Below the pieces are notes generated by a model. That model worked only from the letters and a program-made list of their open reading frames with translations, was not told where the DNA came from and did no database searches. A stretch of DNA of 64,000 nucleotides. Origin: Asaia lannensis NBRC 102526 (lineage in GTDB: Bacteria; Pseudomonadota; Alphaproteobacteria; Acetobacterales; Acetobacteraceae). Positions 1 to 64,000 of this stretch are shown here, piece by piece; position 1 is the first letter of the stretch; every line of letters starts with the position of its first letter. The stretch spans positions 186,001 to 250,000 of the forward strand of contig NZ_JAMXQU010000002.1 of the NCBI RefSeq assembly GCF_024054035.1. The letters are read 5' to 3'. Both the position numbers and the translations under genes were made by a program.

Positions 1-151
1 GCACAACACCCAAGCCCGCGCCGCAAACCCAAAACATGGTCACTTTTATGCCGGACCGGGGCTGTTGGCGTGCGTTGGCGATCATGCTACCGCGTTGGGG
101 TACAGATATGGCCAGTCCAGGCCGTATTCCCGACTCCCATTGCGAGGCTTC
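1..151. other. Window edge and secB upstream region
   Basis: No complete gene can be supported here. Several plus-strand frames run through into secB but are only shadows of it. On the minus strand an ATG at position 38 opens a frame that reads a dozen mostly hydrophobic residues up to the window edge, so a divergent membrane-protein gene could start here; this is too short to call. Confidence 0.3.
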
Positions 152-670
152 ATGTCCGATACCGCTCAGAACCCGGCCAACGACCAGGGCAATCCGCCCG
201 CCCTGCCCCTGTCGGTCAATCTGCAATACACGAAGGACCTCTCCTTCGAGGTACCCGCCGGCGCCGCCATTTTCGCGAGCCTGCGCGCTGCACCGCAGAT
301 CTCGGTCAATATCGATGTGCAGGCGAACCGCCTCGAAGAAGCACAGCCGGTCTTCGAAGTGGCTCTCGCCATTCGTGCGGAAGCCACCGAATCGCCGGAA
401 ACCGAAGGCGGCGCCGCTGGCCGCACGGTGTTCATCGCCGAGCTGACCTATGCCGCCATCGTCACCCTCACCGATGCGCCGGCCGAGCTGGTCGAGCCCA
501 TTCTGCTGGTCGAAGTACCACGCCTGATCTTCCCATATGTTCGCAGCATCATCAGCGATGTCACGCGTGACGGCGGCTTCCCCCCGATCGTGCTTCAACC
601 GATCGATTTCGTGGCACTGTGGCAGGCCAAGCGCGCCCAGCAGTTCCCGGCAACCGAAGGCAACGCCTGA
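152..670 (+). CDS. secB: Protein-export chaperone SecB
   Basis: SecB is a cytosolic tetrameric chaperone that holds precursor proteins unfolded and hands them to SecA for Sec export. The 172-residue product shows the SecB core: an N-terminal strand region with LQYTKDLSFE near residue 25, the middle AELTYAAIVTL segment, and the C-terminal LLVEVPRLIFPYVRSII and FPPIVLQPIDF blocks. The ATG at 152 is chosen because SecB proteins begin shortly before the LQYTKDLSFE region; an upstream start at 65 would add 29 unrelated residues. Length is slightly above the E. coli protein (155). A perfect hairpin follows the stop. Identification is secure. Confidence 0.95.
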   Translation: MSDTAQNPANDQGNPPALPLSVNLQYTKDLSFEVPAGAAIFASLRAAPQISVNIDVQANRLEEAQPVFEVALAIRAEATESPETEGGAAGRTVFIAELTYAAIVTLTDAPAELVEPILLVEVPRLIFPYVRSIISDVTRDGGFPPIVLQPIDFVALWQAKRAQQFPATEGNA

Positions 671-675
671 TTCCC

Positions 676-703
676 GTTCCGGAAAGCCCAGGCTTTCCGG
701 AAC
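676..703 (+). terminator. Hairpin after secB
   Basis: A perfect 13-bp inverted repeat (GTTCCGGAAAGCC and its complement) with a 2-base loop begins 5 bases after the secB stop. There is no clear T tract, so this may be a terminator or an mRNA 3' stabilising hairpin. Confidence 0.6.
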
Positions 704-792
704 TTGGCATTGCCGGGCTTTCCACCCCGGCAACAGCCCGACCGCGATCCGTCATGCGACGATGATCCTCTAATAAACCGGGAACTCTGCCC

Positions 793-1500
793 ATGACACT
801 TCGGTCAGAAATGATCGTCGACGCTCTGAAAGCGCTCGGGAAACCCGCAACAGCTCCACAGATATACAAACAAATCAGCTTAACGCTTCCTTACGAACCC
901 TTGGGCAATACCCCGGTTGCGACAATTCGCGCACGGCTACAGGAAGCTTGCCCGCAATCCATCCAATTCCAACATCGGTCGAGACTGTTTCGGCGCGTTT
1001 CTCCCGTAGAGTCACGGCAGGGCTTATGGAGCTTACTGGAACAGGCCGACATACCAGCCATCGACTATACGCTGCCTGATCTGGCAGCGGTTGCGAATGA
1101 CGATGTGGTGAGCGAGACCCAACGGCAAATTTTGGCACAAGCACGCATTGGACAGGGAGAATTTCGACGCAAGCTCTGTGTGATGTGGGACAGCGCATGT
1201 GCCGTAACTAACGTCACAGTTCCCCACCTGCTTCGGGCATCACACATAAAACCTTGGAAAGATTCCACGAACGTCGAGCGTCTTGATCCAAACAACGGCC
1301 TTCTGTTGATCGCAAATCTCGATGCCGCATTCGATAAAAATATTATTTCCTTCAAGGATGATGGGACAATTATTTTTTCATCATCACTCGGCGAAGATCC
1401 CCGCGCAACACTCGGGATCCAGAAGGATTCCTCGATCAGGCGAAAGCTTAACTGCCAACAGAAAGCTTATCTACGCTCTCATCGGGAAAAACTTAAATAG
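793..1500 (+). CDS. HNH endonuclease-like protein with N-terminal winged-helix region
   Basis: The 235-residue product has two parts. Residues 1-80 look like a winged-helix DNA-binding region (MIVDALKALGKPATAPQIY, then TIRARLQ and a basic stretch). Residues 125-190 match the HNH_2-type nuclease fold: LLRASHIKPW with His151, the DPNNGLLL asparagine pair near 167-168, and NLDAAFDKNIISF, which is the usual form of the last motif in this family. It is probably a DNA endonuclease of a defence or mobile locus, though no partner methylase or restriction subunit is adjacent. Its codons are visibly richer in A and T than those of its neighbours, and it lies beyond the 3' end of a tRNA-Ser gene, a common landing site for acquired DNA. 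The ATG at 793 has only a weak GGGAA upstream. Confidence 0.75.
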   Translation: MTLRSEMIVDALKALGKPATAPQIYKQISLTLPYEPLGNTPVATIRARLQEACPQSIQFQHRSRLFRRVSPVESRQGLWSLLEQADIPAIDYTLPDLAAVANDDVVSETQRQILAQARIGQGEFRRKLCVMWDSACAVTNVTVPHLLRASHIKPWKDSTNVERLDPNNGLLLIANLDAAFDKNIISFKDDGTIIFSSSLGEDPRATLGIQKDSSIRRKLNCQQKAYLRSHREKLK

Positions 1501-1650
1501 GGTCTACTGGGAGTCAAATCAGCAGCGTACAGTGGAAGTAATTTCTGGCAGAAGTAGTCGTATGTTTTTTGTATGATCTAAGCTGTCGCTTCACATCAGC
1601 TATGACTGATCATGATCTTCGCGCAGTGAGCCTCCAGATCAATCGGCGCA

Positions 1651-1741
<91 letters not shown>

Positions 1742-1842
1742 TGCGCGCCTGCGAAACAGGTCCACAGCGCGGGAGCCGCCTCTTTGCCCGGTTTCAGGAC
1801 ACGATGCAAGAGGGGGTCCCGCATCGCAGTCCGGGCGCTCTT

Positions 1843-2037
1843 TCAGCCGAGAAGATGAAAATAGGAGATCAGCAGCCAAAGCGCGCAGATCAGGAACACC
1901 CCCATTGCAATACAGGGCAGAACGATCGACCACAGAAAGCCGCGCGTGGTCTGGGCCGGTTCGGCTATGCCCGCCTGACGTTCGAGTTTGCTGGCTTCTT
2001 TGTCTGCATCGAACCAGGCATCATCTTGTTTGGTCAT
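1843..2037 (-). CDS. Small single-pass membrane protein, unknown function
   Basis: This 64-residue product has a charged N-terminal half (residues 1-32) followed by one strong hydrophobic segment (about 34-60, LWSIVLPCIAMGVFLICALW) and a short tail, so it is a likely inner-membrane protein with a cytosolic N-terminus. A GGGGAA ribosome-binding site lies 6 bases before the ATG. It is downstream of tsaD on the same strand with a gap of about 135 bases and could share its transcript. No family is recognised. Confidence 0.6.
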   Translation of the reverse strand: MTKQDDAWFDADKEASKLERQAGIAEPAQTTRGFLWSIVLPCIAMGVFLICALWLLISYFHLLG

Positions 2038-2173
2038 GTGATTTCCCCGATATGTCCCACCTTGTTACACGCAGGAAGAGAGTCGGCGCCAGTCAGCTCT
2101 TCGCGCGCAGCACAATCACCCGCCCTTACGTGCTGGATCGAACCGACGCAGCCACATACTGAACCGTCATGGA

Positions 2174-3262
2174 TCAGGCGTTCTGTCGCAAAGCGGGGGC
2201 CGCGATCTCACCCAGAGGCCAACGCGGACGTGGCGCAACGGGGATGCCGTCTTCAAGCGCCACTCCTGCTGCTGCGCAGGCCCTGATAGTCTCGATAGCA
2301 GACCATCCGACCATGACCGCATTATCGGTGCAAAGACGCAAGGGCGGCGCAACGAACGGGATATCGGCTTCGTGGGCGACCTGCTCCAGCGCTGCACGTA
2401 TGGTTGCGTTCGCAGCAACGCCGCCCGCCACAACCAGCGTTCCGGCTTCAGGCATCATCGCAAGTGCGTGGCGGACACGATCAACCATCACGTCGCAGAC
2501 ACAGCGCTGAAAACTCGCCGCGATATCGGCAGCAACCTGACGCGGCAATGCGTCCATGCCATAGGGCTCGATATGACGGGCCACGGCAGTCTTGAGGCCG
2601 GAGAACGAAAAATCGCACCCGTCACGCCCCAGAAGCGGACGCGGGAGCGACACGGCGCGATCGTCGCCTTCAGCAGCCAGTTTCTCGAGTGCCGGCCCAC
2701 CGGGCCACCCCAATCCGAGGAGCTTCGCCACCTTGTCGAAAGCCTCACCCGCGGCATCGTCGATGGTCCCGCCCAGCTTCTCGTACTGGCCAATGCCCCT
2801 CACCGCGATACACTGGCAGTGCCCACCCGAGACGAGAAGCAAAAGATACGGAAATTTAATATCGTATTCCACCAGTCCGGGAAGCCGTGCTGTCAGGGCG
2901 TGCGCCTCGATATGATTGACCGCAACGAAGGGCCGATCCATGGCCACGGCAAGGCCCTTCGCATAGCTGCTGCCAACGATGAGCCCTCCGATCAGACCCG
3001 GTCCGGTGCAAGCGGCGAAAGCCCCCATATCGCGCAGGGAAAGACCGGATTTTTCCAGTGTTTGCGTCACGATATCAGGCAGCAGGTTCAAATGGGCTCT
3101 GGCTGCGATTTCCGGCACGACCCCACCGAGCGCGGCATGGCCCGACTGCGTGTGAACGGTTTCAGCCAGCACGGCACCATCGGGCGAGAGGATCGCACAG
3201 GCGGTCTCGTCACAGCTCGATTCAATAGCCAGAACGGGGGCAGTCAGCGAAAAAATAGCCAT
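2174..3262 (-). CDS. tsaD: tRNA N6-adenosine threonylcarbamoyltransferase TsaD
   Basis: TsaD transfers the threonylcarbamoyl group from threonylcarbamoyl-AMP to A37 of tRNAs that read ANN codons, acting with TsaB and TsaE. The 362-residue product shows the ASKHA-type N-terminus (LAIESSCDET), the metal-binding pair His117 and His121 in NHIEAH, the LLVSGGH phosphate motif, and a C-terminal AGGVAANATIR block followed by CTDNAVMVGW. The ATG at 3262 is preferred because TsaD proteins begin just before the LAIESSCDET motif; an in-frame ATG at 3301 would add 13 residues. It is divergent from hemC across about 80 bases, a neighbourhood common in alphaproteobacteria. Confidence 0.95.
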   Translation of the reverse strand: MAIFSLTAPVLAIESSCDETACAILSPDGAVLAETVHTQSGHAALGGVVPEIAARAHLNLLPDIVTQTLEKSGLSLRDMGAFAACTGPGLIGGLIVGSSYAKGLAVAMDRPFVAVNHIEAHALTARLPGLVEYDIKFPYLLLLVSGGHCQCIAVRGIGQYEKLGGTIDDAAGEAFDKVAKLLGLGWPGGPALEKLAAEGDDRAVSLPRPLLGRDGCDFSFSGLKTAVARHIEPYGMDALPRQVAADIAASFQRCVCDVMVDRVRHALAMMPEAGTLVVAGGVAANATIRAALEQVAHEADIPFVAPPLRLCTDNAVMVGWSAIETIRACAAAGVALEDGIPVAPRPRWPLGEIAAPALRQNA

Positions 3263-3341
3263 ATTCCCTGATAACGCGATGCAACGCTTCAGGCGAGCCA
3301 TCTCTTTTCACGGATCACGCGGTGGAGTAGCAAGATCAGCC

Positions 3342-4460
3342 ATGAAACAGATGACGATGCCAGAAGCGCTCATGACACAGAGCCTGCAGTTGCAGCAGGT
3401 CGCTGCCGAAGCCATGCGCCGACAGGCCTCGCCCCATCCACCGACGTCACGACACTCCCTGCCCCTGCGTGTCGGCACGCGCGGGTCGCCACTCGCTCTG
3501 GTTCAGACGCGCGCCTTTCTGACACGCCTGACACGGTTCTGCCCCCTGTTGCGTGACATGGGCGCGTTCCAGGAACACCCGATCAACACCACAGGCGACC
3601 AGGTCCAGTCACGACGTCTTGCCGAGATCGGGGGCAAGGGCCTGTTTGCCAAGGAAATCCACGAATCCCTCCTTGCAAGGCAGATCGATTTTGCAGTGCA
3701 CAGCCTGAAGGATCTGGAAACAGTTCTGCCGCCCGGCCTGACGCTTGCCTGTACGCTCAAGCGCGAAGATGCGCGCGACGTGCTGATCCTGAGCCCGGCC
3801 CTGCGTGAGAAGGCCAAGGCACTGGTTGCGGCCGGACATTCGCCGCTCGATGCCCTGCCCTTCGGAGCCTATATCGGCTGCGCCTCCGTGCGACGTCAGG
3901 CACAGCTGCTCCACAGACGCCCCGATCTGCGCTTTGGCCTGCTGCGCGGCAATGTGCAGACCAGGCTCGACAAGCTTGCTGGCGGAGCGTGCGATGCAAC
4001 GCTGCTCGCACTGGCAGGACTGCGCCGCCTGGGCATGGAAGATCGCGCCGATCTCATTCTCGACCCGGAGCTGATGATCCCGGCCGCAGGGCAGGGAATT
4101 GTGGGGGTTACGGTGCGCGAGGAAGACCGTGAACTGCTCGATCTGCTCTCCGCGATCGAAGACCCGGAAGCCCGCGCTGTTGCGACCGCCGAGCGGGCCC
4201 TGCTGGACGTACTCGACGGCTCCTGCCGCACACCTATCGGTGGCTATGCAAGACTGCGCGCCAAGGCCCAGCCGAGCGGGCGCAGTCATTTCGGCGACCG
4301 GGAGCTGGTCCTGACCGGGCTCGTCGCCCGCGAGGACGGGTCGTTCTTCCTTCAGCGCGAAATCTGCGGCGAACCGACCGAAGCATTGCGTCTCGGGCGC
4401 GAACTGGGGCTCTCGCTTCGTGCCGACTCTCCTGCCGATATCTTCGAGGACCATGGCTGA
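3342..4460 (+). CDS. hemC: Porphobilinogen deaminase (hydroxymethylbilane synthase)
   Basis: HemC joins four porphobilinogen molecules into hydroxymethylbilane for heme synthesis. Family motifs are clear: LRVGTRGSPLAL near the N-terminus, INTTGDQVQ, the GGKGLFAKEI loop, VHSLKDL, and the cofactor cysteine in DGSCRTPIGG (about Cys295), which carries the dipyrromethane. With the ATG at 3342 the protein has 372 residues, about 45 more than usual at its N-terminus; an ATG at 3372 is an alternative start and the extra segment is unlike the family. The gene ends inside hemD with an 8-base overlap, so the two are co-translated. Confidence 0.94.
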   Translation: MKQMTMPEALMTQSLQLQQVAAEAMRRQASPHPPTSRHSLPLRVGTRGSPLALVQTRAFLTRLTRFCPLLRDMGAFQEHPINTTGDQVQSRRLAEIGGKGLFAKEIHESLLARQIDFAVHSLKDLETVLPPGLTLACTLKREDARDVLILSPALREKAKALVAAGHSPLDALPFGAYIGCASVRRQAQLLHRRPDLRFGLLRGNVQTRLDKLAGGACDATLLALAGLRRLGMEDRADLILDPELMIPAAGQGIVGVTVREEDRELLDLLSAIEDPEARAVATAERALLDVLDGSCRTPIGGYARLRAKAQPSGRSHFGDRELVLTGLVAREDGSFFLQREICGEPTEALRLGRELGLSLRADSPADIFEDHG

Positions 4461-5205
4461 GGCCCTCGCCCGTACGGTTCTGGTTACACGCCCCGAACCG
4501 GGGCTGAGCGACACCCGTGCCGCCCTGGAGACCCTGGGATGGGAGCCACATCTGGCCCCCATGCTTAAAATCAGCAGCGTGCCCATGCATCCCGCCCGTC
4601 ATGTCGGGCGGGTCATCGTGACAAGCAGTCAGAGTCTCGAAGGTCTGCGCGACGCGATACCGCTCTCGACGCCACTGACTGCCGTGGGTGAGCGCACGGC
4701 GGCTCGCGCCCGCGCAGCAGGCTTTACCTGCGTCGATCATGCCGCTGGCAATGCGGCCTCGCTAGTGCGCCATCTGGGACAGCCGGAACACGGCGCGTCG
4801 CTTCTGCTGGCCACCGGTGAAGGTCTCGGTGTGGAGCTGGCGGCCGATCTGCGCAACCATGGCTGGCGTGTCACGCGTCGCGTGGTTTATCGCACGGCAG
4901 CGACACCGACCCTCGATGCGTCGACCCGCGATCTGCTGTCCGGCGACCGCGTTGCTGCAGTCCTGTTCTACTCCGCCGTAACGGCTCGATCGTTCCTCGA
5001 TGCACTCGGGTCGGAACGCGCCATGCTCACGCGTATCCGGGCGCTCGCTCTATCCAGCCGTATCGGCGATGCACTGCGCGATGCGCCTTTTGCAGATATC
5101 GGCGTTGCTGCCCGCCCGAGCCAGAACGCCCTTCTTTCTCTTCTGGGGCCATCCCCTTCGATGCCTGCACCCCCTGCCTCTCCACGGAGGAAAGCCACTC
5201 CTTGA
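4453..5205 (+). CDS. hemD: Uroporphyrinogen-III synthase
   Basis: HemD closes and inverts the linear tetrapyrrole made by HemC to give uroporphyrinogen III. The family is poorly conserved, but this 250-residue protein has the expected opening VLVTRPEPGLSDT, an early VIVTSSQSLEGL block, the central AVGERTAARARAAG segment, and the late VLFYSAVTARSF motif. Start 4453 overlaps the end of hemC, and the stop overlaps the TTG start of rlmJ by 4 bases. Position next to hemC makes the call firm. Confidence 0.9.
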   Translation: MAEALARTVLVTRPEPGLSDTRAALETLGWEPHLAPMLKISSVPMHPARHVGRVIVTSSQSLEGLRDAIPLSTPLTAVGERTAARARAAGFTCVDHAAGNAASLVRHLGQPEHGASLLLATGEGLGVELAADLRNHGWRVTRRVVYRTAATPTLDASTRDLLSGDRVAAVLFYSAVTARSFLDALGSERAMLTRIRALALSSRIGDALRDAPFADIGVAARPSQNALLSLLGPSPSMPAPPASPRRKATP

Positions 5206-6035
5206 ACTACAGACACGCCTACCATGCCGGTAATTTCGCCGACATGATGAAGCACGGGCTGCTTCTCGTCATTCTGCGCCATCTTCTGCGCAAACCTGCC
5301 GGTTTCTGCGTTCTCGACACGCATTCCGGCTGCGGGCTTTACGACCTAAGCGGAACCGAAGCCCAGAAAACAGGCGAATGGCGCGAAGGGATCGGCCTGT
5401 TTCCGGAAATTCTGCAGGAGCCGGAAGAGCTCAGGGATTATCTGACGCTCGCGCGCAGCTTTCACAGGCCGGATCTCTATCCCGGTTCGCCAAGCCTGAT
5501 CGCGTCGGTTCTGCGTCCGCAGGACAGGCTGATCTGCTGCGAACTTCATCCCGAAGATGCCAGCATTCTGAGAAGGAATTTTCGTTTCAACAGTCAGGTC
5601 GCTGTTCACGAACGCGACGGATACGACGCGTTGAAGGCTTTTCTGCCCCCGCGCGATCTCAAACGCGGTCTTGTGCTGATGGACCCGCCATTCGAGAAAA
5701 CCGATGAGTTCGACACATTGGCCAAGGCCATAGCGACATCGCGCCGTCTTTTCCCGATGGGGATCGTCGCCGCCTGGTACCCGATCAAGCATCGCACGCC
5801 GGTGCGCCGTTTTCATGACATGCTGCGCGATTCAGGCCTGCGCGATATCGTCGATTGCAGCCTGTATCTGCGCCAGCCGACAGACCCGACACGCCTGAAT
5901 GGCTGCGGCCTGACCGTCGTTGCGCCGCCCTACCGCTTCGAAGACCAGGCAAAGCGCTTTCTCGATGCTTTAACCCCTGTTCTCTCGAAGAATGACGAGG
6001 CCTTTGCCGAAGTGACGAGGATCGTGGAAGAATGA
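5202..6035 (+). CDS. rlmJ: 23S rRNA (adenine-N6)-methyltransferase RlmJ
   Basis: RlmJ methylates A2030 of 23S rRNA using S-adenosylmethionine. The 277-residue protein starts with the characteristic MNYRHAYHAGNFADMMKH, has a SAM-binding region VLDTHSGCGLYDL (about 38-49), and the catalytic DPPF motif at residues 161-164. The start is a TTG at 5202, supported by GGAGG about 10 bases upstream and by the strong match of the first residues to the family; it overlaps the hemD stop by 4 bases. The downstream gpsA start overlaps this stop. Confidence 0.94.
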   Translation: MNYRHAYHAGNFADMMKHGLLLVILRHLLRKPAGFCVLDTHSGCGLYDLSGTEAQKTGEWREGIGLFPEILQEPEELRDYLTLARSFHRPDLYPGSPSLIASVLRPQDRLICCELHPEDASILRRNFRFNSQVAVHERDGYDALKAFLPPRDLKRGLVLMDPPFEKTDEFDTLAKAIATSRRLFPMGIVAAWYPIKHRTPVRRFHDMLRDSGLRDIVDCSLYLRQPTDPTRLNGCGLTVVAPPYRFEDQAKRFLDALTPVLSKNDEAFAEVTRIVEE

Positions 6036-7003
6036 CAGATCATCCGTCCTCCCCCCATATCGCTGTGATTGGCGCGGGTGCCTGGGGCATCGCCCTTGCC
6101 TGCGCCAGCGCGCGCGCCGGTGCCAGAGTCACGCTATGGTCGCGTTCACCGGTACCGGCAGGGTGTCGCAATCTTCCGCGTCTGCCCGCCGTCACCCTGC
6201 CAGACAGCATCGAGGTAACTTCAGAGCTGCCGGAAGATGCCGATCTCACACTGCTCGTCGTCCCCATGCAGACATTGCGGCAGATTGCACCGCGCCTTCG
6301 TGGTCATTCCCCGCTGATCGCCTGCTGCAAGGGGCTCGAACTCGGCACGGGCGATCTGCCGCTCGATATTCTGCAGCAGACGCAACCCGATCGACCTCAT
6401 GCCGTGCTCTCGGGGCCAAATTTTGCCATCGAAGTCGCTATGGAGGCGCCTGCGGCAGCGACGATCGCAGCCCCTTCGCTCGATGACGCCCATCGATATG
6501 TCGAGCAGCTTTCCTCACCCTCGTTCAGGCTTTACGCCAGTGACGACCCGATCGGTGTGCAGATTGCAGGCGCTGCGAAAAACGTCGTCGCCATAGGTGC
6601 CGGTATCGCAATCGGAGCAGGTCTGGGCGAAAATGCCCGCGCGGCACTGATCACCCGTGCCATTGTCGAGATCGGTCGTCTTGCTGCTGCAATGGACGGC
6701 CGACCGGCCACGATTTCCGGCCTCAGCGGACTGGGTGACCTGATCCTGACCTGTACGGGCGCGGGATCGCGCAATTACAGCCTCGGACTTGAGCTCGGCA
6801 GAGGAACGAGCCTTGCGGAAATTCTTGCCACGCGCAGCACGGTCGCCGAGGGCGTGGCCACAGCCCCCGCTCTGGCCGAACGCGCGAAAGCACTCGGCAT
6901 TGCCATGCCAATTACAGAGACCGTCTCGGCTTTTCTTGCAGGTGAAATCGATCTGGCTCAGGCCAGACGCTTCCTGCTCGAGCGTCCCATCACCGTAGAA
7001 TAA
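6032..7003 (+). CDS. gpsA: Glycerol-3-phosphate dehydrogenase [NAD(P)+]
   Basis: GpsA reduces dihydroxyacetone phosphate to sn-glycerol 3-phosphate for phospholipid synthesis in the cytosol. The 323-residue product has the N-terminal Rossmann motif AVIGAGAWGIALA, the LSGPNFAIEVA segment, the conserved lysine region GAAKNVVAIGAGI, and the substrate-binding GLSGLGDLILTC with GAGSRNY. Its ATG overlaps the rlmJ stop (ATGA). Together with glpD at 38.3 kb the window encodes both directions of the glycerol 3-phosphate/dihydroxyacetone phosphate step. Confidence 0.96.
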   Translation: MTDHPSSPHIAVIGAGAWGIALACASARAGARVTLWSRSPVPAGCRNLPRLPAVTLPDSIEVTSELPEDADLTLLVVPMQTLRQIAPRLRGHSPLIACCKGLELGTGDLPLDILQQTQPDRPHAVLSGPNFAIEVAMEAPAAATIAAPSLDDAHRYVEQLSSPSFRLYASDDPIGVQIAGAAKNVVAIGAGIAIGAGLGENARAALITRAIVEIGRLAAAMDGRPATISGLSGLGDLILTCTGAGSRNYSLGLELGRGTSLAEILATRSTVAEGVATAPALAERAKALGIAMPITETVSAFLAGEIDLAQARRFLLERPITVE

Positions 7004-7028
7004 GATCTCAGCAAGGACAGACTGCACC

Positions 7029-7739
7029 ATGTGGATGCGCAATGAAGCCATGCGTCGCCTCGTCAGCCGGAACCGTTTCGTCCGTTTCGTGACTTTCGGC
7101 ATACATAGCGCCATGCAGATGAAGCTGCTCGGTGGGCACAAACACCCGGTCACGCTGCGTCGCCTGCAAAAGGCGCGCGCAGGGACGCATTCCCTGCTCA
7201 GCAGCGATGAGGCTTTCGTGCTGCACGAGCTTGCCCAGGCGCAGGCGGTCTATGATGGCGATATGGCCGAATTCGGCGTCTATCGCGGGGCCTCGGCCGA
7301 GCTGCTCTGCATGGTCAAGAACAATCGTATGCTGCACCTTTTCGACACGTTCGAAGGTCTGCCTTCACCCGGGGGCAAGGAAGGCAAGGTGTTCGAAAAG
7401 GGTGAATTCTCCGGATCGCTCGACAGCGTACAGCGCAAACTGGCCGGTTATGACAATGTTCTCTTCCATCCCGGCTTCTTTCCTGCTTCAGCTTCGGGCA
7501 TGGGTAACGAGCGCTACAGCTTCGTGCATCTCGACGTGGATCTCTATGAGGCGACGCTTGCGGGGCTCGCCTATTTTTATCCGCGCATGATCCCGGGCGG
7601 CATCATCCTTACCCATGACTATTCGATCATCGAAGGTGTCTCGCAGGCTTTCCTCGAATTCCTGGCCGACAAGCCCGAACATGTCATCGAGCTACCCACT
7701 ACACAGGCGATGATCATACGCCACCCACGCGAAGCATAA
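7029..7739 (+). CDS. TylF/MycF-family class I SAM-dependent methyltransferase
   Basis: The 236-residue product matches the macrocin O-methyltransferase (TylF) family: MAEFGVYRGASAEL forms the SAM-binding loop, LFDTFEGLPSP follows, then HLDVDLYEATLAGLAYFYPRM with its acidic metal-binding residues, and GGIILTHDYS. TylF-type enzymes methylate hydroxyls of sugars; in bacteria without macrolide clusters they usually modify surface glycans or unknown small molecules. It lies 25 bases after gpsA and is probably the last gene of the hemC operon, which says little about its substrate. The N-terminal 45 residues are basic and outside the core fold. Confidence 0.8.
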   Translation: MWMRNEAMRRLVSRNRFVRFVTFGIHSAMQMKLLGGHKHPVTLRRLQKARAGTHSLLSSDEAFVLHELAQAQAVYDGDMAEFGVYRGASAELLCMVKNNRMLHLFDTFEGLPSPGGKEGKVFEKGEFSGSLDSVQRKLAGYDNVLFHPGFFPASASGMGNERYSFVHLDVDLYEATLAGLAYFYPRMIPGGIILTHDYSIIEGVSQAFLEFLADKPEHVIELPTTQAMIIRHPREA

Positions 7740-7762
7740 GCGGGGACCTGCCATCGGCGCGC

Positions 7763-8080
7763 CTACCGGCTGCGCCTGCTTCCCTGTAGTACATTCCGGA
7801 TTCTGCCGCCAAGCCGCTCGAAGCGGGCGACCAGCGCGTCGCCCGGTCGATCCATGAAAGCCCATGCCATGAGCGGCACCCACATCCAGAACTCCCAGAA
7901 AAAGACCAGGTTGATCAGCGCAATCAACCTGAACGAGGGATGACGGCGCAGGCCGGCTATCAGGGTCGGCAGAAATACCCAGATAAAACCGGCAATTCCC
8001 ACCAGGGCCAAAGCCAGTGGATCGTGCTCATGCAGACGGTGCAAAAGCTCGTTTTTTCCGATCATAGCGGCTCCACTCAT
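7763..8080 (-). CDS. Small membrane protein, possibly superinfection-immunity-like
   Basis: The 105-residue product has two hydrophobic segments (about 22-45, LALALVGIAGFIWVFLPTLIAG, and 50-75) separated by a short charged turn, and a basic C-terminal tail. The pattern FLPTLIAGLRRHP between the helices, followed by a tryptophan-rich second helix, resembles the two-helix family named after the phage T4 superinfection immunity protein, which is common in bacterial chromosomes where its role is unknown. The match is by eye and weak. It is convergent with the hemC operon. An ATG six codons in (MIGKNE) is an alternative start. Confidence 0.55.
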   Translation of the reverse strand: MSGAAMIGKNELLHRLHEHDPLALALVGIAGFIWVFLPTLIAGLRRHPSFRLIALINLVFFWEFWMWVPLMAWAFMDRPGDALVARFERLGGRIRNVLQGSRRSR

Positions 8081-8100
8081 AACGATACGATAACGTTATG
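8078..8100. promoter_or_regulatory. Inverted repeat at the start of the small membrane gene
   Basis: CATAACG and CGTTATG form a 7-bp inverted repeat with a 9-base spacer, and the right arm sits in the 10-base palindrome ATAACGTTAT. It overlaps the ATG of the gene at 8080 and could be an operator; no regulator gene is adjacent. Confidence 0.35.
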
Positions 8101-8178
8101 AGGTGTTCGAAGGCCGGGCAAGGGGCAGAGACCAAACTGGAGATCATAATCATGCGCCCTTCCCATGAACGCACGGCG

Positions 8179-9099
8179 CTAGGTGTCGGCGTTCGATGCA
8201 CCGGCTTTGTGTCGCAGCCATCTCCACCAGAAGTAGGGGGCTCTTCCCCCATGACCGAAATAGGACAGGCGCGCCTCGTGAAGATGAACCCGCCCGAAGG
8301 TCTCGGCCCGGATCAGGGCGATCATGATGGCTGCGCCGCAGAACGGTCCGGTCAGATAGACCCAGAAATCGCCCCATGCGCCAGATATGAGAGCCGGTCC
8401 GAAACTGCGTGCAAGATTGGTGCTGTCACCTGAAAGCCAGGCCTCGAACGGATTGAGCATGAAAAAGACAGGCCCCGCTGCCCAGGCGGCAAACGGACGC
8501 AAATGAGGCCGGGCACCGCAGAGCAGCACGACAGAAACAAGAATGGCGGTTGTCGTTACTTCGCCAACGAAAGCCCACCAGGGGGGTACGAATGGCGATG
8601 GCATGGTAGCCGCAAAATGCATAGCAACGCACCATCGTCCCCAATGCGGCCATATCAGCCCGCTCGCTGCCACAAGCCCCGCTCCGAATACCGCCCCGGA
8701 CATCTGGGCCAGCATGTAGAAGATTGTGTCGGTCAGAGCGAGACGCTTACCCAGACAAAAGGCAAAGCTGATGGATGGGCTGAGGTGAGCACCGCTGACA
8801 CGACCGAACGGCGAAAGCGCGGCCAGGGTCGAACTCAACCCGAACAGCAGCCCCTCAAGGGCAGTCAGAAGATTGGGCCAGTTGGAGAGTGCCTTGCCGA
8901 TCGGGCTGAGTGGAGAGCCGATCGCAACATTGGTGCAGATGCCTCCAATCAGCAGAAGCGCCGTTGCCCAGAATTCGCACATGTAGAGGCGGGGGTGGAA
9001 ATATCGCCCGGCGGCCGGTTTGCCGACAAGAGGGCGATCCTCAGGATGCGGATAGAGCGCTTCCAGACGATCCCCGCATACCGGTTCTTCTGCCTCCAC
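8179..9099 (-). CDS. Aquaporin-like MIP-family channel with altered NPA boxes
   Basis: The product (306 residues from the GTG at 9099) has the six-helix architecture of the major intrinsic protein family. The two half-helix boxes are recognisable but altered: the first reads SGAHLSPSIS where the family has HLNPAVS, and the second reads STNLARSFGPAL where the family has NPAR. The arginine after the second box, part of the selectivity filter, is kept. The GTG start is chosen because GGGGAG lies four bases upstream; a TTG at 9144 would add 15 residues. About 37 polar residues precede the first helix and a tail of about 40 residues follows the last. The true glycerol facilitator of this genome is at 39.97 kb, so this one probably passes water, a gas or another small solute. 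Confidence 0.78.
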   Translation of the reverse strand: MEAEEPVCGDRLEALYPHPEDRPLVGKPAAGRYFHPRLYMCEFWATALLLIGGICTNVAIGSPLSPIGKALSNWPNLLTALEGLLFGLSSTLAALSPFGRVSGAHLSPSISFAFCLGKRLALTDTIFYMLAQMSGAVFGAGLVAASGLIWPHWGRWCVAMHFAATMPSPFVPPWWAFVGEVTTTAILVSVVLLCGARPHLRPFAAWAAGPVFFMLNPFEAWLSGDSTNLARSFGPALISGAWGDFWVYLTGPFCGAAIMIALIRAETFGRVHLHEARLSYFGHGGRAPYFWWRWLRHKAGASNADT

Positions 9100-9278
9100 G
9101 CTTCTCCCCTCTCCCTGCCGGATATGGCCATTATCGACGGCCAATCCAGTGCGATGCGTCCTGCGCCCTCATTGCACGGCGTTCTGTCCCGCTCCCTCAG
9201 ACCGACCAGGCCCCGGCAACCCGGACATGGCGTGCTCGGAAGGACCGGTGGTCAGTGAGCACTCTGCGCCGCAGACTG

Positions 9279-10520
9279 TCAGACGGCAACAAACAGACCG
9301 GTGATGGCTGCACTCATGAGGTTGGATAACGTTCCGGCAATCACGCAGCGTGAGGCGATGGTCGCGATCTCGGCCCGACGCTCGGGCGCCACGCTACCGA
9401 AACCGCCAATCAGAATACCGACGCTGGAGAAATTCGAAAAACCGCACAGGGCAACGGAAACGATCGCCAGACTATGCACCGAAAGGGCATGAGCATGGAT
9501 CAGCGGTGAGAGCCCGACATAGGCCACGAATTCGTTGAAGGCGATTTTCTGCCCGAGCAGACCACCAACAAGATGAGCCTCCCCCCATGGAATGCCGATC
9601 AGCCAGGCAAGGGGTGCCATGACCACGCCGAGAATTGCTGACAGGGTAAGATCGGGCATATGCAACGCGCTCCCCAGGCCGTGCAGCAAGCCGTCAAGCA
9701 GTGCCGTCAGGCCCACGAACGCCACCAGAACGGCTCCAACAGCCAAGGCCACGCGTGCGCCACTCATGGCCCCTTCAGCCAGGGCATCGAACACACCGTT
9801 CGTTTCGAGCTCCGCTCTGGGCATGGGTGCCCCGGCATATGCGGCATCCTCAGGCGTCGGCCAGAGAATTTTGGCAAAGAGCAGACCACCGGGTATGGCC
9901 ATGAACGATGCTGCAAGCAGGTAATGCATGGGCACACCGAGACCCGCATAGCCTGCCAGCACCGATCCCGATACGGATGCCGTTCCGGAGCTCATGATGG
10001 TGAACAGTTCGGCGCGTCGCAGTTTCATGACATAGGGACGCAGCACCACGGGCATTTCGCTCTGCCCGAGAAACACGGTCATCACGGCAGAGAATGATTC
10101 GATGGGCGTGGTGCCCAGCAGGCGGCACAGGCCCTGACCGATCAGCCGCGCCAGTCCCTGCATGACACCCCAATGGTAGAACAGCGCAATCAGGGCGGAG
10201 ACATAGACAATGGCGGGAAGGACCTGAAACGCGAAGATAAAGCCGTCTTCGCCGAAAAGCGTCCCCATTCTCGGGCCTGCCAGCCCCCCGAACAGAAAAT
10301 GCGTGCCGACCTGACCGTAGGAGAGAACCGCACCGACGCCATCGGACAGCGCACCGAAAGCACGACGCCCCCAGGGAACGAACAGCGCAAGGGCGCCTAT
10401 GGCAGCCTGCAAGGCAAGCGCCGTGCCGACCAGCCGTATGTTGATCGCCCTGCGATTGGTCGAAAAAAGAACACCCAGCGCCAGAAGAACGACGATGCCT
10501 AACAAACCGCGCAGATACAT
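9279..10520 (-). CDS. NupC/CNT-family nucleoside transporter
   Basis: This 413-residue, strongly hydrophobic protein belongs to the concentrative nucleoside transporter family, which imports nucleosides with protons or sodium across the inner membrane. Recognisable elements are the early LGVLFSTNRRAI segment, the GxxxAFQVLPAIVYVSAL region, the central VFLGQSEMPVVLRPY motif with the conserved glutamine-serine-glutamate, SGTASVSGSVLAGY, KIAFNEFVAY, and the C-terminal CGFSNFSSVGI. The ATG at 10520 is preferred over 10541 because an AAGG lies about 7 bases before it, while the upstream ATG directly abuts its GGGAG. It is divergent from the glutathione peroxidase gene. Confidence 0.92.
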   Translation of the reverse strand: MYLRGLLGIVVLLALGVLFSTNRRAINIRLVGTALALQAAIGALALFVPWGRRAFGALSDGVGAVLSYGQVGTHFLFGGLAGPRMGTLFGEDGFIFAFQVLPAIVYVSALIALFYHWGVMQGLARLIGQGLCRLLGTTPIESFSAVMTVFLGQSEMPVVLRPYVMKLRRAELFTIMSSGTASVSGSVLAGYAGLGVPMHYLLAASFMAIPGGLLFAKILWPTPEDAAYAGAPMPRAELETNGVFDALAEGAMSGARVALAVGAVLVAFVGLTALLDGLLHGLGSALHMPDLTLSAILGVVMAPLAWLIGIPWGEAHLVGGLLGQKIAFNEFVAYVGLSPLIHAHALSVHSLAIVSVALCGFSNFSSVGILIGGFGSVAPERRAEIATIASRCVIAGTLSNLMSAAITGLFVAV

Positions 10521-10728
10521 TAACGGGCCTTCATCACTCATCTCCCATCGAACCGGCTATAAGGTGCGAGGGAGGCCATTGGACGCTGCGTTACCGCGAA
10601 GAGCCCTGCAAAGCAAAACCGGGAACCGTTCCAGACGCGGAAGGTTCTGAGTTTGTCGGGATGCTTGCACGGTGTCCAGCACAAAGCCACATTCCCGACA
10701 GGCACATCACGAGGCATGACGGACTATC

Positions 10729-11217
10729 ATGACAACACGCTTTTACGATTTGCATATCCCCGCCTTGTGTGGCGAACCCATCTCCATGGCGGATTTCCGT
10801 GGAAAGGTCGTGCTGATCGCCAATACCGCCTCAAAATGCGGCTTCACCCCGCAATATGAGGGGCTTCAGTATCTCTGGAGCCATTATGCGAAATCCGGGC
10901 TCGTCGTTCTCGGTGTACCGAGCAACGATTTCGGTCAGCAGGAGCCCGGTTCAGCGTCTGAAATCCAGTCGACCTGCTCGCGCAATTACGGTGTCAGTTT
11001 CCCCATGGCAGCCAAGTCTCACGTGAAGGGACCGCACGCCATTCCGCTTTTCCGCTGGCTTGCCCATGAGGGCGGCATATTGTCGCGCCCACGCTGGAAT
11101 TTCTACAAATACATCGTCTCGCGCGAGGGAAAGCTGCTGGCTTGGTATACCCCGCTCACCTCGCCCGATTCAGGCCGCTTCAAGGCCAGCCTGATGCGCG
11201 CGATCATGGATCGTTGA
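10729..11217 (+). CDS. Glutathione peroxidase family (thiol peroxidase)
   Basis: The 162-residue protein reduces hydrogen and organic peroxides with a thiol donor. The peroxidatic residue is a cysteine, Cys37, in NTASKCGFTPQY, not selenocysteine. The other catalytic positions of the family are present: the glutamine-rich loop PSNDFGQQEPGS and the tryptophan in RPRWNFYKYIV. Bacterial proteins of this group often use thioredoxin rather than glutathione. The gene stands alone between divergent and convergent neighbours. Glutathione synthetase is encoded 22 kb away. Confidence 0.93.
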   Translation: MTTRFYDLHIPALCGEPISMADFRGKVVLIANTASKCGFTPQYEGLQYLWSHYAKSGLVVLGVPSNDFGQQEPGSASEIQSTCSRNYGVSFPMAAKSHVKGPHAIPLFRWLAHEGGILSRPRWNFYKYIVSREGKLLAWYTPLTSPDSGRFKASLMRAIMDR

Positions 11218-11223
11218 CAGAAA

Positions 11224-11253
11224 CGATGGTCCGGTTTACGGCCCGGGCCATCG
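11224..11253. terminator. Bidirectional hairpin between gpx and lysE-type gene
   Basis: CGATGGTCCGG pairs with CCGGGCCATCG (11 bp with one G-T pair, 8-base loop) in the convergent gap, so it can serve both genes. Confidence 0.6.
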
Positions 11254-11269
11254 CTCGAAGCGCCTGTGC

Positions 11270-11908
11270 CTATCCCTGGCGTTCGAGAGCGAGTTTCAGA
11301 CCGAACGCCATGAAAATACCCCCTGTGACACGGTCGAGAACAGCGACCGTGCTTGGACGGGCCAGGAATGCACCCAGCGGCACCGTCATCATGATGAGCA
11401 GCGAAAACCAGCTGAGTGTCAGAGCCACCTGAATACCTGCGAGAAGCAAGGAAAATGCCACGAAATTCACCCCGTGCGGGATGAATTGTGGCAGGAAAGT
11501 AATAAAGAAAATACCGACTTTGGGATTGAGCAGATTGGTGGTCAGGCCCTGACGAAAACTCTGAACCCCCGTGAGACGCGTCAGTCTCACACCGTTCTCC
11601 GATGAGGCAAGGTGCGCACGCGGTTGCAGAAGCAGGCGTATCCCGACACTGAAGAGATAGATCGCGCCCGCCCATTTGACGACGGTAAAGCCGATCTTTG
11701 AAGCCGCCAGAAGGGCCGTAAGTCCGAAAGCCGCACTGACACCCCAGACGAGAAGCCCGAGCGTAATCCCTAAAGCCGCACAAAAGCCGGTTCGCGGTCC
11801 GGACACGGTCGCACTGCGCAGAACGAAGGCCGTGTCCAGACCCGGCACGAGCGTGAACACACCGGCAGCCAGCACAAAGCTGGTGAGAGAGAGAATCACT
11901 GGGCTCAT
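11270..11908 (-). CDS. LysE/RhtB-family amino acid exporter
   Basis: The 212-residue protein has the size and pattern of LysE-type exporters: about six hydrophobic segments, the early loop FTLVPGLDTAFVLRSA (the family's PGPxxxxV region), GITLGLLVWGVSAAFGL in helix two, the FRQGLTTNLLNPK loop between helices, and FFITFLPQFI. Such proteins export basic or neutral amino acids or related metabolites; the substrate cannot be told here. It is convergent with the peroxidase gene. Confidence 0.9.
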   Translation of the reverse strand: MSPVILSLTSFVLAAGVFTLVPGLDTAFVLRSATVSGPRTGFCAALGITLGLLVWGVSAAFGLTALLAASKIGFTVVKWAGAIYLFSVGIRLLLQPRAHLASSENGVRLTRLTGVQSFRQGLTTNLLNPKVGIFFITFLPQFIPHGVNFVAFSLLLAGIQVALTLSWFSLLIMMTVPLGAFLARPSTVAVLDRVTGGIFMAFGLKLALERQG

Positions 11909-12280
11909 CGGTCTGCCTCGTCACCTGAAAGGATGGCGGATCGATCAGGCCTGAAAGAGCCCTGAGGCGATGCGCCATTTCGGTATTTTCTGAAAGTCGT
12001 TCGGGTGACGCTTCTAACGCGCTCAATCGACGGGCGACAAGGCTCGGTACCCCCGTCCTGCCATGCCCGCAGCGCAGACCTTACCGGACGGAGACAGACT
12101 GAAAACCGAAAATTGACAGGCCGTAATCTGTCGGGATCGCCGATGCTGAATCGGCACCGCCACAGTAATGCCATGCTGACCCATGAGGGAGCAGGATCTG
12201 GCGCACCCGATGGCGCTTTGTCACGCTTGCGTCTAAAGAGGCGCGTTGTTTTTTGCTCGTTCTCTGACTGGAAGCCCGGA
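11909..12280. other. Intergenic region between lysE-type gene and murJ
   Basis: This 372-base divergent gap has no gene I can support. The frame upstream of murJ is open from 12005 but its sequence is unlike MurJ. A TTGACA at 12113 is a candidate -35 box for murJ, without a good -10. Confidence 0.4.
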
Positions 12281-13834
12281 ATGCTCCGAAACCTGATCAC
12301 CGTCGGTGGTTGGACCATGCTGTCCCGTATCCTTGGACTGGTACGCGACCAGTTGCTGGCAGCTTTCCTCGGGGCCGGCCCCGTTCAGGACGCGTACCAG
12401 ATTGCCTTTCGTCTGCCGAACATGTTTCGGCGTCTGTTCGGTGAAGGTGCGTTCAACGCGGCATTCGTTCCCCTCTTCACCGAACGTCTGACAAAGCATG
12501 GCCCCGAGGACGCGCGCCGCTTCGCCTCACAGGCGCTGAGCTGCCTGAGCGCCTGGCTTTTGGGCATCACGATCCTTGGCGAAGTGTTCATGCCATGGAT
12601 CATCGAAATCATCGCGCCGGGCTTCGATCATGGGGGCGGTCGTTTCGATATGGCCGTCACATTCACCCGGATCACCTTCCCCTATCTCATCCTGATCTGC
12701 ACAGCGGCCCTTGTGGCCGGTGTTCTGAACGGCCTGCACAAATTCTCCATGGCGGCAGGCGCCTATGTGTCGTTCAACATCGTCGGAATTGCCGCAATCC
12801 TTCTCGGGGCGCTCGTCTTTCACAATACGGCGCTCTGGACTTCCATAGGCATTACGATCTCGGGCTTTGTGCAACTCGGGCTTCTGCTCTGGTCAGTGCG
12901 ACGTGCCGGCATGCGTCTGTCGCTACCGAGACCGCGCCTCACGCCTGAAATGCGCGACATGCTGCGTCGTCTCTGGCCCGGCCTCATGGGATCGGGGGCC
13001 ACGCAGCTCAATCTGACGGTCGATACGCTCATCTCGACCCTGCTGCCTGCGGGGTCGATTTCATGGCTGTATTTTGCCGATCGCGTGAATCAGCTGCCTC
13101 TTGGTGTTCTGGGAGCCGCTGCCGGTACGACGCTTCTGCCCGTGCTGACGCGACACGTGGCCGCACGCGATGAAGCAGGCGGCCAGCAGACGCTCAACCG
13201 CGCCATCGATTACGCCTCGATCCTCACTTTTCCTGCCTGTTTCGGGCTGCTTGCTCTGGCACCGGAGATCATGGCCACGCTTTTCGGCTACGGAAAATTC
13301 TCGACCGAGGATGCGCTTCTTTCAGCCCAGTCCCTGCGCGCCTACGCGTTGGGTCTGCCAGCCTTCATCCTGATCAAGGTGCTATCGCCGGGATTTTTCG
13401 CCCATGGCGATACGCGCACCCCAGTCAGGATCGGCTTTTTCACCCTCGCGCTGAATCTGGCGCTCAACCTCGCCCTGTATCGCCCCCTGGCTCATGTCGG
13501 GCCGCCTTTGGCCAGCACCATTGCCGCTCTGGTCAATCTTGCCTTCCTTGCCGTCATTCTGCGCCGACGCGCCGTTTTCCGCCCCGACCGTGTGCTGATG
13601 CTGCGTCTGGTCAAGATCGTCATCGCTTCTTTCGTCATGGCGGTCGTGACCCTGATCCTGACGCGCATGATCGCCCCCGGGCTGGTGATGTGGCACGGCC
13701 TCATGCGTGCCTCCATGCTCGGCATGCTCATGATGCTGGCAGGCGTCGTCTATATGGCCGCTCTCTGGGCTCTCGGCATTGCGCAGCCGGAGCGTCTGAT
13801 ACGTCGCATTCTTCGACGTGGCCGCAGCAACTGA
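12281..13834 (+). CDS. murJ: Lipid II flippase MurJ
   Basis: MurJ moves the peptidoglycan precursor lipid II across the inner membrane. The 517-residue product has about 14 hydrophobic segments and the family signatures near its N-terminus: SRILGLVRDQLLA, GPVQDAYQIAFRLPNMFRRLFGEGAFNAAFVPLF. The ATG at 12281 gives the standard MLRNLITVGGWT opening; the frame runs 92 codons further upstream but that part is not MurJ-like. It is followed by mutS and glnD, an order frequent in alphaproteobacteria. Confidence 0.95.
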   Translation: MLRNLITVGGWTMLSRILGLVRDQLLAAFLGAGPVQDAYQIAFRLPNMFRRLFGEGAFNAAFVPLFTERLTKHGPEDARRFASQALSCLSAWLLGITILGEVFMPWIIEIIAPGFDHGGGRFDMAVTFTRITFPYLILICTAALVAGVLNGLHKFSMAAGAYVSFNIVGIAAILLGALVFHNTALWTSIGITISGFVQLGLLLWSVRRAGMRLSLPRPRLTPEMRDMLRRLWPGLMGSGATQLNLTVDTLISTLLPAGSISWLYFADRVNQLPLGVLGAAAGTTLLPVLTRHVAARDEAGGQQTLNRAIDYASILTFPACFGLLALAPEIMATLFGYGKFSTEDALLSAQSLRAYALGLPAFILIKVLSPGFFAHGDTRTPVRIGFFTLALNLALNLALYRPLAHVGPPLASTIAALVNLAFLAVILRRRAVFRPDRVLMLRLVKIVIASFVMAVVTLILTRMIAPGLVMWHGLMRASMLGMLMMLAGVVYMAALWALGIAQPERLIRRILRRGRSN

Positions 13835-13848
13835 AGAACATCTCACAC

Positions 13849-13883
13849 TGCGGTCAGGCGAAACGGGGATTTTCCTGACCGCA
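13849..13883 (+). terminator. Hairpin after murJ
   Basis: TGCGGTCAGG and CCTGACCGCA form a perfect 10-bp stem with a 15-base loop just after the murJ stop. No T tract follows. Confidence 0.45.
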
Positions 13884-14014
13884 TCGTCAAGCGTTGCGAA
13901 ATTATCATGGCCCGTACGCGATCGGCGTCCGGATCTTTACCGGGTGTTCACACAGGCACCGGACGCGGTTACGATACTGGACATGTGGCGTGCCAATTTT
14001 CCTCTTTCTGCATT

Positions 14015-16678
14015 ATGACGACCCCTGACATCACAGGCCGAATTCCGTCTGCCGAAGGGGCGACGCCTGCCATGGCGCAATGGTTTGCCCTCAAGGCGCA
14101 GGAGCCTGACGCGCTTCTCTTTTTCCGTATGGGCGATTTCTACGAACTGTTTTTCGCCGATGCGGAAACGGCAGCCATGGCGCTCGATATCAGTCTCACC
14201 ACACGCGGCAAGCATAACGATATGCCGATCCCGATGTGCGGTGTGCCGGTTGCCGCTGCGCCTGCCTATCTCGCACGGCTGATACGACGCGGCTTCCGCG
14301 TTGCCGTGGCTGAACAGACGGAACAGGCGCGAAAACCGGGTGAACCGCCACAGAAAGGACCGCTTTCACGCGCCATCGTACGCCTTGTCACCGCCGGGAC
14401 CCTGACCGAAGAAGAACTTCTTGAGGCAGGGCGGCAAAACCTCCTTTTCGCCGTCGTCGCCCCCTCGAAAAAGACACGCGCTAGCGATCGCTGCGGCGCA
14501 GCCTGGATCGATATTTCGACAGGCTCATTCGAGACAGCCACCCTGCCGAAATCGCAGATCGAGGAATTACTCGCCCGTCTCGATCCGTCGGAAATCCTGG
14601 CTGACCCGTCTCTCATCCCCGATCCTTACAGTGCGCGCGTGGCTCCCAACGTTTCCCAACCGGGCATAGAAAGTGCGCGCGCGCGTATGGCGCAGGTTTT
14701 CGAGGTGCCGCAGATCGCCATACTTGGCGATTTCACCGAAGAGGAAATCCGGGCGGCGACGCTGGTTCTGGACTACGTCAAGCGCAGTCAGGCTGGTGCC
14801 ATGCCGCGTATTGCGCGCCCGCTGCGTCGCGGCGAGGCCGAGTGTCTGGGGCTCGATCCTGCTACCCGTGCAAGCCTCGATCTGGTTCAGGCTCGAGACG
14901 GTACAACCACCCACACCCTTCTCTCTGCAGTCGACCGATGCGTGAGCGCAGCCGGTCAACGGCTGCTGGCCCAGTGGATCGCAGCGCCCTCAACCGACCT
15001 CACCCTGATACAGGACCGTCAGGCAGCATGGCGCTGGATAGGGGCTCAACCGGGACTGATGGAGTCGCTCACGCCCGTGCTCAGGCGTGCCCCCGATCTG
15101 GCGCGTGCTTTGGGCAGACTGTCTTCAGGGCGCGGTCTGCCGCGCGATCTGGCCGCTGCCCGCGATCTGCTCCAGGCGGCCGATGCGCTGGTCGCGCTGC
15201 TTGAGCCGATCTGTACCGATACCACACCGGCGCTGATACGCGCGCTGTTCGCGGGCCTTTACGGCCGGGCCGACAGCCTGCTGGCAACGCTCGAGAAAGC
15301 GCTCTCCGAAACGCTTCCCGCCCGTATCGAGGATGGCGGGGCGATTGCCACAGGTTACCATCCGGATCTTGATCGCTATCGTGGCCTGCGTGACGACAGC
15401 AAACGCATGCTCGCAGCCCTTCAGCAGCGCTATGCCGAGCGTTTCAACGTCGCCACACTGAAAATCCGCCATCATGCCCAGCTCGGTTATATCATCGAGA
15501 CATCGGCCCTTCATGCCGCGAAGCTGAAGGACTTTCCTGAGCTTTCCTTCCGCCAGGGTACGGCCAATCTCGTCCGCTTCACGACCGAGGAGCTGCTCGA
15601 TCTCGACCGGGCCATTCTCGAAGCGGCCGACAAGGCCAGCGCACTCGAACGACGTCTGTTTGCCGCACTCGTAGCGGAGACGGTGGCGCATCCGGCACTG
15701 CCCGAGCTGGCCACACTCTTCGCCATGGCCGATGTGCTGGCCGGTAGCGCAAAGCTGGCGCAGGGCGGCAACTGGTGCAGCCCTGAAATGACGCAGGACC
15801 AGAGCTTCGAGCTCAAATCCTGCCGTCATCCTGTGGTCGAGGCCGCACTCGACAAAACCACACGCTTCATTCCCAATGACTGCCACCTGCCCCCCGACCA
15901 GCGCGTCATGCTGCTGACCGGGCCGAATATGGCAGGTAAATCGACTTTTCTGAGACAGACGGCTCTGGCTGTCATTCTCGCTCAGGCCGGGCTGCCGATC
16001 CCCGCAGCGAAAGCGCGTATCGGTATCGTGGACAGGCTTTTCTCACGTGTTGGCGCCGCAGACGATCTGGCACGCGGAAGGTCGACGTTCATGGTCGAAA
16101 TGACCGAAACGGCCGCCATCCTGCGTCAGGCTGGTCCACGCTCGCTGGTGGTCGTGGATGAAATCGGTCGCGGCACATCCACGCTCGACGGGCTTGCCAT
16201 CGCCTGGGCCACGCTGGAGGCGCTCCATTCGCAGCTTGGCGCACGCACCATTTTTGCCACCCATTTTCACGAGCTGTGCAGCCTGTCCGATTCGATGCCA
16301 CGACTTACGCCCTATACGATGGCTGTGCGCGAATGGCAGGGCGAGGTGATCTTCCAGCATGAGGTGCGAAAAGGCGCGGCACGCAAGAGCTGGGGCGTTC
16401 ACGTGGCCCAGCTGGCCGGCGTACCGATGCCCGTCGTGCAGCGTGCCACGCGTCTTCTGGCGGCGCTCGAACGCGACCAGAGCCGGTCCGGCCCCCAGCT
16501 GCCGCTCTTCAAGGCTGCCGAGGCCGCACCCGCATGCGGATCGTCGCATGACGAACCGGATCGCCTGCGCGATGCGCTCGAAGCCCTGGACCCCGATGCG
16601 CTCTCGCCCAGAGACGCGCTCGAGACACTCTATGCCCTGCGCAAACTTGCGCTTGAAACAAAGAACGATTTGACCTGA
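14015..16678 (+). CDS. mutS: DNA mismatch repair protein MutS
   Basis: MutS recognises mismatches and small loops and, with ATP, recruits MutL. The 887-residue protein has the N-terminal mismatch-binding domain with FFRMGDFYELFF (the phenylalanine-x-glutamate pair that wedges into DNA), the connector and lever domains, Walker A LTGPNMAGKSTFLRQ, the DDLARGRSTFMVEM signature loop, Walker B LVVVDEIGRGTST, and the histidine switch ATHFHEL. The ATG at 14015 starts the protein about 12 residues before the domain; an upstream ATG at 13907 would add 36 unrelated residues. The last 30 residues carry the helix-turn-helix dimerisation segment. Confidence 0.97.
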   Translation: MTTPDITGRIPSAEGATPAMAQWFALKAQEPDALLFFRMGDFYELFFADAETAAMALDISLTTRGKHNDMPIPMCGVPVAAAPAYLARLIRRGFRVAVAEQTEQARKPGEPPQKGPLSRAIVRLVTAGTLTEEELLEAGRQNLLFAVVAPSKKTRASDRCGAAWIDISTGSFETATLPKSQIEELLARLDPSEILADPSLIPDPYSARVAPNVSQPGIESARARMAQVFEVPQIAILGDFTEEEIRAATLVLDYVKRSQAGAMPRIARPLRRGEAECLGLDPATRASLDLVQARDGTTTHTLLSAVDRCVSAAGQRLLAQWIAAPSTDLTLIQDRQAAWRWIGAQPGLMESLTPVLRRAPDLARALGRLSSGRGLPRDLAAARDLLQAADALVALLEPICTDTTPALIRALFAGLYGRADSLLATLEKALSETLPARIEDGGAIATGYHPDLDRYRGLRDDSKRMLAALQQRYAERFNVATLKIRHHAQLGYIIETSALHAAKLKDFPELSFRQGTANLVRFTTEELLDLDRAILEAADKASALERRLFAALVAETVAHPALPELATLFAMADVLAGSAKLAQGGNWCSPEMTQDQSFELKSCRHPVVEAALDKTTRFIPNDCHLPPDQRVMLLTGPNMAGKSTFLRQTALAVILAQAGLPIPAAKARIGIVDRLFSRVGAADDLARGRSTFMVEMTETAAILRQAGPRSLVVVDEIGRGTSTLDGLAIAWATLEALHSQLGARTIFATHFHELCSLSDSMPRLTPYTMAVREWQGEVIFQHEVRKGAARKSWGVHVAQLAGVPMPVVQRATRLLAALERDQSRSGPQLPLFKAAEAAPACGSSHDEPDRLRDALEALDPDALSPRDALETLYALRKLALETKNDLT

Positions 16679-16727
16679 AGATAGAGTCTTCAGGTATCCT
16701 GCAACGCCTCCTCCTCGACGGATCTTA

Positions 16728-19535
16728 ATGCGCGAACCCATCTCCCTTCATGAAAACGACATGCAGACGGCTCTTGCGACGGCACTCGACCGCGCCCGTC
16801 AGCCAGATGGCAGCGTGTCGCGCGAGGATGCCGTCAGTTTGTTTCGCCGTCATATCGGGCGGCATCATGGCGAGATACGACGCCTGTTCGAGGGGCGTCA
16901 GCTCAAGGGGATCGCAGCCGCTGCGACACTCGCCCAGCTCATGGACGGTGCGATAGACAGCCTGTTTCATCTTGCCCAGGCGGTCACAGGAGCGCCGGAT
17001 GGTGGTCTGTGTCTTTGCGCAACAGGTGGATATGGCGGTGGCCTGCTTGCCCCGTACAGCGATATCGACCTTCTTTTCCTGACCGTAGCGGACCCCACGC
17101 CCCAGACCACAGCGCAAGTGGAATACATGCTGTATTTCCTGTGGGATCTTGGCGTGCGTGTCGGCCATGCAACCCGTTCCATCGAAGGCTGTCTCGAAGC
17201 CGCGCGTGAGGATCTGACCATACGCACCACCCTGCTCGATGCCAGACGCATCGTCGGGGCAGGAGACCTGTTTTCGGAGTTCGGCGCACGCTTCAGCGAA
17301 GGCGATGAGAGCGCGCTGTCCTTTATCCATGACAAGATAGACGAACGCGAAAAACGTCACAAACGCTTCGGCGACAATCCTTACATGGTCGAGCCGAACA
17401 TCAAGGAAGGCCGGGGCGGTCTACGCGATCTCCAGACGCTCAACTGGATGACACGCGTCCTGCAGGACACAAACGGCCTCAATCCTGCAAACAAACATCG
17501 CCTGCACGAACCCGCATTCACCACTTTGGGTCTGCTGACCGATCAGGAAGCCAACCGCGCAAGACGTGCATGGAACTTCCTCTGGACGATCAGGCTGCAC
17601 CTCCACTACATCGCCGGACGTGCCGATGAACGTCTGGCTTTCGATGTCCAGCCCGTTATTGGCGGTCGCATGGGCTATGCCGGGCACGGTCGCCAGCAGG
17701 GCGTCGAGCGCTTCATGCGCCATTATTTTCTGACCACGCGCGAGGTCATGAGGCTCAGCCGTATTCTCGAGCCCAGCATCATGCAGCGCCTTCAGGGGCC
17801 CATACGTGAAGCTCCCTATCGAGGCACCACGCTGAATGCCGATGAAGCGACACATTTCCGGCTGATCAACGAGCAGATCGCCCCGGCCGACACACAGTGT
17901 TTCGACAGCGACCCGCGCCTTATGGTCAGAATGCTCGACGCCGCCTGTCGCGACAATCTGGCCCTGCACCCGACAGCCATCCAGCAGCTGATACGCAATG
18001 AACGCCGTATTGCCTCGCTGCGTGAAGACCCTATGACGATGCGGGTCTTCCTCAATCTTCTCATGCGCCCGACCGAGATGAACCGCGAGAATGCCCAGCC
18101 CAGCGGTGCGGACTGGCTGACCATACTCAACGATACGGGCTTTCTGGGCGCCCTGCTGCCGGACTGGTCCCGCATCGTGGGCCAGATGCAGTTCGATACC
18201 TATCATATCTACACGGTCGATGAGCATAATATCGAGGCCGTGCGCATGCTCGGCTGGATTGAAGCCGGGGCCATGGCCGACGAAATTCCACTGGCCTACG
18301 ATCTTGCGCGCGACATGCAGTCACGCCGCGCCATGTACGTCGCCACGCTTCTGCACGACATTGCCAAAGGTCGCGGTGGCGATCACTCGGTTCTCGGTGC
18401 GGAAGTCGCCCAGCATGTCTGCCCGCAGCTCGGACTCGATGCGGAAGAAACAGAGACCGTTTCCTGGCTGATCCTGCATCATCTCCTGCTCAGTCAGACC
18501 GCCTTCCGACGCGATATCGACGACCCCAGAACCATTCTCGACCTGGCTGATATCATCCAGTCGCCCGAGAGACTGCGCCTTCTGCTCCTTCTTACGATCG
18601 CCGATATGCGCGCCGTGAGCCCCAATGTCTGGAATGCATGGAAAGCGACCCTGCTACGCGAGCTTTACAGCCGCGTCGCCGAGGTGCTCGAAGGCGGTCT
18701 GGCCGCCACGGAGCGCGACGAACGCGTCAGCCATGCGAAGGAGCTGGTACGCGACGGTCTGCTTCAGCAGGGCGTGCCTCAGGAACAGTCGGATCATTTC
18801 CTGACGCTGGGTTACGCCGGGTACTGGCTGGGTTTCGACGCCGATACGCATATGCGCCATGCACGTCTGGTGCTGGATTCCGAGACGCATGCAGCCCCCC
18901 TGACAATCGAAGCGACGCCCATTCCACAGCGCGACGTGACTGAGATCACGATTTTCAGTGCCGATCACTCGGGGCTTTTTTCGCAGATCGCAGGGGGACT
19001 CGCCGTTGCCGGCGCCTCCATCGTCGATGCCCGTATCCACACGCTCAGCGATGGCATGGCACTCGATACATTCTGGGTGCAGGACGGAAACGGTCGCGCC
19101 TTCGATACGCCGCTTCAGCTCGCGCGGCTGAACAGCCTGATCGAGCAGTCCCTTTCCAGCCGACTGCCTGTCGATGCCGAGCTCGACCGCATGACCGACC
19201 AGCGCGCCACGCGTCGCATGCGTGCCATTCATGTGCCTTCACGTGTGGTGATCGATAACCGTGCGTCCGAGCGTCATACGATCATCGAGATCAACGGGCG
19301 CGATCGCCCTGGGCTGCTTCACGATATCACGCGCACGCTGAGCGAACAGTCGCTGCAGATCTCCTCTGCCCATATCACCACCTACGGCATGCGGGCTGTC
19401 GACGTGTTCTACGTGCGCGATCTGGTCGGGACGAAAGTAACCTCTGAGACGCGGATGGCTGAAATTCGCGCTGCCCTGCTTGCAACGATGAGCCGCGACG
19501 ACACCGCACAGCCGGTCAAACCCGTGGCCGCCTGA
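16728..19535 (+). CDS. glnD: Bifunctional [protein-PII] uridylyltransferase/uridylyl-removing enzyme
   Basis: GlnD senses glutamine and adds UMP to, or removes it from, PII proteins, controlling nitrogen assimilation. Domains in order: nucleotidyltransferase with GGYGGGLLAPYSDIDLLFL (about residues 103-122), a helical linker with NIKEGRGGLRDLQTL, an HD phosphohydrolase domain with LLHDIAKGRGGDHS (about 540-555), and two C-terminal ACT domains (TIFSADHSGLF near 745 and EINGRDRPGLLHDIT near 855). The length of 935 is usual for alphaproteobacteria. The first ATG is used; an internal one at 16761 is possible. The convergent TPR gene begins its 3' end 21 bases later. Confidence 0.96.
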   Translation: MREPISLHENDMQTALATALDRARQPDGSVSREDAVSLFRRHIGRHHGEIRRLFEGRQLKGIAAAATLAQLMDGAIDSLFHLAQAVTGAPDGGLCLCATGGYGGGLLAPYSDIDLLFLTVADPTPQTTAQVEYMLYFLWDLGVRVGHATRSIEGCLEAAREDLTIRTTLLDARRIVGAGDLFSEFGARFSEGDESALSFIHDKIDEREKRHKRFGDNPYMVEPNIKEGRGGLRDLQTLNWMTRVLQDTNGLNPANKHRLHEPAFTTLGLLTDQEANRARRAWNFLWTIRLHLHYIAGRADERLAFDVQPVIGGRMGYAGHGRQQGVERFMRHYFLTTREVMRLSRILEPSIMQRLQGPIREAPYRGTTLNADEATHFRLINEQIAPADTQCFDSDPRLMVRMLDAACRDNLALHPTAIQQLIRNERRIASLREDPMTMRVFLNLLMRPTEMNRENAQPSGADWLTILNDTGFLGALLPDWSRIVGQMQFDTYHIYTVDEHNIEAVRMLGWIEAGAMADEIPLAYDLARDMQSRRAMYVATLLHDIAKGRGGDHSVLGAEVAQHVCPQLGLDAEETETVSWLILHHLLLSQTAFRRDIDDPRTILDLADIIQSPERLRLLLLLTIADMRAVSPNVWNAWKATLLRELYSRVAEVLEGGLAATERDERVSHAKELVRDGLLQQGVPQEQSDHFLTLGYAGYWLGFDADTHMRHARLVLDSETHAAPLTIEATPIPQRDVTEITIFSADHSGLFSQIAGGLAVAGASIVDARIHTLSDGMALDTFWVQDGNGRAFDTPLQLARLNSLIEQSLSSRLPVDAELDRMTDQRATRRMRAIHVPSRVVIDNRASERHTIIEINGRDRPGLLHDITRTLSEQSLQISSAHITTYGMRAVDVFYVRDLVGTKVTSETRMAEIRAALLATMSRDDTAQPVKPVAA

Positions 19536-19556
19536 TACTCGGCGGGCGGCCCAGGC

Positions 19557-21335
19557 TCAGGCTCTGGCTCCGGGGCGCTGAGCGATGTGCTGACGCAGGG
19601 CTTCCGACACGCGGGCGATCACCAGCGGCCAGGCCTGTTCAGGTGGGCAGTAATCGTCCGGACGGAAAACACGCAGGGCCTCGTACCAGTCAGGCCCCTG
19701 CCAGCGCCAGTCCCCGCCCTGACGATCGAGAAGCCAGAGCGGCACGCCGCACGACCCGGCAAGATGGGCCAGCATCGTGTCGACACCTATAACCAGTTCG
19801 CAACGCGCCATGGCCCGGGCCGTATCGAGGAGCGTATCGCCCACGCCCTGCTCCATACAGGCCGGTGCGTCACCGAGCTGGAAATTCACGAAACGACATT
19901 CTGTCGTATCTAGAAGCGGCGTCAGCATCGTTGCGGGCAGGGAGCGCCGGGCGTTGAAACGATAGGCAGGATTACCGGCGCGGAACAGGCCGATGCGCCC
20001 CTTCTCCACCTTCATGCCCAGATCGAGGATCGGTGACGGATCGATTGTCGAAAGCTGCAAAAGCCGAGGCAGACTCAACAAGGAACAGGCCAGTTTCGCC
20101 TCGCCCTCAAGCCTTACACGCCCCGATCGCATCAGGGCGGCAAGACGCGGCATGAAAGCGAGCAGCGGATGAAGCACGGTCGGAATGACAAGGATCAGGG
20201 GCGCGCGTAACGCTGCGAGAGGGACGAAACGCAGGAATTGCAGGCAATCCCCAAGCCCCTGCTCCGCTCGCACGCATACCGGTTCATCTGTCGCTTCACC
20301 TTGCCATGACGCTTCGGGGGCTGGCTGGCCCAAAAGGAAGAGTCGCGATTCGAAATTGTCCCAGCCTTCCGCAAACGCGCCCTGTGCAAGCTGGATCGTG
20401 GCAAGGTTGAAACGGGCCTGATGATACTGCCGCTCACCGACCACCGGATCGCCGGCCCCACGGCTGTTCTCCCCCTGTCCGGCAACGCTTTGCATGATGT
20501 CGCGGAAAACGGTTTGCGCTTCCATGACGTGTCCGGTTTCGGCCCGAAGCATGGCACGGTTGGACATTATCCCGGTATCGTCCGATGCCAGGGCCAGTGC
20601 CCGGTCGAACGCGTCGCTGGCATGGTCGAGCGCCCCTAGGGCCTGATAAACGAGACCAAGCGTATTCAGTGTCTGCGCTGTTGGCGCATCGAGGGCAATC
20701 GCCCGTTGCAAGGCTGTCAGGGCGTCGCTCATCCTGCCGGCTTCGAAGCAGGCCGTCCCGAAATTGGCATGGGCCTCGGCCCTATCCGGCAGATGCGCCA
20801 CGAGTGACGAAAAAACCGGACAGGCATCGCTAAAGGCACGCCTTTCCATGAGAAACATGCCGCGTCGCATCAGGAGCGGCACGGGATCGGCTGCAAGCCG
20901 GACTGCCTCGTCGAATTCTTGCGCACTCTCCTGTGTCTTCCCGTCACGATAATAGAGTTCGGAAAGAAAGGCCTTCGCGCGAAAATCGCGCGGTTCCAGC
21001 AGGACAGCCACGCGACAGGCCGATACGGCCTCGCGAAAATGACCTGCCTCATCGAGTGCTGCGGCCAGCGTGAGATGGAACCGCGCCTTCTCGCTATCGT
21101 CACCTGTCAATGTGAGTGCATGCGCGACCATGGCGATGGCTGTGCGCGGTTGTCCGGTTTCACGCGCGACGCAGGCAAGGCCGTGCCAGGCTCCCGCGCA
21201 ATGAGAGTCTTCTGCAAGGACTGCCTTCAGAAGCGCCTCGGCACGCGCTGAATCGCCTCCCGCAAGATGAGCGAGAGCCGTGTCGATACGCGACGGGGAG
21301 ATGTGAGGACGGGACAGGGTCATGACCCGGATCAT
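19557..21335 (-). CDS. TPR-repeat protein with C-terminal glycosyltransferase-like domain
   Basis: The 592-residue protein opens with about ten helical TPR-like units (residues 10-290; repeated patterns such as GDSARAEALLKAVL, EAVSACRVAVLLEP and MSDALTALQRAIAL), followed by a region from about 330 to 590 that resembles the C-terminal part of ADP-heptose-type (GT9/GTB) transferases: GLGDCLQFLRFVPL early and LVIGVDTMLAHLAGSCGVPLWLL late. Proteins of this design occur in many alphaproteobacteria and are thought to act in surface glycan or protein glycosylation, but the substrate is unknown. Two in-frame ATGs, at 21335 and 21323, lie inside a pair of 12-base palindromes, so the start is uncertain. 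Confidence 0.82.
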   Translation of the reverse strand: MIRVMTLSRPHISPSRIDTALAHLAGGDSARAEALLKAVLAEDSHCAGAWHGLACVARETGQPRTAIAMVAHALTLTGDDSEKARFHLTLAAALDEAGHFREAVSACRVAVLLEPRDFRAKAFLSELYYRDGKTQESAQEFDEAVRLAADPVPLLMRRGMFLMERRAFSDACPVFSSLVAHLPDRAEAHANFGTACFEAGRMSDALTALQRAIALDAPTAQTLNTLGLVYQALGALDHASDAFDRALALASDDTGIMSNRAMLRAETGHVMEAQTVFRDIMQSVAGQGENSRGAGDPVVGERQYHQARFNLATIQLAQGAFAEGWDNFESRLFLLGQPAPEASWQGEATDEPVCVRAEQGLGDCLQFLRFVPLAALRAPLILVIPTVLHPLLAFMPRLAALMRSGRVRLEGEAKLACSLLSLPRLLQLSTIDPSPILDLGMKVEKGRIGLFRAGNPAYRFNARRSLPATMLTPLLDTTECRFVNFQLGDAPACMEQGVGDTLLDTARAMARCELVIGVDTMLAHLAGSCGVPLWLLDRQGGDWRWQGPDWYEALRVFRPDDYCPPEQAWPLVIARVSEALRQHIAQRPGARA

Positions 21336-21340
21336 GACCC
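21317..21340. repeat. Tandem 12-bp palindromes over the TPR gene start
   Basis: GGGTCATGACCC, a perfect palindrome, is followed directly by GGATCATGACCC, identical at 11 of 12 positions. Each copy contains one of the two candidate ATG codons of the minus-strand gene. Confidence 0.7.
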
Positions 21341-21421
21341 GAGCGATGCGTGCTTACAACCGATCCTGCGAACGGGCCCGGAGCACAAAGATCCATCGCA
21401 GGTTTTCGGCCTCGATGCGCC

Positions 21422-21772
21422 TCAAAGCACCAGGCCGAATCTTGGGCCGATGAGTGTCACGCCGCAGTAAAGGCCGATAGTCAGCACGCAGCCGCAGGAA
21501 AGAGCAGGCCAGAACCCGACCCCGTGGCGCAGCAAAGCCGGTATAAGCAGAAACATCGGCAATGAAGGCAGAACGTACCAGAAGGTCGCACCCGCATGAT
21601 CGGCCATGTTCCGGGCATCCGGCCTGTCGCGCCATAACCAGATCATGCCCATGACCGAAACCAGAGGCAGGGAAGCGATCAGAGCCCCGAAACCGGGAAA
21701 GCGCCGTGCCACCATGGAAGCGCAGGCAATGAGTATTCCCGAGATCAGGGAGCGAACGAACAAAGCAAGCAT
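21422..21772 (-). CDS. DUF3147-family small membrane protein
   Basis: This 116-residue protein is made of about four hydrophobic helices and carries the pattern of the DUF3147 family: a first helix SLISGILIACASMVA, then RRFPGFGALIASLPLVSVMGMIWLW, the loop with RDRPDARN, and WYVLPSLPMFLLIPALLRHGVGFW. Its function is unknown. The ATG at 21772 is chosen because GAGGGG lies about 6 bases upstream and the first helix begins immediately; the open frame extends to 21862 but that adds 30 residues without family resemblance. It is divergent from the exported propeller gene. Confidence 0.8.
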   Translation of the reverse strand: MLALFVRSLISGILIACASMVARRFPGFGALIASLPLVSVMGMIWLWRDRPDARNMADHAGATFWYVLPSLPMFLLIPALLRHGVGFWPALSCGCVLTIGLYCGVTLIGPRFGLVL

Positions 21773-21948
21773 GAAAAGCCCCTCTGGCGAGAAAGTAATC
21801 CTGGTGAGGAACCGCAACCCGCCTGCAAAGACAAGCCCGGAAGCAACCAACCGGGGAGACATAAGGCGACGAATGCCCCGGCCGACACTGTCGCGCGAAA
21901 TCGAACCCGGTTGTTTTGCATGAAAGCCGATTGAGCCTAAAAGACCTT

Positions 21949-23037
21949 ATGGCCGCATTCCTCCCTTCCCTCCGGTCCGGATACCGGTTTCTTCTGCCCA
22001 CCGTCGCATTGGCGCTGGCAGGATATCTTTCCCCTGCGCAAGCCGCTCATGAGCGGCCCTGGCTGGCCGATACGGCTCAGGGCGCAATCGTCCAGACAAT
22101 TCCCCTGCCCGGACAAGCCCAGTGGCGTCAGGCTCTGACCATGCCGGACGGGTCGGTAATCCTGCTGCGCGATCAGGATGCGCAGGAGAAAACTGCCTTC
22201 CTTGCACGGCTTGGTCCGGGGGCAGATACGGTTACCTCCCTCGTTCCCGACTGGTCGGGCATCGGTACGGCCCGAAAGAGCGCAGAGGGTGTCGCCCGAG
22301 ATGCGTTTACGCCAGTCGCCCTGGCGCATGATGAAAAGGGCGCACTATGGGTGGTCGATGAGGGGGCCGACCGCAAATCCGCGCGCCTTCTTCAGCTCGA
22401 CCCGCAAACGGGCAAGGTGCTGGCCGTTATCCCGCTGCCCGCAGAGGCCGTGACACCCACAAGCCGGTTTACCGCTCTCGCCCTGCATAACGATACGGCG
22501 TATCTCGCCGATGAAGGCGGCATTGCCCTCACCGTCGTCGATCTGCGCCGTCATGCAGCAACGCGCTTCTTCGCCGGATATCCCTCCGCGCGCGGACATA
22601 GCCCGCTGATCGTCGATAATCAGGTTGTGCAAGGCAAGGACGGTCACCCGCTTACGCGCGATATCGCCTATCTCGCTCTCGAGAACGATGGCGCATGGCT
22701 CTATGAACTGGCACCGACAGGCCCGATCTACCGCCTGTCGACCGCACTGCTCACCGATCCTTCGGTAACCCCTGCCGAGTTGATGGAAGGCGTCACGCAA
22801 TGGCGTGGAACGCCGACCGTGGGCGGTCTGACGATCGACAACAAGGCGACACTCTATCTGACCGATGTCACGCGGGGCCGTCTGCTGAGCTTCGACACGG
22901 GACGTCACCCGCATGTGTTGCTCGTGTCTCCCCTGCTGGTGCAGGCCGGTATTCCCGGCTGGGCACCTGATACACGGGGCGCGGGGCAGATCTATGTTCC
23001 GGCAGGTCACAGCCTGTTACGCATTGCCCTGCCCTGA
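21949..23037 (+). CDS. Exported beta-propeller protein, MRJP/yellow-like
   Basis: The 362-residue product has a signal peptide (about residues 1-32, hydrophobic core FLLPTVALALAGYL, likely cut after SPAQA) and repeated beta-strand segments of a six-bladed propeller. Features shared with the major royal jelly/yellow protein family are GALWVVDEG early, a central DLRRHAATRF after a GGIALTVVDL strand, and the late PIYRLSTALL, TVGGLTIDNKATLYLTDV and WAPDTRG segments. The family binds or lactonises small molecules in some members, but no function is established for bacterial ones. The ATG at 21949 is preferred; a TTG at 21916 would add 11 residues. A closer family member is encoded at 44.9 kb. Confidence 0.72.
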   Translation: MAAFLPSLRSGYRFLLPTVALALAGYLSPAQAAHERPWLADTAQGAIVQTIPLPGQAQWRQALTMPDGSVILLRDQDAQEKTAFLARLGPGADTVTSLVPDWSGIGTARKSAEGVARDAFTPVALAHDEKGALWVVDEGADRKSARLLQLDPQTGKVLAVIPLPAEAVTPTSRFTALALHNDTAYLADEGGIALTVVDLRRHAATRFFAGYPSARGHSPLIVDNQVVQGKDGHPLTRDIAYLALENDGAWLYELAPTGPIYRLSTALLTDPSVTPAELMEGVTQWRGTPTVGGLTIDNKATLYLTDVTRGRLLSFDTGRHPHVLLVSPLLVQAGIPGWAPDTRGAGQIYVPAGHSLLRIALP

Positions 23038-23168
23038 AAATCGCGTCATGTCTTGCGTCTCTTTTCCTGTCCTGTCTTTCTGCGTAGCCGCCCCTTGCCA
23101 TGATGGGATGCGGCATTCGCTGGCAGACCGGAGCCCGCTCCTGTAGCCCCTCAACCGTGAAGGCCATC

Positions 23169-24575
23169 ATGCAGTACCGTTCCACGCGCGGCGACGCGCA
23201 GCCGCGCTCCTTTTCAGACATTCTTCTGGCCGGTCTGGCCGAAGACGGTGGACTGTACATGCCCGAAACATGGCCGCAGTTTACGCCCCAGGAATGGCGC
23301 GAAATGCGCAAACTGTCCTATCCGGATCTTGCCGCGAGAATACTGTCGGTATTTGCCGAAGGCAGCATCGACCTGCCCACCCTGCAGACACTTTGTGCAC
23401 GGGCCTATGCAGGCTTCTCCCATGCCGCCATCGCGCCGCTGGTCGAGGTCGAGAACGGCCTGTTCTCGATGGAGCTGTTCCACGGTCCGACGCTTGCTTT
23501 CAAGGACATGGCCATGCAGCTGCTGGGGCAGCTGTTCGAGCATGTGCTGACGGAACGCAACCAGCGCGTGACCATTGTCGGCGCGACATCGGGAGACACG
23601 GGCTCCGCCGCGATCGAGGCTTTCCGCGGTAGCCCGCATCTGTCTGTCGCCATCCTGCATCCCATGGGCCGCACATCCGATGTGCAGCGCCGCCAGATGA
23701 CGACGGTGAAAGACGACAATATCCTCAATATCGCCGTCGAAGGCACGTTCGATGACTGCCAGGATCTGGTCAAGGCGATGTTCGCGGATACGCAGTTTCG
23801 CAACGAGATCAACCTTTCGGCTGTCAACTCGATCAACTGGGCGCGTATCGCGGCCCAGATCCCGTATTACGTACGCGCTGCCCTGATGATGGGGGCACCC
23901 GATCGCGAGGTGTCGTTTGCTGTGCCAACCGGCAATTTCGGCAATGTGCTCGCAGCATGGGCCGCCAGCAAAATGGGCCTGCCGGTACGGCGCCTGTGCA
24001 TCGGGTCGAACCGCAACGACATTCTGACCCGGTTCCTCACGAGCAACGACATGAGCATGCGCGCGGTCGAGCCGAGCTATTCGCCATCGATGGACATCCA
24101 GATTTCCTCGAACTTCGAACGTCTGCTGTTCGAGCTGCTGGATCGCGACGCAGAGGCGTGCCGCAACACGATGCTGGCATTCAGGCAGACAGGCCGCATG
24201 ACGGTCGATCCGGCTGTCTGGCAGCGCGCGAAAGACCGCTTCGGTGCCCTGATGCTGGACGACGAGGCAACACTGGCGGAAATGCAGACCCTCTGGGAAA
24301 GATCGCTTTATCTGGCCGATCCTCACAGTGCCATCGGCCTTGCTGCGGGACGACAGGAGCAGGAGCCGGGCATTCCGATGATCGTCGCTGCCACGGCGCA
24401 TCCTGCCAAATTCCCCGATGCCGTGCGTCGTGCCACAGGAATCGATCCTGCCCTGCCGCCACACCTCGCCGATCTGTTCACGCGCGAGGAACGCTACGAA
24501 ACGCAACCCAATGAGCTCAATATCATTGAGGACTCTGTAAGGCGTCATCTGGCAGGCCATACGCACAAGGCCTGA
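23169..24575 (+). CDS. thrC: Threonine synthase
   Basis: ThrC converts O-phosphohomoserine to threonine with pyridoxal phosphate. The 468-residue protein is of the longer type found in proteobacteria and yeast. It opens with MQYRSTRG, the usual start of this type, and shows GLAEDGGLYMPE, the cofactor lysine in PTLAFKDMAMQLLG, the phosphate-binding VGATSGDTGSAA loop, and VPTGNFGNVLAAW. The ATG at 23169 fits these family starts; an upstream ATG at 23100 would add 23 residues. The M16 peptidase gene follows after 150 bases. Confidence 0.96.
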   Translation: MQYRSTRGDAQPRSFSDILLAGLAEDGGLYMPETWPQFTPQEWREMRKLSYPDLAARILSVFAEGSIDLPTLQTLCARAYAGFSHAAIAPLVEVENGLFSMELFHGPTLAFKDMAMQLLGQLFEHVLTERNQRVTIVGATSGDTGSAAIEAFRGSPHLSVAILHPMGRTSDVQRRQMTTVKDDNILNIAVEGTFDDCQDLVKAMFADTQFRNEINLSAVNSINWARIAAQIPYYVRAALMMGAPDREVSFAVPTGNFGNVLAAWAASKMGLPVRRLCIGSNRNDILTRFLTSNDMSMRAVEPSYSPSMDIQISSNFERLLFELLDRDAEACRNTMLAFRQTGRMTVDPAVWQRAKDRFGALMLDDEATLAEMQTLWERSLYLADPHSAIGLAAGRQEQEPGIPMIVAATAHPAKFPDAVRRATGIDPALPPHLADLFTREERYETQPNELNIIEDSVRRHLAGHTHKA

Positions 24576-24611
24576 TCCGATTTCGTTTTCCAAGACCGCG
24601 CTGTCTCTGTC

Positions 24612-24632
24612 CGGCTGGCATCTCGCCAGCCG
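24612..24632 (+). terminator. Hairpin after thrC
   Basis: CGGCTGGC and GCCAGCCG form an 8-bp stem with a 5-base loop; flanking CTCTG and CAGAG can extend it with an internal gap. No T tract is present. Confidence 0.45.
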
Positions 24633-24725
24633 AAACTGATGCAGAGAGCGGGGGCTAGGATTTTGCCTGCCCCGTCGCCATCTGTTCAGAACCCCTTACC
24701 ATGTTGCCAGGACCATCACCGCTCG

Positions 24726-25991
24726 ATGACCGATCCGATCACCGTCACCACTCTGCCAAATGGCCTTACTGTCGTCACCGAGAGGATGGAACGGGTCGAG
24801 ACCGTTTCGTTCGGCGCTTATGTCGCTACAGGAACGCGTAACGAAACTGCCGAGGAAAACGGGGTCTCGCATTTTCTCGAACATATGGCGTTCAAGGGCA
24901 CACAGCGCCGCAGTGCCGCGCGCATTGCCGAGGAAATCGAGAATGTGGGCGGGCATATCAATGCCTATACCGCGCGCGAGCAGACTGCCTATTACGTCAA
25001 GCTGCTGAAAGAGGATCTCCCTCTCGGCATCGATATCATCGGCGATATCCTGACCCACAGCACCTTTCTGGATCAGGAGGTCGAGCGCGAGCGCGGCGTG
25101 ATTCTGCAGGAGATCGGACAGGCCAACGATACGCCTGACGACATTATTTTCGACCACTTCCAGGAAACGGCGTTTCGCGACCAGCCCATGGGCCGTCCCA
25201 CGCTGGGTACGGAAAAACTCATCGCCTCCATGAAGCGTGAGTCGATGATGCGCTACATGCAAACGCATTATACCACGCAGAACATGGTCATCGCCGCTGC
25301 CGGCAATCTGCACCACGAGGCGGTGCTCGATCTGGTGGAGGAGCATTTCCGAGATCTGCCCGATCATCAGCCTCCTGCGCGTGAAGGCTGCACCTATCTG
25401 GGCGGCGAGCATCGCGAATCCCGTGATCTGGATCAGGCCCATCTGGTGCTTGGCTTCCCGTCGGTCAGCTATAACGACCCCGCCTATCACGCGACCATGC
25501 TGCTCTCGACCGTGCTCGGCGGCGGCATGTCGTCTCGCCTGTTTCAGGAAATCCGTGAAAAGCGCGGGCTGGTCTACTCCGTCTATTCCTTCGCCCTGCC
25601 CTTCCTCGATAGCGGGCTGTTCGGGATTTATGCCGGAACAGGCGAGCAGGAAGCGGCAGAACTCGTGCCTGTCCTGCTCGACGAACTGCGCCGCATCGGC
25701 GACGGGATCAGCCCGGAGGAAATCGCCCGCGCCCGCGCGCAGGTAAAATCCTCGCTTCTCATGTCGCTTGAGAGCACCGGCAGTCGCTGCGAGCAGATCG
25801 CCCGTCAGATGCAGCTCTTCGGACGCATTATCGATACGCAGGAAACCGTAGCGAAGATCGATGCAGTCGATGAAGCCTCGATGATACGGGCAGCAGAAAC
25901 CCTGTTCCGCTCGCGGCCGACACTCGCAACCATCGGCCCTGTGGGGTCCATTCCCTCCTTCGAGGCGATCAGCCAGAGGCTTGTGGCATGA
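24726..25991 (+). CDS. M16-family zinc peptidase (processing-peptidase-like)
   Basis: The 421-residue protein is a pitrilysin-family peptidase of the type related to mitochondrial processing peptidase beta. It has the inverted zinc motif HxxEH as His49-Phe-Leu-Glu52-His53, the ERERGVILQEI helix carrying the third ligand glutamate, the DEVERERG-like loop, a glycine-rich VLGGGMSSRLFQEIREKRGLVYSV segment characteristic of the family, and a C-terminal half that is the inactive-fold repeat. Its position directly after thrC is usual in alphaproteobacteria, where the gene is often called pepR; the natural substrate is unknown. The pmbA start overlaps its stop. Confidence 0.92.
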   Translation: MTDPITVTTLPNGLTVVTERMERVETVSFGAYVATGTRNETAEENGVSHFLEHMAFKGTQRRSAARIAEEIENVGGHINAYTAREQTAYYVKLLKEDLPLGIDIIGDILTHSTFLDQEVERERGVILQEIGQANDTPDDIIFDHFQETAFRDQPMGRPTLGTEKLIASMKRESMMRYMQTHYTTQNMVIAAAGNLHHEAVLDLVEEHFRDLPDHQPPAREGCTYLGGEHRESRDLDQAHLVLGFPSVSYNDPAYHATMLLSTVLGGGMSSRLFQEIREKRGLVYSVYSFALPFLDSGLFGIYAGTGEQEAAELVPVLLDELRRIGDGISPEEIARARAQVKSSLLMSLESTGSRCEQIARQMQLFGRIIDTQETVAKIDAVDEASMIRAAETLFRSRPTLATIGPVGSIPSFEAISQRLVA

Positions 25992-27331
25992 GTGCAGAAC
26001 AGGACCGTCTTGCCGATCTGATCAAGGCGGCGAAGCAGGCAGGCGCCGACCGTGCCGATGCGCTTGTCGTCTCCTCCCGTTCCGTTTCGGCCATGTGTCG
26101 ACGCGGTGTGCCTGAAGGACTGGAGCACTCCGAGACGATCCAGCTCGGTCTGCGGGTGTTTGTTGGCAAACGGGCGGCGAATGTTTCTGCCACCGCGATC
26201 GACCCGAGCCGCTTCGAGGCTCTCGCCCAGCAAGCCGTTGCCATGGCGCGCGTCGTGCCCGAAGACGCCCATGCAAGCCAGGTCGACCCGGACAGCCAGG
26301 GCAGCTACGATATCGCATCGCTCGATCTCGTCGATCCGTCCGAGGCGCCGTCTCTCGACCAGTTGCTTGCACGTGCACGCGAAGCGGAAGAGACGGCTCT
26401 GGGGTATGCGGGCATCACAAACAGCAACGGGGCATCGGCGGCATATGGCCGCGTCGATATCACGCTCGCTGAAAGCAGTGGGTTTTCCGGACAGTACGCC
26501 CAGACCAGCCACAGCACCGGTGTCAGCGTTCTGGCTGGCGATGGTCCTGCCATGCAGCGCGACTATGCAGGTCACAGCGCACGCTATCTGAGCGATCTCG
26601 ATGCGCCTGCAGTTCTGGGCCGCGAGGCGGCGGAGCGCGTTCTGGCACGACTGAACCCGGTCAAGCCGCGCACGGGGAGCTTCCCTGTGGTGTTCGACAA
26701 GCGCGTGTCGTCAAGCCTGCTCGGCCATCTGGCCGGGGCGATCAACGGCGCATCGATTGCACGCGGCACGTCGTTTCTCTCGAATCATCTGGGAAAGCCC
26801 GTTCTTCCCGAGGCGCTCAGCATCATAGACGATCCAACCCGCCGTCGCGGTCTGCGCTCCAAGCCCTTCGATGCGGAAGGATTTCTGCCCCGCAGGTTGT
26901 CCTTCGTCGAAAACGGCATTTTGCGCGAGTGGATACTCGACAGCCGCTCGGCCGGCCAGCTTGGTCTGCCGAATAATGGCCGTGCCTCACGCAGCGTTGG
27001 TGGGCCGCCCTCGCCCGCCGTCAGCAATTTCTACCTGACTGGTGGAACGGGCTCGCGCGATGCGCTGATGGCCGATATTGTCGAGGGTATCTACATCACC
27101 GAAATGATGGGATCCTCGATCAACGGCCTCACCGGCGATTACAGCCGCGGGGCCTCAGGATATATGATCCGTCATGGCGTTCTGGCCGAGCCCGTGGCCG
27201 AACTGACCATTGCGGGTAATCTCATCGAAATGTTCGCCTCTCTGCGTGCGGCGGACGATCTCGAATTCCGCCATGGTGTCGATGCCCCGACCCTGCGTAT
27301 CGACGCCATGAGCGTTGCCGGAAGCCAGTAA
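25988..27331 (+). CDS. pmbA: TldD/PmbA-family metallopeptidase component
   Basis: The 447-residue product matches PmbA (TldE), which with TldD forms a heteromeric zinc protease that trims peptides such as microcin B17 and antitoxins in enterobacteria. Visible markers are SGFSGQYAQTSH in the N-terminal half, FPVVFDKRVSSSLLGHLAGAINGASIARGTSFL, GRASRSVGGPPSPAVSNFYL near the C-terminus, and the final TGDYSRGASGYMIRHG. The zinc motif HExxxH of TldD is absent, as expected for PmbA. No tldD is in the window. ATG overlaps the preceding stop by 4 bases, and the Tim44-like gene follows after 9 bases. Confidence 0.9.
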   Translation: MSAEQDRLADLIKAAKQAGADRADALVVSSRSVSAMCRRGVPEGLEHSETIQLGLRVFVGKRAANVSATAIDPSRFEALAQQAVAMARVVPEDAHASQVDPDSQGSYDIASLDLVDPSEAPSLDQLLARAREAEETALGYAGITNSNGASAAYGRVDITLAESSGFSGQYAQTSHSTGVSVLAGDGPAMQRDYAGHSARYLSDLDAPAVLGREAAERVLARLNPVKPRTGSFPVVFDKRVSSSLLGHLAGAINGASIARGTSFLSNHLGKPVLPEALSIIDDPTRRRGLRSKPFDAEGFLPRRLSFVENGILREWILDSRSAGQLGLPNNGRASRSVGGPPSPAVSNFYLTGGTGSRDALMADIVEGIYITEMMGSSINGLTGDYSRGASGYMIRHGVLAEPVAELTIAGNLIEMFASLRAADDLEFRHGVDAPTLRIDAMSVAGSQ

Positions 27332-27340
27332 GGAGTTTTC

Positions 27341-28264
27341 ATGTCACGCCGCCTCTTCCGCGCCTCTCTTCTGCTTCTCGCCCTCGCTCCGCTCATGGCC
27401 GCTCCGGCCGATGCGCGCCCGGGCGGTGGACGCTCAATGGGGAGCCGCGGCAGCCGCACCTACTCCCCGCCGCCCATGACCCAGACGGCGCCATATCAGG
27501 CGCGTCCGATGGAGCGCAGCTATGCGCCCCCATCTTCTCCCTCTCCGGGTTACAGCAACCCGATGCAGCGCCCGATGGGGCAGCCTTACGGGTTTGCACA
27601 GCGTCGCCCGTTCATGACGGGGTTTGTAGGCGGTCTGCTGGGTGCAGGCCTGTTCGGCATGCTCTCCGGCCATGGTTTCCTCGGGGGAGTCGGCGGCTTC
27701 GTATCGTTTATCGGGCTGCTGTTCCAGATCGCCCTGATAGGCTTCATCATCGTGATGGTATTGCGCTGGCTCGGCAACCGCCGGTCTGGCAATGGGCAGT
27801 CCAGCGGGATTGGCGCGCGCCCCGGTCAGGCTTTCTCCAGCAATGCCGGAGCCCCTTCCGTGACGCTCTCCAACGCCGATTATCAGACATTCCAGCAGCT
27901 TCTACTGGACATTCAGGCTGCGTGGAGCGCGCAGAACATGCGCGCGCTGGCAAGCATGGCAACACCCGAAATGGTGTCCTATTTCAACGAGCAGCTTGCC
28001 GATTACGCAAGCCGCGGTGCGCGCAACATCGTCTCGGACGTCCAGTTCATCAGCGGCGATCTGTCCGAAGCCTGGCGCGAGGGCAATCTGACCTACGCAA
28101 CTGTCGCCATGAAGTACTCTCTCTATGACGTCACGACAGACCAGTTCGGCAATGTCATCGATGGCAGCAAGACTGAACGTCAGGTCGTGACCGAACTCTG
28201 GACCTTCGTACGCGCCGATGGCCGCGGCAACTGGGTTCTTTCTGCTATACAGCAGGTTGGCTAA
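27341..28264 (+). CDS. Exported Tim44-like domain protein
   Basis: The 307-residue protein has a signal peptide (residues 1-26, hydrophobic core LLLLALAPLMAA), a glycine-, serine- and proline-rich linker (27-90), two glycine-rich hydrophobic segments (about 93-120 and 122-147, the second LFQIALIGFIIVMVLRWLG), and a C-terminal Tim44-like domain (about 175-305) with FQQLLLDIQAAWSAQN, MATPEMVSYFNEQLADYA, and TELWTFVRADGRGNWVLSAIQQV. Tim44-like proteins bind membranes and are thought to help envelope or translocation functions in bacteria. It closes the thrC-side gene run and is followed by a strong hairpin. Confidence 0.87.
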   Translation: MSRRLFRASLLLLALAPLMAAPADARPGGGRSMGSRGSRTYSPPPMTQTAPYQARPMERSYAPPSSPSPGYSNPMQRPMGQPYGFAQRRPFMTGFVGGLLGAGLFGMLSGHGFLGGVGGFVSFIGLLFQIALIGFIIVMVLRWLGNRRSGNGQSSGIGARPGQAFSSNAGAPSVTLSNADYQTFQQLLLDIQAAWSAQNMRALASMATPEMVSYFNEQLADYASRGARNIVSDVQFISGDLSEAWREGNLTYATVAMKYSLYDVTTDQFGNVIDGSKTERQVVTELWTFVRADGRGNWVLSAIQQVG

Positions 28265-28274
28265 GGCCATCCTT

Positions 28275-28305
28275 CCAGTCAGATCCCTTATAAGGATCTG
28301 ACTGG
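28275..28305 (+). terminator. Hairpin after the Tim44-like gene
   Basis: CCAGTCAGATCC and GGATCTGACTGG form a perfect 12-bp stem around a short A+T-rich loop that begins 11 bases after the stop codon. It probably ends the transcript. Confidence 0.7.
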
Positions 28306-28848
28306 GCTAAAGACTGGCCCGTGAGGCCACAGCCATAACGGAATGACGAAATATCGCTCCTCGGTCGGGACTCATTGCCTTCTCCGACTGGACGATACCG
28401 TAGCCGGGTATTCTGACGCTGTGCGGAGGTCTCTTCAGCGTCGCTCGCAGATAGATCGAACCTATAATATCGACCACAGAGCGAGACGCTGATGCTCCGT
28501 GACCGTATTGGCATCAGCCATGAAAAAACGCCATCTGCTCCTTGGAGACGCGTCCCCAGACCTGTTCCAGCAGGTTATCGAGCGCGTTCAGGGTGTACAG
28601 AGGATGAGGCGCGAGGTCGTCACGTTGCGTAACCTCACGGGCGCACGCAGGGACGCCCTGTCTCGGATAGTGAAACCCCAGATTATATTTCGTAGAACGG
28701 TAAGCGGTCCGAGGTTCCGATGCGAGTTCCGCAATACGGAAAATTGCCTTGAAAGACTCTGACCTCAGTCAATGCCGAACTATGCAGCCCGAGACGGCAG
28801 AAACGACATATCGATCGATGGGAGGGCGGCAGCACCGTGCCACTTCGG
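28306..28848. other. Gene-poor patch with opposed open frames
   Basis: This stretch of about 540 bases has no gene that can be assigned with confidence. Two opposed frames are open over the same bases. On the plus strand a frame runs from an ATG at 28520 to 28762 and encodes an arginine-rich sequence with no ribosome-binding site. On the minus strand 28768-28514 is open for 84 codons and reads a more protein-like sequence ending LLEQVWGRVSKEQMAFFHG, but it has no ATG, GTG or TTG near its beginning. It may be the 3' remnant of a lost gene. Confidence 0.4.
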
Positions 28849-28956
28849 TCAGAGACGAAGATAGGTCAGCGCAAAGAGTGAAATCATAACCACTGACAGA
28901 CCGCCGACCAGCCCGACGATGCGTCCCTGACGTCTGGACAAGTGATCGATCTTCAT
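28849..28956 (-). CDS. 35-residue membrane peptide downstream of ctaB (CoxF-like position)
   Basis: The frame starts at an ATG that overlaps the ctaB stop (ATGA), and encodes 35 residues: a basic N-terminus (MKIDHLSRRQGR) and one membrane helix (about 13-32, IVGLVGGLSVVMISLFALTY) ending in LRL. Many alphaproteobacteria carry a short single-helix protein, often called CoxF, right after ctaB in their cytochrome oxidase operons, with a basic N-terminus, one helix and a terminal arginine-leucine. Size, topology and place fit, but the sequence is too short to prove homology. Translational coupling to ctaB argues that it is made. Confidence 0.6.
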   Translation of the reverse strand: MKIDHLSRRQGRIVGLVGGLSVVMISLFALTYLRL

Positions 28957-29897
28957 CATGGGAACAACACCCGGTCAATAAGAAGGGCCGAAAACAGCAG
29001 GAACAGATAAGCCAGCGAATAACGAAACGCATAGCGCGCAGGCTTGTCCGCATCCAGACTGACGCCGCTTGCGTCCTGACGGTCCATCAGAACACGCAGG
29101 GCAAACCAGACAAAACCCAGGCCGAGCAGTGTGGCACTGACCGTGTAGATCATGCCGCACAGATGCAGAAAGGACGGCACCAGGGAAACCGCGAACAGAA
29201 TAAGCGTATAGACGAAGATATTCCAACGCGTATGACGCGCGCCCTTGACCACGGGAAGCATGGGAATGCCAGCCTTCGTGTAGTCCTTGCACGCATAGAG
29301 CGAGAGCGACCAGAAATGCGGTGGCGTCCACAGGAACACGATCGCAAACATGACCACTGGCAGGACGCTCATCGAGCCCGTCGCAGCGGCCCAGCCGATC
29401 ATGGGAGGGAACGCCCCTGCCGCCCCGCCAATAACGATATTCTGGGGCGTGCTACGCTTGAGCCACATCGTATAGATGACGGAATAGAAGAAGATCGAAA
29501 AGGCGAGAATACCGGCAGCAAGGGCATTGCTCGCAAGCCAGAGCAGCGCAACCGAGGCCAACGACAGAACGATTCCGTAAATCAGCGCTCCATCGGCATC
29601 CATACGCGCGTCAGGGATCGGACGCACCGATGTGCGCTTCATGACAGCGTCGATGTCGCGATCGTACCACATATTGATAGCGCCTGCGGCACCTGCGCCG
29701 ATGCATATGCACAGCATATCGATCAGGCCGAGCGGTACGGATGGCCATTGCGGCGCAACAGCCATGCCGGCAACACCCGTGAAGACCACCAGTGAAATCA
29801 CGCGCGGCTTAAGCAGAGCCAGCCAGTCGCGAAGTGTCGCGCCTTGCGTTTTGTCGAAGACCGACTCTCCGGATGTCACGCTCTGCGAGGCGCTCAT
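28956..29897 (-). CDS. ctaB: Protoheme IX farnesyltransferase (heme O synthase)
   Basis: CtaB (CyoE) attaches a farnesyl chain to heme B to make heme O in the inner membrane. The 313-residue protein is a UbiA-type prenyltransferase with about nine helices. It shows the first aspartate-rich motif in NMWYDRDIDAVMKRTSVRP, the LLKPRVISLVVFTG opening helix, and the FLWTPPHFWSLSL and CKDYTKAGIPMLPVV segments typical of heme O synthases. The ATG at 29897 overlaps the stop of the COX1-like gene (TGATG), so the two are coupled. Acetic acid bacteria respire through a bo3-type ubiquinol oxidase, which needs heme O; that oxidase is not in this window. Confidence 0.95.
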   Translation of the reverse strand: MSASQSVTSGESVFDKTQGATLRDWLALLKPRVISLVVFTGVAGMAVAPQWPSVPLGLIDMLCICIGAGAAGAINMWYDRDIDAVMKRTSVRPIPDARMDADGALIYGIVLSLASVALLWLASNALAAGILAFSIFFYSVIYTMWLKRSTPQNIVIGGAAGAFPPMIGWAAATGSMSVLPVVMFAIVFLWTPPHFWSLSLYACKDYTKAGIPMLPVVKGARHTRWNIFVYTLILFAVSLVPSFLHLCGMIYTVSATLLGLGFVWFALRVLMDRQDASGVSLDADKPARYAFRYSLAYLFLLFSALLIDRVLFP

Positions 29898-31138
29898 CAG
29901 CGTGTCGCCCTGGCCAGTTGGCGCATGGGCATAAGCAGTCGCATGCCGAGAAAAGCCACGCATATGAGCGACATCGTCATCCCCCCCTCACCGATGCGCT
30001 GCAAAACCGGCAATGCGGGCATCATGGCAAGCAACGCCACGCCCATCGAAACGAGATGAATGCGACAAAGCGAAGACGGCGCGGCAATTTCCGGGAATAC
30101 CGCCTGCCATTTGTAGTAGCATCCGAACAGGGCGAAAACGGCACCGAACATCATAGCCGAGTGAAATGCTTCCGGACGTGTCGGGAAAAGCCCGAGCACC
30201 CAGCCTGCGGAGAGCAGGAGCATCGCCGGAAAACTCCAGGAAAGCGCATAGGTCATGACGAAGCTGCGTCTCCAGAGCGATGCGCAGATCATGACCATAA
30301 TGGCGAGGCTTGGCACCGCAACGCCCACACCAAGAAGCCAGCCGTCAGAGAGCCCTGGAACAGTCACTCCATGGGCCCAGACAACCGAAACCCCAAGCGA
30401 GGCGATCGCCATCAGCACAGGCAGGACAATTCTGGAACGAAGCGACTGGAATGCGACAAGATTGGCAATCGCCCCCAGCGCAAGCTGAACGACAAGAGCA
30501 AGCACCGGAACCTGCGCCCGCCCAAGCCAGTATTGTGCTGTCGGCAGAGCGTCACGCCCAGCCACGACATCATGAGCAAGACCAGCGAGAAGCACCGGCG
30601 TCACAACGATCAGTCCAAGCGAGGCAAGCAATTGCGACCATGCAAACGGGGTAAGATCCCGAAAACGCACATCGCGGCATTCAAGGCATTTGATGACCGT
30701 CGTTACCGCCAGAAGAGCGGATCCGACACACCAGAGCGCCAGCGACGCGATAAAGGCTGCCGGCACATGGGCGCCCCAGACGGCCGCGAACGCTCCGAGA
30801 AGAAGGGCAAGAAAAGCGATCCGGTCGAAACAGATCATGGCTGGGGGCAATGGGGTCAGCTCGTTCGGCAGAACCAGACGCCCCATACCACCGATGAAAG
30901 CAGGAACAAGAACAAAGAGATCGAGAAGCAGACCGTGGCTCAGGCTATGAAACGGTCCGGCTCTCTGGGCGAACAATCCAAGAAATCCCCCAGCCAGACC
31001 GCAGAAAAGCGAAAGGCCGAGAAAAGCTGCGCCATCCCCACGAAAACCGGCGGCCTCGCTGTGTCTCGAAATCGGTGAATGTAACAAGACCCGTTCCTTA
31101 TTCCGTTCCTGAGGTCCCGATACCACCGGTATCGTCAT
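29897..31138 (-). CDS. Degenerate cytochrome oxidase subunit I-like protein
   Basis: The 413-residue membrane protein aligns by eye with COX1 (CtaD) over most of its length. Matching blocks are SHGLLLDLFVLVPAFIGGMG (residues 67-86; helix II of COX1, with His68 at the low-spin heme position), RFRDLTPFAWSQLLASLGL followed by PVLLAGL (158-187), VVWAHGVTVPGL (252-263), and AFHSAMMFGAVFALFGCYYKW (324-344). Active-site residues have been lost: the HPEVY copper ligand motif is absent, the paired histidines read His256-Gly, and the HFH triad reads Ala-Phe-His326, so the heme a3 ligand is gone while the low-spin pair His68/His326 remains. It cannot reduce oxygen by the known mechanism. The protein is also shorter than COX1 (about 530). 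It is coupled to ctaB and the small peptide. Confidence 0.8.
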   Translation of the reverse strand: MTIPVVSGPQERNKERVLLHSPISRHSEAAGFRGDGAAFLGLSLFCGLAGGFLGLFAQRAGPFHSLSHGLLLDLFVLVPAFIGGMGRLVLPNELTPLPPAMICFDRIAFLALLLGAFAAVWGAHVPAAFIASLALWCVGSALLAVTTVIKCLECRDVRFRDLTPFAWSQLLASLGLIVVTPVLLAGLAHDVVAGRDALPTAQYWLGRAQVPVLALVVQLALGAIANLVAFQSLRSRIVLPVLMAIASLGVSVVWAHGVTVPGLSDGWLLGVGVAVPSLAIMVMICASLWRRSFVMTYALSWSFPAMLLLSAGWVLGLFPTRPEAFHSAMMFGAVFALFGCYYKWQAVFPEIAAPSSLCRIHLVSMGVALLAMMPALPVLQRIGEGGMTMSLICVAFLGMRLLMPMRQLARATR

Positions 31139-31214
31139 GGAACCCTGAAATCGAGGCCGGTCTGGTATGAACTGTCGGGCACGTATGTGTCAGGCAACCA
31201 GGGCCGTCTCGGTT

Positions 31215-31913
31215 TTACTTATCCTTCTCGAGCGGCAAAGTCACGAGTGTAAACAATCCGGCAGGCGGTACTGGCGTGATGGTTGCACGCGCCAGATCCT
31301 CAGGCGGCAGCAGGGATTCCATTGCGAAATCGGGATGCCATCCGAGAGAACGCGAGGCTCGTGCCATGCCCTTCTCTACAGCGAGACGCACACCGCCCGT
31401 TGCAAGAAAGTGGTTGACGAACAGGATATGCCCGCCCGGCTTGACCACACGCTTGAGTTCACCCAGCAGGCGACGCGGGCTGGGCACAACAGAGGCCACG
31501 AACATCGCAACAGCAATATCGAAACTGCCTGCCTCGAAACTGGTCGCTTCTGCATCCATTTCCAGCAGGTCATCGACGTTGCCGAGCTGCTGGTTGATCA
31601 CACGCTGACGGGCACGTTCCAGCATCGCCTCCGAAAGGTCGATACCGGTGATGTGCTTGTCGCGATTATAGTGCGGCAGGGCGAGCCCCGTTCCCACACC
31701 AACCTCGAGCACCCTCTGGCCAGGAAGAGCGTTGACAGCAGCGACTGCACGACGTCGACCGAAAGCAGAGATACCGCCGAAAACGGAGTCGTATACCCGG
31801 GCCCAGCGACGATACGCCGCCCGAACCGCATCGGCATCGAGAGCCGAACGTGGCCGGGGATGGGCGTCGTCCAAAGAGGCAGTCGGGTCGATCAAGGGGT
31901 CCGGTCGTGTCAT
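31215..31913 (-). CDS. pmtA: Class I SAM-dependent methyltransferase, PmtA-like
   Basis: The 232-residue protein has the full class I motif set: LEVGVGTGLALPHY (motif I, about 69-82), GIDLSEAMLERARQRV, DIAVAMFVASVVPSP, and LKRVVKPGGHILFVNHF. The opening AYRRWARVYDSVFGGI and overall pattern match the Rhodobacter/Sinorhizobium type of phosphatidylethanolamine N-methyltransferase, which makes phosphatidylcholine by three methylations at the membrane. Acetic acid bacteria contain phosphatidylcholine, in keeping with this. A related ubiquinone/other methyltransferase role cannot be excluded by eye. The gene stands alone. Confidence 0.78.
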   Translation of the reverse strand: MTRPDPLIDPTASLDDAHPRPRSALDADAVRAAYRRWARVYDSVFGGISAFGRRRAVAAVNALPGQRVLEVGVGTGLALPHYNRDKHITGIDLSEAMLERARQRVINQQLGNVDDLLEMDAEATSFEAGSFDIAVAMFVASVVPSPRRLLGELKRVVKPGGHILFVNHFLATGGVRLAVEKGMARASRSLGWHPDFAMESLLPPEDLARATITPVPPAGLFTLVTLPLEKDK

Positions 31914-32184
31914 CAGGCTTCGTTCGTCTGGTCGCGAAAAATCATCTGTTCCGTCCTGATACCTGCATGCAGCCCGGAGGTAAAACCGGACCAGTCGTAA
32001 ATCGCCTGACGTCAGCCAGCATGGCAGGCATCGAATTACCGCAAGGGTCTTATCCTATCTCCCCGCCACTGGCGAGAGCTGGTTTGCATTTCGTCACAGC
32101 CGAAGCCTAGAAGATCGGTAATAACAAGAGGCATCGAAAGCGCTTTACAGCGCTGGAACCGTCCAGGGGAGGTAAAGCTCAAAA

Positions 32185-32511
32185 ATGTCGCATCTGAACA
32201 TATATCTGTTCATTCTGGCGCTGGGCCTTTGGTCGTCAATTTATATCCTCAAGTTCAGAGAGGAAATAAAGCGGTGGTACCTGAACAAGTTCGACAACAC
32301 CCCACCGCCCCTCCCTCCGGACGGAAAAATCCCGGAAGTGTCGCTTCCCTTCAATTATGCACCACCGCCCCCGGCGGACGAGTCCGGATCAAACGAAAGC
32401 GAAACCACAGGAGCGGGCGCCCCACCGGGCAAACCCGAAGAAGCGAGGCATGATAGCCCGCACCCCACGCGCGCGGCCGAGGCATCATCCGGAACGGGAA
32501 CGGCCGGTTAA
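32185..32511 (+). CDS. Small membrane-anchored proline-rich protein, unknown
   Basis: This 108-residue product has an N-terminal membrane helix (about 5-22, IYLFILALGLWSSIYIL), a short basic stretch, and then a polar tail rich in proline, serine, glycine and acidic residues (35-108) that is likely disordered. GGGGAGG lies about 15 bases before the ATG. The tail shifts from ordinary composition to low complexity and gives no family match. It is convergent with gshB. Confidence 0.6.
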   Translation: MSHLNIYLFILALGLWSSIYILKFREEIKRWYLNKFDNTPPPLPPDGKIPEVSLPFNYAPPPPADESGSNESETTGAGAPPGKPEEARHDSPHPTRAAEASSGTGTAG

Positions 32512-32572
32512 GCTTCCCCCGCTGAACACAGGGGAATGCCAGATCACGCCGGTTCCCGGGCCGCGTATTGTC

Positions 32573-33553
32573 TCAGGCCAGTCTTTTCTCGATTGCATCC
32601 CAGACGAGGCCTGCGCTGTTCATCGCGTTGAAGCGATCAAGCTCCTGCAGGCCGGTTGGCGAGGTCACGTTGATCTCGGTCAGCCAGTCGCCAATCACAT
32701 CGATCCCGACAAAAATGAGCCCGCTATCACGCAGATGTGACCCGATGCGAGCGCAGATCTCCTTGTCGCGCGCCGTAAGCGCGACCGCCTCCGCTCTTCC
32801 GCCGACATGCATGTTCGACCGCGCCTCGCCTGTTGCGGGTACGCGGTTGATTGCCCCGATAGGCTCGCCATCGACAAGAATGATCCGCTTATCGCCCTTG
32901 CGTACGAGCGGCTCGTAACGCTGGATCATCAGGGGTTCGCGCGAACGGCTGAAATGCAGCTCGAGCAGCGAGGCAAAATTCTCGTCGCCTTCGCGGATAC
33001 GAAAGATACCTGCGCCACCATTGCCGTAAAGCGGCTTGAGAATGACATCGCCGTAGCGCGAACGGAATTCGGCCAGTGCGTCCTTGTCCCAGGTCACCAG
33101 TGTGGGCGGCATAAGATCGGGAAAATGTGTGACCAGAAGCTTTTCCGGTGCATCGCGTACGGATTTCGGGTCGTTGACCACGAGCGTCTTGCCCGGCCCC
33201 ACCCCGTGGACATGCTCGAGCATATGCGTCGCGGTAATATAGCCCATGTCGAACGGCGGATCCTGACGCATGAGAACGACATCGGTCTCGCCCAGATCAA
33301 GACGCGTCGGCTCGCCGAAACGAGCATGGTCACCCTTCACACGCTGAACGCGCACCGGACGCGCCAAAGCGGAAAGACGCCCATGGTGAAGCGTCGATTC
33401 CGCGCCGCCCTCACCCAGAACCAGCGATTCGACAGGATAGACGAAGAGCTCGTGCCCCCGGTTCTGCGCCTCCAGCATCAACGCGAAAGTCGAGTCCCCG
33501 TCGATATTGACGTGCTCAAGCGGGTCCATCTGTACGGCAATTTTCAGCGCCAT
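32573..33553 (-). CDS. gshB: Glutathione synthetase
   Basis: GshB joins gamma-glutamylcysteine and glycine with ATP. The 326-residue protein is a typical bacterial GshB of the ATP-grasp fold: [23 protein letters not shown] at the N-terminus, [13 protein letters not shown], the [14 protein letters not shown] nucleotide loop, [29 protein letters not shown], and the late [21 protein letters not shown]. The ATG at 33553 gives the standard start; the frame is open 39 codons upstream but that part is not GshB-like. gshA is not in the window. Confidence 0.96.
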
Positions 33554-33614
33554 CGTCCTAGTCCTTTTCACCCACGAAACACGCGGTCTGTTCATATAAG
33601 GAATAAAGGCATCT

Positions 33615-33647
33615 TGACCGGTCTGGACGCTCAAGGCCAGCCGGTCA
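33615..33647 (-). terminator. Hairpin after greB
   Basis: TGACCGG plus CTGG (with one bulged base) pairs with CCAG plus CCGGTCA around a 10-base loop. It lies between the end of greB and the start of gshB and probably ends the uvrB-galM-greB transcript. Confidence 0.55.
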
Positions 33648-33701
33648 GCAAGTATCTGCAACGATCGCACGCCGGATGCGCCACGGTTTGCAGCGTGTCG
33701 T

Positions 33702-34199
33702 TCAGTCCGGATAAGCGATCGACAGGATTTCCAGAATCACCGTTCCGTTCGGCGTCTGTAAATTGACCTCATCGCCAACACGACCGCGCATCAGGGCCCG
33801 CGCAACCGGCGATACCAGGGATATCTCGCGTCGTGTCAGATCGGCCTCGTCGCAACCGACGATCGTTACCTTATGGGTTTGATCGTTATCATCGACATAG
33901 GCAACCTGCGCCCCGAAAAACACGCGATCGCGCGTCGTCTGCGTCGCAGGATCGACGATGATCGCGTGCTCCAGCCGTTTGCCCAGAAAGCGCGCCCGCC
34001 TGTCGATTTCGCGCAGACGTCTTTTCCCATACAGGTAATCGCCATTCTCCGAGCGATCCCCGTTTCCTGCTGCCCAGGAAACGATCTCCACAATCTTGGG
34101 GCGCTCCACCTGCATCAACTCGCGCAGCTCTTCACGCATACGCGCAGCCCCGCTAGGTGTCAGATACTGCGACAGCGCATTACGCTTTTCCTCAGCCAC
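33702..34199 (-). CDS. greB: Transcription elongation factor GreB
   Basis: Gre factors enter the secondary channel of RNA polymerase and trigger cleavage of backtracked transcripts. The 165-residue product shows the N-terminal coiled coil ([18 protein letters not shown]), the [26 protein letters not shown] segment that distinguishes GreB from GreA (the DxxE acidic pair at the coiled-coil tip), and a C-terminal FKBP-like domain with FGAQVAYVD and [17 protein letters not shown]. No ATG suits the family start; the GTG at 34199 is chosen, and it overlaps the end of galM by 8 bases. A TTG slightly upstream is possible. Confidence 0.88.
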
Positions 34200-35085
34200 G
34201 CCGTTCAGCAATCCTGTAGCGAATGACACCGGAAATGCGCGCGCCGGGTGGCAGAACATGCAGCCCGTTTTCAAGCAGCTCGGGATGATTGAGCGCATTA
34301 TTCATGTTCGAAACCGCTTCTACCGCAACAAACGGCTTTTCCGGCGCGGTGAATACGACCAGATGCTGGAAGATCGGGTCCGCAGTCATATGGAGTTCGT
34401 AGCCGGCCGATGGATAGCCCAGCGTGGCACTGCCCGACCAACCTGCAAAGCAGTTATCGAGACGTAGCGCCCCGATCTCGCGCGTCTTGTCGAAATCGAA
34501 GTCGCCTGTACAGGGAACCTGATCGACAGGGAGCATATCCGGGCCGTTCTCCCACATGGAGCGTGCGGTAAAACGCAAGGTCATATCGTCGCTGCGCGCG
34601 AAAAACGGGTGAAACCCCATACCGACGGGCTGCGGCCTGTTGTCGCGGTTAGCGATCAGAATCTCCACATCGAGCCCATCCGGCCTGAGAACGAAGGAGA
34701 GCACCGAACGATAGGCGAATGGCCATTGCGAGGCGTTGTCGCCTTTGGACGGATCATGATCGAGGACAAGAATGGCGCGTTCCGCATCGCTTTGCGCGAC
34801 GGTCCACTCCCTCTCCCAGCCATTGCCATGGATGGCATGCGCTTCCGCCACAAAATTCCGGGCCAGCGTATAATCGACGCCCTCGAAGCTGAAATGCCCC
34901 TGCGCAACGCGGTTGGAGAACGGCACGAGCGGATAGCCCGCGACCGGCGTATTTTTCTGCGCAGCAAGATTTGGGTCGGCCGTCGGCACAAGAAGATCAC
35001 GTCCGCGCAGACGCCAGAAAGCAAGACTGCCCCCAAGGGCGGGCAAAAGCCCGATATGCGCTTCGCCGATTCTGAGTTCGATCAT
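34192..35085 (-). CDS. Aldose 1-epimerase family protein (GalM-like)
   Basis: The 297-residue protein interconverts alpha and beta anomers of aldoses or a related sugar. The family pattern is visible: [14 protein letters not shown] with the substrate-binding arginine, [12 protein letters not shown] carrying the first catalytic histidine, GMGFHPFF carrying the second histidine, and a late CFAGWSG and [18 protein letters not shown] with the catalytic glutamate. It sits between uvrB and greB with overlapping ends on both sides (4 and 8 bases). The sugar cannot be told from sequence. Confidence 0.88.
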
Positions 35086-37301
35086 CCCGCTTTTCTCCTG
35101 CCACCGCCACGCTTCTTGGCCGGGTCGTAACCGCCGCCGCCCGGACCGAGAGGACGCGGTGTCTTGTCCTTGCTTCTGAAACCGCTACGCCCTGCCGTCG
35201 AACTGGGCAAGGGAGGCGGTTCAAGACCGAGATCGATGGCTTCAAGCCGCTTGATCTCGTCACGCAGACGCGCAGCCTGTTCGAAATCGAGATCAGCAGC
35301 AGCGGCGCGCATGCGTTTTTCGAGATCCTGAATCGAAGCTGCCAGCGATTTACCGACGAATTCCTGCGTATCGCCCGCTTCATCAGGACCGACCGTGACG
35401 TAATCCTGCTCGAAAACAGACGACAGCGCATCGCCAATACGCGACCGCACCGTTTGTGGCGTAATACCATGCGCCTCGTTCCATTCGACCTGACGCGCAC
35501 GGCGACGCGCTGTCTCTTCAATCGCAAATTCGAGCGATCCGGTCATTTTGTCGGCATAAAGCAGCACACGCCCGTCGACATTACGGGCAGCGCGTCCGAT
35601 CGTCTGAATGAGCGATGTGCGACTGCGCAAAAAGCCTTCCTTGTCCGCGTCGAGAATGGCGACCAATGCACATTCCGGGATGTCGAGTCCCTCACGCAGC
35701 AGGTTGATCCCGACCAGCACATCGAATGCCCCGAGACGCAGATCGCGTATGATCTCGATACGCTCCAGCGTATCCACATCGGAATGGAGGTAGCGCACCT
35801 TGATGCCCGCCTCGCCCATATACTCCGTCAGATCCTCGGCCATACGCTTGGTCAGGGTCGTGACAAGCACGCGCCCGCCTGCATTGATCGTATCGCGTGC
35901 CTCGGCCAGAAGGTCGTCCACCTGCCCTTCGACGGGACGCACGATGGTGACCGGATCGATCAGCCCGGTCGGACGAATGATCTGCTCGGCAAAAACTCCG
36001 CTCGTGCGCTGCATTTCCCAGGGGCCGGGCGTTGCTGAAACGAACACGCTTTGCGGGCGCAGGGCCTGCCATTCCTCGAACTTGAGCGGTCGGTTGTCCA
36101 GACAGGACGGCAGACGAAAACCGTATTCGGCCAGCACGGATTTGCGCGCATGGTCTCCTCGCGCCATGCCGCCAATCTGCGGCACGGTCACATGACTTTC
36201 ATCCACAATCAGCAAGGCATCTTCGGGCAGGTATTCGAACAGGGTGGGCGGCGGATCGCCCGGCCCGCGTCCCGACAGATACCGTGAATAGTTCTCGATT
36301 CCCTTACAGGCGCCTGTGGTCTCGATCATCTCCAGATCGAAGATCGTGCGCTGCTGAAGACGCTCCGCCTCAAGGAGCTTACCTGCGGCATTCAGCTCAT
36401 CGAGACGCTGACGCAACTCGGCCTTGATGCCGATCATGGCCTGATTGAGCGTCGGGCGAGGCGTCACATAATGCGAGTTGGCGTAAACGCTGATTTCCGA
36501 AAGATCGGCCGTCTTGTTGCCGGTCAGAGGATCGAATTCCGTTATCGCCTCGATCTCATCGCCAAAAAGCGAAACGCGCCATGCGCGATCCTCGTTCTGC
36601 ACCGGGAAAATATCGATCTGCTCACCACGCACACGAAACGTGCCGCGCTCGAACGCAGCGTCGTTGCGACGGTATTGCAGTTCGACCAGCGCCTTGATCA
36701 GCTGGTCACGATCGATGGCACCACCTGCCTCGAGCTTGACCACCATACGCGAGTAGGTCTCGACAGAACCGATACCGTAGATACACGACACCGACGCCAC
36801 GATGATCACATCGTTACGCTCAAGCAGGGCCTGTGTCGCGGCGTGGCGCATACGGTCGATCTGCTCGTTTATCTGGCTGTCTTTCTCGATATACGTATCC
36901 GAGCGCGGCACATAGGCTTCGGGCTGATAGTAATCGTAGTACGAAACGAAATACTCGACCGCATTATCAGGAAAGAACTGCTTCATCTCACCATAGAGCT
37001 GGGCAGCGAGCGTCTTGTTGGGCGCAAGGATGAGCGTCGGCTTCTGCGTTGCCTCGATAACCTTGGCCATGGTGAAGGTCTTGCCCGACCCGGTCACGCC
37101 CAGAAGGACCTGATCGACCTCGCCGTCATTCACGCCCTGTGTCAGTTCGGCAATGGCGGTAGGCTGATCGCCCGCGGGCTCGTAATCCGATTTGACCACA
37201 AGACGCCGAAGCTTCTCCTTGACCGGTTGGCGTTCGGGTCTGAACCCCATGAGCCGGTGCTCGGGGATTGCTTCCATCGTGGATCGTGATGCTGTCGACA
37301 T
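35082..37301 (-). CDS. uvrB: Excinuclease ABC subunit B
   Basis: UvrB verifies lesions and forms the preincision complex in nucleotide excision repair. The 739-residue protein carries [14 protein letters not shown], Walker [18 protein letters not shown], the beta-hairpin [20 protein letters not shown], helicase motifs including [10 protein letters not shown], and [19 protein letters not shown], and ends with a UVR domain ([24 protein letters not shown]) followed by a basic, glycine-rich tail. The ATG at 37301 begins 8 residues before a second possible ATG; an upstream ATG at 37373 is unlikely. No alphaproteobacterial LexA box was seen upstream. Confidence 0.96.
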
Positions 37302-37452
37302 GGCTGTGAAATGGGCTTTCGAAAGGGCTGTCACAAGAGCTGGACCGGAAGCGGATGAGGATGACCGGAACAAGATGCCCGGGTAGGGTAAAAGGGCAGG
37401 ATTGTCGTAACCGATGCTGCATGACAGAACGCCTCATGACAGACAGGGGTTC

Positions 37453-38223
37453 ATGATGCAGGATATCCTCAATTCTCCCCGGCACAGGCAGATCGTCGCC
37501 CTGGTTCAGGCGCATGGTTTCATGTCGAACGAGGATCTGGCTCAGCGCCTCGGTGTGACCGTGCAGACCATAAGGCGTGACCTCAACGCCCTGTCGGAAG
37601 CCGGTCATGTCGCGCGTTATCATGGGGGCGCGAGCCCGGCTTCTTCAACCGAGAACATTGCCTATGGTGAGCGCCAGACGCTTCATTCGCGCGCCAAGGA
37701 GGCCATAGGTCAATGCGCCGCCCGGCTCATTCCCGATGGCAGCTCACTGTTCATCAATATCGGCACCACGACCGAGGCCTTCGCGCGCGCCCTGACCGCC
37801 CATCGGGACCTGCATGTCATCACCAATAACCTGCATGTTGCTGTCGCCCTCTCGCCCAGACGGGATTTCCGGACCGTTCTGGCGGGCGGCCTTGTACGCC
37901 CGCAGGATGGCGGGATTGTCGGTGCGGGGGCGACAGAATCGCTGTCGGGTTTCAGAGCCGATTTCGGGGTAATCGGCATAAGCGGCATCGAGGAGGACGG
38001 GACCCTGCTCGATTTCGATCTGGACGAAATCCAGTGTGCCCGTGCGATCATGCGCCATGCCAGACGGGTCATCCTGCTGGCCGATCATACCAAATTCACG
38101 CGCAGCCCCGTCGGTCGCGTCGGCGATCTGAGCGCCATCGATGATTTCGTGACAGATCGCGCGCCCTCACCCGCATTTCAGACCAGCCTCGCCGCCGCCA
38201 ATGTGACACTTCACATCGCCTGA
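37453..38223 (+). CDS. glpR: DeoR-family transcriptional regulator GlpR
   Basis: The 256-residue protein has an N-terminal DeoR helix-turn-helix (RHRQIVALVQAHGFMSNEDLAQRLGVTVQTIRRDLNAL in positions 9-47; the recognition helix is VTVQTIRRDL) and a C-terminal sugar-phosphate sensor domain with NIGTTTEAFARAL, TNNLHVAVAL and GISGIEEDGTLLDFD. Such repressors leave DNA when glycerol 3-phosphate binds. Its position before glpD-glpF-glpK supports the name GlpR. AGGGG precedes two adjacent ATGs at 37453 and 37456. It is divergent from uvrB. Confidence 0.92.
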   Translation: MMQDILNSPRHRQIVALVQAHGFMSNEDLAQRLGVTVQTIRRDLNALSEAGHVARYHGGASPASSTENIAYGERQTLHSRAKEAIGQCAARLIPDGSSLFINIGTTTEAFARALTAHRDLHVITNNLHVAVALSPRRDFRTVLAGGLVRPQDGGIVGAGATESLSGFRADFGVIGISGIEEDGTLLDFDLDEIQCARAIMRHARRVILLADHTKFTRSPVGRVGDLSAIDDFVTDRAPSPAFQTSLAAANVTLHIA

Positions 38224-38241
38224 CCCACATTTTGCGATCCG

Positions 38242-38259
38242 ATAACACGAATGCGTTAT
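38242..38259. promoter_or_regulatory. Candidate GlpR operator before glpD
   Basis: ATAAC and GTTAT form an inverted repeat of 18 bases in the 117-base gap between glpR and glpD. An adjacent CGTTA-TTAC-TAACG repeat at 38254-38267 overlaps it, and ATGTTCG at 38272, the half-site of the E. coli GlpR operator, follows. The region is A+T-rich, as expected for a promoter. Confidence 0.4.
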
Positions 38260-38340
38260 TACTAACGTTTCATGTTCGCTTTTTTTCGTTTTGGTTCTAT
38301 CCAGACCTTCGACTTCGTTCCCTTCGAAAGGTCTCATGCC

Positions 38341-39915
38341 ATGTCCGGCGTTTCCCCCAGCAAGACGACAGCGGCTTCCGGTCCGATCGATCATGACCTG
38401 CTGATTGTAGGAGGCGGGATCAACGGCGCAGGTATTGCACGCGATGCCGCAGGCCGTGGCCAGAACGTGCTGCTGGTCGAAAAGGACGATCTGGCCAGTC
38501 ACACCTCATCGGCCAGCACGAAGCTGATCCATGGCGGATTACGCTATCTTGAATATTATGAGTTTCGCCTGGTGCGTGAGGCACTCAATGAGCGCGAAAA
38601 TCTTCTGCGCATCGCGCCGCACATCATCTGGCCCATGCGATTCATCCTCCCGCATTCCACCATGCTGCGCCCGGCCTGGCTGCTTCGTACCGGTCTGTTC
38701 CTGTACGACAATCTATGCCGGGTCATGACGCTGCCGAAAACGCGCATTCTGAAACTGCAGCAGGACCCCGCCGGAAAGATCCTCCGGTCCGAGTACAAGA
38801 AGGGGTTCGAATATTCGGATGGCTGGGTGCAGGACAGCCGTCTGGTCGTGCTTAACGCCATGGATGCCGCAAGGCGTGGTGCCACTATCTGCACACGCAC
38901 AAAACTCGTCTCGGCCGAGCGTCTGGCAGATCGCTGGATCGCAACACTGGAAGACGTGTCCACAGGCGAGACACGTCACGTCACGGCGCGTGCTCTCGTC
39001 AATGCGGCAGGCCCTTGGGTGGCCGAACTGCTGCAGGACAAGCTTGCGGTCAGAAGCCGCAATCATGTCCGCCTCATCAAGGGCAGCCATATTATCGTGC
39101 CACGCCTCTTCGAAACCGAGCAGGCCTATATCCTGCAGAATCCCGATCGTCGTATCGTCTTTGCCATTCCCTACGAAAAAGATTTTACCCTCATCGGCAC
39201 AACCGACATTCCGTGGGAGCAGGATCCGGGTTCGGTGACGATCTCCCCCGAGGAAGTGACGTATCTCTGCGACAGCGTGAACCGCTATTTCAGGCACAGC
39301 ATTTCCCCGAAAGACGTGGTCTGGAGCTATGCCGGTGTACGCCCGCTCTATGACGATCATTCGGGTAGCGCTTCTGCCGTCACACGCGATTATGTGCTCG
39401 ATCTCGATCACAGCGCCGCACCCGTTCTGTCCGTTTTCGGCGGCAAGATCACCACCTATCGCAAGCTGGCCGAGCACGCGCTCGAAAAGCTCGCACCACA
39501 CCTGAAAAATCTGTCGGTCACGTCATGGACCGCCACCGCCCCTCTGCCCGGTGGAGATTTTGCACGGGCAGATTTCGACGCGAAAGTGCGGTCCCTGATG
39601 ATGCACCATCCGGACCTCACCCGCGACACGGCAACCCGCCTCATGCGCAATTATGGCACGCTGGCGGAGACATCGATCCTCGCAAGCGGAACGTCACTGG
39701 GCGCATGTCTGGGGGCGGATCTTTATGAGGCCGAACTGACCTATCTGATCGATCATGAATGGGCGCGCAGTGCAGAGGATATTCTCTGGCGACGCTCGAA
39801 ACTCGGCCTGCGCTTTTCCCCTGAGGAAACGCGCGCGCTTGAAGATCATATCAACCGGCATCTGCACCGAAACAGCTCATCCATCGAGGCTAGGCCCGCG
39901 CACGCGCTCGCCTGA
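38341..39915 (+). CDS. glpD: Aerobic glycerol-3-phosphate dehydrogenase
   Basis: GlpD oxidises glycerol 3-phosphate to dihydroxyacetone phosphate at the inner membrane and passes electrons to ubiquinone. The 524-residue flavoprotein begins with the FAD-binding DHDLLIVGGGINGAGIARDAAGRG, then SHTSSASTKLIHGGLRYLE, VNAAGPWVAEL, the TSTDI-like IGTTDIPWEQDPG, WSYAGVRPLYDD, and the C-terminal FGGKITTYRKLAEHAL. The ATG at 38341 lies 30 residues before the dinucleotide motif; an upstream ATG at 38272 falls in the probable operator. Confidence 0.96.
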   Translation: MSGVSPSKTTAASGPIDHDLLIVGGGINGAGIARDAAGRGQNVLLVEKDDLASHTSSASTKLIHGGLRYLEYYEFRLVREALNERENLLRIAPHIIWPMRFILPHSTMLRPAWLLRTGLFLYDNLCRVMTLPKTRILKLQQDPAGKILRSEYKKGFEYSDGWVQDSRLVVLNAMDAARRGATICTRTKLVSAERLADRWIATLEDVSTGETRHVTARALVNAAGPWVAELLQDKLAVRSRNHVRLIKGSHIIVPRLFETEQAYILQNPDRRIVFAIPYEKDFTLIGTTDIPWEQDPGSVTISPEEVTYLCDSVNRYFRHSISPKDVVWSYAGVRPLYDDHSGSASAVTRDYVLDLDHSAAPVLSVFGGKITTYRKLAEHALEKLAPHLKNLSVTSWTATAPLPGGDFARADFDAKVRSLMMHHPDLTRDTATRLMRNYGTLAETSILASGTSLGACLGADLYEAELTYLIDHEWARSAEDILWRRSKLGLRFSPEETRALEDHINRHLHRNSSSIEARPAHALA

Positions 39916-39964
39916 ACGCCTCTCCCGCTTTTCCCCCTCCCCTCTGGCTGACGGACATGCTCTC

Positions 39965-40873
39965 ATGTCAGAAAGAAAGCGTTTTCTCGGCGAACTGATT
40001 TCAGAATTCATCGCCGTCCTCATCATCATCATTTTCGGCGACAGCGTCGCGGCAATGATCGTGCTCTATGACCCCAACCCCTATCAGAACGCCTATTGGG
40101 GCGTTGCCATTGTCTGGGGGCTTGGCGTCACTTTTGCCATTTATGCGACAGGTGCCGTCTCCGGCACCCATGCCAATCCGGCCGTTACGCTGGCACTTGC
40201 CCTGTATCGCGGCTTTTCATGGAAAAAGGTCCTGCCTTATTGCGCAGCGCAAGTCCTGGGCGGCATTGCGGGAGCCGCCGTCGTCTATCTCAACTTTCAC
40301 CCGGTCATCGATCATTACAACATGACCCATCACTTCACCCGTGCGGGCGATGGCGGGGCGGCTGGCGTGTTCTTTACCCATCCCGGCCTTGCGGTGACGG
40401 CCATGCATTCCTTCGTGGTACAGATCGTCCTGACCGCCGTGCTCGTCTTCGGTATTTTCGCCATCACCTGCCAGTATAATACACAGGCCCCGCAAGCGAA
40501 TTCGGGGGCACTGATCATCGGGCTTCTGGTTGCGGCCATCGGTGCTTCTTCAGGATTTCTCGACGCCTGGGCCATCAATCCCGCCCGTGATTTCGGCCCC
40601 CGTACATTTGCCTATTTCGCGGGCTGGGGCGCATCGGCCTTTCCCTCGCCGCAGCATTACTGGTGGGTGCCTATTGCAGGGCCGCTCGTCGGCGGGGTTG
40701 TCGGCGCAGGAATTTACCAGTTCACGCTGCGCCCCTTCATGCCCAACTACAATCCCGGTACGGCTTTACCCGGCAGCGACGTGACACCTGAACTGTCCTC
40801 GCCAAAGGTAACGACAGTCAAACCCGCGCCCGTCTTTACCCCGACAGGGGGTGAGGCAACGCCTCTGCCCTGA
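39965..40873 (+). CDS. glpF: Glycerol uptake facilitator (aquaglyceroporin)
   Basis: GlpF lets glycerol diffuse across the inner membrane. The 302-residue protein has six helices and both canonical boxes: [14 protein letters not shown] and [14 protein letters not shown]. The aspartate right after the second NPAR is a mark of glycerol facilitators rather than water channels. A proline- and threonine-rich tail of about 35 residues follows the last helix. The ATG at 39965 is 50 bases after glpD; the frame extends back into glpD but is not coding there. glpK follows. Confidence 0.94.
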
Positions 40874-40944
40874 TCCTTCGGCCGATTTCCGATTATCCTG
40901 CTCTTTATTACAGGCTCCCATGGAGCGCTCTGAGGACCATTATC

Positions 40945-42480
40945 ATGACCCGGAAAACCCATATTCTCGCCATCGATCAGGGCACGACATCGACACGCAG
41001 CATCGTGTTCGACAACAGGGCCAAGGCACTCTCGCTGTCCCGCCGCGAGTTTACCCAGCATTACCCCAGTCCCGGCTGGGTCGAGCACGATGTCGAGGAT
41101 ATCTGGCGCGATGCCCTCGATACCGCGCGGGAGGCCATCGACCAGTCCGGGGGCATCGACGCCATCGCCGGTCTGGGCATCACCAGCCAGCGTGAAACCA
41201 TCGTGCTCTGGGAGCGCGCAACCGGCAAACCGGTTCACCGTGCCATTGTCTGGCAGGATCGCCGCACGGCGCAGTTCTGCGCCGAGCTCAAGCGCGATGG
41301 CGCCGAAGACATGGTGCGCGACAAAACCGGCCTGCTGCTCGACCCCTATTTTTCTGCCAGCAAAATCACCTGGCTGCTCGATAACGTGCCGGGGCTGCGT
41401 GACCGTGCCGAAGCGGGCGAGATCGCCATGGGAACGATCGACTGCTTCCTGCTCTGGCGCCTGACCGGCGGCAAGGTTCATGCCACCGATGTGACCAATG
41501 CCAGCCGTACCGCGCTTTTCAATATTCATACGCAGGAATGGGACCGTGACCTTCTGGCCCTGTTCAATGTGCCTGCGGCCCTTTTACCTGCCGTGTGCGA
41601 CAACAGTGGCGATCTGGGAATGACCGACCCGGCGCTTTTCGGCAAATCCATTCCCATTGGCGGCATGGCCGGCGACCAGCATGCCGCACTTGTCGGACAG
41701 GCCTGTTTCAGGCCGGGCATGGCGAAGGCCACTTATGGCACGGGCTGCTTCATGCTGCTCAACACCGGTGAGAAACCTGTCACCTCCCATCACAGACTGC
41801 TCACCACGATCGGCTATCGCATCAACGGACGCACCACCTATGCGCTCGAAGGTTCGATCTTCGTCGCCGGTGCCGCCATCAAATGGCTTCGCGACGGGTT
41901 GCATCTGATCACCCACGCCTCACAGACCGACGATATGGCGACACGCGTGCCCGACAGTCATGGGGTATATATGGTACCGGGATTCGTTGGGCTGGGCGCT
42001 CCGCACTGGGACCCCGACGCACGCGGTCTGATCTGCGGTCTGACCCTTGGCTCGACCGAAGCCCATATTGCCCGGGCTGCTCTGGAATCCGTCGCCTACC
42101 AGACATTCGATCTGGCGCATGCCATGCGCGAGGATGGTGCCATGCAGGCACAGACCCTGCGTATCGATGGTGGCATGTCGGCCAATGACTGGTTTTCGCA
42201 ATTTCTGGCCAATATTCTCGACACCGATGTGCAACGCCCGGCCGATCTCGAAACGACAGCGCTTGGCGCCGCTTTTCTGGCGGGACTTGCAACAGGCGTC
42301 TGGCAGTCTCTGGAAGAAATCGGCACGATCTGGAAGCAGGAGCGCCTGTTCACCCCGGATATCGATCCTGCCCTGCGCCTTACCCTGCTCCACGGCTGGC
42401 AGGATGCAGTGCGACGCACACTGACACCACCGTCCGATCTCGCCGCCCCGTCAACAGCGCATCACGTCAGAGCGGCCTGA
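40945..42480 (+). CDS. glpK: Glycerol kinase
   Basis: GlpK phosphorylates glycerol with ATP to sn-glycerol 3-phosphate. The 511-residue protein is a full-length FGGY kinase: [17 protein letters not shown] at the N-terminus, [45 protein letters not shown], the middle [30 protein letters not shown], and the late [21 protein letters not shown]. An enteric-type allosteric loop cannot be judged by eye. A strong hairpin follows the stop. Confidence 0.97.
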
Positions 42481-42492
42481 ACGTTTCCCCCA

Positions 42493-42519
42493 AGGGCGGC
42501 AGGATTGTTCTGCCGCCCT
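42493..42519. terminator. Bidirectional terminator hairpin after glpK
   Basis: AGGGCGGCAG and CTGCCGCCCT form a perfect 10-bp stem with a 7-base loop between the convergent ends of glpK and the DUF2938 gene. Confidence 0.7.
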
Positions 42520-42541
42520 CAAGGCGTGTTCGACTGCCTTT

Positions 42542-43057
42542 TCAGAAGCAGGCAGCGAAGGCCGAGGCGGCGGCATACTGGCCGATTGTGAAAACGGCAT
42601 GTGCCAGAAGGACCAGACCGTACAGCTTGAGCGGGTTCGGTGTTTTCAGCCCCAGAAAACCGCCGCCCATACCCGGGACCATTAGCGTCAAACCGGCAAT
42701 CGTGGTCAGGACGAAGCCGATGAGAATGACAGGTATCCAGCCGGGTGCGGCGATATAGCCGGTGCCCCAGAACACGGGAAGCATAGCGGCATAGGCGCAC
42801 CCTACGACATAGTGGAACAACCATCCGAGACCGTGTTCGCCCGGTGTGTAGACGCCGCTGGAAGTGGGTGAAAAGAAGAATTGCCCCCGAGTCATACCAA
42901 GCAGCCAGTGCCCCACGGCTCCCCAGTTGCTCTGGGGAATGCCGACCGCTTTTTCGAGAACAAGCGCATAAAGATCGAGAATCAGGGTCGACACGACACC
43001 GACCACAATCGTGAAAACGAGAATGGCGCCCAAGGGGTGCGAGAGAAAACTGTCCAT
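42542..43057 (-). CDS. DUF2938-family membrane protein
   Basis: This 171-residue protein has four hydrophobic helices (about 8-31, 79-98, 104-125 and 140-165) and the family's conserved loop PQSNWGAVGHWLLGMTRGQFFF with a following HGLGWLFHYVVG segment. The function is unknown. The ATG at 43057 has GCAGGA 7 bases upstream and begins just before the first helix; the frame extends 50 codons further upstream without family resemblance. It is convergent with glpK and divergent from the lactonase operon. Confidence 0.75.
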   Translation of the reverse strand: MDSFLSHPLGAILVFTIVVGVVSTLILDLYALVLEKAVGIPQSNWGAVGHWLLGMTRGQFFFSPTSSGVYTPGEHGLGWLFHYVVGCAYAAMLPVFWGTGYIAAPGWIPVILIGFVLTTIAGLTLMVPGMGGGFLGLKTPNPLKLYGLVLLAHAVFTIGQYAAASAFAACF

Positions 43058-43381
43058 CAAGGTCATCCTGCAAAAACCACCATGGAAATCGCACAGGGCC
43101 ATCTCGTCAGCGGCTGAAGCGCCCTGAATGACAGATCCGTCATCTACCAGCCAGATCGCAACAGGCGAGCAGGCCGTCACGCAAGCAATAGTGATCGTTC
43201 GGCTCATGATGGCGACGCCAGGGGGATGACATGAGGCTGAAGAGACAATCTGCCGGCGATCAACAGATCGGGTAGAAAATGCGGCTACTGGCCGAGCCAG
43301 CAGTCAAATACGGTCGTGCCTCAAAGCCTGTCCCCGAACAGAGAAAGCCTGTCTGCTCAGGGCGCACATAGAGCGGCAGGG

Positions 43382-43400
43382 CGATCACGAATAGTGATCG
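43382..43400. promoter_or_regulatory. Inverted repeat CGATCAC-N5-GTGATCG
   Basis: Perfect 7-bp inverted repeat with a 5-base centre, in the divergent gap before the lactonase operon. It could be a regulator site or a hairpin. An ATTCGTGAAT repeat lies just to its right. Confidence 0.4.
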
Positions 43401-43445
43401 GGTCATTCGTGAATACTCATAGCCTTGAGCATGTCTGTTTCTTAA

Positions 43446-43470
43446 TGTGATTTCTAACGTCATTATCACA
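43446..43470. promoter_or_regulatory. Inverted repeat TGTGAT-N13-ATCACA
   Basis: Perfect 6-bp arms with a 13-base spacer, about 130 bases before the lactonase start. The arms look like CRP half-sites but the spacing is too wide for CRP. Confidence 0.3.
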
Positions 43471-43599
43471 GTTTTGAACAGAGGCGTTATTATCGGCATT
43501 GAGACGCCGGGCAAACAACCGGAAGCCGGATCTGCTCGTTTGCAGAACGCAGGTTCGCGGAACCGGATTCACCCTTTCAGCAGGAAGATACGTATCGTC

Positions 43600-44868
43600 A
43601 TGACCAGCCCCACTCTTCCTCCTCATGGCTCTACCCGGCATACGAGAAGACGGATGCTCAGTCTGGGAGGTGCGATGATTAGCGGAGCCCTCCTGACGGC
43701 GCTTCCACGCTCGCGTGCTCTGGCTGCACAAGCAGGACGCACTACCGCCGACGCGCCAATCGACCCGCCAAGCGTTGTCAGCACACCCGCACGCATATGG
43801 GGCCCCGATGCACCGGTAGCCTTCACTCCGGACCCCGATATCATTTTCTACGACCCTGAATTTTCGGCTGTTATTCTGGATAATGCTCCCCTCACTCAGG
43901 CGTGGAAAGGCAAAGTCCTGTGGCTTGAGGGGCCGGCCTGGTCGAGTGATGGGCGCTTCATGGTGGTCAGCGATGTCATGGGAAGCACGCAATATCGCTA
44001 TCTCCCCGAGGAACGGCTGCTCACTGTATTCCGCAAGGAAAGCTATCATTCGAACGGGAATACGTTCGACCGTGAAGGGCGGCTCATTACCTGCGAGCAT
44101 GGCATGCGACGGGTCATACGATGGGAGCATGACGGGCGCTGCACCGTGCTCGCAGAGTTTTTCGAAGGCAAGCGTCTCAACTCACCCAACGATATCGTGG
44201 TCGATAGCGACGGCGGCATCTGGTTTACCGACCCACCTTACGGCGACAGGTTATGGGAAGGCCATCCGGATGCGCCGCGCGAGAATGCGCCGACAAAGGG
44301 CAATCTCACATGGAACCTCGATCTTGAAGCGACGGAACAGATAGGCGGACAGCAGGGTCAGGCAACCCATGTTTTCCACCTGGATCCTGAAACGCGCAAA
44401 CTGACGGCCGTGCTCGACGGCAATGCACTCGCCGGACCGAACGGCCTGTGTTTCTCGCCAGACCAGAGGACGCTCTATATCGTCTCCAGCGAGAAAGCAG
44501 CATTCAGCCCCAAAGGGGGCGGATACCGCAATATCTACGCTTTCGACGTACAGAAGACAGGCGACGGCGGGCCCGCGCTGACGAACCAGCGTGTCCTGGC
44601 CGACATGACACTAGGCGGTCACAAGCTCATGCCGGACGGCATCAAGGCCGACCGGCTGGGCAATCTCTGGGTCGCGGCCAATGGCCCGCTCGGGCTGTGT
44701 GGCGTGTTTGTCTATAATTCAAAAGGCAAAATGATCGGGCGGCTGCGCCTGCCACGCAGCGTCTCCAATCTGTGTTTCGGCGGCACACAGCGCGATCGCC
44801 TGTTCATGTGCGCCGAAAACACGATTTTCACTCTGGATGTCGCCACACAGGGAGCCGGTCTGTCATGA
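43600..44868 (+). CDS. Tat-exported SMP-30/gluconolactonase-family protein
   Basis: The 422-residue product starts with a twin-arginine signal (RRRMLSLGGAMISGALL, about residues 17-34, with a likely cleavage after SRALA), so it is folded before export to the periplasm. The rest is a six-bladed propeller of the SMP-30/gluconolactonase family: EGPAWSSDGRFMVVSDVM with the metal-binding glutamate, NGNTFDREGRLITCEHGMRRV, LNSPNDIVVDSDGGIWFTDPPYG with the catalytic Asn and Asp, AGPNGLCFSPDQRTLYIV, and MPDGIKADRLGNLWV. In acetic acid bacteria such an enzyme would open glucono-1,5-lactone made by periplasmic glucose dehydrogenase, which is inferred. CAGGAAG lies before the ATG. It overlaps the next gene by 4 bases. 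Confidence 0.9.
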   Translation: MTSPTLPPHGSTRHTRRRMLSLGGAMISGALLTALPRSRALAAQAGRTTADAPIDPPSVVSTPARIWGPDAPVAFTPDPDIIFYDPEFSAVILDNAPLTQAWKGKVLWLEGPAWSSDGRFMVVSDVMGSTQYRYLPEERLLTVFRKESYHSNGNTFDREGRLITCEHGMRRVIRWEHDGRCTVLAEFFEGKRLNSPNDIVVDSDGGIWFTDPPYGDRLWEGHPDAPRENAPTKGNLTWNLDLEATEQIGGQQGQATHVFHLDPETRKLTAVLDGNALAGPNGLCFSPDQRTLYIVSSEKAAFSPKGGGYRNIYAFDVQKTGDGGPALTNQRVLADMTLGGHKLMPDGIKADRLGNLWVAANGPLGLCGVFVYNSKGKMIGRLRLPRSVSNLCFGGTQRDRLFMCAENTIFTLDVATQGAGLS

Positions 44869-46046
44869 AATTCGTTACCCTCACCATGAGCACGTGCGCT
44901 GCACTGACCGTCGCCGCTTTTGCGGTTGCGCCAGTTCAGGCGGCACCGCCGCCAGCCGATACGCCAATCGCTGCGCCGCAAGCTGCGAAACCCGATCTGG
45001 AAGTAGTCAAACGCTTTCCAGCCGATTTCAACATGATTGGCGTTGGCGTGTCGCATTCCGGTCTGGTCTATGCCTCGGCCCCCGCGACCATGAAGCGGTA
45101 CAGCGCAAGCGTCGTGAAAATCGACCCGAAAACGAAAGACCTTCTGCCGTTTCCCGATGCGGGCTGGAACCGGTTCGACCCTCATCCGGTCAACAAGGAG
45201 GTCTGGGTTTCGGTTCCGGCTCTGTGGGTAGACGATCGCAACCATCTCTGGGTTCTCGATTCCTCCCTGCCCTCAGTCGACCAGAAAATCCTTCCGCCCA
45301 AGCTTGTGGAATTCGATGCGGAAACCGGTCAGCTTTACCAGATCTATCATTTCGGCCCGGATATCACGCCTGAGGACTCACTGAACGATGTCCGCGTCGA
45401 TACGCGCACGCGTACGGCCTATATCACCAATGAGTGGGGGCGCGGCGGGCTTGTGGTCATGGACCTCGATACCGGCGCCTACCGTCTGGTTCTGGCCAAT
45501 ACGCGTTCGGGGGTGGCAGATCCCAAGCAGCACCTGCATATCTATGGTGAACTCGCCCGCAAGAAAAACGGCGATCTGCCAGTGACACAGGATGACGGCA
45601 TTGCCCTCTCTCCCGATCGCAAGTGGCTCTATTATCGCCCTCTGACCGATCATCATTACTGGCGTATCGCCACAGCCGATCTTCGCAATGCGAAACTGAG
45701 CGATGCCGAGCTCGACAAGCGGGCACAATATCTCGGTCAGTCCGTCATGAGCGGCGGCATCGAAATGGACGCATGCAAGAGGCTCTGGGTTGGCGATATC
45801 GAAGATCACGGCCTTTACGCCCTGAGCTTTCCGCCAGAAGCAAAGGAGCCGAAAATCGACTTTGCCTATCGTGACCCTGCAATCCTCGACTGGGCGGATG
45901 GCTTCGCGATTGCCAATAACTGGCTCTACATTTCCGATTCACATCTCGATGAGCTGGCTTTCAGCAACAGCCGCCCTGTGTCAGGACCGACCACGATTTA
46001 TCGTATGAAACTCCCTGCCTGCACGACAGGGACGGCCAACCCGTAG
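44865..46046 (+). CDS. Exported MRJP/yellow-family beta-propeller protein
   Basis: The 393-residue protein has a Sec signal peptide (about 1-27, TLTMSTCAALTVAAFAVAPV, cut after VQAA) and then the full major royal jelly/yellow pattern: LWVDDRNHLWVLDSS, KLVEFDAETGQLYQIYHF, LNDVRVDTRTRTAYITNEW, GGLVVMDLDTGAYRLVL, DGIALSPDRKWLYYRPL and SGGIEMDACKRLWVGDIEDHG with ILDWADGFAI at the end. The ATG overlaps the lactonase stop. In insects the family includes yellow and royal jelly proteins; bacterial members have no settled function. The translational coupling suggests it works with the lactonase on sugar acids or lactones. It is distinct from the more divergent relative at 21.9 kb. Confidence 0.88.
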   Translation: MKFVTLTMSTCAALTVAAFAVAPVQAAPPPADTPIAAPQAAKPDLEVVKRFPADFNMIGVGVSHSGLVYASAPATMKRYSASVVKIDPKTKDLLPFPDAGWNRFDPHPVNKEVWVSVPALWVDDRNHLWVLDSSLPSVDQKILPPKLVEFDAETGQLYQIYHFGPDITPEDSLNDVRVDTRTRTAYITNEWGRGGLVVMDLDTGAYRLVLANTRSGVADPKQHLHIYGELARKKNGDLPVTQDDGIALSPDRKWLYYRPLTDHHYWRIATADLRNAKLSDAELDKRAQYLGQSVMSGGIEMDACKRLWVGDIEDHGLYALSFPPEAKEPKIDFAYRDPAILDWADGFAIANNWLYISDSHLDELAFSNSRPVSGPTTIYRMKLPACTTGTANP

Positions 46047-46063
46047 AGACAAGATCAATAACA

Positions 46064-46696
46064 ATGACCCCGACCGGGAACGAGACTGCAATTCCCTCCC
46101 TGCGCGCCGCCCTAGGGGCCGCCCTGTGGGCCGGTTTTATCGGTGGGAATCTTTCAAGCTTCGTCAAATGGGGGACGGAAGTTCCCCTACCGCCCCGCAC
46201 ACCCGACCGGCCCAGTCCCCCTGCGGAGATGCTGCGCGATTTCGGGATCGATGTGCATGGGCTGGTCTATCACTACTCGGATCATCTTGTGCAGGGCGGC
46301 GTCCTGCTTGTGCACCACCTGTTCTCGATCGTTTTCGCGCTTCTCTATTGCGTGATCTGGCTGCGCTACCCGCGTATTGCCATGGGTCAGGGCATTGTGT
46401 TCGGGCTTGTCGTCACCGTGGTCTTTCACGGCATGGTCCTTCCGCTCGGTCACTGGGCTCCGGCACTATGGAATCTGCCGCGCGCCGAAATCCTGTCGGA
46501 GACGGTCGGTCACATGCTCTGGGCCTGGGCGATCGAGCTTGTACGCAGACAATTCATGCCCCAACAATTCGTAACCGGGCAGTTCGCAACCGGACAGTTC
46601 ACGAGCGGGCATTCCGATACCAATGCCCCGTCTTCGCACTTATCGTCGCCGGGCGGCGTATTATCCCCTGCCCAGGCCCGGGATGCGAAAATCTGA
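46064..46696 (+). CDS. YagU-like (DUF1440) inner-membrane protein
   Basis: The 210-residue product has the YagU opening: AALWAGFIGGNLSSFVKWGTEVPLPPRTPDRPSPP, which couples a first helix to a conserved proline-rich loop, followed by helices around 80-98 and 105-125, and EILSETVGHMLWAWAIELVRRQ. YagU is an inner-membrane protein tied to acid resistance in E. coli. A low-complexity segment near residue 165 repeats a five-residue unit (QFVTG, QFATG, QFTSG), followed by a serine- and proline-rich tail. It begins 17 bases after the MRJP gene, in the same operon. Its 3' end is 42 bases from the convergent GNAT gene. Confidence 0.8.
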   Translation: MTPTGNETAIPSLRAALGAALWAGFIGGNLSSFVKWGTEVPLPPRTPDRPSPPAEMLRDFGIDVHGLVYHYSDHLVQGGVLLVHHLFSIVFALLYCVIWLRYPRIAMGQGIVFGLVVTVVFHGMVLPLGHWAPALWNLPRAEILSETVGHMLWAWAIELVRRQFMPQQFVTGQFATGQFTSGHSDTNAPSSHLSSPGGVLSPAQARDAKI

Positions 46697-46737
46697 TGAT
46701 GACAAAAGCAGTCTACTCATAAGCAGGGTGGCGAAAA

Positions 46738-47157
46738 TCAGAGCATCAGCGCCAGACGCTGATGCTCTATCGGCCCCTTGAAAAACACGGTGCCCATAGG
46801 CTCCATGCCGAACCGGGCGTAAAATCCGAGTGCAGTGCTGCGCGCATCGAGTTCCAGACGCGCAATACCAAGAGTACGGCATGTCTGTATGGCCTCGCGC
46901 ATCAGAACGCTTCCAACCCCCTGCCCCTGACAATCGGCAGTGACAGCAAATTTTCGCAGCTGATACAGCCCGGGCCCGATGGGACAGAGGGAAAGGCACC
47001 CAACCAGTCGCTCGCCCAGAAAAGCACCCAGATGTGTCGCTTCCGGATCCTGCGGAACGCGACATTCATCTTCGCTGAGGCTGGGCCAAAGCACTTCACG
47101 CCGCAGGGGCAGGCATTGCTCGGTTGAAATCGGAGCGATGCGCAACGCGTTCAGCAT
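46738..47157 (-). CDS. GNAT-family N-acetyltransferase
   Basis: The 139-residue protein transfers an acetyl group from acetyl-CoA to an unknown amine. The acetyl-CoA binding core is clear: YQLRKFAVTADCQGQGVGSVLMREAI with the Q/RxxGxG/A loop (QGQGVG), then IARLELDARSTALGFYARFGMEPMG. The ATG at 47157 has AAGGAGA 7 bases upstream and is preferred over 47178. The last codons form a hairpin that may also be the terminator. Confidence 0.87.
   Translation of the reverse strand: MLNALRIAPISTEQCLPLRREVLWPSLSEDECRVPQDPEATHLGAFLGERLVGCLSLCPIGPGLYQLRKFAVTADCQGQGVGSVLMREAIQTCRTLGIARLELDARSTALGFYARFGMEPMGTVFFKGPIEHQRLALML
46740..46768 (-). terminator. Terminator hairpin overlapping the end of the GNAT gene
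   Basis: On the minus strand, AGAGCATCAGCG and its complement CGCTGATGCTCT form a 12-bp stem with a 5-base loop. The stem covers the last codons and the stop, and a short TTTT lies just after. It could terminate transcription from within the coding end. Confidence 0.5.
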
Positions 47158-47238
47158 GATCGGTTCTCCTTGCAACAAATCCAGATCGAAAAACGAGGAC
47201 CAGTAAATAAAGACCAGTAATGGCGGGAATACGGTTTC

Positions 47239-48348
47239 TTAGGGTGCCGAATGCGGCTCGATGGGTGAGACACCGGTATCGGGTGGGACGACAGGGGTAC
47301 TTGTTGTGCCCTCGATGTCCTGACCGAGGTCTTCCGCGCCACAGCTCATGCAGTACCGGTTGAACGCCATGTTGCGCGTGTCGCATCGCGCGCAGTGCTG
47401 AAACAGCGTCAATCCGCAATGAACGCAGAAATTCGTATCGATCCCTTCACCCAGCACGATCGGGCGATCGCAATCGGGGCAGATTTTCTTTTCGATCTTG
47501 GCATAGGCCTGCTCGCGATCGACACGCTGCCGGCGCTCCTTTTCAGACTCTGCTTCTGCTGCGCGACGGCGCGAAAGATAAGCCTGCATGTTCCGTATGA
47601 GCACGACGCACACCAGTATGGTGAGAAGCGCACCCACACCATAACGGACATACCCGCCATAGCTCGGCAGATAAGGCACAAGCTCGATAAAGAACGCATA
47701 GAGCGAGGCCAGGACGAAACCACGATAAAGCGGCCAATAGGCACTCTGCCGCCGGCGCAGAACAAGAAAACCCGCAATGGCCAGAAGGGGCAGCGTGAAG
47801 GCCAGGCGCATCATAAAAACGCGGAGCTGCGCCATGAAAATGGCACGCATGTAAACCGGGTGATAGGCGTTTCTCACGCCCTCGATTTCTCCCTCGACCG
47901 CTGCGTTCTGACTGTCGAGATCATGATCGCGCTGATCGAGCGCGTCGACCTTGCGTTTTGCCGCGTATTCCGCCTGTTGCAGGTGTTCGAGTGCCTGCGT
48001 GCGGTTCAGCAGTTCGGTATCCTGACGCGGATCGGTAATCGCCTTGCGCGTTTCCACCCAAGCCTGAAAGGCTTCCTTCGCATTGCTTGTCGCGCTACGC
48101 GCCGCCTGCAGCGCGATCTCGTCGATTTCGCGCTCGGCCCGCAATGCATCGCGCTGCGCCTTGATCGTGCCGATCCGCTGCGTCAGCTCGGCTGGATAGG
48201 TCGGAGCATAGTCGACATCGCCCGCATTCCTGGGCAGATCACCGATAATCCGACCGCCGAGCCCGACCAGAAAAACGGCAAAAGCAGCCGAGACCACCCA
48301 CATCGCGAGGGCATAAAGGCGCTCCGGAAGACGATTTCCTTTTTTCAT
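47239..48348 (-). CDS. Membrane protein with coiled coil and C-terminal zinc ribbons
   Basis: The 369-residue protein has one N-terminal helix (about 11-33), a soluble stretch of mostly charged helices likely to form a coiled coil (55-160), three more membrane segments (about 176-197, 205-224 and 234-253), and a C-terminal part with four CxxC pairs: Cys290/293, Cys308/311, Cys319/322 and Cys333/336, which fit two zinc ribbons. It ends in a proline- and serine-rich tail. Zinc-ribbon anchors of this kind are common and poorly characterised. It is divergent from the ABC-F gene. No family is named with confidence. Confidence 0.7.
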   Translation of the reverse strand: MKKGNRLPERLYALAMWVVSAAFAVFLVGLGGRIIGDLPRNAGDVDYAPTYPAELTQRIGTIKAQRDALRAEREIDEIALQAARSATSNAKEAFQAWVETRKAITDPRQDTELLNRTQALEHLQQAEYAAKRKVDALDQRDHDLDSQNAAVEGEIEGVRNAYHPVYMRAIFMAQLRVFMMRLAFTLPLLAIAGFLVLRRRQSAYWPLYRGFVLASLYAFFIELVPYLPSYGGYVRYGVGALLTILVCVVLIRNMQAYLSRRRAAEAESEKERRQRVDREQAYAKIEKKICPDCDRPIVLGEGIDTNFCVHCGLTLFQHCARCDTRNMAFNRYCMSCGAEDLGQDIEGTTSTPVVPPDTGVSPIEPHSAP

Positions 48349-48505
48349 TTTGTTCTATCCATCATCCTGCACGCAGATAGCGGCGCATCACGATGAAGGA
48401 AGCGCGATCCTGCATCGGCGTCAAATTGAACCCTCGTGATCGCAATTGCACAATATGAAGCAAGACCGTATCACCCCCTCATTCTCCCGAAGACCCAGAG
48501 GTTCC

Positions 48506-50128
48506 ATGATCCGTCTTGATTCGATCAGCAAACAGAATGGCCAGCGCGTCATCTTTATCGAGACCAGCGCAGCGATTCAGAAAGGCGAGAAGATCGGCCT
48601 TGTTGGACCCAATGGTGCAGGCAAGACAACACTCTTCAGGTTGATCACGAAGCAGGAAGTGCCCGATGAAGGTCAGGTCTTTCAGGATCGTGGCACCACG
48701 ATCGGGTTTTTCAGCCAGGATGTTGGCGAGATGGAAGGCCGCTCGGTCGTGGCCGAGGTCATGGACGGCGCAGGAGAAGTCGCAAAAATCGCCGCAGAAC
48801 TGGCCGAGCTGGAAGCCGCCCTGTGCGACCCCAATAAAATGGACCAGATGGAAGCCATTCTCGAACGCTTCGGTGACGTTCAGGCGCGCTTTGAGGAACT
48901 GGGCGGATACGGTCTGGACAGCCGCGCACGCGAAGTGCTGCACGGTCTCGGTTTCTCACAGGAAATGATGGCAGGCGATGTCGGGCTGCTTTCCGGCGGG
49001 TGGAAAATGCGTGTCGCTCTGGCGCGCATCCTGCTCATGCAGCCCGATATCATGCTGCTTGACGAGCCGAGCAACCATCTCGATCTGGAGAGCCTGATCT
49101 GGCTTGAGCAATTCCTCAAGACCTATGAGGGCGCCTTGCTCATGACGTCGCATGACCGTGCCTTCATGAACCGCGTGGTCAACAAGATCCTCGAAATCGA
49201 TGGCGGCACGCTGACTTCCTATACGGGCGATTACGAATTCTACGAGCAGCAGCGTGCGCTGAACGAAAAGCAGCAGCAGGCCCAGTTCGATCGTCAGCAG
49301 GCCATGCTGGCCAAGGAAATTGCCTTTATCGAGCGCTTCAAGGCGCGTGCGTCTCATGCCGCGCAGGTGCAGAGCCGCGTCAAGAAACTCGACAAGATCG
49401 ACCGTGTCGAACCGCCGCGCCGCCGACAGACGCTGTCTTTCGATTTTGCCCCTGCCCCGCGCTCGGGCGATGCCGTGGCAACGCTTAAACAGGTCAGCAA
49501 GGCCTATGGCACGCGGACGATCTATCAGGATCTCGATCTGATGATACGACGTCAGGAGCGCTGCTGTATTCTTGGCGTCAACGGTGCCGGCAAATCCACG
49601 CTGCTCAAGCTGATTGCCGGTGTGAGCGAACCCGATACGGGCACGGTCAATATCGGCGCCAGCGTGAAGATGGGCTATTTCGCCCAGCACGCGATGGATC
49701 TGCTTGATGGCAGCCGCACGATTTTCGAGACGCTCGAACATGAATTCCCGCTCGCCGCGCAGGGCACGCTTCGTGCACTTGCCGGTGGGTTCGGCTTTTC
49801 GGGTGACGATGTCGATAAATATGTAAGCGTGCTGTCAGGGGGCGAAAAAGCCCGTCTGGTCATGGCGCTCATGCTGTTCGATCCGCCGAATTTCCTCGTG
49901 CTCGATGAACCGACAAACCATCTCGATATCGACACGAAAGAAATGCTGATACGCGCCCTGTCGAATTACGAGGGCACGATGCTGTTCGTTTCGCATGACA
50001 GACATTTCCTCGGTTCCCTCTCCAACCGCGTTCTTGAAGTCACGCCTGAGGGGCTGCACCGCTACGATGGCGGCTATCACGAATATGTTGCTGCAACCGG
50101 TCAGGAAGCCCCCGGCCTGCATGTATGA
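48506..50128 (+). CDS. ABC-F family ATPase (translation factor type)
   Basis: The 540-residue soluble protein has two ABC domains joined by a linker and no membrane segments, which marks the ABC-F family; members bind the ribosome and rescue stalled or antibiotic-bound complexes. First domain: LVGPNGAGKTTLF, LSGGWKMRVALARIL and IMLLDEPSNHLDLESLIWLE; linker helices about 245-310 (YEFYEQQRALNEKQQ); second domain: LGVNGAGKSTLLKLIAG, LSGGEKARLVMALMLF and FLVLDEPTNHLDIDT. The ATG at 48506 has AGAGG just upstream. No resistance role can be read from sequence. Likely the housekeeping YbiT/Uup-like member. Confidence 0.92.
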   Translation: MIRLDSISKQNGQRVIFIETSAAIQKGEKIGLVGPNGAGKTTLFRLITKQEVPDEGQVFQDRGTTIGFFSQDVGEMEGRSVVAEVMDGAGEVAKIAAELAELEAALCDPNKMDQMEAILERFGDVQARFEELGGYGLDSRAREVLHGLGFSQEMMAGDVGLLSGGWKMRVALARILLMQPDIMLLDEPSNHLDLESLIWLEQFLKTYEGALLMTSHDRAFMNRVVNKILEIDGGTLTSYTGDYEFYEQQRALNEKQQQAQFDRQQAMLAKEIAFIERFKARASHAAQVQSRVKKLDKIDRVEPPRRRQTLSFDFAPAPRSGDAVATLKQVSKAYGTRTIYQDLDLMIRRQERCCILGVNGAGKSTLLKLIAGVSEPDTGTVNIGASVKMGYFAQHAMDLLDGSRTIFETLEHEFPLAAQGTLRALAGGFGFSGDDVDKYVSVLSGGEKARLVMALMLFDPPNFLVLDEPTNHLDIDTKEMLIRALSNYEGTMLFVSHDRHFLGSLSNRVLEVTPEGLHRYDGGYHEYVAATGQEAPGLHV

Positions 50129-50270
50129 TCGGTCGCTCATGGCCGACCTGACGGAGCTGAGCGCGCGTGCCCAATACGGGCACGTCTCTCAATCTGCCTT
50201 ACCCCTTTAATACGCCGCTCATTTCATCACCGCATTTTTTGAAACCGCACAATTGCGGTCAGGATTTCCA

Positions 50271-51371
50271 TTGTCTCATTTTTCTTACGCACCCCCTGTC
50301 GACCGCCCCGTCGCACGCCTGGGCGCCGCACTGGTTGCCTCAGTCCTGCTCTGTCTGGGCACACGGCACGCCACATACGCGGCCGGACAGGCCAATGCGT
50401 CGGCGCAACCGGATACAAACAGCCCCGCCTATATCGCCGAAGATCCGGCTCTCGCAGGACTGATAGGCAGGCCGGCTCCTGCTCTCGTCTACACGACCCT
50501 TTCGGGGCAAAATCTCGACCTGAGCCAGATCTACGGGCGCAAGCCGGTCTATCTCAAGCTCTGGGCCACCTATTGCATCCCATGCCGTGCCCAGATGCCT
50601 GGGTTCGAGGCAATGTACAAAACCTATGGCGACCGTCTTTCGATTGTTGCTGTGGATATCGGCTTTGGTGAAACACCAGACAAGGTCAGGGCTTTCGTCC
50701 AGCGCACAGGGCTGACAATGCCTGTTGTGATGGATGACGGAAGGCTTGGCGACTGGCTCGGCATACGCGCCACGCCGCTGCACGTGCTGATCGACCGCAA
50801 TGGGCGTATTGCCTATGCAGGCCATCAGGATGGTCCAGCCCTGCTGGCGGCCATACAGCATGTCATCGACATGCCGCGCGACAGGAAAACGCTCCTGCTC
50901 TCAAGACCAGGCGCCGCAGTTGTCCTGAAAAAAGGCGACGTTGTCCCTGTTTTCGCATCCGGTGAAAACGGCTCTCCCCTTGTTTCGAACCATGCGGACA
51001 AGGCGCAGGCGCTTTATTTCACGGCACCCTGGTGCGAGACCTATCTGAAAGATCTGGAGCCCAAGGTTGCGCAATCCTGCGCGGTCATGCGGCAGCGTGT
51101 TAAGGCCAGCGCATCCACGGGCAAGCTGATCTGGAAAGCCGTGGCGGCCCGTTTATGGACCGAGCCAGGCGATATGGCCCCCTATCAGGCAGAGCTTGGC
51201 AACCGTATCCCGCTTGTGCTGGACACGGACGGCACGATTTTCAACCGCTTTGGCATAAGGCAGATCCCGGCCATCGCGCTGATCGACCGTACCGGGCATC
51301 TGCGACAGATCGTCGACGGCTCGGACAGTCAGGCGCAGGCTAAAATCGCAGCTTTTGCCAAGGAGAACTGA
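50271..51371 (+). CDS. Exported TlpA-like protein with two thioredoxin folds
   Basis: The 366-residue protein starts at a TTG at 50271, supported by AGGA six bases before it. It has an N-terminal signal or anchor (about 16-30, LGAALVASVLLCLG), a first thioredoxin-like domain with WATYCIPCR (Cys102 and Cys105, redox pair) and RATPLHVLIDRNG, and a second domain from about 240 whose active-site position reads WCETYL, with a single cysteine. TlpA-type proteins reduce disulfides in periplasmic proteins, for example in cytochrome biogenesis. The C-terminal part ends with IRQIPAIALIDRTGHL. The tandem arrangement is unusual. It stands alone between an ABC-F gene and a convergent phosphoesterase gene. 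Confidence 0.78.
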   Translation: MSHFSYAPPVDRPVARLGAALVASVLLCLGTRHATYAAGQANASAQPDTNSPAYIAEDPALAGLIGRPAPALVYTTLSGQNLDLSQIYGRKPVYLKLWATYCIPCRAQMPGFEAMYKTYGDRLSIVAVDIGFGETPDKVRAFVQRTGLTMPVVMDDGRLGDWLGIRATPLHVLIDRNGRIAYAGHQDGPALLAAIQHVIDMPRDRKTLLLSRPGAAVVLKKGDVVPVFASGENGSPLVSNHADKAQALYFTAPWCETYLKDLEPKVAQSCAVMRQRVKASASTGKLIWKAVAARLWTEPGDMAPYQAELGNRIPLVLDTDGTIFNRFGIRQIPAIALIDRTGHLRQIVDGSDSQAQAKIAAFAKEN

Positions 51372-51412
51372 ACCGAAGTGCGAACTGAACCGGCTAACGC
51401 GCACGGGCAGCT

Positions 51413-51928
51413 TTATCGGACCGTCAATGCAGTCCGCGCAAGCAAGGTCCATGGGCCGCCGTCATAGCGCCAGACGCGCAGAGCCGCAGCATGGCATTGT
51501 TCTGGATGCGATTGCTGGCTGAGCGTCTCCAGCAGGCTGCGCGCCTGTTCGGGAGTGACCTTGTTCTGGACTGTCAGATGCGGCCGCCAGGGGGCCGCGT
51601 CCTGTCTCGTCAGCCTCTCCTGTCCGACCAGAGACACCAGCTCGTCGCGTAACACGGCAAGAGCGGGGCTACGCACGGTATAGGCAACACCACGCCCGAG
51701 AAGATAGGGCGCTCCTATCGTGACTTCAGGAGCAGGACGTGGCTGATCGAGATGCGCGCACACGCTCCCCCGATAATCGGCAGGCAAGGCATGAAACAGG
51801 GTCACATGCGCCGGGACGATATTCCGTTCTGGCGGAAAATGGGCTTCGCGCATCCGCTGCGCCCATTCCTGCGTCGATGCATCGAATTCGAGCGTCACGA
51901 TAAGAGGGCGTGCATCCTGCTGGTTCAT
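51413..51928 (-). CDS. 2H phosphoesterase (2'-5' RNA ligase family)
   Basis: The 171-residue product carries the two HxT motifs of the 2H phosphoesterase fold: HVTLF near residue 40 and HLTVQ near 120, which bring together the catalytic histidines for cyclic phosphodiester hydrolysis or 2'-5' RNA ligation. The substrate in bacteria of this group is uncertain. The ATG at 51928 is chosen because family members start close to the first strand LIVTLEF; the frame extends to 51985. It is convergent with the TlpA-like gene and 91 bases downstream of the TetR gene. Confidence 0.85.
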   Translation of the reverse strand: MNQQDARPLIVTLEFDASTQEWAQRMREAHFPPERNIVPAHVTLFHALPADYRGSVCAHLDQPRPAPEVTIGAPYLLGRGVAYTVRSPALAVLRDELVSLVGQERLTRQDAAPWRPHLTVQNKVTPEQARSLLETLSQQSHPEQCHAAALRVWRYDGGPWTLLARTALTVR

Positions 51929-52018
51929 GCTGGTTTCGACGCTCCTGCGGTCATGGCGTAACCCAGGAGACGCGCGATCCTGCACGCAGGTTGCGTGGCA
52001 AACGCCCCCTCTCCCGTT

Positions 52019-52702
52019 TCAGCCACCAGCTGGCGCAGTATAGGCGAGCAATTCGGGGTGCCGCTTCATGATCAGCCGTGTCAGCCAGGTGCGATAGGGC
52101 GCAACCAGCGCCATGATCTGCCCGAAACCCCAGGCAAGATGCGTGTCATCAGGATCGGCAATACCCGTTTGATGAACCACGTAACCGAGCCAGTAACTCG
52201 ACACGATAAAGATATTGGCGACGAGGGGCGGTATGGCTTCGTCATCGATCGAAAGCGCTTTTACGTGCCGCAACTCTCGGATCATGGTGGTGACCTGTGC
52301 CGACAGCGTGGCGTTCAACGCCATGGCCGCGTCCTGACACTCAGGTGCGAGCCTGAAAAGGGCGTTGCCGTCACGCATGAGCGCCCGATAACGCCAGCTG
52401 AGCGTGCACCACGCTCTCAGCAGGCCTGTAGAATATCCGATGAGTGAGTTCAGTTCCACCCGGGTGACGGGGCGGCCGCTGGCAGGCCTTGTCTGAAACA
52501 GGGTTCGGGCCTCGGCATCGAACAAGGCGAACAGGGCAGTGACCAACTGCCCCTTTGTCTTGAAGTAATAATAGAGATTGCCCTCATTGAGGCCGCATCG
52601 CTCAGCGAGTTCGCGCGTGGTCAGACGATCAAACCCGACCTCGTTCGAGAAGCAGCGTGCTTCCTCAAGAATTCGTGATCGTGTCGTGCTTACACGGGCC
52701 AT
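52019..52702 (-). CDS. TetR/AcrR-family transcriptional regulator
   Basis: The 227-residue protein has an N-terminal TetR helix-turn-helix: RSRILEEARCFSNEVGFDRLTTRELAERCGLNEGNLYYYFKTKGQLV (about residues 8-54), with recognition helix LNEGNLYYYF. The C-terminal ligand domain is helical and not like any one subfamily. It is divergent from the P450 gene, and its start is 17 bases from the first of two matched palindromes in the gap, so it most likely represses itself and the P450. Confidence 0.93.
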   Translation of the reverse strand: MARVSTTRSRILEEARCFSNEVGFDRLTTRELAERCGLNEGNLYYYFKTKGQLVTALFALFDAEARTLFQTRPASGRPVTRVELNSLIGYSTGLLRAWCTLSWRYRALMRDGNALFRLAPECQDAAMALNATLSAQVTTMIRELRHVKALSIDDEAIPPLVANIFIVSSYWLGYVVHQTGIADPDDTHLAWGFGQIMALVAPYRTWLTRLIMKRHPELLAYTAPAGG

Positions 52703-52718
52703 TATGGGTCTCGCAATC

Positions 52719-52759
52719 TAAGGTGTTCACCTTATATGGTTCTAAGGTATAAACCTTAG
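52719..52759. promoter_or_regulatory. Two TetR-type operators between tetR and P450 genes
   Basis: Two palindromes share the consensus TAAGGT-N4-ACCTTA: TAAGGT-GTTC-ACCTTA at 52719-52734 and TAAGGT-ATAA-ACCTTA at 52743-52758. Their centres are 24 bases apart, and they sit in the 76-base gap, so both starts can be controlled. The second extends to CTAAGGT/ACCTTAG. Confidence 0.75.
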
Positions 52760-52778
52760 ATACTGGAGTGCGCTGACC

Positions 52779-54188
52779 ATGTCATCCATGCTCGGCAGGA
52801 TTGCCGCCTTTCCCGCCCAGATCCACGCCCTGCGCAGCCTGTTCGACAATCCGGTCGATGCACTGCCCGAGGCCGTCTTCAGCGAGCGCATTGTCGAACG
52901 CCACCTGATGCGCCAGCATATTGTCTATGTCTGCGCGCCCGATCTCGTGCGCGAGGCGCTGGTCACGCACAGCGCATTTCTGGACAAGGGCGAGGGTCTG
53001 CGCAGAGCCATCGGGCCTGGGCTGGGTCAGGGTCTGCTGTCGGCGGAAGGTGATCAGTGGCGCTGGCAGAGGCAGGCGCTCGCGCCTGTTTTCCGCCCTG
53101 CCGGTACTGCCGCTTTCCTTCCTGCCATGCTCCGTGCGACGGATCGCTGCGTACAGGATCTCGCTCTGTCGGAAGGCAAGGTCGAAATCGATCAGGTGAT
53201 GATGCGTCTGACGGGACGGATCATTGTCGAGACCATGCTGAGCGATCCCGAAGCGGTCGATGCCGATGGTCTTGCCACAGGGCTTGCCACTTTTCTGAAG
53301 CAGACGCGCTGGAGCCTGCTTGGCGATATGCTCGGAACACCCGAATGGCTTCCCCATCCGGGCAAGGTCGAAGGAATGCGCGCAGCACGCGCTTTGCGGC
53401 GTGCAGCCATGGCGCAGATTGGCCGCAGACGGGCGGCACTGTCCCCCGCCCCGGACGATCTGCTATCGCGGCTGCTGCAGGCAAGGGACCCGGAAACCGG
53501 ACGCGCCATGAACGATGAGGAGATCGTCGATAACCTGCTGACCTTCCTGACCGCAGGTCATGAAACCACTGCGCTCGCGCTGGCCTGGACGTTCGACAGG
53601 CTTGGGCGACACCCCGAAACCCTGCGCGCCGTCCAGGCCGAAATCGATGCCTGCTTCGCACAGATCGATCCCGATGCGACCGGTCCTGTCGAGAGTTCTT
53701 CCGCAGACGTCCCGAACGCAACAACACTGACGATGGACCATCTGCAGGACCTCGACTTCACGCGTGCCGTCCTGCGTGAGTCGATGCGCCTCACCCCGCC
53801 AGCGCCTATCATCGTTCGTGAGGTACGAGAGAATTTCACGCTCGACTCTGTTCGCCTCACGCGCGGAACGCGGCTCGTCGTGCCTATCTATGCGATCCAT
53901 CGCCATCATGCTCTGTGGGAGGCCCCGGAAATTTTCGATCCCTCCCGCTTTCTGGGAGCGAACAGTGCCGGCAAGGGAATGGATCGCTATGCCTATCTTC
54001 CGTTTGGCGCGGGGCCACGTATCTGCATCGGCGCGCATTTTGCTGAAACCGAGGCGCTCGTCATTCTCGCGACCATGCTGCGCCGCCTCAAGCTGACCCC
54101 CCTGCTGCGCGACGCTCCTCCCGGGAAGATGGAAATCACTTTCCGACCCGCAAAGCCGCTCCTCATGGCCGTCCAGCGTCGTGCCTGA
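52779..54188 (+). CDS. Cytochrome P450
   Basis: The 469-residue protein is a complete class I-like P450 monooxygenase. The heme thiolate loop FGAGPRICIG (near residue 410) has the cysteine, the I helix has AGHETTALALAW with the oxygen-activating threonines, and the K helix reads ESMR within LRESMRLTPPAPIIVREV. Sequence features such as RTILF-like start, NTASGK and a long C-terminal part recall the bacterial CYP102-unlike soluble types, but the subfamily cannot be named. No ferredoxin or reductase gene is near. Control by the divergent TetR suggests induction by a lipophilic compound or fatty acid. Confidence 0.93.
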   Translation: MSSMLGRIAAFPAQIHALRSLFDNPVDALPEAVFSERIVERHLMRQHIVYVCAPDLVREALVTHSAFLDKGEGLRRAIGPGLGQGLLSAEGDQWRWQRQALAPVFRPAGTAAFLPAMLRATDRCVQDLALSEGKVEIDQVMMRLTGRIIVETMLSDPEAVDADGLATGLATFLKQTRWSLLGDMLGTPEWLPHPGKVEGMRAARALRRAAMAQIGRRRAALSPAPDDLLSRLLQARDPETGRAMNDEEIVDNLLTFLTAGHETTALALAWTFDRLGRHPETLRAVQAEIDACFAQIDPDATGPVESSSADVPNATTLTMDHLQDLDFTRAVLRESMRLTPPAPIIVREVRENFTLDSVRLTRGTRLVVPIYAIHRHHALWEAPEIFDPSRFLGANSAGKGMDRYAYLPFGAGPRICIGAHFAETEALVILATMLRRLKLTPLLRDAPPGKMEITFRPAKPLLMAVQRRA

Positions 54189-54223
54189 CAGCCCGACCGG
54201 GCAGGATATTGCCGGACTGACTG

Positions 54224-55057
54224 TCAGATCGTTTTCATGCGTTTGTCGGGCATGGGGTGCCGGTCTGCATCCACGATTTCGGGCAGGCCGCGAATATCCA
54301 TCTCCAACCTGCGCGGAATGCAGAGCATGTTGCAGGAATACAGGCGAGGGTAGATATTTTCCCGCTCACCTCTGAAATTGGCTTCATTGAACAGAGGTGT
54401 GACATGCCACCAAAGCCGGTAATCAAGTTGCCAGAGATATCTGATCAGGGCAGCTGACTGATCCAGCCTGTCATTCTCCATATAAATGACTGGCTGGTTC
54501 ACCTCGATCGTCTCAGCGGCACCGCGCAGGACCTCCATCTCGAAGCCCTCCACATCGATCTTCATCAAACGGACAGGCCTGTCCCTCACCCAGTCATCGA
54601 GCCTGACACAGGGCACCTTTACAGTGTTGCTACCCTGGGTTCGACTCAGCGACACCCCGCCGAAATTACCCAGATGATGATAATCGGGTTTTTCGAAAGA
54701 AAGCGTTCCCGGCTCCGACGCGCAGGCAAAATTCCATGCCGACACATTGTCGAGCGCGTTAAGCGCAAGGTTTGCGCACAGATTCTGGAACAGGAAGGGC
54801 TGCGGTTCGAACACGACCAGATCGCCCCCGACAGCACGCGCAGCCTGTGCCAGGGCTACGGTCTGGCTGCCGTTATTACCCCCTATTTCCACCACTGTTC
54901 CCGGCTCTGCAATGAAGAACCTGAGCAGCTCGACCTCGTGTTCGCAGTATTCTCCGTATCTGAGCAGAGCCTGCCCGATATAGTAATCGAAACGATTGAT
55001 AAGCATGGTGCCGTAGCGGCACTGTGCCATGTCGTAAGGTGAGGAAGGCTGCTTCAT
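54224..55057 (-). CDS. FkbM-family methyltransferase
   Basis: The 277-residue protein shows the FkbM pattern: EVELLRFFIAEPGTVVEIGGNNGSQTVALAQAA (SAM loop), LVVFEPQPFLFQNLCANLALN, the VRLDDWVRDRPVRLMKIDVEGFEMEVLRGA block, and a C-terminal GERENIYPRLYSCNMLCIP. Such enzymes methylate hydroxyls of sugars or other metabolites, often in glycan loci, but no glycan genes are near. The ATG at 55057 is chosen because the upstream frame (to 55138) is not family-like. It is downstream of the UbiB-like gene on the same strand with about 180 bases between. Confidence 0.86.
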   Translation of the reverse strand: MKQPSSPYDMAQCRYGTMLINRFDYYIGQALLRYGEYCEHEVELLRFFIAEPGTVVEIGGNNGSQTVALAQAARAVGGDLVVFEPQPFLFQNLCANLALNALDNVSAWNFACASEPGTLSFEKPDYHHLGNFGGVSLSRTQGSNTVKVPCVRLDDWVRDRPVRLMKIDVEGFEMEVLRGAAETIEVNQPVIYMENDRLDQSAALIRYLWQLDYRLWWHVTPLFNEANFRGERENIYPRLYSCNMLCIPRRLEMDIRGLPEIVDADRHPMPDKRMKTI

Positions 55058-55239
55058 AGGCGCTGTCTGAACCGATCCGTGGCGGGTCTGCTGGCAGTAG
55101 CCCAAATACCTTGCCTGCAGAACGCAGCCTGCGCTCACAAAACCGGAAGGCTGCTTTCAGACGATGTCGTGGCACAAACTTGGAACAGATACGCCAAGCT
55201 GCGCCCGCTCCTGTTGCATGGTGAACGGGCTGTGCGTCC

Positions 55240-56607
55240 TCAGAGGCTTTCGAGCGGCGGCGGAACGCGTGCGTCAGCAAGGGCGATCTGCTGGCGCTCG
55301 GCAAGGGCTACCTCGTCGAAATCCGCGATGAGTTCCTGAAACAGCTTGTGCCAGTTCAGTTTGGCCTTGAGACGCAGGAACACACTCCCGAGCCCGATGG
55401 CAGAACGATCGACAAGGACGAACTCACGAGACGGACGCACACCGCCGGTACGCTTGAGACCTTCGTAAACACGCTCTGCTATGTCGCGCCCGAAATTGGG
55501 GTCGTCGCTTTCCTGAATGAAGCGCTCGCGGTCATCCATGAGCGGACCGTAGATGAAACGGGCCCATTCATTCAGCACGGCCGCGGTGTCGCGTGAGATC
55601 CCCTTGAAACCCCAGGCTTCATAGGCCGCAAAGGCCATCTCTTCGTTGTTGTCACGCAGCGCATTGAAGAGGTCGATGATACCCTTGATGAAATGGGGCG
55701 GGAAAATACGGATTGCCCCGAAATCGAGCAGGTTCAGCCCCCAATCCGGCCGTACCGTGAAATTGCCCATATGCGGATCGCCATGGATGATCCCGTAGCG
55801 ATAGACCGGGGTGTACCAGGCCTTGAACAGGGCGGTCGCAATGGCATTGCGCTCTTCCTGGCTCGGATTGGTATCGAGAATTTTCTGTATACCCCGGCCG
55901 GAGACCCATTCCATGGTCAGCAGACGGCGTGTGGAAAGTGCCTCGACCGGAAGTGGCACGGTCACTTCGGTAATATGCTGGAGCATATCGTGATAAAGGC
56001 GCATATGGGACGCCTCGCGCTCGTAATCGAGCTCCTCGCGCAGGCGTTCCTCAAGCTCGCGCACCACCTCATCCTGCTTGATGGCAGGCAGGAACTGCTG
56101 CACCAGCCCCACAACGACACGGAACTGGCGCAGATCGGATTCCACGGCCGCATTCATATCCGGATATTGCAGTTTGCAGGCCACATCCTGCCCGTCTGCC
56201 GTCACCGCGCGATGCACCTGACCGAGACTGGCAGCCGCCATGGCCTGGTGGGAAAACGACCGGAACTGACGCTCCCAGTTCACGCCAAGCTCCGTCACCA
56301 TGCGGCGGCGTACGAAGCTCCATGCCATCGGCGGCGCATTGGCCTGGAGCTCGGCAAGCTGGTTGGCGTATTCCTCAGGCAAGGCGCCGGGAATGGTCGA
56401 GAGGATCTGAGCGCCCTTCATGAGCGGTCCCTTGAGACCACCGAGGGCTGCACGCAGATCATTGGCGTGAATGGCCTGATTGGATTTGAAGCCAAGCTTG
56501 TTGCCGATCACGCGGGTAGCGATACCGCCCACGGTTCCCGAGGCACGCGCCATACGCTTGAATTCGCCGAACAGGCCGGTCTGGTCCAGATCTTTGGGGG
56601 TGCTCAT
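55240..56607 (-). CDS. ABC1/UbiB-family atypical kinase
   Basis: The 455-residue protein belongs to the ADCK/UbiB family linked to ubiquinone biosynthesis. Markers are the family's N-terminal GPLMKGAQILSTIPGALPEEY, the alanine-rich loop AMAAASLGQVHRA, the VACKLQYPDM lysine, and the catalytic loop IIHGDPHMGNF followed by LLDFGAIR. In this alphaproteobacterial subgroup the KxGQ motif reads KGAQ. It stops 3 bases before the peptidase gene, whose product is upstream on the same strand, so they are coupled. Which lipid pathway it serves is inferred only from the family. Confidence 0.88.
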   Translation of the reverse strand: MSTPKDLDQTGLFGEFKRMARASGTVGGIATRVIGNKLGFKSNQAIHANDLRAALGGLKGPLMKGAQILSTIPGALPEEYANQLAELQANAPPMAWSFVRRRMVTELGVNWERQFRSFSHQAMAAASLGQVHRAVTADGQDVACKLQYPDMNAAVESDLRQFRVVVGLVQQFLPAIKQDEVVRELEERLREELDYEREASHMRLYHDMLQHITEVTVPLPVEALSTRRLLTMEWVSGRGIQKILDTNPSQEERNAIATALFKAWYTPVYRYGIIHGDPHMGNFTVRPDWGLNLLDFGAIRIFPPHFIKGIIDLFNALRDNNEEMAFAAYEAWGFKGISRDTAAVLNEWARFIYGPLMDDRERFIQESDDPNFGRDIAERVYEGLKRTGGVRPSREFVLVDRSAIGLGSVFLRLKAKLNWHKLFQELIADFDEVALAERQQIALADARVPPPLESL

Positions 56608-56610
56608 CGG

Positions 56611-58422
56611 TTAAGCGCTCTTGTCCTGTTTTTCCTGAGCTTCAAGCTCGTCGATGAAACCTGAAATCACGTCCAGCCCCTTGCGCCAGAAACCGGGATC
56701 GGTCGCATCGAGCCCGAAAGGCGCCAGCAGCTCGGCATGACGTTTGGTGCCACCAGCCTCCAGCATGGCCAGATAACGATCCTGGAACCCGGCTGTTCCA
56801 CCCTGCTCGTTCTGCTCGCCCTGATACACGCCATAAAGCGCATTCACGAGGCAATCGCCAAAAGCATAGGCATAAACATAAAACGGCGAGTGGACGAAAT
56901 GCGGCACGTAAGACCAGTAGGTGTCGTAATCGGGTGTGAAGTCGAAAGCCGGGCCAAGGCTGCGCGTCTGCACTTCACGCCAGATTTCACCCAGACGCTC
57001 CGGTGACAGCTCGCCCTTGCGACGCTCGTCATGCACCTTCACCTCAAACTGGTAAAAGGCAATCTGGCGCACGACCGTGTTCAGCATGTCCTCGACCTTG
57101 CCAGCCAGCATGCGGCGGCGGCGGGCCGGGTCCGTTTCGGCGTCGAGCAATGCCTGAAAGGTCAGCATTTCACCGAAGACTGAAGCAGTCTCGGCAAGGG
57201 TAAGCGGCGTCGACGACTGCAGATATCCCTGTCTTGCCGCCAGAAGCTGATGGGCACCATGGCCCAGCTCATGGGCCAGCGTCATCACATCGCGTGTACG
57301 CCCGTGGTAGTTGAGCAGCACATAAGGATGGGTATCCGGTGTCACGGGATGGGCGAACGCCCCCGATGACTTGCCCGGCACGGGCGGCACATCGATCCAG
57401 TCATTCTCCATGAACTGCCCGACCAGCGCGCCAAGGCGCGGGTCGAAGCGATCATAGGCCGTGCGCACGATCGTCTTGGCCTCTTCCCAGGGGATGAGAC
57501 GGTCCTCATCACCGGGGAGCGGCGCATTGCGGTCCCAGTGTTGGAGCTTGTCCAGACCAAGCCACCCGGCCTTGAGCGCATAATAGCGATGCGCCAGACG
57601 GGCATAATCGGCATCGACGGCCGCTACGAGCGCGTCCACCACCTCGTCCTCGACCATGTTGGCACGGTTGCGGCTCGAGGTCGGGCGCGGAAAGCCACGC
57701 AGCCCGTCCTCGATCGCCTTGTCCTTGGCCAGCGTATTGGTGATCAGGACGAGAAGTCGCTGGTTCGCCCCCAGAACACGGCTGACTTCGGCGGCAGCAA
57801 CACGACGCTTCTCGCGATCCGGGCTCGACATGAGGTTGAGCGCATCACCAAGGGGTCGCTCCTCACCGTCCAGCATAACGGTGAGCGACGCCATCGTTTC
57901 ATCGAACAGGCGGTTCCAGGAAGCGCGGCCCGTCACCGATTTCTCGGACAGTACCTGCTCGACCTCGTCGGTCAGCTGATAGGGCCGCCAGACACGCAGA
58001 TCGCGCAGGAAGGGCGACCAGCGGGCCAGTTCGGCATCCTCGAGCAACCGTTCGAGATGCGCATCTTCCAGACGATTGAGCTCCAGGGTGAAGAACAGCA
58101 TATGCGATGAAATAGCGGTCAGGCGTTCGGTCATGCCCTGCGAGAAACGCCCGGTTGCCGGGTCGGTCGTGCGTGCCGCAAAACCGAGCTGGGCAAACGC
58201 GCCGAGACGACCCATGCGCTGATCGATCTCTTCATACTGTGCAATAACCGAAGCGAGATCGCTGGCGCTTGCACCGGCCAGCTTGCCTTTCCAGCGTTCG
58301 GCAAATGCCTTCGCCTGCGCGTCACACCATGCGAGATCGCGCTCTATGGCGGGATCGTCGAGGCCTGCATACAGATCCGATAGATCCCAGCGGGGCAAGG
58401 TGGGGCTGTCGGCTTGGGCCAT
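56611..58422 (-). CDS. M3-family oligoendopeptidase (PepF-type)
   Basis: The 603-residue metallopeptidase has the zinc motif HELGHGAHQ with the following conserved GYLQSSTPLTLAETASVFGEMLT, in which the glutamate is the third ligand. The N-terminal helices (RWDLSDLYAGLDDP) and C-terminal FVHSPFYVYAYAFGDCL match the oligoendopeptidase F group, which cleaves short cytosolic peptides. The ATG at 58422 has AAGGA upstream; an ATG at 58461 would add 13 residues. It is followed by the UbiB-like gene and preceded by the AMP nucleosidase gene with hairpins between. Confidence 0.93.
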   Translation of the reverse strand: MAQADSPTLPRWDLSDLYAGLDDPAIERDLAWCDAQAKAFAERWKGKLAGASASDLASVIAQYEEIDQRMGRLGAFAQLGFAARTTDPATGRFSQGMTERLTAISSHMLFFTLELNRLEDAHLERLLEDAELARWSPFLRDLRVWRPYQLTDEVEQVLSEKSVTGRASWNRLFDETMASLTVMLDGEERPLGDALNLMSSPDREKRRVAAAEVSRVLGANQRLLVLITNTLAKDKAIEDGLRGFPRPTSSRNRANMVEDEVVDALVAAVDADYARLAHRYYALKAGWLGLDKLQHWDRNAPLPGDEDRLIPWEEAKTIVRTAYDRFDPRLGALVGQFMENDWIDVPPVPGKSSGAFAHPVTPDTHPYVLLNYHGRTRDVMTLAHELGHGAHQLLAARQGYLQSSTPLTLAETASVFGEMLTFQALLDAETDPARRRRMLAGKVEDMLNTVVRQIAFYQFEVKVHDERRKGELSPERLGEIWREVQTRSLGPAFDFTPDYDTYWSYVPHFVHSPFYVYAYAFGDCLVNALYGVYQGEQNEQGGTAGFQDRYLAMLEAGGTKRHAELLAPFGLDATDPGFWRKGLDVISGFIDELEAQEKQDKSA

Positions 58423-58452
58423 GAATTCGGGTCCTTGTTGTCTTTGTCCGTC

Positions 58453-58484
58453 CTGTCTCATCTGGTGACGATCGGATGAGACAG
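58453..58484 (-). other. Hairpin between amn and pepF-type gene
   Basis: CTGTCTCATC and GATGAGACAG form a perfect 10-bp stem with a 12-base loop, about 30 bases upstream of the peptidase start in the mRNA leader. It could be a second terminator or a leader element. Confidence 0.45.
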
Positions 58485-58506
58485 AAAGAGGGGCTTTCCC
58501 CCCTCT
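58481..58506 (-). terminator. Intrinsic terminator of the AMP nucleosidase gene
   Basis: On the minus strand AGAGGGG pairs with CCCCTCT around a 6-base loop, and TTTCTGTCTC follows. The G+C stem plus T-rich tail fits a rho-independent terminator. Confidence 0.7.
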
Positions 58507-58541
58507 CGTGAAATGCCGGGGCTGTTGTCCGCAAAAAACGT

Positions 58542-59990
58542 CTACCGAAAGGCGGGCTCGTCAAATCCGCGCAGTTTGCGAGAGTGAAGGCTGTCCACAC
58601 CCCGTGCGCGCAAAAGCCTCATGGTCTCTATCCCGACCATGAGATGCTGGCTGACACGCTCGCGATAGAAGGCATTGGCCATGCCGCGCAGCTTGAGTTC
58701 GCCATGAAGCGGCTTGTCGGACACGCAAAGCAGCGTGCCATAAGGCACGCGGAACCGGAAACCGTTCGCCGCAATCGTGGCCGATTCCATATCCACGGCA
58801 ATCGACCGGCTCATATTGATCTGCGTGAACAGCGCACGCAGACGCAACTCCCAGTTGCGATTATCGGTTGTCAGCACCGTGCCCGTCCGCAGACGCGTCT
58901 TGATTTCGTGCTCCTGAAGGCCCGTCACGCGTTCCATGGCTTCCTGAAGGGCCACCTGCACCTCGGCAATGGGTGGGACAGGCACCCAGGTCGGCAGATC
59001 GTCGTCAAGCACATGATCGTCACGAACATAGCCATGAGCCAGAACGTAATCGCCAAGCAGCTGCGTGCGTCGCAGGCCTGCGCAATGCCCTACCATCAGC
59101 CAGCAATGCGGGCGCAACACGGCAAGATGATCGGTGATGGTTTTTGCGTTGGAGGGACCGACGCCGATATTGATGAGCGTGATCCCGTCGCCGTCGGGGC
59201 GACAGAGATGATAGGCAGGCATCTGCGGCAGTGAAACGGCAGGCTGCCCCTCCTGCCCCTGCGCCGTATAGACGGCGTCGCCCGGCTCGACGAAAGCCGT
59301 GTATTCGCTGCCCTCATCGACCTGCGCGCGGGCATAGTCGCGAAACCCGTCGACATAACGCTGGTAATTGGTGAGCAGGATGAAACGCTGGAAATGGCGC
59401 GGTGCCGTGCCCGTATAATGATGCAGGCGCGCCAGCGAATAATCCGTCCGCTCAGCCGTAAAAAGCGCGAGGGCGCGAGGCGCATCGGGGTCAGGAATGA
59501 TCTCGCAATTGGCGATCCTGTCATCCGTCGCATGCAGATCGGGCAGGGCATAATTATCCTGCAGGATCTTGAGATCCGCTTCTGTCAGTCCGGTGACTGC
59601 CTCTTCCATCACATAAGGCAAAGGCATGGGGCGTTTGGAAAGACCGACGAAAACAGGCTGACGATAGCAGGCAATCAGGTTTTCGATCTGTGCCTTCCAG
59701 TAGCTCCGGAACAGGCTGGGGCGTGTCAGCGTGGTGCCATAGAAACCCGGCTCCAGAAGAACCCCGAAACGTGGTTTGACATCGTGGGGGATGGAGCCGC
59801 GCGTCAGAGGAAACGCAAGGTAGGGATAATAGCAGTCGGCCGGCTGCCTCGCTGCAAACGCATCGCGCAGTCGTGTTGCCTGCTCGTCATACAGCGCCTC
59901 GATACGATCGAGCGCTGCCTCGGCATCGTGGAATGGCGTGAAGCCTGAGCCGACCTGTTCGAAAACGCTGTCCTGTGCCGCTGTGCTCAT
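58542..59990 (-). CDS. amn: AMP nucleosidase
   Basis: Amn hydrolyses AMP to adenine and ribose 5-phosphate and so adjusts the adenylate pool. The 482-residue protein has the N-terminal domain (CYYPYLAFPLTRGSIPHDVKPRFG) and a C-terminal phosphorylase-like domain with VGPSNAKTITDHLAVLRPHCWLMVGHCAGLRRTQLLGDYVLAHGYVRDDHVLDDDLP and IAVDMESATIAANGFRFRVPYGTLLCVSDKPLHGELK. These features are diagnostic. It is divergent from a small unknown ORF; a palindrome GTTATAAC at 60074 may lie in the promoter. Confidence 0.95.
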   Translation of the reverse strand: MSTAAQDSVFEQVGSGFTPFHDAEAALDRIEALYDEQATRLRDAFAARQPADCYYPYLAFPLTRGSIPHDVKPRFGVLLEPGFYGTTLTRPSLFRSYWKAQIENLIACYRQPVFVGLSKRPMPLPYVMEEAVTGLTEADLKILQDNYALPDLHATDDRIANCEIIPDPDAPRALALFTAERTDYSLARLHHYTGTAPRHFQRFILLTNYQRYVDGFRDYARAQVDEGSEYTAFVEPGDAVYTAQGQEGQPAVSLPQMPAYHLCRPDGDGITLINIGVGPSNAKTITDHLAVLRPHCWLMVGHCAGLRRTQLLGDYVLAHGYVRDDHVLDDDLPTWVPVPPIAEVQVALQEAMERVTGLQEHEIKTRLRTGTVLTTDNRNWELRLRALFTQINMSRSIAVDMESATIAANGFRFRVPYGTLLCVSDKPLHGELKLRGMANAFYRERVSQHLMVGIETMRLLRARGVDSLHSRKLRGFDEPAFR

Positions 59991-60119
59991 CTGCGTGCCT
60001 CGCCCGTTCTGTCCCTGTTTTAGGCACAGGCTAGCCTGAAGCGCGACACGGCGATAGACGGCCTTATCGATACGTTATAACATACGGTGTGGACCTTATC
60101 AGTACCCGGACTTCGTCTC

Positions 60120-60575
60120 ATGCATCCAGCGCTCTTCCATCGTTCCGGCCCCCTCGCCCACCAGACAATGCACGCCGCAAAAGAAACAGGGCGATCCAGT
60201 CACCGCAAACGTCATGCGAGCAACAGCCGCGCGGGCAATGTCGGAGCGGGCAACGATAATGACGGGACATGTCGCAAAACATTGTGGAAGCGCCTCGAAG
60301 GGGATTCGTGGGAAGCATTCGACGCCTTGCCTCGCTCGATAAGACTACGCCTGACGGAACATGTTTATGACGCGTGGTCGGTCAATACCCTTGCCCTGTG
60401 GCAGCATTACAAGAGAGTGCATGGGGCCAATGAGCGCGCCGAGCGGGCGTTGATACGCTATCTCGATTATTGCGAACGGCTCGAGCAACAGGCTTTCGCC
60501 GAACGCCACGGTGCCCTGCCCCATCAGGCCGCTGGCGCCACCCCGTTGCGTTACGGGCCCATCAGTCAGGACTGA
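60120..60575 (+). CDS. Uncharacterised protein, basic N-terminus and helical C-terminus
   Basis: The 151-residue product has a basic, low-complexity first half (rich in arginine, glycine and asparagine) and a second half (about 55-135) that looks like a compact helical domain: WEAFDALPRSIRLRLTEHVYDAW, then LALWQHYKRVHG and ALIRYLDYCERLEQQAF. No family can be named. Three starts are possible (a GTG at 60087 and ATGs at 60120 and 60168); none has a clear ribosome-binding site, and the domain would survive any of them. It is divergent from the AMP nucleosidase gene. Confidence 0.5.
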   Translation: MHPALFHRSGPLAHQTMHAAKETGRSSHRKRHASNSRAGNVGAGNDNDGTCRKTLWKRLEGDSWEAFDALPRSIRLRLTEHVYDAWSVNTLALWQHYKRVHGANERAERALIRYLDYCERLEQQAFAERHGALPHQAAGATPLRYGPISQD

Positions 60576-60965
60576 TCCGACCGGTCGAGTGATTCTACCG
60601 TGCCTCGTTCGCGACGCGTTTGTGGATCTGGAACTGATTGTGTGGAAACGGAAACCTCATCCGGCCACCGCGGAAAAAGTCGCGAAAGAGGACTTTCTAT
60701 GGCTTGAGCGGTGGCCAGATAGCTTCTTCGGTACCGCTAAGTCCTGAAGAGCCATTATGGGCCGCTCCTCGATAAGCGCCGGAGGTCAGGTGTACGGCGC
60801 GGCAGGGCAGGAACACACAAGAAGCAACAAACAATCAGGCACTCCCTAATAATCCTCAGAGGTTCGCGTGACACTGGTAAATGACGGCAAACAGACTTCT
60901 GCCACTCTTGCCGTTCTCTGCCAGTCACAAACCATGATCGTTCGTACGTAGTTGAATGCTGTCGT
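60576..60965. other. Intergenic region before the galactose dehydrogenase end
   Basis: This 390-base stretch has no supported gene. A short plus-strand frame (60511-60747) and a minus-strand frame (60994-60755) are open but lack family resemblance and ribosome-binding sites. Confidence 0.4.
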
Positions 60966-61895
60966 TCATCCAGTGCTGTCATAAAAATGAACACGCGTTC
61001 CGAGAGCCAGAGCCTCCGTCACGAGATCAAGAGGACGTAAGTCGAGAAGTGAGGTGCCCGATGCGATCAGTGCGGCAAAATGATCGTAGACGCCTGCATA
61101 TTCCCTGACATGCGGCAGCGCGACAGGCTTGCCGCCATCAGCAAGACATGCCCCGCCCTGAGTTAACGTAAGATCCCGCCCGTCTGACATGGTCCAGCAT
61201 ATGGTCCATATTTCGCTGGACGGATCATGCCGCCAGTCGAACACAGCCTGCACAGGACAGGCCGTATAACCACCGGCAAGATCGAGCACTGCTCTTGCGG
61301 GCGCCTGCTGACCTCCGAAAAAATCGAGCTTGGCTGCGCAATAAACGATCGGTTCCGCACTCACGGCACAGAGGATCGACAATGCATTGATGCCGGCATC
61401 GAACACGCCAAGCGCGCCTGGCCTCCACAGCCATTCGGCACCCGGATGCCATTTATCGGCGTTTTCTTTCCACGCGACTTTCACAGCGATTGGATCGTGC
61501 TCGCGCAATATCGTCTGCAGGGGAGCGATTGCCGCGGCATAGACTGAATGCCATGCCGAAAACAGCGTGCACCTTTTCTGCTTCGCAAGGTCGCTCAATA
61601 TCTGCCCCTGCGAGCGCGTGAGTGTTGGCGGTTTTTCGAGCAGGACATGCCACCCCGCTGCAATTGCCTTGCAGGCGAGGTCGTAGCGACAATCGGGCGG
61701 GGTGCAGATCGAGACAGCATCGATGGCCGTCCTGCTTTCGATCAAGGCCTCGATGGACGTAAAAACTGGAAGATCAAGCGAGACAGGTACGGGCGAAACG
61801 ACCGCGACGACCCGAAAAGCCGGATGATCGCGCAGGGCCGGCAAATGCTCATGACGTGCGATATGACCGACACCGACAAGGGCAATTCTGATCAT
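60966..61895 (-). CDS. Gfo/Idh/MocA-family dehydrogenase, galactose dehydrogenase-like
   Basis: The 309-residue protein opens with the Rossmann motif IRIALVGVGHIARHEHLPAL and has the EKPP motif (LLEKPPTLT) typical of the Gfo/Idh/MocA family, then KVAWKENADKWHPGAEWLWRPGALGVFDAGINALS, which matches the D-galactose 1-dehydrogenase group. It would oxidise galactose (or a related aldose) to the lactone in the cytosol. The ATG at 61895 overlaps the stop of the transporter gene by 4 bases, which supports a shared substrate. The frame is open far upstream over the transporter but that is not coding. Confidence 0.8.
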   Translation of the reverse strand: MIRIALVGVGHIARHEHLPALRDHPAFRVVAVVSPVPVSLDLPVFTSIEALIESRTAIDAVSICTPPDCRYDLACKAIAAGWHVLLEKPPTLTRSQGQILSDLAKQKRCTLFSAWHSVYAAAIAPLQTILREHDPIAVKVAWKENADKWHPGAEWLWRPGALGVFDAGINALSILCAVSAEPIVYCAAKLDFFGGQQAPARAVLDLAGGYTACPVQAVFDWRHDPSSEIWTICWTMSDGRDLTLTQGGACLADGGKPVALPHVREYAGVYDHFAALIASGTSLLDLRPLDLVTEALALGTRVHFYDSTG

Positions 61896-63178
61896 GGGCT
61901 CTGTTCCTGTACGGCGGTAATGAAGAGGCCCGGCTTCGATCCCCAGCCTGCATAGAACAGCAGATAGAGATAGCAGGCGAATGGAAGGAGATAAGACAGG
62001 GACAGCCCAACCCAATCGGCAAGGACACCTTGGAATATGGCGGCCGCACCTCCTGCTATCGCCATGATAAGCCAGCCCGCTCCCTGCTCGGTCTGGGGAC
62101 CGAGCCCAGCAATGCCAAGGGAGAAGATGGTGGGAAACATGATCGAGTGACACAGCCCCGTCAGGATCAGCGCCCACATGGCAAGATGCCCGGTTGAAGC
62201 GATAACCACGAGCACGAGCATAGCTCCAGACAGACTGACCAGGGCCAGAAGCAGATGAGGGCTGATGCGTCGCATCAGGAAAGCACCGAGAAAACGCCCG
62301 GCCATAGCTCCTCCCCAGAAGAACGCCACGTAATGCGCTGCCTCGGCATGCGACATGTCGCCAATCGATTTCTGCGAGATGAAACTGACAAGTGTGCTGC
62401 CAATGCCGATTTCGCAAATCATGTAGAGAAAAATGGCCGGCACGCCCCAGAAGAGATTGCGATGACGCCATATGCTGCGCTTATCGCCCCGGTTTACCGA
62501 TCTGTTTTCACCGGGTGAAATCGCAGGCAGCGGAAAACGCCATACGATTACGGCCATCAGCAAAAGCACGGCAGCAATCAGCGCATAAGGGAGTTGCACC
62601 ATCTGGGCGTCCTGCATTCGCTGGCCGATTGTCTCCACAACTCTGCCTGCACCACCCGTCTCGTGACTGCGTGCAAAAATCAGAACGCCGCCGAAGAGCG
62701 GTGCCAGCGTTGTGCCGAGGGCGTTGAAAGCCTGCACGAGGGTCAGCCGGCTCGAAGCGGAGCCAGCATCTCCGATCACCACGATATAAGGATTGGCCGC
62801 CACCTGGAGCAGCGTGATAGCGGCCGCAAGCAGAAACAGCGCAACGAGGAAAAACCCGTATGAGAAAAAAGCGCTGGCCGGGATGAAAAGCAGACAGGAT
62901 ACGGCCATGCCCACAAGGCCCAGAATAACGGACGCCTTGTATCCCAATACTGAAACCAGCCTCGATGCCGGCAGCGAAATCACCAGATAACCGAGATAGA
63001 AACAGAACTGGACCAGCAACGAAGCCGTGTAATTGAGCGAAAAGGCCGCCTTGAGGTGAGGTACGAGAATGTCGTTCAGGACAGTCGCAAAGCCCCACAT
63101 AAAAAAAACGCTGGCAAGTAAAGCGAGTGCCGCGACAGACGAGCCTGCACGCCCCTGCGACGATGATGGGAAAGACAT
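61892..63178 (-). CDS. FHS-family sugar:proton symporter (galactose/glucose/fucose type)
   Basis: The 428-residue protein is a 12-helix MFS transporter of the fucose/galactose/glucose:H+ symporter family. Characteristic segments are FFMWGFATVLNDILVPHLK (helix 1), LGYLVISLPASRLVSVLGYK, ITLLQVAANPYIVVIG, LVQAFNALGTTLAPLFGG, FLYMICEIGIGSTLVSF and SIMFPTIFSLGI. A dehydrogenase gene is translationally coupled behind it, which points to galactose uptake and oxidation. GAGGGG lies 6 bases before the ATG and a perfect hairpin lies just upstream of it. Confidence 0.9.
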   Translation of the reverse strand: MSFPSSSQGRAGSSVAALALLASVFFMWGFATVLNDILVPHLKAAFSLNYTASLLVQFCFYLGYLVISLPASRLVSVLGYKASVILGLVGMAVSCLLFIPASAFFSYGFFLVALFLLAAAITLLQVAANPYIVVIGDAGSASSRLTLVQAFNALGTTLAPLFGGVLIFARSHETGGAGRVVETIGQRMQDAQMVQLPYALIAAVLLLMAVIVWRFPLPAISPGENRSVNRGDKRSIWRHRNLFWGVPAIFLYMICEIGIGSTLVSFISQKSIGDMSHAEAAHYVAFFWGGAMAGRFLGAFLMRRISPHLLLALVSLSGAMLVLVVIASTGHLAMWALILTGLCHSIMFPTIFSLGIAGLGPQTEQGAGWLIMAIAGGAAAIFQGVLADWVGLSLSYLLPFACYLYLLFYAGWGSKPGLFITAVQEQSP

Positions 63179-63193
63179 CGATACCCCTCGATA

Positions 63194-63213
63194 AACCGGT
63201 CCCGCGACCGGTT
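63194..63213 (-). promoter_or_regulatory. Leader hairpin upstream of the sugar transporter
   Basis: AACCGGTC and GACCGGTT form an 8-bp stem with a 4-base loop 15 bases before the transporter ATG, next to the ribosome-binding site. It could be a regulator operator or a translation-control hairpin. An A+T-rich stretch at 63250-63290 is a candidate promoter. Confidence 0.4.
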
Positions 63214-63304
63214 GATCGGGGGAGAAAGCCCGAGCCTATCGGATGAATTTCATGTAATATAATAGATATTCAGGCATTTTATATGGCGATTCGATTATCT
63301 TTCC

Positions 63305-63344
63305 CGAAGGGGCAGACAGGATACGCTTCCCATCTGTCCCTTCG
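63305..63344 (-). terminator. Hairpin after gltB
   Basis: CGAAGGG and CCCTTCG plus CAGA/TCTG pair with one mismatch around a loop of about 16 bases, beginning about 15 bases after the gltB stop on the minus strand. Confidence 0.5.
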
Positions 63345-63358
63345 AAACCGCCGCCTTG

Positions 63359-64000
63359 TCAGGCAGAGAGCGCCTGTTCGACCTTGGGCAGTTCATAGCC
63401 GATGATGCGTGCATAATCGCGCGGAACGACCTGCCAGAACTGCGACACTACGCGATCCCAGCGATGAAGCAGTTCAGCGGCAAAGGCGCTGCCTGTTTCA
63501 TCGGCATGACGCTGAACCAGCGCGCGCAGCTTTTCCTCCCATTCGCTCCCCTGCTCGACACGCCCCCAGAGGAGTGTGTCCGGATTGACGCGGCGTTCGA
63601 ACGCGTTGTCCTTGTCCAGAACGAACGCCATGCCACCCGTGAAACCGGCGCCGAAATTATCGCCGATCTGCCCAAGGATCACGACCGTACCCCCGGTCAT
63701 GTATTCGCAGCCGTTCGACCCGCATCCTTCGACCACGGCCGTTGCACCCGAGTTACGTACGGCAAAGCGCTCACCCGCCTGACCGGCCGCAAAAAGCGTC
63801 CCGGCAGTCGCGCCGTAAAGCACGGTATTGCCGATGATCGCATTATCTTCAGACCGCCAGGGCGCGGTCGGTGACGGGCGCACGACAATCGTGCCGCCCG
63901 AAAGCCCCTTGCCCACGTAGTCGTTCGCGTCGCCCACCACGTCGAGCTTGAGACCCTGCACCGCGAAAGCCCCGAGCGACTGACCGGCCGATCCACGCAG
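63359..64000 (-). CDS. gltB: Glutamate synthase large subunit, C-terminal part (runs off window)
   Basis: GltB makes glutamate from glutamine and 2-oxoglutarate with GltD. Only the last 213 codons are inside the window; the 5' part lies beyond position 64000. The visible sequence is the GxGxG beta-helix domain: RGSAGQSLGAF, DYVGKGLSGGTIVVRP, IGNTVLYGATAGTLFAAGQAGERF, VVEGCGSNGCEYMTGGTVVILG and FGAGFTGGMAFVLD, then the C-terminal helices ending in LPKVEQALSA. A gltD gene is not downstream, so it must be upstream or elsewhere. Nitrogen control through GlnD (16.7 kb) would affect this pathway. Confidence 0.95.
   Translation of the reverse strand: MRGSAGQSLGAFAVQGLKLDVVGDANDYVGKGLSGGTIVVRPSPTAPWRSEDNAIIGNTVLYGATAGTLFAAGQAGERFAVRNSGATAVVEGCGSNGCEYMTGGTVVILGQIGDNFGAGFTGGMAFVLDKDNAFERRVNPDTLLWGRVEQGSEWEEKLRALVQRHADETGSAFAAELLHRWDRVVSQFWQVVPRDYARIIGYELPKVEQALSA

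What the first reader, a model, noticed from the sequence alone, without database searches (positions are those of the whole stretch)
29897..31138. COX1-like protein that keeps the low-spin heme ligands but has lost the oxygen-reducing centre
The minus-strand product aligns by eye with cytochrome oxidase subunit I. Compared with the known COX1 ligands, His68 (helix II) and His326 (second His of the HFH triad) are kept; these bind the low-spin heme. Lost are the HPEVY copper ligand and its tyrosine, the second histidine of the HH pair (His256-Gly), and the first His of HFH (now Ala324), which binds heme a3. The pattern is not random decay: the frame is intact over 413 codons and coupled to ctaB (heme O synthase). 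It suggests a former oxidase subunit kept as a one-heme membrane protein, perhaps a heme O carrier, an assembly factor or a redox sensor for a bo3-type oxidase. Acetic acid bacteria are known to use ubiquinol oxidase, which fits loss of cytochrome c oxidase function.
Basis: partly seen in the sequence, partly recalled or inferred. Interest (0 to 1): 0.82.

Follow-up and report, generated by a model that had tools for sequence, protein, structure and literature searches.

The report
Oxidase subunit reduced to one heme
Acetic acid bacteria carry a remnant of the oxygen-consuming enzyme cytochrome c oxidase that has lost its oxygen-reducing centre but keeps, in every intact copy examined, the two histidines that hold the enzyme's other heme, which suggests it has been reused as a heme-holding membrane protein beside the gene that makes heme O.

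Summary
Window 29897-31138(-) encodes a 413-aa protein descended from CtaD/COX1, in an Asaia genome; its stop codon overlaps the ctaB start (TGATG). It does not look like decay. Across 95 distinct homologues, some about 20% identical to it, only four of the 184 positions that are invariant in functional CtaD and still present stay invariant: the low-spin heme histidines (H68, H326) and two tryptophans. CuB ligands, the Tyr, the K-channel Lys and the high-spin heme His are lost or vary. dN/dS is about 0.17; the AlphaFold model matches COX1 (Z 33). ctaB follows it in 50 of 51 genomes (one cut by a contig end). [quoted passage not shown] our data contradict "all" for the low-spin pair. Best reading: a one-heme membrane protein receiving or holding heme for CtaB and the quinol oxidase. 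Heme binding is strongly inferred, the hand-off role only moderately. One genome (G001) keeps ctaB in the same gene block without it, so it is not strictly required. No experiment exists here.

The parts
29897..31138 (-). COX1-like (CtaD-derived) 413-aa protein; 12 membrane-length helices by my count of the predicted helices
30935..30937 (-). codon of His68, helix II low-spin heme ligand, kept
   Evidence: 95 of 95 distinct homologues
30161..30163 (-). codon of His326, helix X low-spin heme ligand (second His of HFH), kept
   Evidence: 95 of 95 distinct homologues
30638..30640 (-). codon of Trp167, invariant
30377..30379 (-). codon of Trp254, invariant (Trp of WAHH)
30509..30511 (-). Val210, place of the HPEVY CuB His (lost)
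   Evidence: His in 0 of 95
30368..30373 (-). His256-Gly257, place of the CuB HH pair; the first site is H/K/D/R/Q/N in 93 of 95, the second varies
30167..30169 (-). Ala324, place of the high-spin heme His (lost)
   Evidence: His in 2 of 95
28956..29897 (-). ctaB, heme O synthase; start ATG overlaps the stop of the COX1-like gene (TGATG)
   Evidence: NCBIfam heme o synthase 334 bits, cut-off 246; overlap read; one match in this genome
31215..31913 (-). SAM methyltransferase directly upstream; conserved neighbour
   Evidence: Methyltransf_11; upstream on the same strand in 61 of 61 named loci with the COX1-like gene

Best explanation
The gene is the old ctaD of the lost cytochrome c oxidase, stripped to a 12-helix scaffold with one bis-histidine heme site. 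Shown: descent from CtaD (fold, profile, synteny), loss of CuB, heme a3 and K-channel sites, invariance of the low-spin pair, purifying selection, and overlap with ctaB. Strongly inferred: it binds one low-spin heme; in Asaia this must be heme b or o, since no heme A synthase was found. Moderately inferred: it works beside CtaB as a heme acceptor or holding site, taking newly made heme O (or presenting heme b) and passing it to CyoB of the bo3/ba3 quinol oxidase, a job like that of Surf1 for other oxidases. The logic is that CtaB once delivered to this very protein, and the low-spin site is the first one filled during normal oxidase assembly. My split: descent and loss of the oxygen centre 0.97; one low-spin heme 0.85; hand-off role 0.4. 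The confidence given is for the whole chain.
For: Fold and descent; a CtaD profile scores above a CyoB profile (built from only two sequences) in 60 of 60. Ligand pattern. Selection: dN/dS median 0.17, maximum 0.36 in 57 usable of 66 within-genus pairs; ctaB 0.05 in 64 of 66. ctaB directly downstream in 50 of 51, the exception cut by a contig end; one-base stop/start overlap. On the CtaB tree the COX1-like state needs one change (69 rows), though the branch support is only 69. SURF1 found in 0 of 55 genomes with the gene (51 plus four found) and in 173 of the other 194; CtaG_Cox11 in 0 of 24 tested with the gene. Heme A synthase absent in 5 of 5 Asaia and present in 24 of 51 genomes with the gene, so heme A is not needed. 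All 51 have at least one COX1-family match over the Pfam cut-off. G210, in the same genus group as four genomes with the gene, lacks it together with ctaB and every COX1-family match. Low-spin heme forms first in subunit I; CtaA and CtaB form a complex; Surf1 is a heme chaperone (PMC9145763 and PMC5249081, passages seen).
Against: G001 has ctaB and two COX1-family matches but no COX1-like gene between the same neighbours, so it is dispensable there or was never deranged there. The COX1-like protein evolves about three times faster than CtaB, which is loose for a dedicated partner. SURF1 loss and the gene's state are both features of one clade, in effect one event; and E. coli, which makes a bo3 oxidase (recalled), is among the 12 of 14 control genomes without a SURF1 match, so a bo3 oxidase needs no Surf1 substitute. 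No coordinates were available to measure the His-His distance or the heme pocket. No heme, partner or phenotype data.
Confidence: 0.4

Rival explanations
1. Scaffold: it stabilises CtaB in the membrane, with the heme as a structural cofactor and no transfer.
For: Proposed in PMC10715153 (passages). Overlap with ctaB and adjacency in 50 of 51.
Against: G001 keeps ctaB without it. A pure scaffold does not predict that the two heme ligands outlast nearly every other position.
Confidence: 0.23
2. Redox device: a quinol- or oxygen-responsive one-heme cytochrome b, as electron relay or sensor.
For: A lone bis-His site in a COX1 scaffold. The old first HH site is polar or charged in 93 of 95.
Against: No soluble or signalling domain is attached (one search finds only COX1). 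It derives from CtaD, not the quinol oxidase. Linkage to ctaB is unexplained.
Confidence: 0.19
3. The histidines are kept for folding or helix packing, or bind a metal ion, and no heme is bound.
For: Heme binding is inferred from alignment alone; W167 and W254 are equally invariant without a known cofactor role here.
Against: Only the two heme-pair histidines survive completely among 12 columns that are His in all functional CtaD rows; the others drop to 0-85%. Three aligners agree on the heme positions.
Confidence: 0.1
4. Decaying remnant kept only because its translation drives ctaB.
For: Fast evolution relative to ctaB; overlapping start; one frame-broken copy, L085.
Against: dN/dS about 0.17 across seven groups; open frames in 60 of 61 named loci; invariant ligand pair.
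Confidence: 0.03

Closest known systems
Deranged COX1-like protein beside ctaB in Acetobacter (PMC10715153, citing Matsutani et al. 2014)
   Same: Same gene by position and description: COX1-like, without an oxygen centre, clustered with ctaB, in acetic acid bacteria.
   Different: The paper says all conserved metal-binding residues are missing; here the low-spin heme pair is kept in 95 of 95 distinct proteins. It proposes a structural role; we favour a heme-binding role.
CtaD, subunit I of aa3-type cytochrome c oxidase (A-family heme-copper oxidase)
   Same: Fold, gene position before ctaB, low-spin heme histidines.
   Different: No conserved CuB ligands, no heme a3 His, no Tyr, no K-channel Lys; shortened loops.
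CyoB, subunit I of bo3 quinol oxidase
   Same: Same superfamily; uses the heme O that CtaB makes (recalled).
   Different: Separate gene; the COX1-like proteins score lower with a two-sequence CyoB profile than with CtaD in 60 of 60.
Surf1 heme chaperone
   Same: Proposed job only: holding heme for oxidase assembly.
   Different: No SURF1 match in the protein; SURF1 not found in any of the 55 genomes with this gene.

Membership tests
COX1/CtaD homology family (PF00115, by descent) | Fold and profile homology to subunit I | tested here: met
   Z 33.6; profile E 5e-73; hhalign E 8.6e-59. The single sequence stays under the Pfam cut-off, 16 against 34.8 bits.
Heme-copper oxidase catalytic subunit I | Two histidines for the low-spin heme | tested here: met
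   95 of 95 at both positions
Heme-copper oxidase catalytic subunit I | Three CuB histidines | tested here: not met
   His in 0, 36 and 8 of 95; the window keeps only His256
Heme-copper oxidase catalytic subunit I | High-spin heme His (first of HFH) | tested here: not met
   His in 2 of 95; Ala324 in the window
Heme-copper oxidase catalytic subunit I | Cross-linked Tyr and K-channel Lys (A family) | tested here: not met
   Tyr 0 of 95, Lys 0 of 95
Heme-copper oxidase catalytic subunit I | Oxygen reduction activity | not testable with these tools
   Needs purified protein; ligand loss makes it very unlikely
Surf1 (PF02104) | SURF1 domain | tested here: not met
   Pfam scan of the protein up to E 10 finds only COX1
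Heme A synthase CtaA/Cox15 (PF02628) | COX15-CtaA domain | tested here: not met
   Pfam scan of the protein up to E 10 finds only COX1
One-heme membrane cytochrome (functional class) | Bound bis-His heme | not testable with these tools

The most novel reading that the evidence does not exclude
A terminal oxidase catalytic subunit was turned into a dedicated heme O acceptor and chaperone: the low-spin heme pocket is kept as a loading dock for CtaB, in the place of Surf1 across the acetic acid bacterial clade, feeding bo3/ba3 quinol oxidases.
Probability: 0.3. Interest if true: 0.8.

Novelty: new variant of a known kind. Interest (0 to 1): 0.62.

Why it matters
How hemes are inserted into oxidase subunit I is described as unresolved (PMC5249081, passage). 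A COX1 scaffold carrying only the low-spin site, kept across a large clade and overlapping ctaB, would be a natural system in which to watch that step without the oxygen chemistry. It also corrects the printed statement that all cofactor ligands are gone. [quoted passage not shown] by locus tag this is presumably the same gene, named as if it were a working oxidase subunit.

Tried and rejected
Rejected: random decay; descent from CyoB (with a CyoB profile of only two sequences); a sequencing or frame artefact (open frames in 60 of 61 named loci). A wider origin was looked for: of 192 class-level genomes, the listed best matches with a frame of at most 452 aa were only this genome, G040 and G122, all of this family; two other short frames (486 and 493 aa) start within 13 bases of a contig end. 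The list was cut at about 150 rows, so low-scoring copies elsewhere are not excluded.

Led nowhere: the profile A1 had no stretch conserved enough for a collection scan. A search for Gluconobacter transposon screens gave nothing on this gene (listing only). Matsutani et al. 2014, the primary report, is not held, so I know it only through PMC10715153. I found no paper reporting the retained low-spin pair in searches (listings, plus passages of nine papers; a tenth, PMC4007555, gave no passage); that is not proof of absence, above all because the 2014 paper could not be read.

Rows dropped before counts. L046 (cut by a contig end), L085 (frame-broken), functional fragments L157-L159, and 19 duplicate COX1-like rows (114 to 95). 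Ten of the 30 functional CtaD loci were not used because BLAST with the window protein did not reach 1e-4; L148 had no COX1 in the piece fetched; 9 of 66 COX1-like pairs and 2 of 66 ctaB pairs were dropped for dS outside 0.05-1.5. One search used wrong ctaB frames in some Asaia pairs and crashed; one search replaces it. The 16 genomes were picked by me mostly because they had shown no COX1-like match, so their ctaB count is not an unbiased test.

On rechecking I mended the Acetobacter count (17, not 18), added the weak support of the CtaB branch, the E. coli control for SURF1 and the selection of the genomes, and shifted some odds by 0.01-0.02 for the SURF1 control.

Full report
What is there. 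On the minus strand at 29897-31138 lies an open frame of 413 codons. Its last base is shared with the ATG of ctaB (TGATG; sequence printed). ctaB is a heme O synthase by NCBIfam (334 bits, cut-off 246) and gives the only match in this genome. The nearest named relatives are Asaia species, so the window is taken to be from Asaia. One same-genus genome held here, G085 (contig length 3,198,265), has the size given for A. bogorensis NBRC 16594 in PMC4596401 (passages).

It is a COX1 by descent. One sequence alone barely reaches Pfam COX1 (16 bits, cut-off 34.8) or PDB subunit I (E 0.1). As a family it is unmistakable: hhalign against 11 functional CtaD gives E 8.6e-59, and a profile of 61 members finds R. 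sphaeroides subunit I at E 5e-73, against 1.4e-32 for E. coli bo3 subunit I. The AlphaFold model (pLDDT 90.5, pTM 0.89) has 12 membrane-length helices by my count and aligns with oxidase subunit I at Z 33.6, 364 residues, 3.3 A. A CtaD profile outscores a CyoB profile in 60 of 60, the CyoB profile being built from only two sequences.

Distribution and context. By single-sequence search, 51 of 249 genomes of the family have it; profile and locus checks add four (G056, G117, G122, G173). ctaB follows directly in 50 of 51; the remaining one is cut by a contig end. The same script found ctaB in all 30 functional CtaD loci fetched, so the COX1-like gene sits where ctaD sits. A ctaB-based scan of named genomes kept 80 loci (adjacency is therefore by construction in these); 61 carry the COX1-like gene (Asaia, Swaminathania, Gluconobacter, Bombella, Acetobacter, Gluconacetobacter, Komagataeibacter, Commensalibacter and others), 18 carry functional CtaD or a piece of it (Acidocella, Acidiphilium and others), and one piece shows neither. 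On the CtaB tree the COX1-like state needs one change over 69 rows, but the branch has a support of only 69; the fork that also takes in G001 has 94. One origin is thus likely, not proven. A methyltransferase and a gene that I take from memory for a glutathione synthetase lie upstream on the same strand in 61 of 61.

Which residues are kept. In the merged set of 95 distinct COX1-like proteins and 35 functional CtaD, 226 columns are invariant in the functional set and 184 of them are still present in most COX1-like rows. Only four of these stay invariant: window H68, W167, W254 and H326 (whose window numbers are 17 higher because they count from the open frame's start). H68 and H326 are the low-spin heme ligands by three alignment methods. 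The HPEVY His is kept in 0 of 95, the HH pair in 36 and 8, the Tyr in 0, the K-channel Lys in 0, the heme a3 His in 2. The first HH position is polar or charged in 93 of 95 (H 36, D 24, K 21, R 8, Q 2, N 2), which I cannot explain. Two alignments of different, overlapping samplings list seven and six invariant columns; both contain H68 and H326. Column roles (ligands, channels) are textbook knowledge of the A-type oxidases, not from a call.

Selection. Within seven groups, 57 usable of 66 pairs give dN/dS 0.06-0.36, median 0.17; ctaB in the same loci gives a median of 0.05 (64 of 66 pairs). One of 61 named copies, in a close relative (Asaia platycodi draft, L085), is frame-broken by a single missing base relative to L084; error or real is not known.

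Correlates. Heme A synthase: no match in 5 of 5 Asaia, present in 24 of 51 genomes with the gene. SURF1: 0 of 55 with the gene, 173 of the other 194; but 12 of the 14 control genomes of that call, E. coli among them, have none either, so lack of SURF1 is not peculiar to carriers of this gene. CtaG_Cox11: 0 of 24 with the gene, 2 of 3 functional controls. All 51 have at least one COX1-family match. Sixteen genomes, picked mostly because they showed no COX1-like match, were checked for ctaB: seven lack it (G029, G034, G066, G070, G076, G116, G210) and these seven have no profile match either. Only G210 is known to share its genus group with carriers; it lacks ctaB and all COX1-family matches. 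Against the link: G001 has ctaB and two COX1-family matches but no COX1-like gene at the place; methyltransferase and ctaB are adjacent there, in the same neighbourhood. Its two profile matches (best 2.9e-38) are presumably its two COX1-family genes; I did not fetch them. It may have lost either the deranged gene or the original ctaD. These correlates come from one clade and count as few independent events.

How it most likely works. CtaB's original customer was CtaD. In normal assembly the low-spin heme forms first, then heme a3, then CuB; CtaA and CtaB form a complex, and Surf1 serves as a heme chaperone (PMC9145763, PMC5249081; passages). In the acetic acid bacteria tested no SURF1 or CtaG_Cox11 was found, and quinol oxidases take the heme. 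A CtaD frozen at the first step, with only the low-spin site, is well placed to hold heme next to CtaB and pass it to CyoB. That last step is inference, and E. coli shows that a bo3 oxidase can be made without Surf1. The scaffold and redox-sensor rivals remain open.

What is known already. PMC10715153 (passages, outline and part of its reference list; [quoted passage not shown] 2014, which is not held. So the gene is not new. What is new, as far as searches show, is that two of those residues, the low-spin pair, are strictly kept in Acetobacter (17 of 17 named loci) and in the intact copies of the other genera examined.

Noticed in passing
G001 / L170: Same gene neighbourhood as the window (glutathione-synthetase-like, methyltransferase, ctaB, Tim44-like) but with the COX1-like gene missing: a natural deletion or independent loss.
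   Followed up: partly
G210: A 1.7 Mb, 99% complete genome in the same genus group as COX1-like carriers with no COX1-family, ctaB or heme A synthase match.
   Followed up: no
G029, G066, G116: Each has one COX1-family match, a weak one (E about 1e-41 to 1e-42), and no ctaB or heme A synthase match; the protein behind that match was not examined.
   Followed up: no
L163: A MAG titled Asaia bogorensis carries a functional ctaD and its CtaB falls far from Asaia on the tree; probably mislabelled.
   Followed up: partly
window 29834-31078 (+): An open frame of 414 codons runs antisense across nearly the whole COX1-like gene; most likely a by-product of base composition.
   Followed up: no
window 30371-30373 (-) and the same column in relatives: The former first HH copper ligand is replaced by H, D, K or R almost at will (93 of 95 polar), at a copper-ligand position of the oxidase.
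   Followed up: partly
L085: In the A. platycodi JCM 25414 draft the COX1-like frame is broken by one missing base relative to A. siamensis; sequencing error or real is not known.
   Followed up: partly
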